From an uncultured Pseudomonadota bacterium (GTDB taxonomy: Bacteria > Myxococcota_A > UBA796 > SXON01), in contig CAIXRH010000243.1 of assembly GCA_903921785.1 (NCBI GenBank), positions 1 through 42,873 on the forward strand: 42,873 nucleotides of DNA, given 5' to 3'. The position numbers and the translations under genes are program-made. Position 1 is the stretch's first letter. Every line of letters begins with the position of its first letter. The notes beneath the pieces were generated by a model that made no database searches, was not told the origin of the DNA, and saw only the letters and a program-made list of their open reading frames with translations. Positions 1-42,873 of this stretch are shown here, piece by piece.

Positions 1-58
1 ACCGCGCCACCACCTCTTCGGGAGTCAGATGTGGCGAAACTCTCAGGATCGAAGGCAT
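1..58 (-). CDS. 5' end of a gene cut by the left edge; possible IS630-type transposase
   Basis: An ATG at 58-56 (minus strand) follows a good ribosome binding site (GAGGT, about 5 bases upstream) and opens a frame that reads MPSILRVSPHLTPEEVVAR and runs off the window. The pattern xxLxLSPHLTxEE is what I remember from the N-terminus of IS630-type transposases, which continue into a helix-turn-helix; only 19 residues are visible, so this is a weak match. Bases 59-146 between it and the glutathione S-transferase gene are visibly more AT-rich than the neighbours, which would suit the end of a mobile element, but no terminal repeat could be confirmed. Confidence 0.4.
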   Translation of the reverse strand, partial: MPSILRVSPHLTPEEVVAR

Positions 59-146
59 CTTTACCTCAGATGCGGCCGTAATCCGGTTCCCAGCGATTGT
101 CTAGGTTGTTTCACGATCTTCTTCAGGCTCAGGCCGTATCAGCCGA

Positions 147-764
147 TCAATTCGGCCGGGTGGCCGCGAAGCTCGGGCGCTGGTTCACCCTGTCGAACCA
201 CGCGGCGAGGTGGGGCAGGTCGTCCGTGTAGCGGTCCGCACCCGTCAACCCCGCTCCCGACGCGACGATCGGCGCGAGCAGCCAGTCCGCCAGCGTGGGA
301 CGGTCGCCGGCGAGCCATACGGTGTGGGTGAGCGCCGCGTCGAACACCGCCAGGGCAGCTTTGGCCTTCTCGGCCGAAGCGTGCACCTTGGCGTCGTCCA
401 CCGGCAGCCCGCGCGGCGCGAGGACGAACCGAGGGATGAGCACCCCGCGGACGGCAGCCGGGGCGACGTAGTCGTTGATCGCGCTCATCCACTGGGTCAT
501 GCGCGCGCGCTCGCGGGGGTCGGCCGGCTGAAGGGCCGGGCCGGCGAAGGCCTCGTCCACGTACCGCATCACCGCCGCGGCTTCGTATACGCGGAAGCCG
601 TCGTGCTCCAGCACCGGCATCTTCCGCCAGGGGTGCAGCTCCGCGTACTCGGCGGCGCGCAGGTTGGCGGGGACCAGCTCGTAGGGAACCCCCTTCTCGG
701 CGAGGGCGAGGCGGGCGGAGCGGGTGAAGGTGGAAGCGGCCGAGCCGTGGAGCAGGAGGGGCAT
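147..764 (-). CDS. Glutathione S-transferase family protein
   Basis: A 205-residue soluble protein with the standard two-domain GST layout. Residues about 1-78 form the thioredoxin-like N-terminal domain (MPLLLHGSAASTFTRSARLAL, then the conserved stretch KMPVLEHDGFRVYEAAAVMRY, in which the cis-Pro and the E-A/S glutathione contact are present). Residues about 85-200 form the helical domain with the typical WLAGDRPTLADW motif. The length is normal for the family. The expected reaction is conjugation of glutathione to electrophiles or peroxide reduction; the substrate cannot be deduced. It is the last gene of a probable three-gene unit (CsgG-like protein, unknown protein, GST), starting 9 bases after the preceding stop. 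Confidence 0.9.
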   Translation of the reverse strand: MPLLLHGSAASTFTRSARLALAEKGVPYELVPANLRAAEYAELHPWRKMPVLEHDGFRVYEAAAVMRYVDEAFAGPALQPADPRERARMTQWMSAINDYVAPAAVRGVLIPRFVLAPRGLPVDDAKVHASAEKAKAALAVFDAALTHTVWLAGDRPTLADWLLAPIVASGAGLTGADRYTDDLPHLAAWFDRVNQRPSFAATRPN

Positions 765-773
765 GCGCGCAGG

Positions 774-1694
774 CTAACGCGGCGCTTCCGGCTTCCCGCT
801 GCCATCCCACGCGGGGCTCACCGCGATGTGGTCGGACCACGGCTCGATCACCTGCACGGCGAGGACCTTGCCGTTCCAGCGGGCCACGACGTCGGTCTCC
901 GCGAGGGGGAGCCATGCGCCGAACGCGGAGTAGTCCAGCTCGTAGCGGCCGCAGGGCTCGCCGGGCTTGGGCTCCTTGGCGCAGGCATGGTCGAGGGTCT
1001 GGGCGACCGGGTCGAACCATTCGGGCGAGAAACGACCCTCGTCGAGCCACTCGGGGCGCAGCGTGAGCGCGTAGACGCGGCCGACGGGCTGCTTGGCCAA
1101 AACGTCCGCGGTGGGGACGGCGGAGAGGGGCGCGGCGGTTTCGGCGGTGGACAAGCCGGCGAGGAAGCGGCGGCGAAGGGGCACGCTCGCCTCGGAGGCG
1201 GAGTAGTCCTTGCGTCCCAGCGGGTCCACGTCGCCCAGGTAGAACGGATCGAGCCAGAGCTCGTGGCCGGAGGCGGTGCGGATCACATCGGAGGCGAGGC
1301 GCTCCACCGGCTCACCGCCCGGCAGCAGCACGGGCGCCGTCCACTTCGGGTCGTCGAGCGGGAAGCCGAGGGTCGGGTGCTCACCGGCCTGTCGCGTCCA
1401 CGCCCCGCCGGTGGATGGCGCCTTGCCCCACGAGGGCGTCGGGGGGGAGGTGCTCAGCGCGCGGGTCGGGACGTAGAACGCCTGGAACCGCGGCTGCGAG
1501 TAGCCGGGAACCTCGAAGCGGATGAAGCTCCATTCTTTCCCACACGCTTCCCGCGCGGGCGTCACGTTGCCGCGGAGGCCCCGGGGCAGGGTACGCCCGG
1601 TCGCCGGATCTGGCGCGCAGCCGGTCGTGTGCCCCTCCTGGTACGCCGGGCTGTCTTCGGCGATCCACATGACGGTGGGCGTCTCGGGGCTCAT
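774..1694 (-). CDS. Conserved-looking protein of unknown function
   Basis: This encodes 306 residues with no family I recognise. There is no signal peptide or membrane segment. It contains several Cys residues (in GCAPD, ACGKEW, HACAKEP, EPCGRYELDY) and many Trp, Pro and Tyr residues, suggesting a folded, possibly disulfide- or metal-containing domain. The ATG at 1694 overlaps the TGA of the upstream CsgG-like gene by four bases (ATGA), so the two are almost certainly translated together, and the GST gene follows 9 bases downstream. The long open frame, start overlap and codon pattern make the gene itself secure; the function is open. Confidence 0.8.
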   Translation of the reverse strand: MSPETPTVMWIAEDSPAYQEGHTTGCAPDPATGRTLPRGLRGNVTPAREACGKEWSFIRFEVPGYSQPRFQAFYVPTRALSTSPPTPSWGKAPSTGGAWTRQAGEHPTLGFPLDDPKWTAPVLLPGGEPVERLASDVIRTASGHELWLDPFYLGDVDPLGRKDYSASEASVPLRRRFLAGLSTAETAAPLSAVPTADVLAKQPVGRVYALTLRPEWLDEGRFSPEWFDPVAQTLDHACAKEPKPGEPCGRYELDYSAFGAWLPLAETDVVARWNGKVLAVQVIEPWSDHIAVSPAWDGSGKPEAPR

Positions 1695-3328
1695 CGGTAC
1701 TCCCCGGAGGCGAACGAATCCAGGTCCTTCTGGCGGCGCGCTTCGTCGTCGGCGTCGCGGGCGGGGAAGGCGGCTTGGAGGTCAAGGAGGTTGGCGAGGC
1801 GCTGGTCGGCGTAGACGCCGCCGTGCCAGAGGTTGTCCGCCCGGGAGCACCACGCCTCTGCGAGCTCCCGATACTCGCGTGCGGTGCGGATGTCCTTGTA
1901 GAACCCAGCCTTCACCCGCGCCTGGAATGCGAGGTAGCCGGATCGGACGTGGGCGGGGTCGTCGATGAGCGAGCGCATGGCCCGGAGCTCGTCTGCGGCG
2001 AACCGGGCGTCGGCGACCTTCGTGCTCCGAAAGCGCGGCTGAAAAGCCTCCCATGCCGCACGTTTCTCGTGGGCCTCCCGGGCGTCCTCGATCGCCTCCT
2101 CCAGCGCCTTGAGCCCGCGGGAAGCCCCCTGGACGTCCCCGCGGAGCTGCGCCTGCGTGAGCCGCTGCTTCTTGCCGATCACGAAGAGGTCGAACTGGCC
2201 ATGGCGCTCCGCCCAGTCGGTGGGATCGCGAGGCCGAGCGGTGGGGCTCGCCGTGGGCCCCGGGTGCTGGTAGTTCGCGATGACCAGGGCGGTCGCTTCG
2301 TCGAGGCGGCCGAGGATCACCAGCACCTCCGCCATCTGAAGGCGAACCTCCCACGGCCACACGCTCACGTCGCCGAGGACGCGGCTCTGCACCGAGCTCA
2401 CCGAGGAGCTCCGCCGCACCTCCTCCAGGAACTTGCCCTGCGCCTTGGTGTGTTCGCGGGTGGTGGCCGCCACGCGCGCCGTCTCCAGCTTGAGGTACCC
2501 CTCGAGGTCGCCGCGGACGAGCCGCATCTTGGCGCGGACCGCGGCGCGGGCGAGGTCTTCGACGGTGGGGGAAGCGGGCAGCTCTCCGGCGACGGCCTTC
2601 TCCACCGCGTCCCAGGCTTCGTGGGTGCGGGTGATCGCGTCGTTGGCGTAGCGGGCGCGGGTGCCGGCCACCTCGGCGGCGAGCCGGGCGAGCGCGGCTT
2701 CCCCGAGCTTGAACCCAGGCTCTGTGGCCATGGCCCGACTGAGGTCGGCCTCGGCGGCGGCGGTGTCGCCCCGATCGAGCGCCGAGAGCGCGCGGCCGTA
2801 GGCTTCGACGGTGCCGAGCTGCTGCACGTCCACCTGGCTCAGCTCGATGCGGTCGCGGGCGGCGAGCTGCACCTGGAGCGCATCCACGAGGCGGAAGGTG
2901 GCGTCGTCCACCAGGACGAAGAACTCCTCGCCGTGGTCGCCGATCTGGCCGACGACGTCGGTTGCGGCGACGACCCGTCCGGTCTCCACCTCGATCACCT
3001 GGAGGTTCACGGCGAGCGTCGGCAGCTTCACCGACACGATGTCGCCCGTGACGATGTGGGTGGCGCCGAGGAGCTTCCCCGCCTTCGCGGCGGTGGCGGG
3101 GTCGAGCACCCCGGCGTCGGCGAGCTTGAGCTCCGCGAGGACGGCCTCGAGCTGGCTGCGCTCCACGACCTGCAGGTTGTCCACGCGCACCAGCTTCGCG
3201 ACGAGGATGCCCGCGAGGCCGGGCCCCGCCCCGTCGAGCGATGCGTCGCCGGTGTGGTTGGCCAGGTCGGTGACCGCGACGCGGGGCGTGGCGGCGGCGA
3301 GACCAGCGGCCAGGAGGAGGGCGAACAT
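1691..3328 (-). CDS. Exported CsgG-domain/TPR-like protein
   Basis: The open frame extends further upstream, but the ATG at 3328 gives a proper signal peptide (MFALLLAAGLAAATPRV), so I use it; this gives 545 residues. Residues about 16-140 match the CsgG/FlgO/TolB-N type fold: VAVTDLANHTGD at the start, then LVRVDNLQVVERSQL, LLGATHIVTGDI and the final strands LQVIEVETGRVV. The remainder is mostly helical with one TPR-like helix pair (about 160-195, AEADLSRAMATEPGF) and long charged helices. Such proteins act at the outer membrane or periplasm, as curli-type secretion partners or as general envelope lipoproteins; no lipobox is visible here. It heads an operon with an unknown protein and a GST. 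Confidence 0.75.
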   Translation of the reverse strand: MFALLLAAGLAAATPRVAVTDLANHTGDASLDGAGPGLAGILVAKLVRVDNLQVVERSQLEAVLAELKLADAGVLDPATAAKAGKLLGATHIVTGDIVSVKLPTLAVNLQVIEVETGRVVAATDVVGQIGDHGEEFFVLVDDATFRLVDALQVQLAARDRIELSQVDVQQLGTVEAYGRALSALDRGDTAAAEADLSRAMATEPGFKLGEAALARLAAEVAGTRARYANDAITRTHEAWDAVEKAVAGELPASPTVEDLARAAVRAKMRLVRGDLEGYLKLETARVAATTREHTKAQGKFLEEVRRSSSVSSVQSRVLGDVSVWPWEVRLQMAEVLVILGRLDEATALVIANYQHPGPTASPTARPRDPTDWAERHGQFDLFVIGKKQRLTQAQLRGDVQGASRGLKALEEAIEDAREAHEKRAAWEAFQPRFRSTKVADARFAADELRAMRSLIDDPAHVRSGYLAFQARVKAGFYKDIRTAREYRELAEAWCSRADNLWHGGVYADQRLANLLDLQAAFPARDADDEARRQKDLDSFASGEYR

Positions 3329-3410
3329 CGTCGCCGAGATAACGCGGGGCGAAGGGGAGAGAAGGGGCGCCAGCCACCCTCGGCGCTCCGGTCCACCCTC
3401 CGGCGGCGCC

Positions 3411-3433
3411 GCCGGGCGGCCGGGCCGCCCGGC
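3411..3433. repeat. Perfect GC-rich hairpin between two operons
   Basis: A perfect 10-base inverted repeat (GCCGGGCGGC with a 3-base loop) sits in the 252-base gap between the stop of the FG-GAP lipoprotein gene (3581) and the start of the CsgG-like gene (3328), both on the minus strand. No T-tract follows. It could end or weaken transcription coming from the upstream gene. The rest of the gap shows no other clear signal. Confidence 0.4.
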
Positions 3434-3580
3434 GTGAACGGTCGGCGCTTCGGTCCGCCGTTCTTCGCCGCCGCGGGGATACGGTGTCCGCCTCGCCATT
3501 CTCGCCGCCCATCGCCCCTCGACCACCGACGTGGGCTGGCGGGCAGGCCGATGGAGCGCCACCAGCCCGTTGGCATCTCT

Positions 3581-5653
3581 CTACAAACAACCCCCGATCA
3601 GCTCGTCCGCCCGGCCGTCGCCGTCGAAGTCGCCGAGGAGCAAGTCGGCGAACCCCTCGCGCTGGTAGCGGATGGTGGCCCAGGAGGTGCGCCCGCTGCG
3701 GGACCAGCGGAGGGTCTCGCCGTTGTCGTCGAGCACGTCGGTGATGTGGTCGCCGTCCAGATCGGCGAAAGCCAAGGTCGAAACACCCTCGGAGGAGCTG
3801 GCGAGGTTGGCCCACGAGGCGGTGCCGGACTTCGACCAACGCCAGTGGCTGCCGTCGGCGGAGAAGACGTCCGAGACGCCGTCGCCGTCGAAGTCGCCAA
3901 GGCGAAGCTCGCTCATCGCGTCGCTGGAGCTGGCGAGCGCGACGGCGGCGCCGGAGCCGTTCGGGTAGTAGTACCAGCGCCCGCCCTCGGTGGTGAACAC
4001 GTCGGCGGCGCCGTCGCCGTTGAAGTCCCCGAGCTGCACCGCCGAACGTTGGAGGGTGGAGCTGCGGAGCGTGGCCCAGGAGCTGCTGCCGCTCTTCGAC
4101 CACATCCACGCGCTGCCGCTGGCGTAGAAGACGTCGTCGATGCCGTCGCCGTCGAGGTCCGCGAGGGCGAGGTCGGTCAGTGAGACGCCGGAAGAAGCGA
4201 GGTTGGTCCAGGAGCCGCCGTCGGGGTTGGCGTAGCGCCAGCCGCTGCCGGTGGAGTCGAAGACGTCGTCGTGGCCGTCGCCGTCGAGGTCGCCGACCAG
4301 GAGCTCGCTGGCCGGGGTGCCGCTCGCTGAGCCGTAGCGCTGGGCGCCGGTGGCGCCGTCGCGCAGGCACCAGTGGAGGGTGCCGCAGTCCCCTGGGGAT
4401 TGCCCGTAGGCGTTGGGGGCGGGGGCGCCGGCGGGGTCCACGTCCACGTAGAAGTTGCCGGTGTAATACCGCTGGTCGTAGGCCTCGCTCTTGGCGGGGG
4501 CCAGGCAGTTGTCGTAGAGCCAGGCGCCCACGGTGGGCCGGCCGCGCACGACGAAGCTGTACTGGTCCTCGGTGAGCACCACGTTCTGGTAGACGCGGAT
4601 GTCGCCGCCGGCGGCGCTGCTTCCGTCGTCCGCGGCCTCGTTCTCCCCGTGCATGTCGAAGATGTGCCCGATCGACGAACCTTCCATGAGGTTGTCGCGG
4701 GCGATGTAGTCGGTGCCCGGGTAGCCCTGACCGGCCACCGCGTGGCGGATGGCATCGAAGCGGTTCCCGCGGATCGTGGCGCTCGGACCTCCGGTCCCGT
4801 AGAGCACCACCCCGTAGCCGAGCCCCTCGCGCCAGTCGTGGTGAAGGTGGTTGTGGTGCACGTCCGCGTCCGGGGCGTCCTTCACGGCCACCGCGGCGTA
4901 GGTCCACCCCGACATCTCGTTGTTGTCCACTTCCAGGCCGGAGAAGCCGACGGTGCGGATGCCCACGGCCGTCTGGGTGCAGTAGGCGCAGTTGGCGTCG
5001 CCGGAGACGTCCTCGGGGCAACGGTCGGGCCACTCGGGCGGACAGGTCTCGGGATCGGGGCCGCGGATGCGGAGTCCCGTGATGCGGACGCCGGCGCCGC
5101 ACGCCTCGAGGATCGGGTCGGCGCTGCCCTCGGTCGCGTAGAGGAGGCCCCCCGCCTCGCCGCCCACGCCACGCCCACCCGCGACCCACACGCCCGCCGG
5201 CACGCAGAGGGACTGGCCGGTCAGGTCGATCTCGGCGTCGTTCGCCACGAAGACCACGTCGCCCGCGGTCGCGCCCGCCAGTGCGGCGGCGAGGGAGGCG
5301 GCGTCGGTGATCACGGTGACCACGGGCCAGGTGGGGTCGACCACGTCGGGGTAGCCGACTCCGCCGCCCCAACGCCAACTGTCGGTGACCGCGGGGTGGT
5401 CGGTGTCGGCGCGGTCGGGGCGCGTCCATGGGGCGGTGTCGGTGCTGTCCACGGGGTCCGCGCTGTCCGAGACGCTGGTGTCCGCGGTGTCCACGCCGGT
5501 GTCCGGCCCGGAGTCGGCGGAGCCTTGAGCCCCGGAATCAGTGGGCGAAGCACTGTCTTCGCCGGTTCCCGCGCCGGCGTGGAGTGTGTCGCCGGTGGAG
5601 CAGGCGAGGGCGACGAGCAGCGGGGCGAAGCGGGGGAGGGGAGGCGGGGCCAC
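3581..5653 (-). CDS. Surface lipoprotein with parallel beta-helix and six FG-GAP-like repeats
   Basis: Two GTG starts are possible (5668 and 5653). The second has a better-placed GAGG site and gives a compact lipoprotein signal (MAPPPLPRFAPLLVALAC, Cys at about residue 18), so I use it; this gives 690 residues. After the Cys comes a disordered Asp/Ser/Thr linker (to about residue 90). Residues about 105-420 look like a right-handed beta-helix (repeated VRITGLRI, LEVDNNEMSG, ADVHHNHLHH, ATIRGNRFD rungs), the fold of pectate lyases and alginate epimerases. From about 425 to the end are six repeats with a DxDGDGxxDV calcium-binding loop (the fifth is degenerate, DLDGDHITDV). A cell-surface carbohydrate- or matrix-binding role is likely; no catalytic residues can be assigned. 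Confidence 0.8.
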   Translation of the reverse strand: MAPPPLPRFAPLLVALACSTGDTLHAGAGTGEDSASPTDSGAQGSADSGPDTGVDTADTSVSDSADPVDSTDTAPWTRPDRADTDHPAVTDSWRWGGGVGYPDVVDPTWPVVTVITDAASLAAALAGATAGDVVFVANDAEIDLTGQSLCVPAGVWVAGGRGVGGEAGGLLYATEGSADPILEACGAGVRITGLRIRGPDPETCPPEWPDRCPEDVSGDANCAYCTQTAVGIRTVGFSGLEVDNNEMSGWTYAAVAVKDAPDADVHHNHLHHDWREGLGYGVVLYGTGGPSATIRGNRFDAIRHAVAGQGYPGTDYIARDNLMEGSSIGHIFDMHGENEAADDGSSAAGGDIRVYQNVVLTEDQYSFVVRGRPTVGAWLYDNCLAPAKSEAYDQRYYTGNFYVDVDPAGAPAPNAYGQSPGDCGTLHWCLRDGATGAQRYGSASGTPASELLVGDLDGDGHDDVFDSTGSGWRYANPDGGSWTNLASSGVSLTDLALADLDGDGIDDVFYASGSAWMWSKSGSSSWATLRSSTLQRSAVQLGDFNGDGAADVFTTEGGRWYYYPNGSGAAVALASSSDAMSELRLGDFDGDGVSDVFSADGSHWRWSKSGTASWANLASSSEGVSTLAFADLDGDHITDVLDDNGETLRWSRSGRTSWATIRYQREGFADLLLGDFDGDGRADELIGGCL
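3584..4310 (-). repeat. Six coding repeats with an exact 132-base period
   Basis: Within the lipoprotein gene the minus-strand code for GDFDGDG recurs with its CGCCGT core at 3619, 3751, 3883, 4015, 4147 and 4279, exactly 132 bases (44 codons) apart each time. Each unit reads roughly LxLGDFDGDGxxDVFxxxG, then a W(R/Y/M)W segment and SWxxLxSS. The constant spacing and high DNA similarity point to expansion by duplication with selection for unit length. Confidence 0.9.
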
Positions 5654-5776
5654 GTCCGCCTCTACCACGGGTCGGTTCGCGAGGCCGATCTGGGCGATCC
5701 GCGGATCACGGTCCGCGCGGGTGCGTCGGGAGCGGGGTGCGGATCGCGGCGCCGAGGGGGCGCTCTGGTCCTCCGC

Positions 5777-6436
5777 TCATCCTCCCGTTTGAAGATAGAC
5801 CCGCTCCTCACTCCGCTTCCCGGCGACGCCGGGGAGGGAGAGGAGCGGCTCGAAGGGCAACCAGTCGCCACCTGCGCCTTCGCAGCAGATGACGTCGCCG
5901 GGGCAGGCGCGCACCCAGGCGGCGAGGGCGTCGTAGTCCAGGGCGCCGCTGCCGTGGGCGTAGCCCGTGCCGGGACCGTGGCGGTAGGGCGGGTCCACGA
6001 ACCAGGTCGCCTCGATCTGGGGCGCCAACGTGTAGTCGCCGCAGATGATCTCCCAGTGTCTCACCTTGTGGAGGTTCGCGGCGAAGGTGCGCCGGCTGAT
6101 CTCCCAGTTTCGGGCGAGCACCGGGGTCACCTTGATGGTGCGGTACTTGAACGCCATCTTGGTGGCGGCGTGGAGGATGTGGAGGAACTCGGAGCTCTTC
6201 TGGCCCACCGAGAGCTCGGGGAGGGCGGCGATGGAGGCCGGGGTGGCTTCGTGGATGAGCCACTCCCAGACCGCGGCCACCCGGGCGTCCTTCTCCACGA
6301 GGATCACCCTTCGCTGCCAATGATCCGCGTGCAGCGCGTAGGCCGCCGAGCCCGCGAACGGCTCGATGATCACCTCCTGCCGCGGCGGCGGATAGTGGCG
6401 GGCGATCTGCTTTTTCCGTCCGTAGTAGTAGAACAC
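5777..6436 (-). CDS. Small D12-class DNA adenine N6-methyltransferase
   Basis: A GTG start two bases after the upstream stop gives 219 residues. Motif I reads IEPFAGSAAYAL (SAM binding), with the acidic VEKD that follows, and motif IV is VDPPY, the DPPY signature of adenine-N6 methyltransferases of the Dam (MethyltransfD12) class. The N-terminus is FYYYGRKKQIA instead of the usual KWxGGK motif, and the protein is some 50-60 residues shorter than Dam, so the target-recognition part is reduced. No restriction endonuclease gene is adjacent: it sits between an exported protein and a surface lipoprotein, so it is an orphan methyltransferase, perhaps acquired from a phage. The site it methylates cannot be read from the sequence. 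Confidence 0.8.
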   Translation of the reverse strand: MFYYYGRKKQIARHYPPPRQEVIIEPFAGSAAYALHADHWQRRVILVEKDARVAAVWEWLIHEATPASIAALPELSVGQKSSEFLHILHAATKMAFKYRTIKVTPVLARNWEISRRTFAANLHKVRHWEIICGDYTLAPQIEATWFVDPPYRHGPGTGYAHGSGALDYDALAAWVRACPGDVICCEGAGGDWLPFEPLLSLPGVAGKRSEERVYLQTGG

Positions 6437-6438
6437 GC

Positions 6439-8064
6439 TCAGTATACGTCCGGACCCGTGACCTGCCGCGGCGGCCCTCCGCCGGTGGTGTACATCTCGT
6501 ACACCGCCGGCTTCCCGTCGTGGTCCACGTCGATCGTGCCGGTGACCGTGCAGCCGTTCGGACCCACCGTGACCTCGTAGCTACCCCGGAGCTTGCCTGT
6601 GGGCTTCCAGCCGAGCGCGCCCCAAGCGGAGCTCGCCTCCCAGGCCACCTGGGCGCCGTCGACCTTCGACGGCGGGCGCGGGGCGGAAGGGAGGGGGAGG
6701 CAGCCGCCGCCGGTGGTCTGGTCGTAGGTACGCTCCGCCGCGATGATCGCCTCCACCGTGGCCGGCGCCTCGCCGCGCTGCGAGCGGTGCTCCATCTCGA
6801 CGAAGTTCGGGAGGAACTTGTCGGCGAGGAGGCTGGAGAGCAGGGCCGCGCCCTGGCTGTCGGGGTCGTCGATCCGCACGCCGAGCTCCACCTGACGACC
6901 GGAGACGCGAGCCCCGGCGAACGCCCGGAGGGAGGGCGCCTTCAACGCGCTCCCGTCGGCGACGAGCGCCACCGGCCACTCGTCATTCCACGCCGTGAGC
7001 TCGGGGGTGTACCAGGGCTGCCCCCGTTCAGCGGCGACCTCGGCGACCCGTTCGGCGTTGTTTCCGATCAGCATCGAGCTTCGCCCGGCAGCGAGGAAGA
7101 TCCCCCCGCTCTCTCCGAACGCGTAGACGCCCGGGAAACCCGCGGCGGGGGGCATCTTCTCGGCGAGGACCTTTTGGAGCCGGCCGCGGGGGACACGGAA
7201 CCCATGCGGGCCGGTGATCGGGACGACCGCGACGAAAGCGGGCGTGCCCTCCTCCGAGAACGCCGCGACCGTGGTGCCGGGCATGAGGTGGAGGAGCGAG
7301 CCGAGCTCGGCGAACTGCGCCTCGGTGTCCGGGGCGAGCCAGGTGACCAGGGTGTCCAGGGGAAAGCGGCTCACCAGCACAGCGAACGGCGCGCTCTCGC
7401 TGCGAGGGGAGGGGCGGCGGGGGCCGACCTTCAGCGGGGGCACGCCGTCGAGCTCGCCGCGGAGGAGCAGCGGCGCGTCACCCCCCAAGGGCACGTACAT
7501 CGTGAGGTTCTCGGGGACCGGGTCCTTGAGCTTCGCGAACCACATCATGCAGCCCGGGCCCTGGGGGAGCCCCTGGAGCGCGGGGGGAACGCCCGCGCCG
7601 CTGTCGGCGTCCGAGCCGCCGACCCGGAGGTGCCCCCCGGAGAGGCGGGCGAATTCCGGACCGTGATCCGGCGTGACCTCCCAGCCGCCGGTCGTGGGCG
7701 TCACGTCGTCGTAGAGCACGCGGAGCAGGGCCTCGGCCTGGGCGGGGGTGCCAGAGAACGCAAGGTCCAGCTCGCTGTGGTCGCCGCCCTCGCCGGGGGT
7801 GCCGGTGAGGAGGATGCCGCCTTGGACGTCGATGCCCGCGGCGACCGCCGCGCTGGTGTGCAGGAGGGTCCAAACCGCGTTTCCACGCGGCTCCTTCGCC
7901 AGCTCGGCCTGGAGGTCGGGAGGGAGCGGCAGCCCGTCCACCTTCCCGGTGAGCGCGCCGATCGGCGCGCAGGTGATGATCCCGGTGGGGACGCCGTGGG
8001 TGAACGCCGACTGTACCTCATCAAGGGGGGTCGCGAGGGCGAGCGGGACGAGGAGGGGGAGCAC
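6439..8064 (-). CDS. Exported protein of unknown function
   Basis: The frame is open beyond 8064, but a GTG at 8064, two bases after the TAG of the VOC gene, gives a clean signal peptide (MLPLLVPLALATPLDEV), so I take this start; this gives 541 residues. The mature part is rich in beta-type segments, with one motif pair CAPIGALTG and CMMWFAKLKD containing Cys, and a C-terminal domain about 100 residues long ending in a WKPTGKLRGSYEVTVGPNGCTVTGTIDVDHDG segment. I recognise no family. It lies in an operon VOC protein, this gene, DNA methyltransferase. Periplasmic location is inferred from the signal peptide. Confidence 0.7.
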   Translation of the reverse strand: MLPLLVPLALATPLDEVQSAFTHGVPTGIITCAPIGALTGKVDGLPLPPDLQAELAKEPRGNAVWTLLHTSAAVAAGIDVQGGILLTGTPGEGGDHSELDLAFSGTPAQAEALLRVLYDDVTPTTGGWEVTPDHGPEFARLSGGHLRVGGSDADSGAGVPPALQGLPQGPGCMMWFAKLKDPVPENLTMYVPLGGDAPLLLRGELDGVPPLKVGPRRPSPRSESAPFAVLVSRFPLDTLVTWLAPDTEAQFAELGSLLHLMPGTTVAAFSEEGTPAFVAVVPITGPHGFRVPRGRLQKVLAEKMPPAAGFPGVYAFGESGGIFLAAGRSSMLIGNNAERVAEVAAERGQPWYTPELTAWNDEWPVALVADGSALKAPSLRAFAGARVSGRQVELGVRIDDPDSQGAALLSSLLADKFLPNFVEMEHRSQRGEAPATVEAIIAAERTYDQTTGGGCLPLPSAPRPPSKVDGAQVAWEASSAWGALGWKPTGKLRGSYEVTVGPNGCTVTGTIDVDHDGKPAVYEMYTTGGGPPRQVTGPDVY

Positions 8065-8066
8065 GG

Positions 8067-8426
8067 CTATTCGCCGCGGACAAAGTGGGGGTTCTGCAAC
8101 AGGCCGAGCACGTTGCCGAAGGGATCGCGGACGCTGCTGAACCAGATCTCGCCGCCCACCTCGTGGGGCGCCTCGACCTCGACGGCTCCGCACGACAAGA
8201 ACCACGCGTGGGCCGCCTGGATCTCCGCGACGCCCCACGCCACGCCACCCGTGTTGAGCGGGACGTCCGGCACCAGCCCGAGCTCGTAGCCGCCAACCTG
8301 GTAGCCCACGTAGAACGGCTGGTCGAAGTACGGCTCCACGCCGAGGGCGCGGGAGTACCAGTCGCGGACCGCGGGGACGTCCTCGGCGCGGTAGAAGGCG
8401 GTACGCAGGCCGAGGAGGGGCTTCAC
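8067..8426 (-). CDS. VOC-superfamily (glyoxalase/dioxygenase-like) protein
   Basis: This 119-residue protein has the beta-alpha-beta-beta-beta layout of the vicinal oxygen chelate fold in two halves: LRTAFYRAEDVPAVRDWYSRALG at the start and WFSSVRDPFGNVLGLLQNP at the end, the usual closing motif of the family. Single-module VOC proteins of this length act as dimers, as lyases, dioxygenases or antibiotic-binding proteins. The normal His/Glu metal ligands are not evident at the first position, so the function is left open. It is the first gene of the operon that continues with the exported protein at 6439-8064. Confidence 0.85.
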   Translation of the reverse strand: MKPLLGLRTAFYRAEDVPAVRDWYSRALGVEPYFDQPFYVGYQVGGYELGLVPDVPLNTGGVAWGVAEIQAAHAWFLSCGAVEVEAPHEVGGEIWFSSVRDPFGNVLGLLQNPHFVRGE

Positions 8427-8456
8427 GGGGGCTCCGGGGTGCGGGAGAGGGTAATC

Positions 8457-8475
8457 GCCGCGGCGGCGCCGCGGC
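8457..8475. repeat. GC hairpin in the 8427-8567 spacer
   Basis: A perfect 7-base inverted repeat (GCCGCGG/CCGCGGC, 5-base loop) lies between the start of the VOC gene on the minus strand and the start of the small exported gene on the plus strand, a divergent promoter region. The rest of this 141-base spacer is GC-rich low-complexity sequence with no promoter I can support. Confidence 0.3.
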
Positions 8476-8567
8476 AGGGACCGAACGGAGGCCCGGAGGG
8501 CCGCAGGGAGGGCCCGGCGACCGCCGAAGGCGGGCGGCCGCCGCTGGAATTCCGGTTACGAGGCGGC

Positions 8568-8873
8568 ATGCTCTTCGCCCTCACGCTGGCTTCCGCCTTC
8601 GCGCTCCCTCCCGATCCCGCGCTCGGGCCCTCGTTCGGGAAGGGGTGTGACCTGCGGGACACGCACCCGGAACCGAGGCGCTACTACCTGTCCGCCGTCC
8701 ACCGCACGATCGACTTTGTTTTCCGCCCGGCGCACTCGCCACTTGTCTCCGACGCCGGCGTCGTCGATGGCGCCACGCCCATCGCGGTGACGTGGATCGA
8801 GAACGAGCGGTCCACCGACCTCGCGCAGTACGTCGACGGGGTTCGGATGGTTCGGAGCGGGTTCTTGTACTGA
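8568..8873 (+). CDS. Small exported protein of unknown function
   Basis: An ATG at 8568 preceded by GAGGCGG gives 101 residues starting with a signal peptide (MLFALTLASAFALPPDP). The mature part contains one Cys and a Tyr/His-rich stretch (RRYYLSAVHRTIDFVF). I recognise no family. The gene is small and on the opposite strand to its neighbours; the signal peptide and ribosome binding site are the main evidence that it is real. The 135 bases after it (8874-9008) contain GC-rich sequence and nothing I can name. Confidence 0.5.
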   Translation: MLFALTLASAFALPPDPALGPSFGKGCDLRDTHPEPRRYYLSAVHRTIDFVFRPAHSPLVSDAGVVDGATPIAVTWIENERSTDLAQYVDGVRMVRSGFLY

Positions 8874-9008
8874 ACAGGCGGATGCCGGGGGGCCGCGGCG
8901 CGACACCCGCCAGCCCGGCCGGACCCGTCGGCGGTCGAGGTGCCACGGTCGGCGAAACAAGGGCGTGGGGCGGGAGTCGCGCCGGACGGCGGGCGCCGCG
9001 CGCGCGTC

Positions 9009-10823
9009 TCACGCCGGCAGCTCAATCCAGAACCGCGCCCCGCGGGTCGGCGAACGCTCCACCCCGAGGTGTCCGCCATGGGCCCGGACCACCTCGCGGG
9101 CGATGTAGAGCCCGAGCCCGGCGCCCTCGCTCGTCTCGCCTTCGCCGCGGACGAAGGGCTCGAAGATCCGCTCACGGTCGGCGCGGGGCACGCCGGGACC
9201 GTCGTCGTCGACCTCCAGGCGAAGGCGACCCTCGACGCGGTGGGCGCGGAGGATCACCCGCCCTCCGGTGGGGCTGTGCCGGATCGCGTTGGTCGCGAGG
9301 TTCACCAGCGCCACGCGCATCCGGGTCCGGTCCACGGAGAGCGCCGCGAGGCCATCGTCGACCTCCGTGGCCACCGTCGCCCCCCGCGCATCGGCCTGGG
9401 TACGGACCGTGTCCACCACCTCGGCGAGCAGCTCTGCCGGGGGCACCAGCGCCACCTCTGCCGTTCGGCCGGCCTGAAGTCGGGACAGGTCGAGGAGGTC
9501 CTCCACGAGCGTGCGCAGCCGACGGGTGTCGTCCCGGGCGGCGGTGAGGAGGTCGAGCAGGCGCGGCTCCAACGGGCCGCTGACCCGCTCGTCCAGGGCG
9601 AGGTGCAGCGCCATCCCCAACGACGTGAGCGGCGTCCGCAGCTCGTGCGCCACGGTGTGGACGAAGTTGCCCTTGAGCTCGTCGAGGTGCCGCAGCCGGG
9701 TGACGTCCTGCAGCAGCACGGTCACGCCGACCATCTCCCCCGTCACCGCGTCGTTCACGGGGGTGGCGTGGGCGAGGAATGCACGGTCGCCGGCGTCGCC
9801 GGGGACGAGCACGGCGGTGGAGAAGTCGCGAGGGAGCACGGGGCGGCCGTCGGCGACGACCTTGGCGTGCGCGCCGGCCACCGCCTCAAGGAGCGCGGGA
9901 TCGCCCGCCGACAGCCGACGGGCTCTCGGCTCAATGCCCACCACTCGCCGCGCGGCCTCGTTCGTGGCCCGGACTTCCCCCTTCACCGTGAGCACCAGGA
10001 CCGGGTCCACGAGGCTCTCGATCGCCGCCTGGGCGGCTTCCCGGGTGCGCGAGAGCTCGCTGTCTGCGGCGCGCCGGTACAGTCGCAGCCGCTCGGCCAT
10101 CTGGTTGAACGCCCGCGCCACGGCGTCGAGCTCAGTCACGGCGCTCTCGGGGAGGCGGGCTTCGAGCTGCCCTTCCCCGATCCGTTCCGCCGCTGCCGTG
10201 AACTGCCGGAGCGGCCCGGTGAGCCGTCCGGCCAGCGCCAGCCCAAGCCCCACCGCCGCGGCGAAGCCCAGGACCGCGCCCGCGATCCACGTTGACCTCG
10301 ACCGCCGCGCGACCCCCTCCGAGGCGTCCGCCTTCGCCACCATCGCGTCCTGGTTGAGCGCGAGCACGCGATCACAACCTTCCTTCACCGCCAGGAACTG
10401 GGGGAGGAGCCGGTCGAAGTAGAGCGCGCGGGCCCCCTCGGGGGGCGCGGCTCGGAAGGCGTGGTAGCTCTCGGCGTAGATCGACCAGTCGGCGCGCAGG
10501 GTGCGTACGGCCTCGCCCTCGCCCGCCTCGGTCACGTTGCCCTCCTCCACGGCCAACTCCGCCTCGAACCGGGGCTGGTGCTCGGCTACCAGCGGGTCCG
10601 CGCGGTCGCAGGCATCGGCGAGGCAGAAGAGCGCGGCGCTGTCCAACCGCTCGATGGACTCCTTCATCCGCTGCGCGGCGACCACCGAGCGGTAGTTCTC
10701 CCCGAGCACCGCCCGCCCTTGTCCGGCGAGCCGGTCGAGGGTCACGGAGCCGAAGCCTACCAGTAGTACCACCACGACGAGCGCGGGAAGCTGCGCGAGC
10801 AGTACCCGAAGCTGTAGTTTCAC
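9009..10823 (-). CDS. Membrane-bound sensor histidine kinase (HAMP-PAS-HisKA-HATPase) of the Kdp operon
   Basis: This encodes 604 residues. The order is: membrane segment about 8-28; periplasmic helical domain about 30-178 with two Cys (ALFCLADACDRAD); second membrane segment 179-199; HAMP 200-252; PAS about 265-380; HisKA with phosphoacceptor His393 in VAHELRTPL; HATPase with N box NLATNAIRHS, DDGPGVP and GAGLGLYIARE. The GTG start overlaps the stop of the truncated kdpD by four bases (GTGA), so the two are co-translated. The kinase does not carry the four-helix DUF4118 membrane block that normally lies between the KdpD input domains and its kinase. I infer that it supplies the kinase half of a divided KdpD, signalling to the NtrC-type regulator at 16753-18099. 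Confidence 0.9.
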   Translation of the reverse strand: MKLQLRVLLAQLPALVVVVLLVGFGSVTLDRLAGQGRAVLGENYRSVVAAQRMKESIERLDSAALFCLADACDRADPLVAEHQPRFEAELAVEEGNVTEAGEGEAVRTLRADWSIYAESYHAFRAAPPEGARALYFDRLLPQFLAVKEGCDRVLALNQDAMVAKADASEGVARRSRSTWIAGAVLGFAAAVGLGLALAGRLTGPLRQFTAAAERIGEGQLEARLPESAVTELDAVARAFNQMAERLRLYRRAADSELSRTREAAQAAIESLVDPVLVLTVKGEVRATNEAARRVVGIEPRARRLSAGDPALLEAVAGAHAKVVADGRPVLPRDFSTAVLVPGDAGDRAFLAHATPVNDAVTGEMVGVTVLLQDVTRLRHLDELKGNFVHTVAHELRTPLTSLGMALHLALDERVSGPLEPRLLDLLTAARDDTRRLRTLVEDLLDLSRLQAGRTAEVALVPPAELLAEVVDTVRTQADARGATVATEVDDGLAALSVDRTRMRVALVNLATNAIRHSPTGGRVILRAHRVEGRLRLEVDDDGPGVPRADRERIFEPFVRGEGETSEGAGLGLYIAREVVRAHGGHLGVERSPTRGARFWIELPA

Positions 10824-11965
10824 CCTCCCTCCCTGGCGGTCGCGCCCATGGGCACGATCTGGATGTCGATGTCAGTGGCACCCCGGATGAGCCGCGAGAT
10901 CGGCCCCTCGTTCCACAGCTCCTGCCATCGGCTGCGCAGGCTTCCCCCGACGAGGATGTGCACGACGCCGTGCTCGCGGGCGAAGCCGAGGATCGACGCC
11001 ACCACGTCGGCGCCGTCGAGCTGCACCAGCTCGGCGCCCATCCGCTGCGCCGTCTCGAAGCTGTCGTGGAGGCGCCGTTCGGCGGCGCTGTCGAGCCGGT
11101 GGCCCGCCTCCGCAGGAGTGCGTACATGCACCACGTACCAGTGCGTGTTGAGGCGGCCGGCGATGCGCGCCGCGCGCTCCACGATCCGCCCGGGGTTCGG
11201 ACTCCGTGAGGCGAGGCACGCCAGCACCTTGCCTGCGCCGACCTGATCGCCGCGCGCGACCTGCCGGCGGTCGAGCGCTTCGGCGACCTCTCGGAGCGCC
11301 AGCTCCCGCAGGGTCTCCAGGTTCTCGGTGCGGAAGAACGAGGAGAGCGCCTGCTCCACCCGCTCGGGGGGGTAGATCTTTCCGGCGCGCAAGCGCTCCA
11401 CGAGATCCTCGGCGCTCAAGTCGAGGTTCACCACCTGGTCGGCCTCGCGGAGGAAGGCGTCGGGCACGGTCTCGCGCACACGGACGCCCGTCGCCCGCTG
11501 TACCACCTCGCCGAGCGACTGCAGGTGTTGCACGTTCATCGCGCAGATCACGTGGATCCCGGCGTCGGCGAGGTCGGCGACATCCTGGTAGCGCCAACGG
11601 TTCTTGAAGCCGGGCGGGTTGGTGTGGGGCAGCTCGTCCACCAGCACCACGGCGGGCTTTCGGGCGCAGACCCCCTCAAGGTCGAGCTCGTCGAGGTCGA
11701 GATCGCGGTAGCGAACCCGCTTGGGCGAGACGACCGGCAGGTCCCGGAGCTGGGCGACGGTGTCCGCCCGCCCGTGGGTCTCGATGAACCCGATGACCAC
11801 GTCCACCCCGCGCTCGCGGAGTTGGTGGGCCTCTTGGAGCATGCGGTAGGTCTTCCCCACGCCGGCGGAGGAGCCGATGTACACCTTCACCCGCCCGCGT
11901 TTGCCGCGTTGAACGAGCGCGAGGAAGTCCTCCGCCCGCCGGTCCCGGCCTTCCTGTTCCGTCAC
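10820..11965 (-). CDS. kdpD: Truncated KdpD: nucleotide-binding and USP domains only
   Basis: A GTG at 11965 overlapping the kdpC stop (GTGA) gives 381 residues, against about 890 for full KdpD. The KdpD N-terminal domain is complete, with Walker A GSSAGVGKT (residues 31-39), the conserved VVIGFIETHGR, VLVDELPHTNPPG and AMNVQHLQSL motifs. It is followed by a universal-stress-protein domain (about 235-375, LACLASRSPNPGRIVERAARIA to IQIVPMG). There is no membrane or kinase part. Similar kinase-less KdpD proteins are known from some cyanobacteria. In E. coli these domains sense cytoplasmic K+, ATP and c-di-AMP-type signals; here the output is probably passed to the separate kinase encoded immediately downstream. 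Confidence 0.92.
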   Translation of the reverse strand: MTEQEGRDRRAEDFLALVQRGKRGRVKVYIGSSAGVGKTYRMLQEAHQLRERGVDVVIGFIETHGRADTVAQLRDLPVVSPKRVRYRDLDLDELDLEGVCARKPAVVLVDELPHTNPPGFKNRWRYQDVADLADAGIHVICAMNVQHLQSLGEVVQRATGVRVRETVPDAFLREADQVVNLDLSAEDLVERLRAGKIYPPERVEQALSSFFRTENLETLRELALREVAEALDRRQVARGDQVGAGKVLACLASRSPNPGRIVERAARIAGRLNTHWYVVHVRTPAEAGHRLDSAAERRLHDSFETAQRMGAELVQLDGADVVASILGFAREHGVVHILVGGSLRSRWQELWNEGPISRLIRGATDIDIQIVPMGATAREGG

Positions 11966-12543
11966 CGAGCCTCCGGGAAACGTCGGTCCAGCGCGAGGTT
12001 CACCGCGAGGACGTTGACCCGGGGCTCGCCGAGGAAGCCGAGGTCGCGGCCGACGGTGAGCTCGTCGATGACCGCGCGGATGCGTGCCACGTCGACGCCG
12101 CGGGCGGCCGCGATGCGCGGCGCCTGCCAGAGCGCGGCGGCGGGGGGGAGCTCCGGGTCGAGGCCGGAGCCCGACGCGGTGAGGAGCAGCTCGGGCACGG
12201 GCCCAGGGGCCGCGGGGTTCTGCGCGAGCAGGGCGGCCTCGGTGGCCGCGCGACGATCGGCGAGCTTCTGGCTGGTCATCCCGAGGTTGGAGCCGCTGGA
12301 GGCGGCGGCGTCGTATCCTGCGCCGGCCGCGGACGGGCGCCCCTGGAGGTAGCCCGGGGAGCGGAACGCCTGCCCGATGAGCGACGAGCCGATCACGGCG
12401 CCGTCCTCGGCCCGAACGAGCGAGCCGTTCGCGGTTTCGGGGAGGGCGACCTGGGCGATCCCGGTGACCAGCGCGGGGTACACCAGACAGCAGAGCACGA
12501 GGAGGAGCGCAGTGGCGCGGAGGGACGCGGAGAGCATGTTCAC
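11962..12543 (-). CDS. kdpC: Potassium-transporting ATPase KdpC subunit
   Basis: This 193-residue protein has one N-terminal membrane segment ([22 protein letters not shown]) and the KdpC motifs [50 protein letters not shown] and [17 protein letters not shown]. KdpC is the periplasm-facing accessory subunit of the KdpFABC K+ pump. A GTG at 12543 overlaps the kdpB stop (GTGA); an ATG six bases later is the alternative start. The gene is of normal length. Confidence 0.95.
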
Positions 12544-14555
12544 ACCAGACCGAGGGTGACGAGGCAGAGGTCGACCAGCTTGATACCGATGAAGGGTGCA
12601 ACGAGACCGCCGACGCCGTACACCAAGACGTTACGCCGGAGCAGCGCCGGGGCGCCGAGGGCCCGGTAGGCCACGCCGCGCAGCGCGAGCGGGATCAGGA
12701 CTACGATGATCACCGCGTTGAAGATGACCGCGGAGAGGATCGCGCTCTGGGGCGTGGCGAGGCGCATCACGTTGAGCGCGGCCATCCCGGGGAAGACCGT
12801 CACGAAGAGCGCCGGGAGGATCGCGAAGTACTTCGAGACGTCGTTGGCGACGGAGAACGTCGTGAGCGTGCCGCGGGTCATCAGCAGTTGTTTGCCGACC
12901 TCCACCACTTCGAGGAGCTTGGTCGGGTTGCTGTCCAGGTCCACCATGTTGCCGGCCTCGCGGGCGGCCTGGGTGCCGGTACCCATCGCCACGCCCACGT
13001 CCGCCTGGGCGAGCGCGGGGGCGTCGTTGGTGCCGTCGCCGGTCATCGCGACCATGTGGCCCTTGCCCTGCTCGTCCCGGATGCGGGCGAGCTTCATCTC
13101 GGGGGTGGCCTCCGCGATGAAGTCGTCCACGCCGGCCTCTCGGGCGATCACCGCGGCGGTGCGCGGGTTGTCGCCGGTGATCATCACGGTGCGGATGCCC
13201 ATCGCCCGGAAGCGCTCGAAGCGCTCGCGGATCCCGCCCTTCACCACGTCGGTCAGGCGGATGACCCCGAGAATCCGCGCGTCGTCCGCGACGACAAGCG
13301 GGGTGCCGCCGAGGTCGCCGACAGCGTTGACCGCCGCGTCGACGGCCTGCGGGACACCGCCCCCGAGCGCGAGGACGTGGCGGCGCACCGCGTCCGCGGC
13401 GCCCTTGCGGAGCTGCCGCCCGTGCCAGTCGCAGCCGGACATCCGGGTGGCGGCGGTGAACGGCACGAAGGTCACGTGCGCCGGCTCCACGTCGCGGGCG
13501 CGGTAGCCGAACGTCTTGGCGAGCACGGCGATGGACCGGCCCTCCGGGGTGTCGTCGGCGATGGACGCGAGCTGCGCGGCGTCCGCGAGCGCCTCGGCGG
13601 TCACGCCGGGCGCCGGGATGAACTCCGTGGCCATGCGGTTGCCGAGGGTGATCGTGCCAGTCTTGTCGAGGAGGAGCACGTCCACGTCGCCGGCGGCCTC
13701 CACGGCGCGGCCGGAGAGCGCGAGCACGTTCTTACGGATGAGCCGGTCCATGCCGGCGATGCCGATGGCCGAGAGGAGCCCGCCGATGGTCGTGGGGATG
13801 AGGCACACCAGCAGCGCCACGGCGATCGACACGTCCAGGTGGAGCCCGGCGTAGGCGGCCGTGGGCATCAGGGTGACGACGGCGAGCAAAAACACGAGCG
13901 TGAGCGCCACCAGGAGGATGTGGAGCGCGAGCTCGTTGGGGGTCTTGCGGCGCTCAGCGCCTTCGACGAGGGAGATCATCCGGTCGAGGAAGCCCTCGCC
14001 GGGGTCCGCGGCCACCTTGATCACCACCCGATCGGAGAGCACGCGGGTGCCGCCGGTCACCGCGGAGCGGTCGCCGCCGGCTTCACGGACCACCGGCGCG
14101 GACTCGCCCGTCACCGCGGACTCGTCGACGGAGGCCACGCCCTCGACGATGTCGCCGTCGGCGGGGATGGGGTCGCCGGCTTCGCAGACGACGAGATCGC
14201 CCTTGCGGAGCTGACCGCTCGGTACGCGGTCTTCTTTCCCATCGACCAGGCGCCGCGCGGAGACGTCGCTACGCATCTTCCGGAGGGTGGCGGCCTGGGC
14301 CTTGCCCCTCCCCTCGGCGAGCGCTTCGGCGAAGTTGGCGAAGAGTACGGTGAACCACAACCAGACACTGACCGCGGCGGCGAACCCGTTGAGGTGCAGG
14401 CCGGCGAGCACGCTGGTGAGCAGCGCCCCGACGAACGTCACGAACATCACCGGGTTGCGGGCCTGCACGCGGGGGTCGAGCTTCACGAACGCGTCGCGGA
14501 CGGCCGGACGCACGAGCTCGGCGGCGAACATCGACTGCGGAGGGGGCTTGGACAT
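12540..14555 (-). CDS. kdpB: Potassium-transporting P-type ATPase KdpB subunit
   Basis: This 671-residue protein is the ATP-hydrolysing subunit of the high-affinity Kdp K+ pump. It carries the P-type ATPase motifs TGESAPV (A domain; the Ser phosphorylated for inhibition in E. coli is present), [11 protein letters not shown] (phosphorylated Asp), a KGAADAV-type nucleotide-binding motif, [10 protein letters not shown] and [22 protein letters not shown]. The membrane segments are as in known KdpB. It starts one base after the kdpA stop and is translationally coupled to kdpC. Length and motifs are complete, so an active pump is expected. Confidence 0.98.
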
Positions 14556-14556
14556 G

Positions 14557-16236
14557 TCAGTACCGGGTGGCGAGGGAGACGTGCTCGGCGATGGGGCCGA
14601 GCGCGAGGACCGGGAAGAACGTGAGCGCGCCGACGATGACGATCACCGAGGCGAGGAGCCCGGTGAACAGCGCGCCGTCCGTGGGGAAGGTGCCGGGGCC
14701 GGGGGCCACGGCGCGCTTGGCGGCGAGGTTCCCGGCGATGGCCAGCGCCGGGACCATCATGGCGAAGCGGCCGAAGAACATGGAGATCGCCAAGAGCGTG
14801 TCGTACCAGGGCGTGTTGGCGTTGAGCCCGGCGAACGCGGAGCCGTTGTTGCCGGTGGCGCTGGTGAACGCGTAGAGCAGCTCCGTCCAGCCGTGCGGCC
14901 CGGCGTTGTTGAGGCTCGACACGCCCCAGTCGGCGACGGAGGCCGAGCCCGCCGGAATGAGCACGAAAATGGGGAAGACGAGGATGTAGACCGCGGCGAG
15001 GGTCATCTCCCGCACCTCGATCTTCTTGCCGAGGAGCTCCGGGGTGCGGCCGACCATCAGGCCGGCGAGGAACACCGAGAGCACGACCATCACCAACACG
15101 CCGTAGAGGCCGGCGCCGACGCCGCCGAACACGACCTCGCCGAGGAGGATGTTCACCGCCGGTATGAGGCCGCCGAGCGGGGTGAAGCTGTCGTGCATCC
15201 CGTTGACCGCGCCGCAGGACGCGCTGGTGGTCACGCCGGCGAACAGGGAGCTGGCGGCCATCCCGAAGCGGGACTCCTTGCCTTCCCAGTTGCCGAGCCC
15301 GCCGAGCCACCCCGCTTCCGCCGCGTAGCAGGCGCCGGTGAGCACCAGGAACAGCCCGAACATCGACCCGAGGATGGCGTAGCCGTTCTTCACGTTCCGG
15401 CTCATCCGCCCGTAGGTGTGGACCAGCCCTGCCGGGATCAGGAAGATCGACACCATCTGGACGAGGTTGATCCAGGGAGAGGGGTCCTCGAACGGATGCG
15501 CGGCGTTGGCATTGAAGAAGCCGCCGCCGTTGGTGCCGAGCATCTTGATCGCCACCTGTGACGCGACGGGCCCCACGGCGAGCAGCTGGTCGGCGCCCTC
15601 AAGCGTGCGGGCGTGGACGTAGGCGGACCAGGTCTGCGGCGTGCCGCCGGTCACGAGCACCAACGCGTAGACGAAGCTCAGGGGGAGGAACACGTAGAGG
15701 TGCGCCCGCAGCAGGTCCCGCCAGAAGTTGCCCAGGGTCCCGGCGCGGTCCACGCGGGTGAGCCCGCGGGCCACCGCCATCGCCACCGCGAGCCCCACGG
15801 CTGCGGAGGTGAAGTTGTGGAACACCAGGCCGACCGCCTGGGAGAAGTACGAGAGGGTGCTCTCGCCGGCGTAGCTCTGCCAGTTGGTGTTGGTGGTGAA
15901 GCTGACCGCCGTGTTCAGCGCGAGGTGCCAGGAGAGGTCTCCGAAACCCTGCGGGTTGAACGGGAGGTGGGACTGGAAGCGCAGCACCACGAAGGTGAAA
16001 ATCAGCCCGACCGCCGAGAACGTGAGCACCGAGCCCGTGTACTCGCGGAAGCTCATCTCCCGACTGGGGTCCACGCCGATGAGGCGGTAGCCGAGGACCT
16101 CCGCGCGGCGGAGGGCGCCGCCGACCGGGGCGTCGTGCTCCTCCATGACGCGGTGCAGCCAGAGCCCCACGGGGAACGCGAAGGCGAGCACGATCGCTGC
16201 GAAGGACCAGATCTGGAACCAGCCGTTGGCGTCCAT
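14557..16236 (-). CDS. kdpA: Potassium-transporting ATPase KdpA subunit
   Basis: This 559-residue polytopic protein is the K+-binding, channel-like subunit of KdpFABC. The selectivity-filter loops are visible: [55 protein letters not shown] and [14 protein letters not shown]. The start ATG at 16236 lies one base after the kdpF stop. The length equals the family norm. Confidence 0.98.
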
Positions 16237-16237
16237 C

Positions 16238-16327
16238 TTAGAACCTCTCGGGGAAGGCGAGGGCGTAGACGAGGTAGAGCGTGAGCCCGATGGCGGTGAG
16301 CGCGCCGAGGCAGAGATCGAGGTTCAT
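16238..16327 (-). CDS. kdpF: Potassium-transporting ATPase KdpF subunit
   Basis: A 29-residue peptide, MNLDLCLGALTAIGLTLYLV followed by YALAFPERF, has one membrane helix and the size and position of KdpF, the small lipid-like stabilising subunit of the Kdp complex. The (Y/A)LxxPExF ending is typical. The ATG overlaps the stop of the upstream 52-codon frame (ATGA), and kdpA starts one base after the stop. Confidence 0.93.
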   Translation of the reverse strand: MNLDLCLGALTAIGLTLYLVYALAFPERF

Positions 16328-16482
16328 GGCGACTCCGAAGGGTGAGCCCACCGCGCGAAGGCGAGGAGGCCGATGAGCACGAGGGCGAGGGTTGCCCAAT
16401 CCACGGCGCGAGTCCCGGTAGCGGACGAGCCGGAGGCTGCGGGCATCGCGCCGGCGAGGACGCGGGGGACGATGACGAGCAT
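16324..16482 (-). CDS. Small single-pass membrane peptide at the head of the kdp operon
   Basis: This 52-codon frame (MLVIVPRVLAGAMPAASGSS, then a membrane helix at about residues 27-44, VDWATLALVLIGLLAFARWA) is preceded by a GAGGT ribosome binding site 6-7 bases upstream of its ATG. Its TGA overlaps the kdpF ATG by four bases, the same coupling used throughout this operon. I know no family for it. It may be a second small Kdp accessory peptide or a leader peptide for translation of kdpF. The overlap, the ribosome binding site and the membrane helix are the evidence; an accidental frame cannot be excluded. Confidence 0.55.
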   Translation of the reverse strand: MLVIVPRVLAGAMPAASGSSATGTRAVDWATLALVLIGLLAFARWAHPSESP

Positions 16483-16752
16483 GGTCGACCTCGTGCCCCC
16501 CCGACTGCACGGGTCATGCCACCGCCGTGGTCGGCTACGAACGCCCGCTATCCGTCAAGCGGCGCGCGCTGGTGGCCGCGAGTTGCAAGCCGCGGCCGCC
16601 GCCGGCCTTGCGTTTTGCACGGTGGCCGCGGCGGCCGGCGATGGAAGCGGAGGGCTGACGGTCGTTGCGCCTGACCCCATCCCCGCCGGGCACCCACGGT
16701 GGCTGGCGCCCAAAGCGACCTTGCCCTTGTCGAATACGCCGGCCGCCCGCCG
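16483..16752 (-). promoter_or_regulatory. Probable kdp control region (270 bases), no confirmed promoter
   Basis: This is the longest gap near the kdp genes and should hold the kdp promoter, because the NtrC-type regulator gene upstream ends at 16753. It contains GC-rich inverted repeats around 16585-16640. I looked for a -24/-12 (GG-N10-GC) element on the minus strand. The best candidate (near 16583-16597, CGGCCGCGGCTTGCA) has the spacing one base short, so I do not call it. A TTGACG at 16552-16557 has no acceptable -10. Confidence 0.35.
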
Positions 16753-18099
<1,347 letters not shown>

Positions 18100-18115
18100 C
18101 TCCGGCGCGGACGCC

Positions 18116-19060
18116 TCAGTTATCCGGCTTGTCCCACTCGGCGTTCGGCCACATCGGCTTCGCGTCCGAACCATCGGCCTGCGTGCAGCCGATGAACCGC
18201 TCGGGGTTGTTGAGCACGCGCACCACGGCGTCGATGCCGAAGCGGGCGCTCAGCCCGTGGTCGATCCGCTCGTCGTACGTGAAGCGGATGTGCAGGCGGG
18301 GGCGCACCTGCACCTGCCCGTCGATCACCATGGGGGCCAGCTCGGTCTTCCCGAACATGATGAACAGCGGGCAGTTGCCGTATTCGTACAGGTGGTGGTA
18401 GCCGGCGCCCATGTTGAGGCTGCCCAGGTTCGCGACGAAGATGCTGGTGTGCATCGGATCGTCCTTGATGAAGAACCCGGGGAGGATGTTGTAGTAGTTC
18501 AACATGTTGATCCCGCTCGCCGCGAGGACGAGCAGGGGGCGGGGGAGGAGGTTGAAGAGGTCGAGCTCCTTGTCGCCCGAGGTCTTCACGCCGCTGCGCT
18601 CTTCCTTGATGCCACCGTTGACCCGGGCGCACCAGTCCTTGAAGGTCTCGCCGTCGATGAACTCGCGCTTGATCGTGCCGATCTTCGCCTCACGGTCGAG
18701 GCGCTTGCGGAGCATCGAGAAGGTGAGCCAGCGGCCGGAGCGGGTGTAGAGCCGGCGGCCTTCGACGAACCGGTTCATCGCCGGGGTGGCGGAGAGGCCG
18801 ATGCCCACGGCCGCGACCGTGGCGTGGGTGATGCCGGACTCGCAGGTGACCTTCACCTTCTCGAGCCAGGCGTTGAGCTTCGTCGCGTCGACGTACGCGT
18901 CGAAGTACACCATCGACTCGTTCTTCTTCGGCATCAGGTAGAACATGATGCGCCGGTAGGGCGGCACCTGGAGCAGCGTGCCGTCGGGACGGCTGGTCTT
19001 GAATTCCAGCAGCATCCAGAGGACGAAGACGACGACGCCGACGATTGCGTAGATGGACAT
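18116..19060 (-). CDS. Membrane-anchored E2-like acyltransferase (2-oxoacid dehydrogenase acyltransferase fold)
   Basis: The 314 residues begin with one membrane segment (MSIYAIVGVVVFVLWMLLEF) and continue with a catalytic-domain-like E2 fold of the chloramphenicol acetyltransferase superfamily: RRIMFYLMPKKNESMVYFDAYVDAT, ITHATVAAVGIGLSATPAMNRFV, VFVANLGSLNMGAGYHHLYEYGNCPLFIMFG, and the C-terminal RFTYDERIDHGLSARFGIDAVVRVLNNP. There is no lipoyl or subunit-binding domain, so it cannot serve in a normal dehydrogenase complex. The usual catalytic DHRVIDG motif is replaced by DERIDHG, with Glu at the His position. The acyl donor and acceptor are unknown. It is in the same run of genes as the Kdp regulator, 16 bases upstream. 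Confidence 0.75.
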   Translation of the reverse strand: MSIYAIVGVVVFVLWMLLEFKTSRPDGTLLQVPPYRRIMFYLMPKKNESMVYFDAYVDATKLNAWLEKVKVTCESGITHATVAAVGIGLSATPAMNRFVEGRRLYTRSGRWLTFSMLRKRLDREAKIGTIKREFIDGETFKDWCARVNGGIKEERSGVKTSGDKELDLFNLLPRPLLVLAASGINMLNYYNILPGFFIKDDPMHTSIFVANLGSLNMGAGYHHLYEYGNCPLFIMFGKTELAPMVIDGQVQVRPRLHIRFTYDERIDHGLSARFGIDAVVRVLNNPERFIGCTQADGSDAKPMWPNAEWDKPDN

Positions 19061-19081
19061 CCGGCCAATCTACGCTGAAGA

Positions 19082-19111
19082 GCGGCGGCGGGCCACGTCG
19101 CCCGCCGCCGC
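19082..19111 (-). terminator. Strong GC hairpin, probable transcription stop after the 19128-19823 gene
   Basis: A perfect 12-base inverted repeat (GCGGCGGCGGGC, 6-base loop) lies 16 bases after the stop of the exported protein gene on the minus strand and before the E2-like gene. The downstream bases (minus strand TCTTCAG) have only a short T-rich stretch, so it is not a textbook intrinsic terminator. Confidence 0.5.
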
Positions 19112-19127
19112 GCTCACCCCCGAACGG

Positions 19128-19823
19128 TCACTGAATCGTGATGCTCGTGACCATCGAGCCCTTGATGTCGGCCCGGAGCGCCTGCTGGAGCTTCGTGTAC
19201 ATCCCCATGTTCTCCACGGCGTCTTCGCCGCCGGCCGTCGGCTCGTCCTGCTCGCGCACGGTGTACTTGAGCAGGTAGAACTCGACCTGCTCGCCGTCAT
19301 CGAAGGTGAAGCGCCACTTGTTGCGGGTGTCGATCGTGCCCTTGGTGCCGTCCTTGAGCACGACCGTGGAGGTGGTGCGGATCGAACACTCGTACATGAA
19401 CGGGTTGAAGTCGGAGCTGTAGGTGCAGTCGACGTCGTCGCCCATCTTGCCGGGGACGACGGAGACGGACTTCACGTCGGTCCAGGAGACGGCCTTCTCA
19501 CCCTTGCCGGTGTCGACGTTGAACTTGAGGTCCTTGGCGTCGGTGGTCCAGCCGGCGTCGCCGTGGAAGTCGGACGACCGCTCCACGCCCTGCACGTGCT
19601 TGGTGATCGTGGTCTTGTCCATCCGGGTGACCGTGACCGAGAGGGCGAGGTTGTGCGCCTTGATGTCCACCGGCGGGGGAGGAGGCTCCTCGGGCGCCGG
19701 GGCGGGGGCCGGAGCGGCGACCGGAGGCGGATCGGCGGGCGGGGGGGCGGCGCCCGGCTTGGCCTTGGGGCCCGCGAACGCGAGGGTCGGGACGACGAGG
19801 AGAGTGAGGAGGATGGTGCGCAT
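19128..19823 (-). CDS. Exported protein of unknown function with Pro/Ala linker
   Basis: A signal peptide (MRTILLTLLVVPTLAFAGPK) is followed by a Pro/Ala-rich linker (about 22-50) and a 175-residue domain with many beta-type segments (LSVTVTRMDKTTITKHVQG, CTYSSDFNPFMYECSIRTT, WRFTFDDGEQVEFYLLKYTVRE). Two starts are possible: GTG at 19832 or ATG at 19823. The AGGTGG site five bases upstream of the ATG favours the latter, which gives 231 residues. I recognise no family; a periplasmic or outer-membrane-associated location is inferred. Confidence 0.75.
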   Translation of the reverse strand: MRTILLTLLVVPTLAFAGPKAKPGAAPPPADPPPVAAPAPAPAPEEPPPPPVDIKAHNLALSVTVTRMDKTTITKHVQGVERSSDFHGDAGWTTDAKDLKFNVDTGKGEKAVSWTDVKSVSVVPGKMGDDVDCTYSSDFNPFMYECSIRTTSTVVLKDGTKGTIDTRNKWRFTFDDGEQVEFYLLKYTVREQDEPTAGGEDAVENMGMYTKLQQALRADIKGSMVTSITIQ

Positions 19824-19932
19824 GGCGGCCACCTAACCAGTGACCGGCGCGCTTCCATCCCACAGTTCACGCTTCCGCCGCACGGATCCCGGATCCCTAC
19901 GGACGCGGGGGCCGGTGCCGCTCAGCGCTGGG

Positions 19933-20874
19933 TCAGAACGGGGCGATGAACGGCCAGCTCATGACCCGCGTGGCGGTGACACAGCCCGCGAGCGGCTCGC
20001 CGTCGATGGCCAACTGCGCACACTCCCCGCAGAGCTCACCCGCGGCGCCGGTGGGGTTGGGGATGACGTTGGTGCTACCGCCACCGCCGCCGCCACCGCC
20101 ACCGGCGGTGTCTCCGGTGTCTCCGGTGTTGGCCGTGTCGCCCGCCGCGGGGGGCGGAGGCGGACCGGTGGGCGCGGCCGCAACATCGGCGGCCTGAAAG
20201 GTGAAGTAGCCGTCGTTCTGGGCGAACAGCGCGATGTTGCCCGCGGCGTGCTCGCCGTAGGTGCACCCATTGACCAGCGAGAGGGGGACGCGGTTCACGT
20301 CCACCTCGGCGGTGCCCCAGTCGCCGATGCCGACGGTCCCGTTGAGGTGATCCACGTAGTAGGTGCCGCCGTAGAAGGCGAAGCCGCCGGTGGACTCGTT
20401 CCAGAAGTCGAGCGTGTCCCCCGGGCCGTAGCTGGTCACGGCGAGACGGCTGGTGACCTTCTCCCCGGAGCCGGAGCCGGTGGGGGTCAGCTGCAGGGAG
20501 CCGAGGGCTGTCCACGGGCTGGGCACCCCGGCGACCGGACCGAAGTCGTTGAATTCCAGGGCGATCGAGGACGACGTGAAGGTGGCGGAGGCCGTGCCCT
20601 GCCAGCGATAGCCCGCCGAGTCGAGGCAGCCGTCGGCCCCCCCGGCGTCGATGTAGACCTGGCTGTCCGTAAGGTAGACCAGGGGGCAATCCCGGTAGTC
20701 TTCCAAGGCGAGCTGCGCGAGCGCCGCCCACGGTACGACCACCAGGTCGGGGGACGAAGCCGTGAGCAGATCGGGCGCGATCTCCTCCGTGAGCTTCCCC
20801 GCCTCGGACGGGATGGAGTCGGGCAGGCCCCCGCACGACGTGCAGGCGCTGAGCCAGAGGAAGAACAGGGTCAC
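19933..20874 (-). CDS. Lipoprotein encoded at the end of the tad operon
   Basis: A GTG start overlaps the stop of the upstream small lipoprotein gene (GTGA). The product has 313 residues with a lipobox (FFLWLSAC, Cys at residue 11). The mature part resembles an extracellular beta-sandwich domain: LVYLTDSQVYIDAGGADGCLD, GYRWQGTASATF, FYGGTYYVDHLNG. A low-complexity linker (DTANTGDTGDTAGGGGG, residues about 245-265) precedes a Cys-containing C-terminus (ELCGECAQ, GCVTATR). The gene is the last of the coupled tad series. No known Tad component has this make-up, so it may be a surface or pilus-associated lipoprotein. Confidence 0.75.
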   Translation of the reverse strand: MTLFFLWLSACTSCGGLPDSIPSEAGKLTEEIAPDLLTASSPDLVVVPWAALAQLALEDYRDCPLVYLTDSQVYIDAGGADGCLDSAGYRWQGTASATFTSSSIALEFNDFGPVAGVPSPWTALGSLQLTPTGSGSGEKVTSRLAVTSYGPGDTLDFWNESTGGFAFYGGTYYVDHLNGTVGIGDWGTAEVDVNRVPLSLVNGCTYGEHAAGNIALFAQNDGYFTFQAADVAAAPTGPPPPPAAGDTANTGDTGDTAGGGGGGGGGSTNVIPNPTGAAGELCGECAQLAIDGEPLAGCVTATRVMSWPFIAPF

Positions 20875-21113
20875 TTTTGACCTTCGACCGTGGCGGTCAC
20901 CGTCGGGTCGCCCTTTTCTTCGTCGCTCATCGCCTTGAGCGTGTTGGCGCGCGCGGCGAGCGCCTCTTCGCCGGAGATCGGGTAGGCGTCGTTCTTGACA
21001 CTCTCACGATCCAGCGTGGCCTGGGTGTTGAGCGCTTCGTAGTACGAACGCCCGAAGTCGTACTGGAGGTGCGTCGGCTGGCCGCAGCCGAGGACGAAGA
21101 ACAGCAGGGTCAT
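20871..21113 (-). CDS. Small lipoprotein in the tad operon
   Basis: This 80-residue protein has a short lipobox (MTLLFFVLGC, Cys at 10) and a helical, charged remainder (YDFGRSYYEALNTQATLDRES). Its ATG overlaps the stop of the TPR gene upstream (ATGA), and its stop overlaps the start of the next lipoprotein gene (GTGA). Size and position recall the small RcpB/CpaD-like lipoproteins of Tad loci, but I see no sequence signature for that. The expected location is the inner face of the outer membrane. Confidence 0.75.
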   Translation of the reverse strand: MTLLFFVLGCGQPTHLQYDFGRSYYEALNTQATLDRESVKNDAYPISGEEALAARANTLKAMSDEEKGDPTVTATVEGQK

Positions 21114-21844
21114 GGAGAGCCCTCCTTGAGCAGACGGGAAAGGGCGACCACCGCGAGTGCGTGGCCGGGTTGGGCGGTGACGGCCGCCTGATAGCTGGTG
21201 AGCGCCGCCGCGCGGTCGCCGTGTTGTTCACAGGCGACGCCGAAATTGTAGCGGGCGTCAGGTTCGGCGGACGCGGCGCGGAACATCTCCAGGGCTTCGT
21301 CGTAGCGGTCGAGGCGTACGTAGGCGAAGCCGAGGTTGTTGCGGGCGCGCGTGGAGCTCGGGTCGGCGGCGAGGGCCGCCTGGAACGCGGGGATGGCCAG
21401 CTCCGGCTTGCCGACCGCGAGGAGCACGAACCCGTAGTTGTTCTGGATGTCAGGGTTCTTCGGTTCGAACTTCACGGCCTTGGAGAGGGAGGCCTCGGCG
21501 GCGGGGAGCTTGCCGAGATCGGCCTGGAGCACCCCGAGGGCGGACCACGCGTCCCCCGACCGGGGGGCTCGCTTCACGGCCGCTTCGAGTGCCCTCTCGG
21601 CGTCATGGTCGAGCCCGCGTTGGTGCATGGCGCGCCCCTGCGCGACGTCGATTCGCGGGTCGTCCGCGCCCTGCTTGTGCATCTCGGCCACCATGGCCAT
21701 CGCCTGCTCGGCCATCCCGTTGTCCACCAGCGCATCGAGCACGTCGAGCTGCGTGGCCAGCCGAACCCGATCGTCGGAGAGGTCGGGCTGCGGGGACGCC
21801 TCGGGAGGTCCGGCCAGGGCCGCGGCAAAGGCGAGGAGGATCAC
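21110..21844 (-). CDS. TPR protein, TadD-like
   Basis: A GTG start overlaps the tadC stop (GTGA). The 244 residues begin with a signal-like stretch (MILLAFAAALAGPPEA) and contain at least four tetratricopeptide repeats from about residue 75 to 240, such as GDAWSALGVLQADLGKLPAAEASLSKAVKFEPKNP and the following NNYGFVLLAVGKPELAIPAFQAAL unit. TadD proteins are TPR lipoproteins needed for Flp pilus assembly; here no lipobox Cys is present, so the product is periplasmic or peripherally attached. The place directly after tadC matches the usual tadD position. Confidence 0.8.
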   Translation of the reverse strand: MILLAFAAALAGPPEASPQPDLSDDRVRLATQLDVLDALVDNGMAEQAMAMVAEMHKQGADDPRIDVAQGRAMHQRGLDHDAERALEAAVKRAPRSGDAWSALGVLQADLGKLPAAEASLSKAVKFEPKNPDIQNNYGFVLLAVGKPELAIPAFQAALAADPSSTRARNNLGFAYVRLDRYDEALEMFRAASAEPDARYNFGVACEQHGDRAAALTSYQAAVTAQPGHALAVVALSRLLKEGSP

Positions 21845-22857
21845 GGTGCCACCCCGTGGGTCTGGGCGACGGGGAAGAGGATGTTCTTCACCTTCACCAG
21901 CGCCGGCCCGAGGAGGACGATGAGCAGCGTGGGGAGGATGAAGAGGATCATCACCACGGTGAGCTTCGGCGAGACCTGGGCGGCCTTCGTCTCGGCGCGC
22001 TGCATCCGCTTGACCCGGATGTGGCCGGAGTGGATGCGCAAGGCGCGAGCCACGGAGGAGCCGAAACGTTCCGCTTGGATGAGCACGTTCACCAGGGAAG
22101 TGACGTCGTCGATGCCGATGCGCTCATCCAGTCGCCGCAGCGCGTCCACCCGGGGGACACCCGCGGTGACCTCGTGGTTGACCAACTGGAGCTCCAGGGA
22201 GAGCTCGGGGGCCGCGATCTCCATCTCCTCGGCGACCCGGCGGAAGCCAGCGTCGAGCCCAAGGCCCGCTTCGACGGCGGAGACCAAAAGGTCGAGCGCG
22301 TCGGGGAACGCGGAGAGGATCTTCTCGCGTCGCTTCTGAAGGGTGTTCTGAACGTAAAGGTAGGGGGCGTAGTACCCCAGGGTAGCGCCACCGAACACCC
22401 CGAAGAGGTACCACACCACCCCCTTGAGCCGGGTGGCCACCGTGATCGTGGACTCAACGTCGAGGCTCGCGTCGATCGTGGCGTCGGGGTTGGGGTCGGC
22501 GCCGGTGCGGGACCGGAACCAGAGGACGAAGAGCAGCCCGATGAGCGCGACGGCCACCAGCCCGACCGTGCGGCTGGCGCTGTAGACCTCCACCGCGTTT
22601 CTCTGCCGGAACCCGGCTTGAGAGAGCCACTTTCGGGTCTGGGCGAGCTCGTCGACGCTGCCCTTGGAGAGGCTCGCGGCCGACCTCGTGAGGGCGTTGA
22701 GCCGGGTGGGAAGGCTCTCCCGCTCGGCGCCGCCAGTGAACTCGGCCAGACGATCCGCGGCGGTGCGTTCGGGCGAGACGTACTGCCAGAGCGCGTACAT
22801 GAAGGCGAGGACGGCCACCACGGCCACCCCGAGCGCGAGGAGCACGGAGTTGTCCAT
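21841..22857 (-). CDS. tadC: Tad pilus inner-membrane protein TadC
   Basis: The ATG at 22857 overlaps the tadB stop by one base (TGATG) and gives 338 residues. It is a GSPII_F-type membrane protein: hydrophobic segments near residues 6-25, about 90-110, about 140-165 and about 300-325, with the typical cytoplasmic block LSAFPDALDLLVSAVEAGLGLDAGFRRVAEE and QAERFGSSVARALRIHSGHIRVKR. TadB and TadC form the membrane platform of the Flp pilus assembly machine. A longer frame upstream is not needed because it would lie inside tadB. Confidence 0.9.
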   Translation of the reverse strand: MDNSVLLALGVAVVAVLAFMYALWQYVSPERTAADRLAEFTGGAERESLPTRLNALTRSAASLSKGSVDELAQTRKWLSQAGFRQRNAVEVYSASRTVGLVAVALIGLLFVLWFRSRTGADPNPDATIDASLDVESTITVATRLKGVVWYLFGVFGGATLGYYAPYLYVQNTLQKRREKILSAFPDALDLLVSAVEAGLGLDAGFRRVAEEMEIAAPELSLELQLVNHEVTAGVPRVDALRRLDERIGIDDVTSLVNVLIQAERFGSSVARALRIHSGHIRVKRMQRAETKAAQVSPKLTVVMILFILPTLLIVLLGPALVKVKNILFPVAQTHGVAP

Positions 22858-23801
22858 CAGATCTCCACCTTTGAGATCTCGCCCATGATGAAGACCCCGA
22901 TGACGAACCAGATGCCCCCGCCGATCGCCAACGCGAGGCCGAGCGGATCGCTGACGAGCGGGTGGAGGTAGGCCGGCGCCTTCATCATGATGATCAGCGC
23001 GATGACGAAGGGCAGCCCACCGAGAATCCACGCGGTGAACCGGGACTCGGAGGTGAGGGCCGACACCTTGCCGTGGAACACGAACCGCTCACGGATCATA
23101 TGGGCGATGTTCTGCAGGATCTCCACGAGGTTGCCGCCAGTGTCCCGCTGGAGGAGCACCGAGCTCACAAAGATGCGCAGGTCGAAGCTCTGCGGGTTGC
23201 GCCGACAGAGGTTCTGGAAACACTCACGGGTGTCCCGGCCGAGGTTCTGTTCCTCGAAGACCCGCCCGAACTCGGAGGAGAGCGGCTCGGGCATCTCCTC
23301 GGAGACCAACCGGAGGCTCTCGCCGATGCCGTGGCCGGCCTGCAGGGAGCGGGCGAGGAGATCGAGCCCGTCGGGGAGCTGCTCGGTGAGGCGCTGAACC
23401 CTGGCGTTCGCGGCGCGGGAGAGCAGCCACAGCGGGATCACCCCGCAGAACACGCCGATCAGCGCGGCCGGGGACTTCAACCACACGAACAGCAGGATCG
23501 TGGGGGCGAGGCCGAAGAGCACGCAGCGACGGAGAAGGGTCCCTGCGGAGAACGGGCTGCCGGCGGAGCGGAGCGTCTCGTCGATCCAGCCGGAGAGGCC
23601 CGCCCGCGCGCCGCCCGCGCCGAAGCGCACCAGCGGCACCATCGCCTTGTCTGGGGCGGTGCCCAGTCGGCGGGCGATCTCCCGCTGCGCCTCTTCCTTC
23701 TGGGCGGTCCACGCCCAGAAGGCGAGCTGCCCGGCGAGGATGATCAGCGCGACGACGACCGCGATCGCCACGAGGGTGAAGAGGTTGCTGCTCTCAGACA
23801 T
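22857..23801 (-). CDS. tadB: Tad pilus inner-membrane protein TadB
   Basis: The ATG at 23801, eight bases inside the end of tadA, gives 314 residues starting MSESSNLFTLVAIAVVVALI. The GSPII_F domain contains TEQLPDGLDLLARSLQAGHGIGESLRLVSEEM and LRIFVSSVLLQRDTGGNLVEILQNIAHMIRER, the standard TadB motifs, between membrane segments at about 9-30, 95-130, 255-275 and 285-310. It is the partner of TadC in the pilus assembly platform and is driven by the TadA ATPase. Confidence 0.92.
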   Translation of the reverse strand: MSESSNLFTLVAIAVVVALIILAGQLAFWAWTAQKEEAQREIARRLGTAPDKAMVPLVRFGAGGARAGLSGWIDETLRSAGSPFSAGTLLRRCVLFGLAPTILLFVWLKSPAALIGVFCGVIPLWLLSRAANARVQRLTEQLPDGLDLLARSLQAGHGIGESLRLVSEEMPEPLSSEFGRVFEEQNLGRDTRECFQNLCRRNPQSFDLRIFVSSVLLQRDTGGNLVEILQNIAHMIRERFVFHGKVSALTSESRFTAWILGGLPFVIALIIMMKAPAYLHPLVSDPLGLALAIGGGIWFVIGVFIMGEISKVEI

Positions 23802-25137
23802 CCTGCTCGAACCGGAAGAGTTCGTGGTGGAGATCGATGCCGTACTTCTTGAGCCGCGACGCGAACCGGGGCCGGACGCCGGTTGCCCGGAAGGTGCCGC
23901 GCACGCGCCCGTCTTCATCGATCGTCTTCTGATCGAAGGTGAAGATGTCCTGGGTGGTGACGACGTTGCCTTCCATGCCGATCACCTCGGTGACGGCCAG
24001 CACGCGACGGGAGCCGTCGTTGAGGCGATCGAGCTGGATGATCACGTCGACCGCGCGGGCGATCATCTCGCGGATGTTTTTGTCGGAGAGGTTGGGCATG
24101 CCCATGCCGACCATGGTCTCGAGGCGGGCGACGGCGTCCCGCGTGCTGTTCGCGTGCACCGTGGCGAGCGAACCATCGTGACCGGTGTTCATCGCCTGGA
24201 GCATGTCGATCGCCTCGCTCGAACGGATCTCACCGAGGATGATCCGGTCGGGTCGCATACGGAGGCAGTTCTTCACCAGGTCGCGCTGGGTGACTTCGCC
24301 CTTGCCCTCGACGTTGGGCGGGCGCGTTTCGAGGCGGACCACGTGGCTCTGCTGGAGCTGGAGCTCCGCCGAGTCCTCGATGGTGATCACCCGCTCGCCT
24401 TCGGGGATGAAGCCCGAGAGCACGTTGAGCATCGTGGTCTTTCCGGAGCCCGTGCCGCCGGAGATGATGCAGTTGAGCTTGCTCTTGACCACGCCCCGGA
24501 GGACTTCCATCATCGGCCGCGGGCACGAGCCGATGGCGATGAGGTCTTCGCTGGTGATCTGCCGGGTACCGAACCGGCGGATGGAGACTGCGGGACCTTC
24601 CAACGCCAGCGGCGGGATGATCGCGTTGAAGCGGCTCCCGTCGGCGAGGCGCGCGTCCACCATCGGGCTCGTCTCGTCGATGCGGCGGCCGACCGCGCTC
24701 ACGATGCGCTCGATGACCTGCATCAGGTGGCGGTTGTCGTGGAACCGCGCATCCACCCGCTGGAGGAGGCCGCGCTTCTCCACCCACACCTGATCGTAGG
24801 CGTTGACCAGGATGTCGGAGATGTCGGGGTCCTTCAAAAGCGGCTCAAGCGGACCGAGGCCGAGGATGTCGTCGAGGATCTCTTCGACCAGCCGCTCCCG
24901 CTCCATGCGGTTGAGCGGGAGGGCGCGCCCCTCCACCTCGATGGTGAGGGTCTCCCTCAGCTTTTCGGCGAGCTCGTCCCGAGGGGTGGAGCCCACCTGC
25001 TCGAAGTCCAGCGACTCGATGATCTCGTTGTGGAGGGCGCGCTTGATGCGCTCGTACTCCTCCTGGGTGGTCGAACCAGGCGTCTGGCGGAATCGCGCCT
25101 GGGCGCCGCGGACACGATCGATGAGTCGGGAGGACAC
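23794..25137 (-). CDS. tadA: Flp pilus assembly ATPase TadA (CpaF)
   Basis: This 447-residue secretion ATPase of the VirB11/GSPII_E class has a GTG start 11 bases after the tadZ stop. It has the CpaF N-terminal domain (EEILDDILGLGPLEPLLKDPDISDILVN, RRIDETSPMVDARLADGSRFNAIIPP), Walker A GGTGSGKT (227-234), the Asp box EDSAEL, Walker B RPDRIILGEIRSSEAIDML, and the His box TGHDGSLATVHANS. It energises pilin polymerisation or depolymerisation. Confidence 0.95.
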   Translation of the reverse strand: MSSRLIDRVRGAQARFRQTPGSTTQEEYERIKRALHNEIIESLDFEQVGSTPRDELAEKLRETLTIEVEGRALPLNRMERERLVEEILDDILGLGPLEPLLKDPDISDILVNAYDQVWVEKRGLLQRVDARFHDNRHLMQVIERIVSAVGRRIDETSPMVDARLADGSRFNAIIPPLALEGPAVSIRRFGTRQITSEDLIAIGSCPRPMMEVLRGVVKSKLNCIISGGTGSGKTTMLNVLSGFIPEGERVITIEDSAELQLQQSHVVRLETRPPNVEGKGEVTQRDLVKNCLRMRPDRIILGEIRSSEAIDMLQAMNTGHDGSLATVHANSTRDAVARLETMVGMGMPNLSDKNIREMIARAVDVIIQLDRLNDGSRRVLAVTEVIGMEGNVVTTQDIFTFDQKTIDEDGRVRGTFRATGVRPRFASRLKKYGIDLHHELFRFEQDV

Positions 25138-25148
25138 GTGGACCTACC

Positions 25149-26336
25149 TCAGCGCCCGAACAGGCGGCTCATGAAGCCCTGCGGCTTCGATTCATCCGCG
25201 ATCTCCTCGCCGGTGACGAGGCCGACCATGCGCCCGATGTCCCGGGCCCCTTCCGACTTCCGATCGATCTCCCGGAGCAACGAGCCTTCGGCGATCGCTT
25301 TGAGGGCGCCCCGGTCGTCGGCCACGGTGATGTCCACCTTGCGACTCAGGTTCTGCTGGATGTCGTCCAGCGAGAGCTGGGCGGTGCGCTTGTCCCACCG
25401 GTTCACGACGAGGCGGATGCGCTCTTTCTCCAAGCCCAGCTTGTCGATGAATTGCAGGCGCCGCCAGGTGTCCTTCACGCTCGGGATGTCGGGCGTGGTG
25501 ATCAGGAGGATGTGGTCGGCCACAGTGATCGCGGTGACGGAGGCTTCGTCCAGGGTGCTGCCGCAGTCGGCGACCACGTACTGGTAGGAGCGGGCGGCCG
25601 CGGTGACCACGCGCATGACGAGGTCTCCCCTGGGCTCTTCGCGCTGCTCCAGGTCGACGGGCTGGCCGAGGACATGGATCTTGCTGCCGTGCACCGCCAC
25701 GCTGCCGGCCAACATGCGCTCATCGAGCCGGCCGATGTTGCGGAACACGTCGGCGATGCTCTGAGGGAGCGTGAGGTCGAGGAACGCGGCGACGTCGCCC
25801 ATGGCGAAGTCCAGGTCGACCACGCAGACCCGATGCACCGGGCTGAGCTCGCCGGCGAGGTTGGTGGCGAGGAAGGTCGTGCCCACGCCGCCCTTGCTGC
25901 CCCACACCGCGACGACTTCTCCGGCATCTTCGTCGCGCCCGTCGGAGAACGTGGCTTCGTGGACCGCCTGGCGGAGGAGCTCCGCGTCGGCCGGGAGCAC
26001 GACGAACTCCCGGTAGCCCGCGCGCATGGCCGCGCGGATCCGGTCCGGATCGGCGCCGGAGGAGAGCGCCACGAGGTGGATCTTGGCGCCCGCTTCGTTG
26101 AGGATCAGCGGCGCCAGGCGCACGGCTTCTTCCGGATCTCCGTCAAAACCCGTGATCACCACGTCCGGCCGCTGCCGGCGCACGGCGGTGAGCGCGTCGT
26201 CGTAGGAGACGGGGGTGGTGGGGAGGACGGCCTCGGTGCCGAGCGTCTCCCGGATCTGGCCCATGGCGCGTGCGTCGACACCGACGACGATGACCGAAGC
26301 TGCGTTGGAGGGGCCGCTGGGGTTCTGGGAACGCAT
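25149..26336 (-). CDS. tadZ: Tad pilus localisation ATPase TadZ (CpaE)
   Basis: The 395 residues comprise an N-terminal atypical receiver domain (about 14-125: VIVVGVDARAMGQIRETLG, RPDVVITGFDGD, AAMRAGYREFVVLP) and a MinD/ParA-type ATPase with a deviant Walker A GSKGGVGTT (146-154). Further motifs are VVDLDFAMGD and VVADCGSTLDEAS. TadZ/CpaE places the Tad machine at its cellular site. The start lies three bases after the secretin stop. Confidence 0.92.
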   Translation of the reverse strand: MRSQNPSGPSNAASVIVVGVDARAMGQIRETLGTEAVLPTTPVSYDDALTAVRRQRPDVVITGFDGDPEEAVRLAPLILNEAGAKIHLVALSSGADPDRIRAAMRAGYREFVVLPADAELLRQAVHEATFSDGRDEDAGEVVAVWGSKGGVGTTFLATNLAGELSPVHRVCVVDLDFAMGDVAAFLDLTLPQSIADVFRNIGRLDERMLAGSVAVHGSKIHVLGQPVDLEQREEPRGDLVMRVVTAAARSYQYVVADCGSTLDEASVTAITVADHILLITTPDIPSVKDTWRRLQFIDKLGLEKERIRLVVNRWDKRTAQLSLDDIQQNLSRKVDITVADDRGALKAIAEGSLLREIDRKSEGARDIGRMVGLVTGEEIADESKPQGFMSRLFGR

Positions 26337-26339
26337 CGG

Positions 26340-27713
26340 CTACCGCTTGAGCCCGTAGCTGCCGGTGGGCTGCGCGGTGCGGCTTCCCGCCTCCAGCAGC
26401 TGACCCATCATGAACAGCTCGAAGTCGTTGGGGTTGTAGCCCTCCGTCGTTCCCGGGGGCGGTGGGACCTCCCCGGCCGCCATCGGGCGTACCAGGGTGG
26501 GCGTGACGAAGACGACGAGCTCCGTCTCGCGCCGCTCATGCTTCACGTAGCGGAAGAGCGCGCCGACGATGGGTAGATCGCCGAGGAGCGGCACGGTGGC
26601 GCGGGTGGACTCCACGCGCTCGTCCAGCATGCCGGCCATCGCGAAGGTCTTCCCGCTGGCGATGCGCAGCTGGGTCTTCACCTTGCGCGAGATGAGGCCG
26701 GGGACCTCGATGCCGGACACGCGCGTTGCGGAGTTGGTGTCGATGTCGGACACCTCCACGTAGGTGCGCACGTCGATCACCTCGCCGTCGAGCACGGTGG
26801 GTACGAAGGTGAGCTTCACCCCGTATTCTTTGTACTCGATGGTGATGCGGTTGCCGACCTGGGAGACGGGGATCGGCACCTCGCCGCCGACGAGCGCCTC
26901 GGCCTGCTGGCCGGAGAGCGCGACCAGCGTGGGCTGGGCGAGGGTCTTCGCCAGGGAATACTGCTCCAGCACGCTGAGCACCGCCGCGATGTTCACTGCC
27001 CCGGTGACCATTCCGACGATGTTGAACGCGTCGGCCGAGGCGGCCTGGGCCACGCCGGAATTGATGTTCGGCGTGGTGTCGGCGCTCCAGAGCCGCGTAT
27101 CGAGCGCGGAGGTGTTCGCCGGGCCCTGGACGGCGCCATAGCCGGTGCCCAGGCCGCCGATGACGTTGAGCCCCAGCTCCCGCATGCCGGTGCGGCTGAG
27201 CTCAGCGAAGACCACCTTGAGCTGCACCTGGTTGTCGCCCGAGACCTGGAGGAGGTTGATGAACTTCTCGTCGTACACCCGGGCGATCGACGCGACGCGC
27301 TCGAGGGTCTCCATGTCGGAGACGGTGCCTTCGACCACCAGGCGGTCGCGCAGCGGGTAGACCCGCGGCGGGGTGCCGGTGTGGACGGTCTCCCGGATGC
27401 GGCGCTCCATGTCGCTGAGGTCGTGGGTGACGATGACCCGGTAGGCCTTGGGGTGGGTCTCGTCGCCGCGGAACCACACGTAGAGGTCGGTGTTGCCGAC
27501 CTGCAAGCCACGAACCTGGTATTGGCCCTCTTCGAGCAGCCGGAGCTCCGCGATCGAGGGGTCGCTCAGGAGCACCCGGGCGATCGGGCGACCTTCGTTC
27601 TTGATGACCGAGGTGCCGACCCCCGCGTCGATCACCGAGGGCTCTTCTGCCCACGCCGGCGCCGCGGCGACCATCGCCGCAGCCGCAACCGCCGTCCTCA
27701 GATGCCAGCTCAT
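26340..27713 (-). CDS. rcpA: Tad pilus outer-membrane secretin RcpA (CpaC)
   Basis: The 457 residues start with a signal peptide (about 1-22, cleaving after AWA) followed by the secretin/TonB short N-terminal domain (VLLSDPSIAELRLLEEGQYQVRGLQVGNTDLYVW), a BON-like segment (RVYPLRDRLVVEGTVSDMETLERV) and the secretin core (about 230-410) including ALVGGEVPIPVSQ and the closing motif PLLGDLPIVGALFRYVKHERRETELVVFVTPTLV. It forms the outer-membrane pore for the Flp pilus. Its ATG overlaps the cpaB stop (ATGA). Confidence 0.95.
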   Translation of the reverse strand: MSWHLRTAVAAAAMVAAAPAWAEEPSVIDAGVGTSVIKNEGRPIARVLLSDPSIAELRLLEEGQYQVRGLQVGNTDLYVWFRGDETHPKAYRVIVTHDLSDMERRIRETVHTGTPPRVYPLRDRLVVEGTVSDMETLERVASIARVYDEKFINLLQVSGDNQVQLKVVFAELSRTGMRELGLNVIGGLGTGYGAVQGPANTSALDTRLWSADTTPNINSGVAQAASADAFNIVGMVTGAVNIAAVLSVLEQYSLAKTLAQPTLVALSGQQAEALVGGEVPIPVSQVGNRITIEYKEYGVKLTFVPTVLDGEVIDVRTYVEVSDIDTNSATRVSGIEVPGLISRKVKTQLRIASGKTFAMAGMLDERVESTRATVPLLGDLPIVGALFRYVKHERRETELVVFVTPTLVRPMAAGEVPPPPGTTEGYNPNDFELFMMGQLLEAGSRTAQPTGSYGLKR

Positions 27714-28705
27714 TTGTTCTTCCTCTTGGTACCGGAGGCGCTCTCAGTGGTGCCACTCGGGTTGAACTGCACGTCGGTGCGGCTGGATCCCTGGATGACG
27801 ATGGCCCGGGGGCCGCCGTTGTCCACCGGGGCGGTGGCTTCGATCTTCTTCGGCGCTTCTGCAGGCTGCCCTTCGAGTCCCGGGATCAGCGTGCGGGAGG
27901 TCTTCACGCCTTCGTTGGCGTATTGCATGGTGTCGATGTCGCTACGAAGGACCACGTAGATGTCCCCCTGGGCGACGGCGAGGGCGAGCTTCTCGGCCTC
28001 GTCGGGCGTCACCTCGAGGGTGATGCTCGGCTTGAGCTTCACCACGGGGGCCTTGGGGTCCTTCTTCGCGACCTCCACCTTCTTCGTGCCATCCGCCTGG
28101 TTGGTCACCTTGGTGGGTGCGGGGGCGCTCCCCTGGTCGAGCGCGCCGCCGACCGCGAGCACCTTGATGGCCTGAAGGATGGTGTCGGTGACCCACTTGG
28201 CGCTGGTCGCGGTGGGGTCTTCCGGCTTGATGGTCACGATGATGTCGACGTAGTTGCCGGGCTGGAGCAGGCCGGCCACCGCGTCCTCGGTGTTGGTGGC
28301 GACGGTCATCGCCCGCTTGCTCGGCTGGACGATCGCGTTGAGGCCCACGCCTGCGTCGGGACGGGCGATGCGCTCGATACGGACGGGCTCATCGGCGAGG
28401 ATTCGCTCCCGGGGGGTGCGCCCGACGAGGTCCGCGGCGAGGCTGTAGGTGCCTTCGGCGGGGATGCTCGAAGGCGCCAACGGGACGACCTTCACGTCCT
28501 CGGCGGTGATGGCCATGCCGACCATGAGGTCGTGGGTGGCGATGACGACGTCGGTCGTCTCTTTCGGCTTCTGGGCCTCGCGGAGCTGGTCCTGGTTCTG
28601 CTTGATGACCCGATACACGATCGCGGCCGCGAACACCGCCAGGAGAATGGAGCCCAGGAGGAAGAGCCCGGCTCGGGATCGTCCCTGGTTCTGCTGCCTT
28701 TGCAT
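27710..28705 (-). CDS. cpaB: Flp pilus assembly protein CpaB (RcpC)
   Basis: The 331 residues have one N-terminal membrane segment (about 12-31, AGLFLLGSILLAVFAAAIVY), a SAF domain (about 52-112: VVIATHDLMVGMAITAEDVKVVPL, then VGRTPRERILADEPV) and the RcpC-type core (RAMTVATNTEDAVAGLLQPGNYVDIIVTI, TILQAIKVLAVG, TLEVTPDEAEKLALAVAQGDIYVVLR). The C-terminal 50 residues form a low-complexity tail. The gene leads the assembly operon behind its own putative promoter and a terminator that separates it from the pilin gene. Confidence 0.92.
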   Translation of the reverse strand: MQRQQNQGRSRAGLFLLGSILLAVFAAAIVYRVIKQNQDQLREAQKPKETTDVVIATHDLMVGMAITAEDVKVVPLAPSSIPAEGTYSLAADLVGRTPRERILADEPVRIERIARPDAGVGLNAIVQPSKRAMTVATNTEDAVAGLLQPGNYVDIIVTIKPEDPTATSAKWVTDTILQAIKVLAVGGALDQGSAPAPTKVTNQADGTKKVEVAKKDPKAPVVKLKPSITLEVTPDEAEKLALAVAQGDIYVVLRSDIDTMQYANEGVKTSRTLIPGLEGQPAEAPKKIEATAPVDNGGPRAIVIQGSSRTDVQFNPSGTTESASGTKRKNK

Positions 28706-28739
28706 CTGCTGCTACTCCGTGAGCGCGGTTGGGCCGGGT

Positions 28740-28759
28740 GGGCCGCGCATGCGCGGCCC
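28740..28759. promoter_or_regulatory. 20-base perfect palindrome at the likely cpaB transcription start
   Basis: GGGCCGCGCATGCGCGGCCC is fully symmetric over 20 bases. It begins 35 bases upstream of the cpaB ATG and covers the predicted transcription start of the promoter at 28761-28789. This position fits a repressor operator or a 5' leader hairpin that controls translation of the Tad assembly genes. Confidence 0.5.
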
Positions 28760-28760
28760 C

Positions 28761-28789
28761 AGTGTATGGGATTCCCTCCGCCCGCGCAA
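28761..28789 (-). promoter_or_regulatory. Putative sigma-70-type promoter of the tad assembly operon
   Basis: On the minus strand, TTGCGC (28789-28784) and TACACT (28766-28761) are separated by 17 bases, with the start expected near 28754, about 50 bases before the cpaB ATG. The match is 3/6 at -35 and 4/6 at -10, plausible in such GC-rich DNA but not proof. Confidence 0.4.
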
Positions 28790-28816
28790 TCATGACAGGA
28801 ACGGAGGGACAGGGCC

Positions 28817-28858
28817 CAAAAACGACGAGGGCGGGCAGCCCTTGGGGCCGCCCGCCCA
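28817..28858 (-). terminator. Intrinsic terminator after the flp pilin gene
   Basis: On the minus strand an imperfect hairpin (arms GGGCGGGCGGCCC and GGGCTGCCCGCCC, small loop, 28857-28829) is followed by TCGTCG and then five Ts (28822-28818). It begins 15 bases after the flp stop. It should uncouple the strongly needed pilin message from the assembly genes that follow. Confidence 0.75.
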
Positions 28859-28872
28859 GGCGGCAGAGCCGA

Positions 28873-29043
28873 CTAGCCCGCAGAGGCGCTGTCGACCGCG
28901 CCGGAGATCTGGGAGAAGAGCGCGTCGAGGCTGTCACCGAGCGCGGTGAGGGCCACGATGATCGCGACGGAGATGAGGCCGGCGATGAGGCCGTACTCGA
29001 TCGCGGTGGCGCCGGTTTCGTCCTGGATGAGCTGCTTGATCAT
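28873..29043 (-). CDS. flp: Flp/Fap-type pilin
   Basis: The ATG at 29043, with GAGGAA eight bases upstream, gives a 56-residue Flp pilin. The short leader MIKQLIQDETG ends at the expected prepilin peptidase site before ATAIEYGLIAGL, with Glu at +5 and Tyr at +6 of the mature form, the Flp signature. One hydrophobic helix and a Ser/Asp-rich end follow. It is the major pilus subunit assembled by the downstream Tad genes. The processing peptidase (TadV/CpaA) is not in this window. Confidence 0.95.
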   Translation of the reverse strand: MIKQLIQDETGATAIEYGLIAGLISVAIIVALTALGDSLDALFSQISGAVDSASAG

Positions 29044-29090
29044 GGGAGTGTTCCTCACGTGGGGGTAGGCCGAGCCCTGGGGGCGGCCAA

Positions 29091-29118
29091 AGCATAGCCC
29101 ATTCCACGCGGGTGCCAA
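29091..29118 (-). promoter_or_regulatory. Putative flp promoter
   Basis: On the minus strand, TTGGCA (29118-29113, 5/6 to consensus) and TATGCT (29096-29091, 4/6) are 16 bases apart; transcription would start near 29084, about 40 bases before the flp ATG. The same bases contain TGGCAC (29117-29112), which resembles a sigma-54 -24 element, but the -12 GC is missing at the right distance. Confidence 0.5.
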
Positions 29119-29159
29119 ACCGACCTTGTGCGCCTAAATCCAAAAACCACAAATATGTC

Positions 29160-30260
29160 TCAACGTAGTTGTGCACGGATCAGGCGACCGCTCGCCGTCA
29201 TCAACAGGCGTTCTTCCAGGAGGTCTTGGAACTCGGGGCCCAGCGCCCGGCGCCGCCAGTTTTCAGAAAGTTTTTCTTCAAGAATGTAATTCAGCTCACT
29301 TTCTGTCAGCAGGAGATCGCCGGCGATGCCCCGGGACTCCGCGACGAGGCGGGCCGCGAGGCGCAGCGCGTCGACCCTCGGGCCCCGGGCGAGCGGGGGC
29401 GGCGGAATGGTCTCGGACGAACCTTGGAGAACCGCGAGAACCTCCTCTCCGTACTGCCGCCACACCTGCGAGGGCATGCGCCGGTTCTCGCGTAAGCGCT
29501 CCACGGTGGTCGGACGTCGGCGGACGAGGTCGAGCAGGACTGCGTCGGAGACGAGGTGCCCCGGCGCCGTGTCGAGCCCCCGGGCGCGAGCTTCCCGCCA
29601 GCCGGCCAGTTCTCGCAATGCGGCGCGTTCAGGGGGAGAAAGGAGGTGCGCTCCCGGCACGCGCCTCCACACGATGTCGTCGTCAGGCGGCGCGATGGAC
29701 ATCGTGAGCACTTCTGCTTGCGCCGCTGCGAAGATCTCCCAATTGCCAAAACGCTCGAGGCGAGCCTCCAGCGTCTCCACCAGCCCCGGGAGGACCCGGA
29801 TGTCGTCCACCGCGTAGCCGAGTTGATCGGCAGAGAGCGGGCGACGGGACCAGTCCGAGAGGGTCTCGCCCTTCTCCAGCTCGGGGCCGCCCAGGGCGAC
29901 CAGGAGGTCTTGCAGGCGGCGGGGGTACCCGAGCCCGGCGAAGCCAGCGGCGAGCTGGGTGTCGAACACCTCGGTGGGCACGGCGCCGAGCTCCCGCTGG
30001 ATGAGCAGGAGGTCCTGAGCGCCGCCGTGCACCAGCAGTCGCTTCTTGGACAGCACCTCGCCGAGCAGGCGGAGGTTGACGGACCCCAGCGGGTCCACGA
30101 TGATCGGTTCCCCGCCCACCGGGCCGAGCTGCACGAGCATCAGCTTCGGGAAGTAGGCCTTCTCGGGGTGAAACTCGGTGTCGAGGGCCAGGGCGGGCGC
30201 CGCCCACAGCGCCGGAAGCGCGGCACGGAGATCAGCGTCGGTGCGAAGGAGCGGCGGCAT
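29160..30260 (-). CDS. rnd: Ribonuclease D
   Basis: This 366-residue 3'-5' exoribonuclease of the DEDD superfamily trims tRNA and other stable RNA 3' ends. Exo I is LALDTEF (Asp27, Glu29), Exo II HGGAQDLLLI (Asp83), and Exo III includes LGYAVDDIRVLP with the catalytic Tyr and Asp. An HRDC domain follows (about 205-290: LSPPERAALRELAGWREARARGLD). The length is typical. Only 32 bases separate its start from the divergent membrane-protein gene. Confidence 0.92.
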   Translation of the reverse strand: MPPLLRTDADLRAALPALWAAPALALDTEFHPEKAYFPKLMLVQLGPVGGEPIIVDPLGSVNLRLLGEVLSKKRLLVHGGAQDLLLIQRELGAVPTEVFDTQLAAGFAGLGYPRRLQDLLVALGGPELEKGETLSDWSRRPLSADQLGYAVDDIRVLPGLVETLEARLERFGNWEIFAAAQAEVLTMSIAPPDDDIVWRRVPGAHLLSPPERAALRELAGWREARARGLDTAPGHLVSDAVLLDLVRRRPTTVERLRENRRMPSQVWRQYGEEVLAVLQGSSETIPPPPLARGPRVDALRLAARLVAESRGIAGDLLLTESELNYILEEKLSENWRRRALGPEFQDLLEERLLMTASGRLIRAQLR

Positions 30261-30292
30261 GGCGGTGCCGCGCCCTATAAGCCCGTGGGGCC

Positions 30293-30637
30293 ATGTTGAT
30301 CGCCGCCATCGGTCTGGGAATTGTCGCCCTGGGGCTCGCGAGCCAGACCACGCTCCCGGGGGACGCCCCCCCCGGGCTGCTCACCGGGCGCCTGGGGAGG
30401 GAGCTCGCGGGGGTGACGGTGTTCGCGGTGGCCACCCTCGCGACCGCGGCCGGGGTGGTGGATGTGGCAGCGCAGACCACGGAGTTCCCCCCGGGCCTCG
30501 CGCTGCTCGTCGGGTGGGTCCTGCTGCGCGCGCTCACCCGGAAGGATGCCTCGCGGCCGCGGGTGATGGCTGGCGCGGCGACGGTGTTGGTCGCGCTCGG
30601 GGTGGCCGAGGCGCTGGCCCGGATGCTCGCGGACTGA
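30293..30637 (+). CDS. Small polytopic membrane protein of unknown function
   Basis: The 114 residues form about four membrane helices (near 2-18, 38-60, 66-81 and 92-112) with short loops; no family is recognised. A TATAAG (30276-30281) lies so close to the ATG at 30293 that the message would be almost leaderless; no -35 box is visible. It is divergent from RNase D and followed on the same strand by the DUF3419 gene. Confidence 0.6.
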   Translation: MLIAAIGLGIVALGLASQTTLPGDAPPGLLTGRLGRELAGVTVFAVATLATAAGVVDVAAQTTEFPPGLALLVGWVLLRALTRKDASRPRVMAGAATVLVALGVAEALARMLAD

Positions 30638-30777
30638 CCGTAGCGGTCGACCCGGCGGCCTCCCGGCGGCTATATTGGCGCGGTGCTTCACCACGCCGCG
30701 CCTGTCGTGCCGGAGGGTCGGCTCGACCGCGCGGGTCGGGCTGCGCCGTCGTGCGTGCGGAGCCCCCAGGTGAGCCG

Positions 30778-31875
30778 GTGAGTGAACCGCTCCCGCCGGT
30801 GACGCCGATCCCCGGGCTGCTCGTCACCCGAGGGTGGTTCACGGACCGGGCGGTGGTCGCGGCGCTGCGGCCCGCCCCCGCGGAAGAGCTCTTCGTCGCC
30901 TGCGGCGCTGGGGATGTGGCGTTCGCCCTCGCGGCCGGTGGCGCAAAGGTGGAGGCGGTGGACGTGCGGCAGGCGCAGATCGCCTACGCCGAGCTCGAGC
31001 TCGCGGCGGTGAGGGAGCTGCCGCTGCAGAGCGTGCGAGCGCTCATGGGGCTCACCCCGTTTGGCCGGAGGGTGTGGTTCTACCACTTCCTCCGCCCGCG
31101 TCTCGGGGAGCACACCCGCTTGTTCTGGGACCCCAACGAGGCGGCGATCCGCGCCGGTCTCGTCGACCAGGGCTCGGTGGAGCGGCGCGTGGCGGCGATG
31201 CGATCCCGCGCGCTCCCCCTCGCGGTCCGCCGCGATGTGGTCGAGGCGGTCCTCGCCGCGTCATCCGTGGCGGCGCAGGCCGAGACCTTCGCCCAACGGT
31301 GGGACGGCTGGCGCTGGCACGCGGCGCTGCGGGTGGCGCTCACCCCGTTGAGCCTCGCCGTCCCAGCGGGGAACAACCGGCTCAACGCGCTCGGTCCGGA
31401 CTACGCCTCTCGGGTGGGCGAGCGGGTGCGCGACGTGTTCACCGCCCACGCGGTCGGGCGCGATCCTCGGTTGCGCTGGGCGCTCACCGGGGAAGAAGGA
31501 GAGCCGGAGGCCGGCGCGATCTGGCTCACCGTCGAAGGGCACAAGCAGCTCGCCGCCAACCTGGACCGGATCCGGCTCGTCCACGGCCGGCTCTCCGACG
31601 CGCTGCACGAGCCGCCGGCCGGTGGCTGGGGCGGGTTCTTCCTCGGCGACGCGCTCGACGAGCTGGCTCCGGACAACGCCCACGAGCTCCTGGAGCGGGT
31701 GGTGCGCGCGGCCCGCCCGGGCGCTCGGGTGGTGAGCTACCGCCTCGGCCGGCCCTACGCGCGCCCCGCTGCCTTTGCCGGCCGCCTCGTGCGCGACGAA
31801 GCCGCGTCCCGCGCGCTCCTCGCCGCCGAGGTGATCCCCGCGTGGCTGGGCGCTGACGTGGAGATCGTGAGCTGA
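30778..31875 (+). CDS. DUF3419 (BtaA-like) SAM-dependent protein
   Basis: The GTG at 30778 is preceded by AGGTGAG at 5 bases and gives 365 residues; the frame extends upstream without better sites. Residues about 35-85 show a Rossmann-type SAM site (LFVACGAGDVAFALAAGGAKVEAVDVRQAQIAYAELELAAV), matching the DUF3419 pattern, and the rest includes FYHFLRPRLGEHTRLFWD and FFLGDALDEL. The best-known member, BtaA, transfers the 3-amino-3-carboxypropyl group of SAM to diacylglycerol as the first step of betaine-lipid synthesis. No BtaB partner is nearby, so the product is uncertain. The stop abuts the convergent YggS stop with no gap. Confidence 0.7.
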   Translation: MSEPLPPVTPIPGLLVTRGWFTDRAVVAALRPAPAEELFVACGAGDVAFALAAGGAKVEAVDVRQAQIAYAELELAAVRELPLQSVRALMGLTPFGRRVWFYHFLRPRLGEHTRLFWDPNEAAIRAGLVDQGSVERRVAAMRSRALPLAVRRDVVEAVLAASSVAAQAETFAQRWDGWRWHAALRVALTPLSLAVPAGNNRLNALGPDYASRVGERVRDVFTAHAVGRDPRLRWALTGEEGEPEAGAIWLTVEGHKQLAANLDRIRLVHGRLSDALHEPPAGGWGGFFLGDALDELAPDNAHELLERVVRAARPGARVVSYRLGRPYARPAAFAGRLVRDEAASRALLAAEVIPAWLGADVEIVS

Positions 31876-32529
31876 TTACCCTGTGATCTTCGGCGGCCGC
31901 GCCCCGAAGATCGCCGAGCCCACGCGGACCAGCGTGGCCCCGTGGCGAACCGCCACCGGCCAATCGTGGCTCATGCCCATCGAGAGTTCGTGGAGCGGGA
32001 GCCCGTCGGCGCGGCCACGCGCGGCCAGCTCCGCCAGCTCGGCGAAGAACGGCGCGGCCCCTTCGGGGTCCTCGGAGGGGGGCGGGATGGTCATCAGGCC
32101 GCGGAGGATGACGCCGGGGACCCCGACGAGCGACCGGGCGAAGTCGAGCACCTCACCGGTCGGCACCCCGGACTTCTGCGCCTCGCCCATGTTCACCCCG
32201 ATGAGGATGCCGGTGGGGGTGGCCCCGGAGCGTTTCCCGATCTCCTCGGCGAGCGCGAGGCTGTCCACGTCGTGCACGAGGGTGGCCCGGCCGACCACGT
32301 ATTTGACCTTGTTGCGCTGGAGGCTGCCGATGAAGTGCCAACGCGGGCCGGTGCCGACCTCTTCGGCCTTGTCGCGCAGCTCCTGGGCGTAGTTCTCGCC
32401 GAAGTCCACCTGGCCGGCGGCGAGGGCCTCGCGGACGTCTGCCGCTGGGCGGGTCTTGCTCACCGCCACCAGGGTGACGTTCACGGGCAGCGCCGCACGG
32501 ATGGCGGCGAGGTTCTCTCGGATGCTCAT
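31876..32529 (-). CDS. yggS: YggS-family pyridoxal-phosphate homeostasis protein
   Basis: The ATG at 32529 gives 217 residues; upstream extension would add non-homologous sequence. Motifs include VTLVAVSKTRP (Lys binding PLP), FGENYAQEL, WHFIGSLQRNKVKYV, GVNMGEAQKSGV and LHELSMGMSHDWPVAVRHGATLVRVGSAIFG. The protein is a PLP-binding fold-type III TIM barrel without known enzyme activity that maintains vitamin B6 and amino-acid balance. It is divergent from the SPFH gene. Confidence 0.93.
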   Translation of the reverse strand: MSIRENLAAIRAALPVNVTLVAVSKTRPAADVREALAAGQVDFGENYAQELRDKAEEVGTGPRWHFIGSLQRNKVKYVVGRATLVHDVDSLALAEEIGKRSGATPTGILIGVNMGEAQKSGVPTGEVLDFARSLVGVPGVILRGLMTIPPPSEDPEGAAPFFAELAELAARGRADGLPLHELSMGMSHDWPVAVRHGATLVRVGSAIFGARPPKITG

Positions 32530-32650
32530 GCGGCCGCCTATCCCGCCGAAGGGGGGTGCCGACGAGGGCTCGCTGCCGGGTGAACCGGCGGGGATCGGCT
32601 GGCGCCCGCGCGGCGGGTGCTTAGATTCCGCGCCCGAGGCAAGGACGACC

Positions 32651-34015
32651 ATGAGTCTGTGGGACACGATCAAGCCGCACGTCGGCGCTCAATTCCTCGA
32701 CGTGCTGGAGTGGACGGACGATTCGACCAACACCCTGGTCTACCGGTTCCCCATCTTCCAGAAGGCCATCCAGGACGGCGGCAAGCTCGTCGTCCGCGAA
32801 GGGCAGGCCGGCGTCTTTGTTGCCGAGGGCAAGCTCAGCGAGGTCTTCCCGCCGGGCACCTACGAACTGAGCACGCGCACCAAGCCGATCATGGCGTTCT
32901 TCGAGAGCATCAAGTACGGCTTGAACATGCCCTACAAGGGAGACGTGTACTTCGTCTCCACGCGGCAGTTCACCGATCAGAAGTGGGGCACCGCGAACCC
33001 GATCCCCATCCGCGACGCGGACCTCGGCGTGGTCCGCATCCGCGGCTTCGGCAACTTCGCCTTCAAGATCAGCGATCCCGGGGTTTTCCTGAAGGAGGTG
33101 GTGGGAACCGCCGGCCTCTTCACGACCGAGGAGATCACCGGGCAGCTCAAGCGGAAGCTGGTGAGCGCCCTCGCCGACAGCATCGGGGAAGCCAAGATCC
33201 CCCTGCTCGATCTCGTGGCCCACTACCTCGACTTCGGCGATGAGCTCCGCCAGAAGCTCAACGGCTGGTTCCAGAGCAACTACGGCATCACCCTCACCGA
33301 CTTCGTGGTGGAGAACATCTCCGTTCCGCCGGAAGTCGAGAAGATGATGGACAAGCGCAGCTCCATGGCGCTCGCCGGCGACATGAACCAGTACACCCAG
33401 TTCCAGGCCGCCAACGCCATCGAAGAGGTGGCGAAGCGCCCGGGCGGCGGGGGAAACAACATGTTCATGGACGCGGGCGTGGGCCTCGCCATGGGCCAGA
33501 CCATCGGCGGCGCCATGGGTCGGCAGGCTTCCGGGCCGTTCAATCCGCAGGCCGGCCTCGGGGGGGGAGGCCCAGGCGGCCCGCCGCCGCCGCCGCTCCC
33601 GGGGGGGGCGAAGTTCCACTACAACGGCCCGGGCGGGCAGGGCGAGTTCGACGTGACGGCGATCGCCGGGTTCATCATGGCCAACCGCGCGGCGCAGCAC
33701 CTGGTGTGGCAGGCCGGATGGCCGGGCTGGAAGCCGTGGGCCGAAGCGCCGGAGATCGCCCAGCGTGTGCCGCCCGCGCCCCCGCCGGTCGCGGCGCCGG
33801 TCATGTTCCACTACACCGGCCCCGACGGCGCCACGCAGCAGCTGCTCTCCACCGACATCGCCCCGCGGGTGAAGAGCCAGCCCGGCCGCCACCTCGTGTG
33901 GAAAGAAGGAATGCCCGGCTGGGCCGAAGCGCAGACGGTCCCCGAGATCGCGGCGCTCCTCAACAGCGGTCCGCCGCCGCTCCCGCCGGCGGGTGGGCCG
34001 CCGCCGCTGCCGTAG
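32651..34015 (+). CDS. SPFH-domain protein with two C-terminal GYF_2 modules
   Basis: The ATG at 32651 (AAGGA six bases upstream) gives 454 residues. Residues about 10-235 form an SPFH/band-7 domain of the YdjI (virion-core-like) subtype: FPIFQKAIQDGGKLVVREGQAGVFV, GTYELSTRTKPI, FVSTRQFTDQKWGTANPIPIRDADLG. A long helix and a Gly/Pro linker follow, then two GYF_2 (DUF4339) modules of about 50 residues (FHYNGPGGQGEFDVTAIAGFI and FHYTGPDGATQQLLSTDIA, each followed by HLVW and GMPGW or AGWPGW). The SPFH part probably forms oligomeric membrane or stress-response assemblies; the modules probably bind Pro-rich partners. The tail PPPLPPAGGPPPLP could itself be such a ligand. Confidence 0.88.
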   Translation: MSLWDTIKPHVGAQFLDVLEWTDDSTNTLVYRFPIFQKAIQDGGKLVVREGQAGVFVAEGKLSEVFPPGTYELSTRTKPIMAFFESIKYGLNMPYKGDVYFVSTRQFTDQKWGTANPIPIRDADLGVVRIRGFGNFAFKISDPGVFLKEVVGTAGLFTTEEITGQLKRKLVSALADSIGEAKIPLLDLVAHYLDFGDELRQKLNGWFQSNYGITLTDFVVENISVPPEVEKMMDKRSSMALAGDMNQYTQFQAANAIEEVAKRPGGGGNNMFMDAGVGLAMGQTIGGAMGRQASGPFNPQAGLGGGGPGGPPPPPLPGGAKFHYNGPGGQGEFDVTAIAGFIMANRAAQHLVWQAGWPGWKPWAEAPEIAQRVPPAPPPVAAPVMFHYTGPDGATQQLLSTDIAPRVKSQPGRHLVWKEGMPGWAEAQTVPEIAALLNSGPPPLPPAGGPPPLP

Positions 34016-34040
34016 TCCAGACCGCGTGACGGAGTCGGGC

Positions 34041-34066
34041 GGGCGTCACCGGGTTCGGTGGCGCCC
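34041..34066. terminator. Hairpin between convergent SPFH and SGNH genes
   Basis: A 10-base stem with one wobble pair (GGGCGTCACC/GGTGGCGCCC, loop GGGTTC) lies 25 bases after the SPFH stop and 112 bases from the end of the opposing SGNH hydrolase gene. No T-tract is present on either strand. A bidirectional stop is likely from position alone. Confidence 0.45.
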
Positions 34067-34177
34067 GGCGTGCTTCAGGACGACGAAGGTGCTGAAGGGA
34101 GGGTGGCGCGACCACCGTCCTTCCCGGCGGAGCCGTCGGCGGTCGAGGAGCCGCCCGGGCGAAAATGGCGAGGAGGA

Positions 34178-35179
34178 TCAGCGCGCCAGCGGGAGGAGCG
34201 GCGTGATCGTGCGAGCGATCGCCTCGGCGAGGGCGCGGTGCCCGGCGGCGGTGGGGTGGATGCCGTCGGAGAAGAACGCCGTGTCGGAGAGGCCGCTGGC
34301 GTGGCGGGCGCGGGTGAGGGTGAGGTAGGTCACGCCCAGGCGGGCGGCGGTGTCGCGGAGGACGGGATCGGGCTCCGTCACCGCGTAGACGGGCTGGAGC
34401 ACGACCAGGCGGCAGGCCGGCGCCGCGCATCCCTTCGCGATCCACTCCAGCGCGTAGGCCCGGTCGGTGTCGGGGACGCGGACCCGGGGCGCCGAGCCGG
34501 CCTCGCCCTTCCCGGCCTGCGGATCGCCGGCGTGGCGGAGGAGCCACCCGCGGGCGTAGAGGTACGCTCGGCTCTGGTAGGCGACGGAGAGGAATCCGCT
34601 CCACTGAAGCCGCGCTTCGTACATTTCGCGGTCGGTGCCGGAGACGCGGTACAGGTAGTTCTTGTCGTCGGTGATGCCGGCCGGGAGTTGGTCGTTGTGC
34701 TGGTGGTAGAACAGGACCACCTGCGGGTCCAGGGTCCGGCCCACCTCGTCGAACCACACGGCGCTCTGCCAGCTCGTGTAGCCGGGGACCGACGCGTTCA
34801 CCGGCTCCACGTCGAGGAGCCGCGCGAGCTGCGCGGTGTAGGTCTCCTCCGCGCGGACCCCAGCCCCGAACGTGGACGACTCCCCGAGGGAGAGCACTCT
34901 TGGGCGTCGGTGCCCTGCGTCGAGCGGGGGGCTCCGGAGGCCGAGCTCGTTGGTGTGGACCTCCAGCCCGTCGTCGCGGATCACGTCCGCGTTCCGGCGC
35001 ATCACCCAGAAGAGCGTCGGGTGGTTGCGGTAGAGGCGGCCCTCGGCGTCGTGGATCACGCCCTGGGGCACGTCAAGCGCTCGCGCCGCGACCTCCAGGC
35101 CGACGAGCAGCGCCGTCGTGACCGCGAGGCCCCCCAGCAAGGACCGAAGCCGGCGGCTCACGGGGCGGCCCGGCCACAC
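34178..35179 (-). CDS. Membrane-anchored SGNH/GDSL hydrolase
   Basis: The GTG at 35179 has a GGTGAG site 5 bases upstream and gives 333 residues. An uncleaved signal anchor (about 13-32, LRSLLGGLAVTTALLVGLEVAA) leads into an SGNH fold: block I LSLGESSTFGAG (Ser in a GES context), block II NASVPGYTSWQS (Gly), a block III-like LFYHQHNDQ (Asn), and block V SDGIHPTAAGH (Asp and His). Such enzymes remove acetyl or other ester groups from envelope polysaccharides or lipids; the active site faces the periplasm. A TATACT (-10-like, 35238-35233) lies in front, without a clear -35. Confidence 0.85.
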   Translation of the reverse strand: MWPGRPVSRRLRSLLGGLAVTTALLVGLEVAARALDVPQGVIHDAEGRLYRNHPTLFWVMRRNADVIRDDGLEVHTNELGLRSPPLDAGHRRPRVLSLGESSTFGAGVRAEETYTAQLARLLDVEPVNASVPGYTSWQSAVWFDEVGRTLDPQVVLFYHQHNDQLPAGITDDKNYLYRVSGTDREMYEARLQWSGFLSVAYQSRAYLYARGWLLRHAGDPQAGKGEAGSAPRVRVPDTDRAYALEWIAKGCAAPACRLVVLQPVYAVTEPDPVLRDTAARLGVTYLTLTRARHASGLSDTAFFSDGIHPTAAGHRALAEAIARTITPLLPLAR

Positions 35180-35316
35180 GTGGGCTCACCCTCGTGCGGC
35201 CGGGGAGTTCGGACGCGCGCGTACACTCGGGAAGTATAGCGCGGGCGTCGCCGGTCGCTCCCCGGCAGGGGCCCGCCGGCGCGAACCGAGGCCACCGTGA
35301 GGCGGGGCGTCGTCGT

Positions 35317-37000
35317 TCAGCGGCAGACGAACTTGCCCGGACCGGTCCGATCCGTGAGGACCAGCGGACCCACGCTCAGCTCAGTGGGCACGCTGGCCGG
35401 GGTCACCTCGAAGCCCGGGAGGCGACAGTCCCCTTTGGCGTCGAGGCCCACGTCCTCCGCGTCGAAGGAGGCCACGACCTCGCCCCCGCCTTCGCAGTCA
35501 CCACGCCGTCGACCAGCGACCAGGTCGAGGGCACGGGCGTGTAGAGCTCCAGGAACACCGACGCGTCCATCCCGTCGATGTCCTGATCGAACTGGAAGGG
35601 CAGGTCGAAGTCGGTCTCCGTCACGGTGAGGTCGTGGGTGCGGAGGGTCACGCCGGCGAGCGTCTCGAGGTGAACGGTGCCCTCGAGCAAGGAGGTGGTC
35701 GTGGTGGTGCAGGCGCCACCCTTCTCACAGGCGGTCGTCGTCCGGGGCGCGAACGCCGGGCCGCCGACTTCGATGGAGAAGTGCACGACCTTGTCGTTGT
35801 CGATCACGGCGCGCAGCCGGCGCACCTCCACCCCGTCGTCGCCGTGGGTGCACTCCCCGACCAGCACGGCCTTCCTGGCCGTCCCCGCGAGCGTACCGGC
35901 GGAGGGATTCAGCTGGCAGTAGAGCGGCTCCGCCGCGAGACCCCCGCCTTCCTCCTCCACGATCACTTCGAACACGTTCGCCGCCACCGCGGTCCAGGGC
36001 GGAGTGATGCCCACGTTGTCGTCGTCGTCCAGGATGGCGGTGTCGGTGTCGATGAAGATGTCCACGATGGGACCACCGGTGTCGTCACCGCTCTTGGCCT
36101 GCGCGCCGAAACCACCCGGATCGAGCGTCACCACATCGCGCCCCGTCGTCAGCGCGTCCCCGTCGTACACGTCCATCGCCGCGGAGACCTCGAGCTCACG
36201 TACGTCGCCCTGGATCGTGAGGGAGAAGCTGGCGTCCGAGCGGTCGATGAGGATGTCGGAGTTCTTGAGCACCACGCGCGGCGTCGCGGCGCTCTTCTTC
36301 TTCACCGCGCCGATGGGCTCCAGGTACGAGAGCGTCTCGTTCGCGACGGGGGTGCACGCCTGCTTGCTCCCGGGAATGCAGCCCTGGTTGTCGTAGAACG
36401 CGAGGTCCCACTGGAGCTCCGTGCCGGACTCCACGGTCCCGGCCGTGCTCACGGCGAGGCCCGACACGTTGAGCGAGCCCTCCAATTGCATCGTATACGT
36501 GTCCAGCGCGATGATCGTGTCCAGCGTGAGGTCCTGGAAGGCTGCGAAGATCGCGGCGTCCATCACGGTGAGGTCGGGGTTGGTCTTCAGGTCCGACCCG
36601 GAGGCGCTGTTGGTGAGCTCCTGGATGCCGAGGTAGGCGGCGTCGGCGCCGGAGTCCTGCACCGCCACCTTGGTGACCGAATCCTGGCCGAGGGTCGACT
36701 TCGATGCCTTCACCACCAGCGAGGCGAGGCGCGACGACGCGCCGCGCGCCGCCACCGTGCCGTTGCCGAGGTCATCGAACGACACGTCGACGACCTCGGG
36801 GTTGCCGAGCTCGTTGCCGTCCACGTCCAGCTAGTAGATCGCCCAGGTGCGGACGCTCCCCGCCGGGCTCTTCGCGAACGAGCCGTGGCGGTGGTGGTGG
36901 AGGAGGCGACCGCGGTTTCGCCGGGGACGATCTCCTCTTTGAAGGAGGCGCGCACGGGGATGGTGAGGGAGAAGGCAGGAAGCACGAGGGCGAGAAGCAT
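35317..37000 (-). pseudogene. Broken gene for a secreted protein (two frameshifts and one stop)
   Basis: The middle of this region (35403-36824) is an intact 473-codon frame of an extracellular-looking protein (VDIFIDTDTAILDDDDNVGI, ELYTPVPSTWSLVDGVV). Upstream, the ATG at 37000 opens a signal peptide (MLLALVLPAFSLTIPVRASF) in another frame, whose natural continuation after SSTTT is HGSFAKSPAGSVRTWAIY in the main frame, then a TAG at 36833-36831 before LDVDGNELG. Downstream, the frame changes at about 35497-35500: the other frame continues as CEGGGEVVASFDAEDVGL and ends at FVCR with TGA at 35319-35317. I recognise no family. Three lesions in one gene point to decay or to local assembly errors; if errors, it is one intact gene of about 560 codons. 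Confidence 0.7.
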
Positions 37001-37098
37001 GAGGGGTCTCGGGGTGACCCGCGGTTCGTACCTGAGCCCCCAGTCGCCGCCATCCCTCGCCGATCCCACACCCCACGTCTGGACGCCGACCGATGCAA

Positions 37099-37128
37099 GG
37101 ACGCCCCGACGGTGAGGCCGGGGCGTCC
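37099..37128 (-). terminator. Hairpin after the acyl-CoA dehydrogenase gene
   Basis: A perfect 10-base stem (GGACGCCCCG/CGGGGCGTCC, 10-base loop) lies 48 bases after the acyl-CoA dehydrogenase stop on the minus strand, followed by TTGCATC. It probably ends that transcript, separating it from the broken gene beyond. The rest of the 176-base spacer shows no other signal. Confidence 0.5.
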
Positions 37129-37176
37129 AGACTTCTGCTTGAGGTACTCGGCCTTTCCGCCGCCCCCGCCCGCCCG

Positions 37177-38997
37177 CTACTCGAACAGGCCTTCCTCGAG
37201 CGGGCTCTCGTCGCCCGCCTGGATGGCCTTGGCGAGCGCCGTGGCTTTGGGGAGGATGTTCTTGCAGTAGAAGCGCGCGTTCGCGAGCTTGCCCTTGTAG
37301 AACTTCAGATCGTCGCCGGTGGCGCCGTCCTGGATCGCGGCGTGCGCGACGCGGGCCTGCCACACGCTGTGGAGGCCGAGGACCACCGTGCCGAACAACT
37401 CGAGGAACGGGGTGGCCTGGAGCATGGCGCCGCGGAGGTTGCCCTGCGCGCCGACCATGCCGAGGTGCATGGAGGTTTGACCGAGCTGATCGCGGGCCCG
37501 CTCGAGCGCGGCCACCTCGTCCGCCATCGCGGCGATGGGGCGACACCGCTCCAGCTCCTCGTTGGCCTCATTGAGCCACTGCATGAACAGCATGCCCTGG
37601 CCCTTGCGCATCTTCCGGCCCAGCAGGTCCATCGCCTGGATGCCGTTGGTGCCCTCGTAGATCGAGCAGATCTTCGAGTCCCGCACGTACTGCTCGGCCG
37701 GGTATTCCCCGATGTAGCCATAGCCGCCGTAGCACTGGAGCGCCGTGGAGGTGACGTCGTAGGCCACGTCGGAGCAGTGGGCCTTCACGATGGGGGTCAT
37801 CAGCTCCACGAGGCCGAGCAGGTAGTCCTTCTCGGACTCTTCGCCGTGGTGCGTCTTGTCGAAGCGGTTGGCCACGCTGTAGACCAGCGAGCGCATCGCA
37901 TCGACCTTGCAGCGCATGGAGAGCAGCATCCGCCGCACGTCGGGGTGCTGGTTGATGGTGATGCGCGGGGGATCGGCGTCGCGGAAGTTCTCCACCGGCG
38001 TGCCCTGCACGCGGTCCTTGCAGTAGGCGAGCGCGCCCTGGTAGGCGCCGCTGGCCAGGCCGAGGCTCTGGATGCCCACGCCGATGCGGGCCTCGTTCAT
38101 CATGATGAACATGATCTCCATGCCCTGGCCGCCCTTCCCGAGGAGGTAGCCGACGCACGGCCCGGTGGCGCCGAGGGCGATCGTGCAGGTGGCGCTGCCG
38201 TTGATGCCCATCTTGTGTTCGATGCCGACGACCTTGGCGTCGTTGCGGGCCCCGAGCTTGCCGCTGCTGTCGAAGAGGAACTTGGGCACCACGAAGATCG
38301 ACAGGCCCTTGGTGCCCGGGGGGGCGTCCGGCAGACGGGCGAGCACGAGGTGGATGATGTTCTCGGTGAGGTCCTGGTCGCCGCCGGAGATGAAGACCTT
38401 CTCCCCGGTGAGGTGGTAGACGCCTTCTTCGCCGGTGGGGACGGCCTTGGCGCGGTTGTCGCCGACGGCGGTGCCGGCGCCGGCTTCGGTGAGGCACATC
38501 GTGCCCGCCCACTGGCCGCCGAGCATGCGGGTGACCGCGGTGTCGCGGATCCAGGCGGGGGTGCCTTCCCAGGTGAGCAGGTTCGCCGCGGCGCGGGTGA
38601 GGCCCGGGTACATGTTGAACGCGGTGGCGGCGCCGGACAGCATCTCATGGGTGGCGATGTCGACCACGTGGGGGATGCCCTGGCCGCCGTGCTCAGGGTT
38701 CATCGAAGCGGCGATGAGGCCCGCCTCGGCGATCGCCTTGTACGCCGGCTTGAAGCAGGCGGGCGTCGTGATGTTGCCGTCCTTGTCGAGTTTTACGCCT
38801 TCCCGATCGCCGACCTTGTTGACCGGGGCGACGGTCTGCTCCGCGAGATCGGCCGCCATGTCGAGCACGGCCTGGTACATGTCGCGGTCGAACTCCTTGT
38901 AGCGGGGCACGCCGGCGAGCTGCTCGTGCACCTTGAGCTGCTCGAACAGGACGAAGTTGATGTCACGCTTGTCGACGACGTACTCGGTGGCGCTCAT
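37177..38997 (-). CDS. Acyl-CoA dehydrogenase (about 600-residue type)
   Basis: The ATG at 38997 with GGAG about nine bases upstream gives 606 residues; a further ATG at 39027 lies inside the operator and is not used. The N-terminal helical domain (about 35-150), flavin-binding middle domain (MCLTEAGAGTAVGDN, YHLTGEKVFISGGDQDLTENI) and C-terminal helical domain are complete. The catalytic base is in SKICSIYEGTNGIQAMDLLGRK, the Glu after IY. A further C-terminal extension (from about 475) is typical of the DUF4009/AcdC-type long acyl-CoA dehydrogenases. It oxidises acyl-CoA to enoyl-CoA with FAD in fatty-acid degradation; chain length cannot be deduced. It is expected to be controlled by the palindrome at 39013-39030. 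Confidence 0.95.
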   Translation of the reverse strand: MSATEYVVDKRDINFVLFEQLKVHEQLAGVPRYKEFDRDMYQAVLDMAADLAEQTVAPVNKVGDREGVKLDKDGNITTPACFKPAYKAIAEAGLIAASMNPEHGGQGIPHVVDIATHEMLSGAATAFNMYPGLTRAAANLLTWEGTPAWIRDTAVTRMLGGQWAGTMCLTEAGAGTAVGDNRAKAVPTGEEGVYHLTGEKVFISGGDQDLTENIIHLVLARLPDAPPGTKGLSIFVVPKFLFDSSGKLGARNDAKVVGIEHKMGINGSATCTIALGATGPCVGYLLGKGGQGMEIMFIMMNEARIGVGIQSLGLASGAYQGALAYCKDRVQGTPVENFRDADPPRITINQHPDVRRMLLSMRCKVDAMRSLVYSVANRFDKTHHGEESEKDYLLGLVELMTPIVKAHCSDVAYDVTSTALQCYGGYGYIGEYPAEQYVRDSKICSIYEGTNGIQAMDLLGRKMRKGQGMLFMQWLNEANEELERCRPIAAMADEVAALERARDQLGQTSMHLGMVGAQGNLRGAMLQATPFLELFGTVVLGLHSVWQARVAHAAIQDGATGDDLKFYKGKLANARFYCKNILPKATALAKAIQAGDESPLEEGLFE

Positions 38998-39012
38998 GCA
39001 AGACTCCAGGAA

Positions 39013-39030
39013 TGAATGAATGGTCATTCA
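39013..39030. promoter_or_regulatory. FadR/TetR-like operator before the acyl-CoA dehydrogenase gene
   Basis: TGAATGAATGGTCATTCA is a perfect 7-base inverted repeat (TGAATGA/TCATTCA) with a 4-base centre; a second palindrome, ATGAATG/CATTCAT, is nested in it (39016-39031). From memory it differs at one position from the operator of the TetR-type fatty-acid regulator FadR (YsiA) of Bacillus subtilis. It lies 15-33 bases before the ATG, over the likely transcription start of a weak TTGCCC-N18-TACATG promoter (39058-39029), an ideal place for repression relieved by acyl-CoA. Confidence 0.7.
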
Positions 39031-39138
39031 TGTAGCCCGGGGAGCGCCGCGGGGGCAAGGGAGAACCGTCACGGCCGCGTCAGCCGGGTGACCGAGGGCG
39101 GGTTCGCCGGGCGGGGGCCGACGGGCTAACTCCGGGCC

Positions 39139-40767
39139 GTGGTCGCCCCGTCACCTCGCGCCCGGTTCTTCGAGTTTGGCGCCGCCGTGGTGGCGCTCGC
39201 GGCCACGATCCCGGTGCTCCTCGCCGTCGGCGGCGCGATCGCCACCCGGATCGACTACCCGGGGGACCTGGAGTGGATGGAGGGCGCCACCCTGATGTCG
39301 GCGCTGCGTGCGCACGAGGGGCTGGGGCTCTACGACGCCCCGACCCCCGAGTACATCCCCTTCATCTACCCGCCGCTCTACGCCTGGATCGTGGGGACGC
39401 TCGGCCACGTGGTGCCGCTGGGGTACACGCTGGGGCGGTCGGTGAGCGTGGTCGGGAGCCTCTCGGCGGCCGCGGCGCTGGTCTTCGGGGCGCGCCGGGA
39501 GGGCGCCAGTTGGCCGCTCTCGTTGGCCACGGTTGGGCTCTTCGCGGCCTGTTGGGACGACTCCGGCTCCTTCTTCGACCTCGTTCGCACCGACGGCCTC
39601 TCCATCGGCCTCCTCTCGTGGGCGCTGGTGCTGGCGCCGCAGCCGGGGTCGCGGGCGCCGGTGGCCTCCGGGGTGCTCCTCGCCATCGCATTCATGGCCA
39701 AGCAGCATGTGGCGATGTTGGGCGTGCCCCTGCTGGGGTGGTTGTGGGTGGTTCGTGGGCGGCAGGTCGCGCTGCGGTTCGCGGCGGCGAGCGTGGGCAT
39801 CTCCCTGGTGTTCGTCGCGGGGATGGCGTTGGTCACCTCGGGGCGCTTCGTGGTGTGGTTGGTCGCGGTGCCGGCGGTGCACGGCCAGTCGGCCTCGCGA
39901 CTTTTCCCCGGCGCGCAGCTCGAATGTTGGCATGCGCTGCCGATCACCACGACCGTCGCCCTCCTCGCGCTGCCCTGGTGGGCGAAGCGGCGTTCGTACT
40001 GGGCGTTGGTGGCGGGCGCCGCCTTGATCATCGTCTCGTTGATGCGGGGCCACACCGGCGGCTACCTCAACGTACTCATCCCGATGATGTGGGTACAATG
40101 CCTGCTCCCGGTGATCGCGGCGGGCGCCTTCGGCAGCCGCGCGGCGTGGGGGGTGGCCGGGCTCCTCGTCGCGCTGCAAGGCCTGGGCTGGAATACCGAC
40201 TGGAACCTGCTCAGCCGCCGGCTCTCCGCCGGTCAGGCTCCCTGGACCGCCTGGGCGGACGCGCAGCTCTCCGTCAGCAAGTACGTCCCCACGGAGGCGG
40301 ACCGCCGGCAGGTCGTGGAGTTTGTGGACGAGCTCCGCGATCTCCCCGACCCCATCCTCATCCCCCACGGCCCCTGGTACGCGGTGCTGGCGGGGAAGAC
40401 ACCCTCGTTCGCCCTCATCAGCCTCTGGGACATCGATCACGCCCATGGGCCATACCTGCGGGACGTCGAGCGGATCGACGCGGCGATCGCCAAGGAATTC
40501 CCGGTGGCGGTCATGCCCAACGACGACCTCAACCATGGATTCAAGTCCGGTTGGGTGCTCGACCATCGGCTGCCCGTGGCGTGTCCGTCCACGCGGACGG
40601 GGTGGCCGGTCACGTTGCGAATGGCGTATCGGCCGAAGCAGGCGGCGGCGCTCGGGGTGAAGGTGGCGCCGGTGATGCCGGTCAGCCCCCCATCCACCCC
40701 GCCGGCGTCCGCGCCTCCCCCGCCCGCACCGTCCACCGTACCGCCCGCATCGCCCGAAGGTCGCTGA
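39139..40767 (+). CDS. Polytopic GT-C-type glycosyltransferase-like membrane protein
   Basis: A GTG at 39139 gives 542 residues with about ten membrane segments (first at about 14-33). The loop after the first helix reads YPGDLEWMEGATL, the acidic pattern expected of GT-C/GT39-like glycosyltransferases, and further loops include IYPPLYAWIVG and RTDGLSIGLLSW; the non-membrane C-terminal part starts near residue 370. Such enzymes use lipid-linked sugars; donor and acceptor are unknown. The Pro-rich last 30 residues are antisense to the amidohydrolase end and may be poorly constrained. No strong ribosome binding site is visible before the start. Confidence 0.7.
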   Translation: MVAPSPRARFFEFGAAVVALAATIPVLLAVGGAIATRIDYPGDLEWMEGATLMSALRAHEGLGLYDAPTPEYIPFIYPPLYAWIVGTLGHVVPLGYTLGRSVSVVGSLSAAAALVFGARREGASWPLSLATVGLFAACWDDSGSFFDLVRTDGLSIGLLSWALVLAPQPGSRAPVASGVLLAIAFMAKQHVAMLGVPLLGWLWVVRGRQVALRFAAASVGISLVFVAGMALVTSGRFVVWLVAVPAVHGQSASRLFPGAQLECWHALPITTTVALLALPWWAKRRSYWALVAGAALIIVSLMRGHTGGYLNVLIPMMWVQCLLPVIAAGAFGSRAAWGVAGLLVALQGLGWNTDWNLLSRRLSAGQAPWTAWADAQLSVSKYVPTEADRRQVVEFVDELRDLPDPILIPHGPWYAVLAGKTPSFALISLWDIDHAHGPYLRDVERIDAAIAKEFPVAVMPNDDLNHGFKSGWVLDHRLPVACPSTRTGWPVTLRMAYRPKQAAALGVKVAPVMPVSPPSTPPASAPPPPAPSTVPPASPEGR

Positions 40768-42034
40768 GCGGGTCGCCCTCTACGACGACCAGATCCGCGG
40801 GGGAGCCCACCGTGATCCGGCCGAGCGGGAGCTCCAGCATCTCCGCCGCCGTCCGCGTTCCGGCCGTGAGCGCCTCGGCCGGGGTGAGCCCCGCGGTGTG
40901 GAGCAACTCCAGCTCGCGGAGCGTGGACGGCCCGTGGAAGAGGTACGGAATGAGCGGCCAATTGCCCGCGTCGCTGCCGAGGACGAGCGGGACGCCGCCG
41001 GCTCGGAGCGCCCGGATTGCCGCGTTCGCCTCGGCGACGTGGCTCCGCAACGCCGCTCGCATGAAACCCGGCCCCGCCACCCAACGGGCGAGGCCGGGGA
41101 GCATCTCCTGAAGCAGCGCCTCCGAGAAGCCTCGCGCTACCTCAGGATCGCGCGCGGTGATCAGCTCCGATGCCGGCACCCGCGCATCCAAGAACGGATC
41201 CGCGAGCCGCCCGAGGTCGGTGGCCGCCGCGAACGCGTCCGCGATCGCCAGGGTGGTGATGGTGTAGGTGCCCGCCGCCCGCAGCTGCCGCACCAGCCGC
41301 ACATCGGGGCGCTCCATCGCGTGCACCATCGCCCGCGGGTGCAGCCAATCCAGCGCGATCGACTGCTCCTCCGGGGAGATCGCGTGGGCGTAGATGGGGA
41401 GGTTCCGTGCCGTCGCCCCGGCGCGGATCGCCCCGAAGACCTCCGGGGAATGCAGCGGGTAGCGGTTCACCAGGAAGCCGCGCTCCACGGTGACCTTGGC
41501 TCCGACGTCCCCGTCGCGGAGCAGCCCGTCGAGCTGCGCCTCCACCTCCGCGCGGTTCGACACTGTCGGAAACCCGGGGATCACCGCGGCGACGTAGCCA
41601 CCGGGCGGCGAGAAGGGCGCGCCGAGGCTGAGGTAGCGCGGGCCCGGCGCGCCATCGGCGAGGAGCGCGCGGATCCGCGCTTCTTCCGCGGGGAGCACCG
41701 CGGGATCGAGCACCGTCGTGACGCCGCAGGCGAGGTACGCCGCGAGGTGGGCGCGCACCTGGGCAGCGTGGGTGGCGTCGTCGTCGTGGCGCCAGCCCGC
41801 GCCCGGGTCCATCGAGAGGTGCACGTGAGCGTCGATGAGGCCGGGGAGCACGGTGGCGCCGCTGGCGTCGAGGATCGTCGCACCCGGCGGCACACCGAGG
41901 CCGGCGCCGACGGCCTGAACCCGATCGTCGTGGACCCAGACGTCCGCGGAGGCGGCGGGCGCGCCGGAGCCATCCCACACGTGGCCGTGGACCAGCAGCA
42001 CATCGGACGCCAGCGCGGCGGCGATCCACAGCAC
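40682..42034 (-). CDS. Exported amidohydrolase (imidazolonepropionase-like)
   Basis: The GTG at 42034 lies eight bases after the DUF3616-like stop and gives 450 residues with a signal peptide (MLWIAAALAS). The amidohydrolase core shows GLIDAHVHL (His70 and His72 metal ligands), AKVTVERG with a candidate bridging Lys, IYAHAISPEE and MVHAMERPDV (His ligands), and LGSDAGNWP (catalytic Asp). The C-terminal LPLGRITVGSPADLVVVEGDPLSDL is the usual metallo-dependent hydrolase ending. It would hydrolyse an amide or cyclic amide in the periplasm; the substrate is unknown. Its end overlaps the convergent membrane-protein gene by 86 bases. Confidence 0.88.
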   Translation of the reverse strand: MLWIAAALASDVLLVHGHVWDGSGAPAASADVWVHDDRVQAVGAGLGVPPGATILDASGATVLPGLIDAHVHLSMDPGAGWRHDDDATHAAQVRAHLAAYLACGVTTVLDPAVLPAEEARIRALLADGAPGPRYLSLGAPFSPPGGYVAAVIPGFPTVSNRAEVEAQLDGLLRDGDVGAKVTVERGFLVNRYPLHSPEVFGAIRAGATARNLPIYAHAISPEEQSIALDWLHPRAMVHAMERPDVRLVRQLRAAGTYTITTLAIADAFAAATDLGRLADPFLDARVPASELITARDPEVARGFSEALLQEMLPGLARWVAGPGFMRAALRSHVAEANAAIRALRAGGVPLVLGSDAGNWPLIPYLFHGPSTLRELELLHTAGLTPAEALTAGTRTAAEMLELPLGRITVGSPADLVVVEGDPLSDLRAMRAVRWTVRAGEARTPAGWMGG

Positions 42035-42042
42035 CGGGACGA

Positions 42043-42873
42043 TTACCGAGCGGCCGCGGGGATCACGACCTCTCCCCAGACCCCCGCCACCTTGCACGCC
42101 CCGGCCTCGCCGTCGCCGTCGACCACGTAGCGGAGGTGGGTGTCGTCGCGCGGCCAGAGCCCCTCGGCGGAGGTGGGGAGGTCGACGCCGAGGTCGACGG
42201 GTGCGGCGTCGAGGGCCGGGAGCCACCAGAGGTGGTGGGGCGCCGCGCCGTCCACCGGCGGACCGGCGAGCACGAGGAGGCCGCCGCGGAAGGGGGTGAG
42301 CTCGCGAACGCCGAGCCCGTGGAGGTCGATGCGCGCGGTGCCCTCGATCGCCCCGGCCTTCGCTCCGCTTCGGGTGACCGTGAAGAGCATCGCCTTGCCG
42401 CCGTCGAGCGGGCTGCGCGCGCCGAGCACCAGCTTTCCCCCGAACACCGCGGCGCCTTCGAGGTTGAAGCCGCCATCGTTGGGGGCGTTCGGCTCCACGG
42501 CCATGCAGGCCGTGCAGGAGGAGAAGTCCAGGGCGTAGCTGGCCGCTCCGTCGAGGATGCGGCGGCGATCGGGCTTGAGCTTCGCCGACTTGTTGCGGCT
42601 GTGGCTGCCCATCACCACCAGCGCGGCGCCGTCGACCGCGAGCGCCTCGATGTCTTCGATACGCGAGGGGAGGGGACGCGCCGCGAGCGGGCGCATGGCC
42701 TCGTCGTACACGAAGAGGCGGTCCTCGGTCTCGTTGTCGCCGACGATCCAGGTGTCTCCGACGTGGACGAGGGCGGAGGGCTCGCAGGCGTCGGCGAGCG
42801 CGCCGCCGAGTGGCAGCGCGGCCGGGTCGTCGCCCTTGTCATGGGGCGGTGGCGCCGCGATGCCGCCGCCCGC
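42043..42873 (-). CDS. DUF3616-like protein, 5' end cut by the right edge
   Basis: The reading frame stays open past the internal GTG at 42711 to the window edge, adding at least 54 codons that include EPSALVHVGDTWIVGDNETEDRLFVYDE, the typical opening strand of DUF3616 proteins, so the true start is outside. The visible 276 residues have the beta-propeller-like repeat GRIEDIEALAVDG, DGGFNLEGAAVFGGKLVLGARSP, LTPFRGGLLVLAGPP, common in this family. The molecular function of the family is unknown. Operon with the amidohydrolase is likely. Confidence 0.8.
   Translation of the reverse strand, partial: AGGGIAAPPPHDKGDDPAALPLGGALADACEPSALVHVGDTWIVGDNETEDRLFVYDEAMRPLAARPLPSRIEDIEALAVDGAALVVMGSHSRNKSAKLKPDRRRILDGAASYALDFSSCTACMAVEPNAPNDGGFNLEGAAVFGGKLVLGARSPLDGGKAMLFTVTRSGAKAGAIEGTARIDLHGLGVRELTPFRGGLLVLAGPPVDGAAPHHLWWLPALDAAPVDLGVDLPTSAEGLWPRDDTHLRYVVDGDGEAGACKVAGVWGEVVIPAAAR

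Follow-up and report, generated by a model that had tools for sequence, protein, structure and literature searches.

A small lipoprotein gene behind tadD in a Myxococcota-type Tad pilus operon and its family, with a possible relationship to the CpaD tail

Introduction

How the secretins of Tad (type IVc) pili reach and hold the outer membrane is an unsettled question. Pseudomonas aeruginosa relies on a lipidated TadD, a TPR protein that is reported to be the pilotin of the secretin RcpA, the C-terminal residues of which bind TadD (PMC10499894), whereas Caulobacter relies on CpaD and is able to dispense with its TadD orthologue. CpaD (PF09476) is a lipoprotein of about 220 aa in the Tad outer-membrane module that is encoded after the secretin; it is reported to have an OmpA-like domain at its N terminus, to be required, and, as a model, to fit density around the secretin (PMC13170226). 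In Sinorhizobium meliloti, pilQ2-sma0164-sma0166 is described as a block of a secretin, a 98-aa lipoprotein, and a TPR protein (PMC10934763). Among Tad-type machines of the same phylum as the locus described herein, the Tad-like Kil predation system of Myxococcus has several minor-pilin tip sets that are encoded apart (PMC8460266, PMC12075869).

In the present study, we analyzed a window of 42,873 nucleotides (contig CAIXRH010000243.1 of assembly GCA_903921785.1), in which an earlier note had described a Tad locus ending in two unusual lipoprotein genes, designated here lipS and lipL. In the literature covered, no family of lipoproteins was named that consists of a CpaD tail by itself or is encoded after TadD; SMa0164 came nearest (PMC10934763).

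Results

The window, from a Myxococcota-type metagenome-assembled genome, carries a minus-strand Tad pilus operon in the order flp-cpaB-rcpA-tadZ-tadA-tadB-tadC-tadD-lipS-lipL, the features of which are as follows (all on the minus strand).

28873..29043, flp, major pilin, 56 aa (PF04964, E 9.7e-18)
27710..28705, cpaB/rcpC, periplasmic alignment protein (TIGR03177, 183 bits; PF16976)
26340..27713, rcpA/cpaC, outer-membrane secretin (PF00263 and PF13629)
26343..26369, C-terminal tail PTGSYGLKR of RcpA, candidate TadD docking tail (P(T/S)GxxG(L/M)xR in most loci)
25149..26336, tadZ/cpaE, TadZ-like ATPase (AAA_31/ParA, weak TadZ_N)
23794..25137, tadA/cpaF, ATPase (PF00437; TIGR03819 at 334 bits, under the cut-off of 373)
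22857..23801, tadB, platform protein (PF00482; start chosen by codon score)
21841..22857, tadC, platform protein (PF00482; start likewise from codon score)
21110..21844, tadD, TPR pilotin-like protein with a cysteine-free signal peptide (TPR families, PilW-like)
20871..21113, lipS, small predicted outer-membrane lipoprotein, 80 aa (lipobox-like N terminus VLGC)
20913-21086, mature core of LipS (matched by a profile built without any LipS of its order)
19933..20874, lipL, lipoprotein of 313 aa with a GTG start (lipobox-like N terminus LSAC)
about residues 65-226 of LipL, beta-meander domain (predicted structure)
20032..20169, disordered Pro/Gly/Thr/Asp linker of LipL, about residues 236-281 (pLDDT below 50 at 230-236 and 244-280)
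19936..20031, C-terminal CGxC...C...WPFxxPF module of LipL, residues 282-313 (invariant residues, 10 sequences)

The gene content and coordinates of the earlier note were borne out by family matches and ORF coordinates, and its proposal that the lipoprotein genes are coupled to tadD agrees with the four-base overlaps read in the sequence: GTGA between tadC and tadD, ATGA between tadD and lipS, and GTGA between lipS and lipL, with GGAGG preceding the lipS start. A Flp pilin, CpaB, a secretin, a TadA ATPase, and a TadB/TadC pair all lie in this single operon. The arrangement is not due to chance because it recurs in every relative that possesses the operon.

LipS directly followed tadD in all 38 LipS loci (the window and L061-L097, in 38 genomes of the taxonomic order; six matches with E above 0.1 were left out), and rcpA was present in 33 of the 38 genomes. 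In these genomes, LipS was found at every locus at which both rcpA and tadD were visible, and four rcpA loci without LipS on the same contig were judged to be cut by contig ends. In G011:C108 (L091) and G018:C99 (L092), rcpA-tadD-lipS occurred with the other tad genes not in line, and a second locus of the window genome (C106; cpaB-tadZ-tadA-tadB-tadC-TadG-TadE-TadE) was devoid of rcpA, tadD, and lipS alike. In three sister genomes (G001, G003, and G008), the tad operon has decayed: the stretch from tadA to lipL is gone, and cpaB, in two of them flp as well, and the two genes flanking the operon downstream persist. One member of the order, G078 (L173), was an exception in having rcpA and tadD and no LipS-like gene. 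Since LipL also followed LipS in 15 of 15 strong matches, both genes belong to this Tad type, as had been supposed; a distribution mostly away from tad genes in relatives was looked for and did not occur.

Neither protein matched a Pfam or NCBIfam family, sub-threshold rows being seen for LipS only. The mature part of LipS, about 70 aa, corresponds to a tail region only and has no OmpA-like N-terminal domain; LipS modelled alone gave a poor model (pLDDT 62.6, pTM 0.29). LipL is beta-rich and evolves fast, and it is an accessory lipoprotein of a single family: its identity to the window protein was 28-60%, versus 79-94% for full-length TadA matches, and C282, G283, C285, C298, and F309 were invariant in 10 sequences. 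The search for LipL dropped 25 further rows (E 0.0015 to 1), most of which cover the low-complexity linker and the C-terminal region. In the same family, the main loci of G013, G015, and G018 have a complete machine and no LipL, and the four secondary LipS loci are without it too. The predicted LipL structure is beta-rich with a flexible linker, and no recognizable relative emerged: Foldseek gave a best E of 0.13 with no confident match, the VIA fold comparison reached Z of at most 9.9, to beta-barrels, and the LipL alignment, when searched against PDB sequences, returned one match at E 0.94. The weak fold rows (OspA, JlpA, barrels, and an OSBP domain) all scored within or close to noise; neither an OmpA-like nor an adhesin family was prominent in this search, which excludes nothing.

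Profile comparisons suggest that LipS belongs to an uncatalogued family of small lipoproteins, one per Tad locus, the post-rcpA members of which resemble the C-terminal tail of CpaD. A profile of small lipoproteins encoded after tadD or after rcpA in other Myxococcota families, which contained no LipS from the order, detected lipS at E<=1 in 30 of 38 loci, with E 0.01 for that of the window, and the whole-genome profile A5 also fell on LipS genes. By hhalign, LipS matched the post-tadD set at 95.8%, the post-tadD set matched the post-rcpA set at 97.2%, and the post-rcpA set matched CpaD tails at 88.7%, each above 40 column shuffles, although some of the intermediate sequences in this chain had themselves been found with a related profile. 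Direct comparisons were null or weak, and therefore the link to CpaD rests on the intermediates: LipS against the post-rcpA set gave 2.2%, with two of 100 shuffles higher, and 11.5% with more sequences. A direct homology between LipS and CpaD was rejected (0.7% with one CpaD; 0.12%, nothing detected, with five CpaD tails), and the relationship was kept as a chain only. PF09476, with which a true CpaD scores 207 bits, did not match LipS at E up to 1 or ten related small proteins at E up to 10. Each Tad locus had one family member, located behind either rcpA or tadD and never behind both where both sites were visible, L173 being the one locus without any; the family appears to form a regular component of the outer-membrane gate of the pilus. 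Narrower searches added little: a regular expression for a LipS-like motif gave nothing usable in three plasmid Tad loci, a lipobox expression in a Cupriavidus locus found a lipidated TadD and no clear small lipoprotein, and tblastn of one post-rcpA protein against plasmids gave one spurious match. The suggestion that the lipoproteins replace RcpB stands for LipS to the extent that this chain to post-rcpA members makes it a plausible counterpart of the lipoprotein at the CpaD/RcpB position.

The TPR fold of the window TadD was supported by matches to TPR families and a PilW-like family, and no cysteine or lipobox was present within its first 45 residues. Among readable TadD proteins of LipS loci, the lipobox was clear in 10 of 37, and for the window's family none of the 18 main loci had a clear one (two were ambiguous), versus nine of 10 readable TadD from further Myxococcota loci; the TadD lipobox has thus been lost in the window's lineage. 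A strict rule by which LipS occurs only where TadD is without lipid was rejected because 10 loci have both, and, therefore, LipS is no simple substitute for the TadD lipid.

The absence of TadV and TadE/F/G claimed for this locus holds for the window contig (G000:C243), which had no match to PF01478 or PF07811, and not for the genome. Prepilin peptidases (PF01478) were encoded at G000:C214 and G000:C263, in line with the expectation that this enzyme would be located elsewhere. Six TadE matches (PF07811) lay on other contigs of the genome, which also has TadG-like genes (PF13400) at L150, below the cut-off, L151, and L152. In two sister species (genomes G007, G010, and G012), TadG-TadE-TadE directly followed lipL within one operon.

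Discussion

CpaD is, and LipS is predicted to be, a lipoprotein of the Tad outer-membrane module; they differ in that LipS has 80 aa, covers a tail region only, and is encoded after tadD. The rhizobial proteins SMa0164 and Blr3501 are, like LipS, small lipoproteins in a secretin/TPR block (PMC10934763), and an alphaproteobacterial set of small lipoproteins matched the post-rcpA profile at 92% in hhalign. However, the rhizobial order of secretin, lipoprotein, and TPR protein is unlike that in the window, and single rhizobial proteins matched LipS directly at only 4.8% (SMa0164/Blr3501-type) and 11%. The conserved RcpA tail in relatives of the window parallels the docking site of P. aeruginosa, where TadD is itself a lipoprotein (PMC10499894); the signal region of TadD in the window is free of cysteine. 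Kil is reported to be without TadD and RcpB (PMC8460266), both TadD and LipS being present in the window operon. The window genome has, at G000:C214, a separate locus of Tad/Kil-like type.

We favor, with moderate confidence, a reading in which LipS, a relative of the CpaD tail, works with RcpA and TadD in this operon to hold the secretin as part of a two-part pilotin, with LipL as an optional lipoprotein at the exit. LipS, a putative stand-alone, shortened form of that tail, would be anchored in the outer membrane and hold the secretin ring that gives passage to the Flp pilus, probably aiding the insertion and bracing of this ring. With the lipobox of TadD gone in the window's lineage, the lipid that still anchors the complex of secretin and pilotin may be that of LipS, and TadD would bind the RcpA C terminus. 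LipL would be an outer-membrane lipoprotein made together with LipS and act probably at the pilus exit, its conserved cysteine-rich C terminus on a flexible tether either bracing the gate or contacting the outside. Pilin processing and pilus tips may be supplied in trans, by the TadV-like peptidase at G000:C214 and the TadE/TadG sets on C131, C275, and C106. Of this reading, the linkage and joint loss of the genes, the relationship within the family, and the disappearance of the TadD lipobox are computed results, and the location in the membrane, the binding, the role as pilotin, and the supply in trans are inferred from them.

Three other explanations were considered. The proposal that the two lipoproteins replace missing TadE/F/G minor pilins or form a pilus-surface adhesin appears improbable as a whole. 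Its minor-pilin half, which drew on the lack of these genes on the window contig, is mostly refuted: the genome has its own TadE and TadG-like genes, LipS and LipL bear lipoboxes and no prepilin leaders, and TadG-TadE-TadE behind lipL in the sister species implies that the lipoproteins are not substitutes. An adhesin would suit a beta-rich, fast-evolving LipL with a flexible linker, and the surface lipoproteins JlpA and OspA have extended antiparallel sheets, as in LipL; however, these matches lie within the stated noise level of the tool, with Z 6.6 for JlpA and about 6 for OspA at an rmsd of about 6 and an identity of 6-10%. It is also improbable that LipS is a chaperone or signaling lipoprotein that does no more than share a transcript with tad, such as one tied to the NtrB/NtrC-like pair located behind it in other families. 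A histidine kinase and a sigma-54-type regulator do follow lipS in L077, L079, L082, L083, L085, L089, L097, and L114, and the LipS model shows no stable fold of its own, but LipS is retained without these regulators in the window and its family, accompanies rcpA-tadD alone in L091 and L092, and has counterparts that adjoin rcpA in other families.

A somewhat stronger candidate, though still doubtful, is that LipL is not a surface protein but braces the structure of the secretin or of the periplasmic gate, as a stand-in, specific to this lineage, for the peptidoglycan-binding domain of CpaD. The GTGA coupling of LipL to LipS, their loss together with the machine, and the position of lipL beside outer-membrane module genes are consistent with this role, as is the OmpA-like domain reported for CpaD (PMC13170226), which LipS is without. 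Conversely, three main loci with a complete machine and the four secondary LipS loci do without LipL, and its fold matches are within or close to noise.

Extending the secretin-holding reading of LipS, it is conceivable, and we propose it tentatively, that many diderm Tad machines carry a small CpaD-tail-like lipoprotein, from a single overlooked family, that clamps the secretin, that the pilotin in the window's lineage is split between TadD, docking without a lipid, and LipS, which bears one, and that LipL is a lineage-specific gate or exit protein. If true, an uncatalogued small lipoprotein that occurs once per locus and that profile chains connect with the CpaD tail would reconcile the P. 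aeruginosa and Caulobacter modes, and LipS would be a short, testable candidate for a secretin clamp, including in Myxococcota with predatory Tad-like pili.

Organization of the operon and linkage of its lipoprotein genes to tad

The minus strand of the window, one complete contig (C243) of the MAG G000 (7.48 Mb, 362 contigs), carries the genes flp-cpaB-rcpA-tadZ-tadA-tadB-tadC-tadD-lipS-lipL, in which tadC/tadD, tadD/lipS, and lipS/lipL overlap by GTGA, ATGA, and GTGA, respectively, and GGAGG is located upstream of lipS. The coordinates, lengths, and linker described in the earlier note were all correct, and neither LipS nor LipL matched a family in Pfam and NCBIfam searches.

20871-21113, minus strand: lipS, small lipoprotein of 80 aa
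19933-20874, minus strand: lipL, lipoprotein of 313 aa
9009-16236: Kdp-like potassium transport set (assigned by reading, not by family search)
16753-18174: sigma-54 response regulator (PF00158/PF00072), adjoining the Kdp-like set

LipS was present in 33 of the 38 genomes of the window's order, and a profile search of 284 genomes of the phylum was positive in 43, 40 of which were within this order. The relatives, of which those bearing names are Deltaproteobacteria, Proteobacteria, and Myxococcota MAGs with a few evidently wrong labels, are draft genomes, largely MAGs, in which some gene starts were set by codon score. In all 38 loci examined (the window and L061-L097), lipS was directly 3' of tadD. 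LipL was encoded in 15 of the 18 main loci of the window's family and in none of the four secondary lipS-bearing loci. The 15 strong LipL matches among the 38 genomes (25 further rows were weak) were all within this family and directly behind lipS; neither gene was found mostly away from tad. In other families of the order (L077, L079, L082, L083, L085, L089, L097, and L114), lipS precedes the genes of an NtrB-like kinase and an NtrC-like sigma-54 regulator, a pair that possibly controls the pilus.

Three genomes of the window's genus (G001, G003, and G008; loci L163, L161, and L162) have lost rcpA, lipS, and lipL, and no tadA, tadB, tadC, or tadD was found in their decayed loci, which retain both operon-flanking genes, encoding an LPG_synthase_TM protein (PF03706) and a secreted protein of 200-230 aa. 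The remnants differ, being cpaB only or cpaB with an rcpA stub and tadZ (G008); flp was called in G003 and G008. Hence, lipS and lipL disappear along with the tad machine, and this argues for a role of both in it.

The AlphaFold2 model of LipL, obtained from ten sequences, shows an antiparallel beta-meander that is for the most part confident (mean pLDDT 77.5; 136 residues reach 90 or more), a linker that is disordered (244-280), and, at the C-terminus, a short segment whose cysteines are invariant; PDB searches returned nothing decisive. LipL showed 28-60% identity to the protein of the window across 13 relatives, and in every one of these it was the least conserved operon protein or differed from the least conserved by no more than 2 percentage points. 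LipL is, therefore, an accessory, possibly exposed lipoprotein, a candidate brace or surface ligand.

Prepilin peptidase and minor pilins

The prepilin peptidase was expected elsewhere in the genome, and two PF01478 matches were indeed found in G000, on contigs C263 and C214, the latter being a protein of 165 aa within another Tad/Kil-like locus. The CpaB and peptidase of that locus recur in most members of the window's family.

L154, 7459-13874 (C214): second Tad/Kil-like locus with small Flp-like proteins, TadV-type peptidase, CpaB, secretin, TadZ-TadA fusion (731 aa), and TadB-like protein
L065, 7379-8557: TadG-like minor pilin with von Willebrand A (VWA)-like domain
L090, 7633-8751: the same
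L152, 8666-9859: the same

Six TadE matches were detected in G000, on C275, C131, C106, and C127, with TadG-like PF13400 proteins beside those on C275, C106, and C131; the TadG-like protein of C131 matched VWA weakly. In three relatives (G007, G010, and G012), a TadG-like gene, the product of which has a VWA match in G007, and two TadE genes are located directly behind lipL. Thus, contrary to what had been proposed, the lipoproteins are not a stand-in for minor pilins; the TadG-like minor pilins with a VWA-like domain are likely to form the pilus tip.

A proposed family of small lipoproteins

We surveyed gene order in another 18 rcpA stretches, the majority of which belong to other families and classes. 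The surveyed loci encode one small lipoprotein each, after tadD (L171, L172, L174, L177, L179, L181, and L183) or after rcpA (L176, L178, L182, L185, L186, and L187); none was found by gene order in L173 (G078), and four of the 18 stretches gave no call (L175, L180, L184, and L188). A profile (A5) of the post-rcpA proteins and the small lipoprotein of L172 matched in 38 of 284 genomes, adding members at both positions. At E<=0.01, this profile hit, within the order, the LipS genes of G018 (both loci), G020, G024, G032, G124, G198, and G235, and one other site (G017, contig C141). Another profile, containing no LipS from the order, detected LipS in 30 of the 38 loci at E<=1.

The mature parts, with boundaries set by eye, were then compared profile to profile (40 column shuffles per pair as nulls), as summarized below; the values from smaller, earlier sequence sets were mostly weaker.

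Profile-profile comparison of mature parts
LipS and post-tadD: 95.8% (score 43.3, best shuffle 13.6)
Post-tadD and post-rcpA: 97.2%
LipS and post-tadD plus post-rcpA combined: 91.8%
Post-rcpA and alphaproteobacterial small lipoproteins: 92.2%
Post-rcpA and CpaD tails: 88.7%
LipS and post-rcpA, direct: 11.5%
LipS and CpaD tails, direct: 0.12%

The pattern shared in the joint alignment comprises a lipobox cysteine, a stretch near (F/Y/W)-G-x-(A/S), a glutamine approximately 10 residues further, and a second stretch, containing G and A, that ends near a tyrosine or arginine. Library family searches matched none of these small lipoproteins, and no paper describing the family proposed here was found in the literature searched. 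LipS alone was predicted to form short helices and to have no stable fold, a property that would fit a peptide folding on a partner.

LipS and the outer-membrane module

In two genomes (G011, C108, L091; G018, C99, L092), an rcpA-tadD-lipS block is separate from the remaining tad genes, which in G011 are located nearby on the opposite strand. Conversely, contig C106 of G000 (L151, 2387-9192) carries a second inner-membrane set, cpaB-tadZ-tadA-tadB-tadC-TadG-TadE-TadE, and no rcpA, tadD, or lipS was found in the stretch examined; this set may borrow the secretin module of the window. CpaB-type genes, present in 37 of the 38 genomes, frequently lie at loci that lack lipS. The rcpA-tadD-lipS blocks and the C106 set thus associate LipS with the outer-membrane module of the Tad machine.

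Caulobacter is reported to need CpaD, not CpaO/TadD, and a CpaD dodecamer model to fit the density around its secretin (PMC13170226). Two other papers describe a pilQ2-sma0164-sma0166 gene block (PMC10934763) and a reduction in the secretin of the Tad-derived type III secretion system upon loss of the TPR lipoprotein Y4yS (PMC4311626). On a Bradyrhizobium plasmid (L158, 7821-9854), genes for a Tad-type secretin and a CpaD lipoprotein adjoin type III secretion genes, in accord with a Tad origin of the secretin of the rhizobial type III secretion system.

The TadD of P. aeruginosa is a lipoprotein and binds the C-terminal end of RcpA (PMC10499894), whereas the TadD of the window has no cysteine within its signal region. 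Most loci conserve the RcpA C-terminal tail, P(T/S)GxxG(L/M)xR. Among the 37 readable TadD proteins beside LipS (that of L076 was unreadable), the lipobox was clear in 10 (L081, L082, L086, L087, L088, and L093-L097), ambiguous in two (L072 and L074), and absent in 25, in contrast to nine of the 10 readable TadD proteins with a lipobox in the further rcpA stretches. By inference from these comparisons, TadD probably lost its lipidation within the window's order and LipS was kept; in the lineage of the window, LipS may have become the sole lipid anchor of an RcpA-TadD complex.
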